This document shows, one piece after another, positions 1 through 5,005 of a stretch of 5,005 bases of DNA; the stretch's first letter is position 1; every line of letters begins with the position of its first letter. This DNA comes from Phycisphaerae bacterium (GTDB lineage: Bacteria > Planctomycetota > Phycisphaerae > Phycisphaerales > SM1A02): assembly GCA_002684755.1 (NCBI GenBank), contig NYVS01000151.1, positions 1 to 5,005 on the forward strand, given 5' to 3'. The position numbers were made by a program, and so were the translations under genes. Below the pieces are notes generated by a model, which was given only the letters and a program-made list of their open reading frames with translations, was not told where the DNA came from and searched no databases.

Positions 1-66
1 TGTTCGGCCCGCGAAGACGGTTCCGAGCCGCCGGTCGCATGCGAAATCGCGACGGAGGTCGCCCCG
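1..66. other. Upstream edge, no supported gene
   Basis: This short stretch precedes the first gene. All three plus-strand frames stay open through it, so it could be the end of an upstream gene whose stop overlaps the next one, but it is too short to decide. In the frame of the downstream gene it has no ATG, GTG or TTG codon. I see no convincing promoter elements. Confidence 0.4.
54..58 (+). promoter_or_regulatory. Shine-Dalgarno site of the DoxX-like gene
   Basis: GGAGG lies 8 bases before the ATG at 67. That is ideal spacing and it fixes the start, because no other start codon lies upstream in that frame within the window. Confidence 0.75.
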
Positions 67-714
67 ATGGGATTCAGCCGAGTCGCCGCCCTGCATCTGT
101 TCCCGCTCCTGGTCCGGATCACCCTCTGCGCGGTGTTCGTACCGGCGGGATGGTCGAAGATCATGAACCGGGCCGAGTTCTCCGGTCCCGCCGCCGCCAC
201 GATCCGGACCCTCACCGGGGCGTCGACCGCGGATGCGAAGCCGGTCGTGCTCGGCCAGGAACTCTCGCCGCCGTCGGATGCCGCCCGGGCCGAGTCGGAA
301 GCACCCCTCGAAGCAAGACGCCTCTACGGACTCGCCGTGCTGCTCCACGACCATGAGCTGCCATATCCGGTGGTGCAGGCCTGGCTCGCGGCGATCACCG
401 AACTCGTGGGTGGCGGGCTGTTGCTCATCGGCTTCTTCAGCCGGATCTGGGCGGTCGGGCTTTCCGTCGCCATGGGCTTCGCCTTCGCCCTCACCACCCT
501 GCCGATCCTCGAGACGGTCAGCCCGCTCGACCTCGATGTACCGACCTTCACCAAGGCCGCGGCCCAGGTCGCGCTGTTCACCCTCTCGCTCGGAATCGTC
601 CTGACCGGCCCGGGCGGGCTCAGCATCGACCACGCGGTGTTCGGTGCCGCGGCTCGCCCCGCGTCGGAGGAGGAGGATCCCGGACCTCACGACCCGGAAG
701 ACGACGAGGTCTGA
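67..714 (+). CDS. DoxX-family integral membrane protein
   Basis: A 215-residue inner-membrane protein that looks like the DoxX/DoxD family of small four-helix proteins. Members have been linked to quinol or thiosulfate oxidation and to redox balance, but most are uncharacterised, so no reaction is assigned. Four hydrophobic segments are visible: about residues 11-32 (ending AGWSKIM, a typical DoxX helix-1 end), 103-123 (ITELVGGGLLLIGFFSR, with the conserved helix-2 Glu at E112 and Gly-rich run), 127-147 and 163-181. Residues 33-100 form a long polar, partly charged loop between helices 1 and 2, where most DoxX proteins have a shorter one. The C-terminus (199-215) is a strongly acidic tail. 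The start at 67 is supported by a well-placed GGAGG. The next gene begins 89 bases downstream, so shared transcription is possible but not shown. The family call is based on helix pattern and motif, and the function is unknown. Confidence 0.82.
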   Translation: MGFSRVAALHLFPLLVRITLCAVFVPAGWSKIMNRAEFSGPAAATIRTLTGASTADAKPVVLGQELSPPSDAARAESEAPLEARRLYGLAVLLHDHELPYPVVQAWLAAITELVGGGLLLIGFFSRIWAVGLSVAMGFAFALTTLPILETVSPLDLDVPTFTKAAAQVALFTLSLGIVLTGPGGLSIDHAVFGAAARPASEEEDPGPHDPEDDEV

Positions 715-803
715 TGGAACCCCGCGCCGACGCCGGACGATCTCGGCCCTTTTCCGCCGGACCGGAGGCGACGCGGCATCGCCGGGGGTAGGGTCAACCT
801 CGC
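715..803. other. Intergenic gap before the VWA gene
   Basis: These 89 bases separate the DoxX-like gene from the VWA gene. I find only short, weak GC-rich inverted repeats and no stem followed by a T-run, so no intrinsic terminator is called. No clear -35/-10 pair is visible. A G-rich stretch at about 784-793 may act as a poor ribosome binding site for the ATG at 804. Whether transcription starts here or reads through cannot be told from the sequence. Confidence 0.4.
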
Positions 804-1784
804 ATGACGAAGCCTTCGAACCAACGAGCGTCCCCCGCCGGCCCGGCCGGCCGGCGATCGCGGAAGCGGCGACCCGGCACCCCGCTCGCGTGGTCACTCT
901 CGATCGTCGCCCACGTCCTGCTCCTCGCCTTCGCCTTTCTCGTCACCTGGAGCGTCGTCGACGCGTCGGAGGACGACGTCGAGTCCCGGATTCTCGCCCC
1001 CCCGCCTCCAAGGACGTTCGAACCGGTGTCGACCCTGCGACCGACCGAACCGATCAGACCGGCGCCGACGCTCCCCGCCCGGCGGCCGACCGAATCCCGA
1101 CCGGAGACCGTTCAGGTCGCCGAGGTCGCCGATCTCATCTTCGCCGCCGACGACCTGCTGCTCGACGGCACGGACCTCGCCGGAGGCGAGGGGGACGCCT
1201 CCCTTCCGGGAATCGACTTCGGTGGCGTGGGCGCTCCCGCCGCCCGACGGATCGTCTTCGTGGTCGACGCCAGCGGTTCGATGATCGGCGCCTATCCGGC
1301 GGTGATCGATCAGGTCGAGCGGACCCTTCGCCGCCTCGTCCCCCGCCAGTCCTTTTCGGTGGTGCTGTTCCGGGCCGGCGGTGCCGAACCGCTTCCGACC
1401 GGCGGTCGACTCCGGGCCGCGACCACCCCCGCGATCGACGAGGCGGCCGACTGGATGCGGGACCTCAGGCCGGAGGGTCGCAGCGATCCGGCGGCGGCCT
1501 TGCGAAAGGCCTTCGCGGTCGACCCGGAAGTGGTCTACCTCGTCAGCACCGACATCACGGGGGCGGGCGTCTACGAGATCGACGGCGATGCGTTGATCGA
1601 ACTGCTCGACGAACTCAACCCCGCCGACGACGATGGTCGACGAAAGACGGTGATCCGCTGCATCCAGCTGCTCGACGAGGATCGACTGGGAACATTGCGG
1701 AAGATCGCCCGGATGCACGGTGGCGACGCACAGGAGTCCGGCTTCGCCTTCATCGGCCGTGAAGCGCTCGGGCTGGATCGTTGA
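804..1784 (+). CDS. Membrane-anchored VWA-domain protein with a TonB-like N-terminus
   Basis: A 326-residue protein with three parts. Residues 1-28 are a polar, Arg/Lys-rich tail (RRSRKRR) expected to stay in the cytoplasm. Residues 29-52 are a single membrane helix containing S33-I-V-A-H37, the same Ser-x-x-x-His spacing as S16/H20 in the E. coli TonB anchor. Residues 65-100 are proline-rich (starting APPPPR), like the TonB periplasmic spacer. From about residue 146 to the end is a von Willebrand factor A domain: MIDAS motif DASGSM (D155, S157, S159), a candidate third ligand in GRSDPAAAL (S227) and the strand LVSTD (D250). The metal site therefore looks complete. VWA domains usually bind protein ligands through a divalent metal. 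There is no TonB C-terminal domain. The gene lies just upstream of the exbB-exbD-exbD run, suggesting it is the element that motor acts on; this is inference. The Shine-Dalgarno is weak, but the next in-frame Met is M160, inside the MIDAS motif, so 804 is the only sensible ATG. The TGA stop overlaps a TTG in the frame of the next gene. Confidence 0.88.
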   Translation: MTKPSNQRASPAGPAGRRSRKRRPGTPLAWSLSIVAHVLLLAFAFLVTWSVVDASEDDVESRILAPPPPRTFEPVSTLRPTEPIRPAPTLPARRPTESRPETVQVAEVADLIFAADDLLLDGTDLAGGEGDASLPGIDFGGVGAPAARRIVFVVDASGSMIGAYPAVIDQVERTLRRLVPRQSFSVVLFRAGGAEPLPTGGRLRAATTPAIDEAADWMRDLRPEGRSDPAAALRKAFAVDPEVVYLVSTDITGAGVYEIDGDALIELLDELNPADDDGRRKTVIRCIQLLDEDRLGTLRKIARMHGGDAQESGFAFIGREALGLDR

Positions 1785-1811
1785 GTTCGATGGAGTCGAT
1801 CGGAGTCGAAC
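1785..1811 (+). repeat. Short repeats in the exbB leader
   Basis: Two copies of GGAGTCGA sit at 1792-1799 and 1802-1809, offset by exactly 10 bases, and TTGAGTTCGA at 1781-1790 resembles a degenerate third copy. The stretch is flanked by the inverted pair GTTCGA (1785-1790) and TCGAAC (1806-1811). It could be a small stem or a binding site, but in DNA rich in TCGA words it may be chance. Confidence 0.35.
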
Positions 1812-1820
1812 GAGATCGAG

Positions 1821-1849
1821 GATCGTCCCGAACCGGAGTTCCGACGATC
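1821..1849 (+). promoter_or_regulatory. Stem-loop in the leader between the VWA and exbB genes
   Basis: GATCGTC (1821-1827) pairs perfectly with GACGATC (1843-1849). Inside that, GAAC (1830-1833) pairs with GTTC (1838-1841) around a four-base CGGA loop; the stems are separated by CC on one side and C on the other. No T-run follows, so it is not a classical intrinsic terminator. It sits 45 bases before the chosen exbB start and could act as an RNA processing, stability or translation-control element. The structure is seen in the sequence; the role is inferred. Confidence 0.5.
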
Positions 1850-1894
1850 TCACCGGAACGGGGCCCGCGGATGCGAAGGAAAGACCGGAAGCGA

Positions 1895-2743
1895 ATGACC
1901 ATGAATCACCAGACAACCACCCGACGCCGAACCCGACACGAACGCCGCATCCCGCGAGCCTTCCTGTTCGCGACGCTCACGATCCTCGCCACGACCGCCT
2001 CCGTCTCCGCCCAGGCGGATGCCGCCCCGCACAGTTTCGCGGAGGCCTTCTTCATCTCGCACGCGGTCGACGTCAACGGCGTCCGCAGCGTGGAGTGGCT
2101 CGGCAGCCTCGTCATCTGGCTCCTGATGGCCACCAGCGTCGCCAGCATCGGCCTGATCGGGCAGCTCGCCGCGGCGAATCGCCGGGCGAGCATCGCGCCC
2201 GAGGCGGTGATGCATCGCGCCGCGGAGTACGTCGACGCGGGGCGATACGGGGAGACGATGGCGATGCTCTCGGAATCCGATGCCGACAGCGACTTCGCGA
2301 CGATCCTGCTCGGCGGACTCGAGCGGGCCCCCGCCGGATTCCAGTCGATGGAGGGCGGACTCGAACAGGCCGCGACCGAAGTCATCGCCCGCCGGACCCG
2401 CCACGTCGAGATCCTGAACGTGATCGGCCAGGTGAGTCCGATGGTCGGTCTGTTCGGCACCGTGTACGGGATGATCCTCGCGTTCCAGTCGATCGTCGCC
2501 AGCGGCGGCAACGCCGACCCGGTGCTGCTCGCCGGCGGCATCGGCACGGCGCTGGTCACGACGTTCTGGGGCCTCGTGGTCGCGATCCCCGCCCTCGCGG
2601 GATACGCCGCGTTGCGCGGCCGCCTCGACGCGAGCCTCACCGAGGCGATCTCGGAGGCCGAGACGATCCTCGAGAAGTTCAGGCCCGGGGACGCGGCGTC
2701 CGACGCCCGCCTTCGCGCCGCATCGGAGCCTCCGAAACCGTGA
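1895..2743 (+). CDS. exbB: ExbB/TolQ/MotA-family proton channel subunit
   Basis: A 282-residue inner-membrane protein of the MotA/TolQ/ExbB family, which forms the oligomeric stator that uses proton flow to drive TonB- or TolA-type proteins. An Arg-rich start is followed by a hydrophobic stretch (about 22-38) ending SVSAQA, which reads as a cleavable signal peptide; E. coli ExbB lacks one. Three membrane helices follow at about 67-93, 163-190 and 205-229. The two family signatures are clear: SPMVGLFGTVYGM (171-183) and GTALVTTFWGLVVAIPA (207-223). The cytoplasmic loop between helices 1 and 2 is about 70 residues, and the C-terminal tail is short. The start is uncertain: ATG 1895 and ATG 1901 share a weak GGA/GGAAG upstream (1887-1891), ATG 1871 is possible, and a TTG at 1781 would overlap the VWA stop but add a long unlikely tail before the signal peptide. 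The stop overlaps the next gene's GTG. The family call is firm; the cargo is unknown. Confidence 0.92.
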   Translation: MTMNHQTTTRRRTRHERRIPRAFLFATLTILATTASVSAQADAAPHSFAEAFFISHAVDVNGVRSVEWLGSLVIWLLMATSVASIGLIGQLAAANRRASIAPEAVMHRAAEYVDAGRYGETMAMLSESDADSDFATILLGGLERAPAGFQSMEGGLEQAATEVIARRTRHVEILNVIGQVSPMVGLFGTVYGMILAFQSIVASGGNADPVLLAGGIGTALVTTFWGLVVAIPALAGYAALRGRLDASLTEAISEAETILEKFRPGDAASDARLRAASEPPKP

Positions 2744-3237
2744 GCGTCGTCTCGAAGCTCGACGTGGGCCGTCCGGTCCGCACCGGCGCGAACCTGACGC
2801 CGATGATCGACATGACCTTCCTGCTGGTCGTGTTCTTCGTCCTCGTGTCGCGGATCACCGCGGTCGAGCAGGTGCCGATGGAGCTTCCCGTGCCGCGGGA
2901 CCCCGCCGCCGGCGCCGCGGATGAAGCGCCCCGCATCGTGATCAATCTCGTCCACGACGACCGGCCGGATCGTCGACGCGCGACCCTCGAACAACGGGAC
3001 TTCGAACTCGACACCGCGGGCATCGCGTCCCTCGAGACGGAGGTCCGGCGGCGACTTCTCGAGACCCCGGACCTGCAGGTGAATCTCCGAGCCGATCGAC
3101 GACTGCCGTACCGGGCGGTGTCGCCCGTCCTCGACGCCCTCGGACGGTCGGGCCGAGGAACCGATCGGACCGACGGCGTCCGCGTCAATCTCGTGGTGAT
3201 CGACGAGTCCCTCGCCGGGCGGGAGGAGGACACGTGA
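2740..3237 (+). CDS. exbD: ExbD/TolR-family protein, first copy
   Basis: A 165-residue single-pass protein of the ExbD/TolR family, the partner that sits in the pore of the ExbB oligomer. NLTPMIDMTFLL at about 18-29 is the family hallmark; D24 corresponds to the essential membrane Asp (Asp25 in E. coli ExbD) that takes part in proton transfer. The membrane helix spans roughly 22-42. The periplasmic part ends in the typical fold, with NLRADRRLPYRAV (115-127) matching the common 'radr..py..v' pattern and a final strand VRVNLVVID. The chosen GTG at 2740 overlaps the exbB stop as GTGA, with GGAG at 2725-2728 eleven bases upstream. The frame stays open much further upstream, but that part is an Arg-rich shadow of exbB and the hallmark motif begins 17 codons after this GTG. 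Coupled translation with exbB is likely. Confidence 0.92.
   Translation: MSVVSKLDVGRPVRTGANLTPMIDMTFLLVVFFVLVSRITAVEQVPMELPVPRDPAAGAADEAPRIVINLVHDDRPDRRRATLEQRDFELDTAGIASLETEVRRRLLETPDLQVNLRADRRLPYRAVSPVLDALGRSGRGTDRTDGVRVNLVVIDESLAGREEDT
3222..3229 (+). promoter_or_regulatory. Strong Shine-Dalgarno inside the end of the first exbD
   Basis: GGAGGAGG lies four bases before the GTG at 3234 and is part of the coding end of the previous gene (Gly-Arg-Glu-Glu-Asp-Thr). It is the strongest ribosome binding site in the window and decides the start of the second exbD, which has no ATG nearby. Confidence 0.75.
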
Positions 3238-3689
3238 AACACCGACGACGCCCGGAAAAGGCCCAGGTCGAACTCAACCTCACCCCGATGATCGACGTGG
3301 TGTTCCAGCTGCTCATCTACTTCCTGCTCGGCACGAGTTTCGCGGTGGGCGAGCAGACCTTCCGGCTGGACGTCCCGGATCGAGGGGAATCGGTCGAAAT
3401 CGATCCGTTCGAACTCGACGTCACGCCGGTCGTGGTGCAGGTCGCCGGCGCGGGGCGGATCAGCGTCGACGGCCCGTGGGACGGTCCGGTCCACGTCGAT
3501 GCCCTCACCGCGTTCCTCGAAGCACGCCGGTCGGACCGAGGCGGGCTGCTTCCCGTCGACACACCGATCCACGTGGATCCCCTGCCCGGCGTCGACTGGG
3601 GCGAGGCGGTCGAAGCGTTCAATGCGGCGGTCCGCGCGGGATTCGATTCGGTCGGATTCATCGACACGTCCAGCGGAAGCGGCCCCTGA
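3234..3689 (+). CDS. ExbD/TolR-family protein, second copy
   Basis: A 151-residue single-pass protein, a second and divergent ExbD/TolR homologue. A basic start (KHRRRPEK) precedes ELNLTPMIDVVFQLLIYF; D21 is the conserved membrane proton-transfer Asp. The membrane helix runs about 19-38. The periplasmic domain carries several acidic patches (SVEIDPFELD, 53-62) and ends with WGEAVEAFNAAVRAGFDSVGFI, close to the usual 'a...aGf..v.f' end of the family. The middle motif is altered: HVDPLPGVDW replaces the usual 'radr..py'. It differs from the first copy over most of its length, so this is not a recent duplication. The GTG start overlaps the previous stop as GTGA and has a very strong GGAGGAGG. 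Having two ExbDs suggests a heterodimer in the ExbB pore or two alternative motors; this is inference. Confidence 0.9.
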   Translation: MKHRRRPEKAQVELNLTPMIDVVFQLLIYFLLGTSFAVGEQTFRLDVPDRGESVEIDPFELDVTPVVVQVAGAGRISVDGPWDGPVHVDALTAFLEARRSDRGGLLPVDTPIHVDPLPGVDWGEAVEAFNAAVRAGFDSVGFIDTSSGSGP

Positions 3690-5005
3690 TGCCGACGATC
3701 GAGTGCATGCTCCGCTTCGGTGGAATCCTCACGCTGGCACTCACCGCCGGCGTCGCGACCGCGTCGCCGCCCGAGGACGTCATCACCGAGCCACCCGGCC
3801 CGCCGTCCGTCGCCCCCTCCGAAGCGGTCGAGCTCGAGTCCGAGGCCGAAGTCGAGTTCGAGACGATCGAAGACCCGCGGCAACGCGCCGATCGCCGTCT
3901 CGACGCGGCGGCCGCGATCCTCGGTGAGGCGATTCCACCCCGGACTCGACTCCGCCTGACCTGGACGCCCTTCTCGAACACCCTCGCCGAGTCGGTTCGA
4001 ACGCCCCTTGCCCGGGCCCGGAAACTCATCGAGGATGCCTCGTCCGATCTCGCGTCGATCGCCGGCCCGGGACGCGATCGACGCGTCGCGCGGGCCATCT
4101 GCCTCGCCGCGACGCTCGAGACGCTCGAGATCATGAGTCGGGCGGATCGCCCGCGCATCGACTCGGAACCGCTTCGTCGCCTGCATAAAGGACTCGGTGA
4201 CGCCGCGGAACGCACCACCGAACTCGACGGGTCGACGCTCGCCGGTCTCGCGCTGCTCGCACTCGTCGCGGAGGAATCCGCGTCCACCCGCACCGCGGCG
4301 ACCCTGCTCACCCGGGTCCGTGAAAATCCGAAGGGCGTGGACGCGATCGAATTCGAGTGGCTGGATCGCCTCGCGAAGTCAGGCGACGCGACCGCGACGC
4401 GTCGGCTCGCGGTCGCCCGCGGCATGCTCCGCACCCGACGACGCGCCGCGGACCGCCTGCTGCTCGCGGCGATCCTGTTGCAGGCCGCCTCCGAGACGAT
4501 GCCGCCCGCCGAAGCGACGCAGGCCGCACTCCTCGAACTGCTGCGGACCACCGAGGAGAATCCGGTCGTCCGTCCGAAACTCGTTCGCGGTCTCGCGGGA
4601 ATCGCGACCGGAATCTCGACCGACGACCGGGCGGGCACGATGTCGCCGCTGATCGCCCTCGGTCGCGCCATCGAATCCGGGAAGGCCGGCGACCTCGACC
4701 GGGCGATGCGGTACGCCCGACGCGGACTCGACGCCGAGACGGATGACGTCGCGATGGAGGCCCGCCTCGAGTTCGCGAATCTGGCCCTTCGAGCCGAACG
4801 GATCGACGAGGCGATCGAGCAGCTGGTCGCCGCGTGCGAATTGCTTCCGACCCATCCCAGCGCCATTCGTGCCGCGGAGCTCGCGGCACGACTCGCCGAC
4901 GCCGATGCGGACGATCGACGTCATGCCGCCGCGGTTCGCCGCCTCGCGACCGCGATGCCGCGTCACCCCGGCCTCGACGACTGGATGATGCGATCCGGCG
5001 AACGT
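3689..5005 (+). CDS. Exported alpha-helical TPR-like protein (3' end beyond window)
   Basis: An open frame of 439 codons with no stop before the window ends, so the C-terminus is missing. It begins at an ATG overlapping the previous stop (TGATG), with GGAAG at 3675-3679 nine bases upstream; an in-frame ATG at 3707 (M7) is an alternative. Residues 7-25 form a signal peptide (MLRFGGILTLALTAGVATA) with an A-T-A cleavage site before S26, placing the mature protein in the periplasm. Residues 27-43 are Pro-rich and 44-62 strongly acidic. The rest is almost entirely Ala/Leu/Arg-rich helices. Residues about 334-391 (DLDRAMRYARRGLDAE, then a helical run through RIDEAIEQLVAACELLP) look like two degenerate TPR units. 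No catalytic motif is seen. Gene order suggests a periplasmic scaffold or partner of the Exb/VWA complex. TPR proteins also accompany the TonB2/TtpC systems of Vibrio, an analogy rather than proof. The product is otherwise unrecognised. Confidence 0.8.
   Translation, partial: MPTIECMLRFGGILTLALTAGVATASPPEDVITEPPGPPSVAPSEAVELESEAEVEFETIEDPRQRADRRLDAAAAILGEAIPPRTRLRLTWTPFSNTLAESVRTPLARARKLIEDASSDLASIAGPGRDRRVARAICLAATLETLEIMSRADRPRIDSEPLRRLHKGLGDAAERTTELDGSTLAGLALLALVAEESASTRTAATLLTRVRENPKGVDAIEFEWLDRLAKSGDATATRRLAVARGMLRTRRRAADRLLLAAILLQAASETMPPAEATQAALLELLRTTEENPVVRPKLVRGLAGIATGISTDDRAGTMSPLIALGRAIESGKAGDLDRAMRYARRGLDAETDDVAMEARLEFANLALRAERIDEAIEQLVAACELLPTHPSAIRAAELAARLADADADDRRHAAAVRRLATAMPRHPGLDDWMMRSGER

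What the first reader, a model, noticed from the sequence alone, without database searches (positions are those of the whole stretch)
804..1784. TonB-type anchor and proline-rich linker joined to a VWA domain
The N-terminal part of this protein has three TonB features in order: a basic cytoplasmic tail, a lone membrane helix with S33-x-x-x-H37 (TonB S16/H20 spacing, the residues that couple TonB to ExbB-ExbD) and a proline-rich periplasmic stretch. The C-terminal receptor-binding domain is replaced by a complete VWA domain. Next to exbB-exbD-exbD, this suggests a force-transmitting protein whose working end is a metal-dependent ligand-binding domain. I know of no experimentally characterised system of this design, but I cannot search.
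Basis: partly seen in the sequence, partly recalled or inferred. Interest (0 to 1): 0.7.

Follow-up and report, generated by a model that had tools for sequence, protein, structure and literature searches.

The report
TonB-like motor arm ending in VWA
A six-gene cluster in planctomycete bacteria encodes a TonB-like inner-membrane protein that ends in a VWA domain instead of TonB's usual tip, and it likely lets a proton-driven motor pull on a partner protein in the periplasm; this general design was predicted in print in 2025, but the branch seen here, with a neighbouring doxX gene and an altered metal-binding site, appears to be an undescribed variant.

Summary
The 326-aa protein at 804-1784 has a basic tail, one membrane helix with S33-x-x-x-H37, a Pro-rich linker and a VWA fold, and sits in doxX-VWA-exbB-exbD-exbD-TPR. 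S33 and H37 are by far the most conserved helix positions (112 and 115 of 120 VWA genes; next best 72); 26 of 1069 background hydrophobic segments carry the motif. 89 of the 120 have exbB downstream. Partner ExbBs keep the Ser that TonB contacts (80 of 80) but not the Trp. TonB_C and TonB-receptor plugs were not found in 13 of 15 genomes. The design itself is not new: Williams-Jones et al. 2025 (PMC12204202) predict such vWA 'force transducers'. Their main text does not describe this lineage: doxX-linked VWAs have lost the MIDAS aspartate (1 of 44 keep it, against 56 of 58 exbB-linked without doxX), so 'metal-dependent' is doubtful. In six loci without exbB nearby the VWA is fused to the cluster's TPR family. 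Best reading: a new variant of a known, untested kind, with VWA plus TPR as the likely working end.

The parts
67..714 (+). doxX-family membrane protein gene, first gene of the cluster
   Evidence: Pfam DoxX E 5.9e-12; doxX upstream of 44 of 120 VWA genes
804..1784 (+). TonB-like anchored VWA protein, 326 aa
879..968 (+). predicted transmembrane helix, residues 26-55
   Evidence: AlphaFold2 model m7565e774afc6
900..914 (+). S33-x-x-x-H37 motif, equivalent in spacing to TonB S16/H20 and TolA S18/H22
   Evidence: S33 in 112 of 120, H37 in 115 of 120; E. coli residues from PMC12215075
969..1211 (+). Pro-rich, low-confidence periplasmic linker, residues 56-136
   Evidence: 13 Pro in 81 residues; block pLDDT mostly 49-67
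1212..1757 (+). VWA fold, residues 137-318
1266..1280 (+). MIDAS loop 1, D155-A-S157-G-S159 (kept)
   Evidence: D155 and S157 invariant in 82 sequences, S159 in at least 90%
1482..1484 (+). S227, at the MIDAS Thr position
   Evidence: Ser in 31 of 31 doxX+exbB-linked VWAs; Thr in 41 of 58 exbB-linked without doxX
1548..1550 (+). T249, at the MIDAS Asp position (Asp lost)
   Evidence: Asp in 1 of 44 doxX-linked VWAs against 56 of 58 exbB-linked without doxX
1901..2743 (+). exbB
   Evidence: MotA_ExbB E 3.5e-26, scanned from 1904; ATG at 1901 read from the sequence
2135..2137 (+). ExbB Ser78 (numbered from 1904), aligned to ExbB Ser34 / TolQ Ser28, the TonB/TolA contact
   Evidence: 80 of 80 partner ExbBs; profile alignment to solved TolQ/ExbB chains; contact from PMC12215075
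2740..3237 (+). exbD, first copy; overlaps the end of exbB by 4 bases
   Evidence: ExbD E 3.5e-17
3234..3689 (+). exbD, second copy; overlaps the first by 4 bases
   Evidence: ExbD E 4.2e-13
3689..5005 (+). helical-repeat (TPR-like) protein gene with an N-terminal hydrophobic stretch, cut by the window end
   Evidence: family found downstream in 29 of 31 doxX+exbB loci, the other 2 end too early to see it; all-helical AlphaFold2 model of a relative, L011; only weak Pfam TPR matches in the window's own copy (E 0.036)

Best explanation
This is a TonB-like arm with a VWA tip, encoded beside exbB and two exbD genes, and it likely docks through S33/H37 on the ExbB-ExbD proton motor and would pass the motor's force to a periplasmic TPR-repeat protein made from the same cluster. 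Shown here: the anchor motif and its conservation, the gene linkage, the conserved Ser on ExbB, the TM Asp in the 59 ExbDs checked, the VWA-TPR fusions in six loci, and the loss of the MIDAS Asp in the doxX-linked branch. Predicted: the VWA fold and the helical-repeat fold of the TPR partner. Inferred: docking, force transfer, and that the VWA holds the TPR protein without the usual metal switch. Unknown: what the VWA-TPR end acts on, and what DoxX does.
For: S33 112/120 and H37 115/120, next best helix column 72/120; background S-x-x-x-H 26/1069. 89 of 120 VWA genes have exbB downstream on the same strand, 87 of those with two or three exbD hits. Partner ExbB: Ser78 80/80; P229, T186 and T220 invariant in 29/29, aligned to ExbB P190, T148 and T181 through. 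59 of 59 ExbDs in the doxX+exbB loci keep the TM Asp (50 by motif, 9 read by eye as S/A-MID). TonB_C and Plug both unfound in 13 of 15 genomes and both present in the same 2 (completeness of these genomes is not told); BamA/Omp85 in 15 of 15, so an outer membrane is likely. TPR family downstream in 29 of 31 doxX+exbB loci, 2 truncated. In 7 loci with no exbB in the fetched flanks the VWA ORF carries a >500-aa C-terminal extension, which matches the TPR profile in 6.
Against: No experiment. The rest of the SHLS motif is not kept (A44 for Leu, T48 for Ser in the window; both columns vary). The ExbB Trp38 equivalent is aliphatic or Phe in at least 77 of 80. S/H is also kept in genes with no exbB nearby. 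The VWA-less exbB-exbD-exbD sets of such genomes form their own ExbB clade, not inside the doxX-linked one; holding both together is disfavoured but not rejected (p-AU 0.0615). The TPR profile finds a downstream partner in only 36 of 58 exbB-linked VWAs without doxX, and in 7 of 13 doxX-linked ones without exbB, fused ones included. No complex could be modelled here.
Confidence: 0.6

Rival explanations
1. Motor-docked sensor: the VWA-TPR end senses a periplasmic or outer-membrane state and, through S33/H37 on ExbB, switches proton flow, with no useful pulling force.
For: PMC12215075 argues that TonB/TolA S-H contacts could signal to ExbB/TolQ Pro190/187 (passages); Ser78 and P229 of ExbB are invariant here.
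Against: An 81-aa Pro-rich linker and the absence of a recognised TonB in 13 of 15 genomes fit an arm at least as well; the Trp that would relay the signal in E. coli is missing.
Confidence: 0.18
2. Metal-switched adhesin or gliding part, like CglB with the AglRQS motor of Myxococcus (recalled): the VWA binds ligands through a MIDAS metal.
For: exbB-exbD-exbD layout and a VWA; Williams-Jones et al. suggest a gliding role. Relatives of the doxX-less type keep TDG/SDG (120 of the 120 listed of 435 hits).
Against: The window's lineage lacks the MIDAS Asp (1 of 44 keep it) and Thr. The protein is predicted to be anchored in the inner membrane with the VWA on the periplasmic side.
Confidence: 0.08
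3. A static inner-membrane tether: the helix motif is kept for packing beside ExbB, but the VWA-TPR unit is a scaffold that is not energised.
For: S/H also kept in loci without nearby exbB, 24 of 27; SHLS Leu and Ser not kept.
Against: The ExbDs keep the proton-carrying Asp in 59 of 59 and ExbB keeps the channel Thr residues in 29 of 29, so the motor looks active; passages call the TonB/TolA His essential for activity.
Confidence: 0.12

Closest known systems
SHLS-type vWA force transducers of Williams-Jones et al. 2025 (PMC12204202; abstract, section 8 and found passages read)
   Same: TM helix with S and H of SHLS, Pro-rich disordered linker, vWA tip, tolQ-like gene, pair of tolR-like genes and a TPR gene; Planctomycetes and other phyla; function unknown
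   Different: The window's gene order is doxX-VWA-exbB-exbD-exbD-TPR, whereas the paper says vWA is often downstream of the TPR and motor genes in the PVC group. The words DoxX, MIDAS, metal and Phycisphaer do not occur in its main text. Here the MIDAS Asp and Thr are lost and some relatives fuse VWA to TPR.
TonB-ExbB-ExbD
   Same: Anchor helix with S-x-x-x-H, Pro-rich linker, ExbB/ExbD; ExbB Ser34, Pro190, Thr148 and Thr181 equivalents
   Different: No TonB C-terminal domain; VWA instead; no TonB-receptor plug found in 13 of 15 genomes; ExbB Trp38 equivalent missing; two ExbD genes
TolQ-TolR-TolA (Tol-Pal)
   Same: Same motor and anchor logic; a TPR protein (CpoB) accompanies Tol-Pal (PMC12204202)
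   Different: VWA tip rather than the TolA domain III; TolA, TolB and Pal were not searched here
TPH-vWA family of the same paper
   Same: VWA protein next to a tolQ-like gene
   Different: That family lacks SHLS, has a pore Asp in its helix and no exbD; the window has S/H, no acidic residue in helix residues 28-52 and two exbD genes

Membership tests
SHLS-type vWA force transducers (PMC12204202) | TM helix with Ser and His at SHLS spacing | tested here: met
   S33/H37; 112 and 115 of 120
SHLS-type vWA force transducers (PMC12204202) | Leu and final Ser of SHLS | tested here: not met
   A44 and T48 in the window; columns variable. The paper says 'many' members have SHLS, so this does not exclude membership
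SHLS-type vWA force transducers (PMC12204202) | Pro-rich/disordered linker of about 100 residues | tested here: met
   81 residues, 13 Pro; median about 89 in the family; low pLDDT
SHLS-type vWA force transducers (PMC12204202) | vWA-fold C-terminal domain | tested here: met
SHLS-type vWA force transducers (PMC12204202) | tolQ-like gene, two tolR-like genes and a TPR gene nearby | tested here: met
SHLS-type vWA force transducers (PMC12204202) | vWA gene downstream of the motor genes (said to be frequent in PVC) | tested here: not met
   VWA lies upstream of exbB in the window; no same-strand exbB upstream of a VWA was seen in the 120. The paper says 'often', so this does not exclude membership
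SHLS-type vWA force transducers (PMC12204202) | Sequence kinship with the Tichowtungia protein; predicted motor box | not tested
   The Tichowtungia sequence was not obtained; no motor-box test run
TonB | TonB C-terminal domain | tested here: not met
   Pfam finds only VWA families at E up to 1
TPH-vWA (PMC12204202) | No SHLS, pore Asp in helix, no exbD gene | tested here: not met
   S33/H37 present, helix 28-52 without D/E, two exbD genes
VWA with canonical MIDAS metal site | DxSxS plus Thr plus Asp (recalled) | tested here: not met
   DxSxS kept; S227 and T249 in place of Thr and Asp. Metal binding itself not testable here
ExbB/ExbD motor | Channel Thr residues of ExbB and TM Asp of ExbD | tested here: met

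The most novel reading that the evidence does not exclude
A whole branch of proton-driven envelope machines has swapped TonB's tip for a VWA domain whose metal switch was then dismantled, turning a ligand-gated hook into a permanent clasp on a TPR solenoid, with DoxX recruited as a membrane partner; in genomes without a recognisable TonB it would do an envelope job that has no name yet.
Probability: 0.35. Interest if true: 0.7.

Novelty: new variant of a known kind. Interest (0 to 1): 0.5.

Why it matters
The vWA force transducers were proposed in 2025 without any experiment. This report adds broad support for the motor-docking residues and finds no TonB in most of the genomes checked, so the VWA protein could be tested cleanly. 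It also finds a branch in which the metal site has decayed while the motor linkage stayed, which separates two readings of the VWA tip: metal-gated ligand hook, or fixed scaffold for the TPR partner. The natural VWA-TPR fusions name the first partner to test.

Tried and rejected
Considered and dropped: a phage-defence system of Zorya type (PADLOC: no hit at E up to 0.01 for any of six proteins). A DoxX-ExbB link in print: the search listed four papers; passages of one (PMC8638967) name DoxX and ExbB/ExbD/TonB genes apart, so it was no precedent; the other three were seen as listing only. Searches for the design in print: no paper; one, on T11SS cargo; passages read, not this design; both led to PMC12204202; nothing further seen in the listing; one search gave PMC12215075 (passages only). 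That no other source was found rests on these searches of an open-access library without preprints.

Weak or negative: the idea that the VWA-less exbB-exbD-exbD sets are the relocated motors of unlinked VWAs is suggestive only. They occur in 5 of 5 genomes whose window-type VWA lacks exbB nearby (G012, G247, G268, G274, G301; three of these have the VWA-TPR fusion) and in 0 of 7 compared (in G173 and G253 one weak ExbB match each was not fetched; G010, G011 and G253 have an exbB with a single exbD hit instead). Ten more such genomes each show two tandem exbD pairs (coordinates read by eye), but which pair lies by a VWA was not read there. The ExbBs of these sets are not inside the doxX-linked clade. 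The first TPR comparison used iterated E-values; the profile and profile-profile comparison is the one relied on. There no reversed sequence was hit, but about 40 of 2031 background ORFs were, mostly long ORFs that may be the same family in other loci; I did not check each. One script had an empty background set by mistake and was repeated. L143's C-terminal extension does not match the TPR profile. The doxX label needs 6 changes on the VWA tree, so doxX was probably lost or gained more than once.

Limits: the 120 VWA genes are the distinct ones among 121 found in 109 sources (L001-L017, L075-L165, window), taken from the high-scoring end, not at random; some are near copies or tandem pairs, and at least 12 genomes give two loci. 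Under a third of the 266 matching genomes were read; that call scored at most seven candidates per genome and its matches include paralogous VWA groups. The TPR-like model rests on only 11 sequences; its Foldseek matches have low TM-scores and were used only as 'helical solenoid'. The VWA tree was a quick one with weak inner support. The MIDAS definition, CglB/AglRQS, and the view that metal-free VWAs can be protein scaffolds are recalled.

Full report
What is there. The window holds six genes on one strand: doxX 67-714, the VWA protein 804-1784, exbB 1901-2743, exbD 2740-3237, exbD 3234-3689 and a helical-repeat protein from 3689 that runs off the end. The last four overlap by 1 to 4 bases. 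In L001, a relative with long flanks, the same six genes are bounded on both sides by opposite-strand genes (DAHP synthase upstream, a UVR-motif gene downstream). The homologues that carry a name are planctomycetes, mostly Phycisphaerae or Phycisphaerales. In the class of G001, a Phycisphaerales genome, 266 of 298 genomes drawn have a match at E <= 1e-15, paralogous VWA groups included.

The anchor. In 120 distinct VWA genes (109 sources), strict S-x-x-x-H is kept in 111. By column S33 is Ser in 112 and H37 is His in 115; the next most conserved helix positions are W30 (72), L40 (68) and W49 (67). Only 26 of 1069 hydrophobic segments in other ORFs of the same loci carry S-x-x-x-H. The remaining SHLS positions (A44, T48) are variable; PMC12215075 says the same Leu and Ser are less well conserved in Ton (passages). 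Among the 120 listed homologues (of 435) of a doxX-less relative, 118 of the 119 with at least 110 residues before the VWA carry the motif; in the list for the window (120 of 130), 107 of 115, five of the eight misses being proteins whose annotated start lies inside the helix.

The motor side. 89 of 120 VWA genes have exbB downstream on the same strand, 87 of them with two or three exbD hits; the other two have one and none within the fetched stretch. PMC12215075 reports that TonB Ser16/His20 contact ExbB Ser34 and Trp38, with Pro190 behind. A profile of 29 partner ExbBs aligned to solved TolQ and ExbB chains puts the invariant Ser78 (80 of 80) on Ser34/Ser28 and the invariant P229 on Pro190; the Trp38 position is aliphatic or Phe in at least 77 of 80. 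All 59 ExbDs checked in the doxX+exbB loci keep the TM Asp.

Is TonB there anyway? TonB_C and the TonB-receptor plug domain were each found in 2 of 15 genomes, the same two; Omp85/BamA was found in 15 of 15. So most of these likely diderm genomes carry ExbB-ExbD without a recognisable TonB. Their completeness is not told, and TolA, TolB and Pal were not searched.

The VWA tip. AlphaFold2 gives a confident VWA fold. The alignment sets S227 at the Thr of ITIH4's GGTN, the MIDAS Thr. At the MIDAS Asp position (249), doxX-linked VWAs have Asp in 1 of 44 (31 with exbB, 13 without), while exbB-linked VWAs without doxX have it in 56 of 58, and genes with neither in 9 of 18. The exceptions are telling: L085 keeps Asp and is one of the unresolved first branches of the doxX clade; L086 lacks Asp and falls inside that clade with only 301 bases upstream, so its doxX may be cut off; L134 is one of a tandem pair. 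ExbBs of doxX-linked loci form one clade (100/99, 31 plus L086). A quick tree of the VWA domains, with the loop columns left out, needs 3 changes of the Asp label against 39.6 in shuffles, and 6 of the doxX label against 35.8. So the Asp loss marks one lineage, or nearly so.

The partner. A helical-repeat protein family lies downstream in 29 of 31 doxX+exbB loci; in the other two the contig ends first. It was found in 36 of 58 exbB-linked genes without doxX, in 7 of 13 with doxX only (4 fused) and in 7 of 18 with neither (2 fused). A relative is predicted as an all-helical solenoid behind an N-terminal hydrophobic helix. In seven loci with no exbB within the fetched flank the VWA reading frame continues for more than 500 residues, and in six of them this part matches the downstream family (profile-profile probability 99.7%). 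This makes VWA and TPR the likely unit at the far end.

Where exbB is missing nearby. S/H is kept in 24 of 27 such genes with room to see exbB, against 83 of 89 with exbB, so the motif does not depend on linkage. In 5 of 5 such genomes an exbB-exbD-exbD set without VWA lies elsewhere; 0 of 7 compared genomes show one. Its ExbB does not group inside the doxX clade, so whether it drives these VWAs is open.

Known or new. Williams-Jones et al. 2025 (PMC12204202; [quoted passage not shown] The window is of that kind. Their main text has no mention of DoxX, MIDAS, metal or Phycisphaer, and the order they give as frequent in the PVC group differs. I therefore rate it a new variant of a known kind: a doxX-linked branch with a decayed metal site.

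Mechanism, with status. Docking on ExbB by S33/H37: inferred from conservation and from E. coli structures. Proton-driven movement: inferred from the kept ExbD Asp and ExbB Thr. Force through the Pro-rich linker to VWA-TPR: inferred. VWA holding TPR without a metal switch: inferred from the Asp/Thr loss and the fusions. Target and DoxX role: unknown.

Noticed in passing
L091, L093, L097, L098, L102, L106, L134, L142, L145: VWA genes in tandem pairs before exbB; in L097 both copies have Ala for the anchor Ser, and in L098, L106 and L134 one copy lacks the strict S-x-x-x-H.
   Followed up: partly
G001, G241, G259, G265: A BamA/Omp85 match lies about 9-10 kb downstream of the VWA gene on the same strand in four genomes.
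   Followed up: no
e.g. L120, L121, L125-L127, L129-L133, L155-L160, L162, L163: In many doxX-less relatives a roughly 400-aa gene sits between VWA and exbB; of seven such ORFs scanned, one has clear Pfam TPR matches and others weak ones or none.
   Followed up: partly
L139: Four VWA domains with TDG motifs and no exbB nearby, three without the S-x-x-x-H anchor.
   Followed up: no
window 1901-2135: ExbB has an N-terminal extension that looks like a signal peptide plus periplasmic stretch before TM1 (sequence read).
   Followed up: no
window 67-714: The DoxX protein also matches the HvfX family of copper-RiPP maturation below its cut-off (E 3.8e-10, 40.2 against 80 bits).
   Followed up: no
ExbB Trp222 (window, numbered from 1904): A Trp next to the channel Thr is invariant in 29 of 29 partner ExbBs, while the TM1 Trp of E. 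coli ExbB is missing; possibly a swap of position.
   Followed up: no
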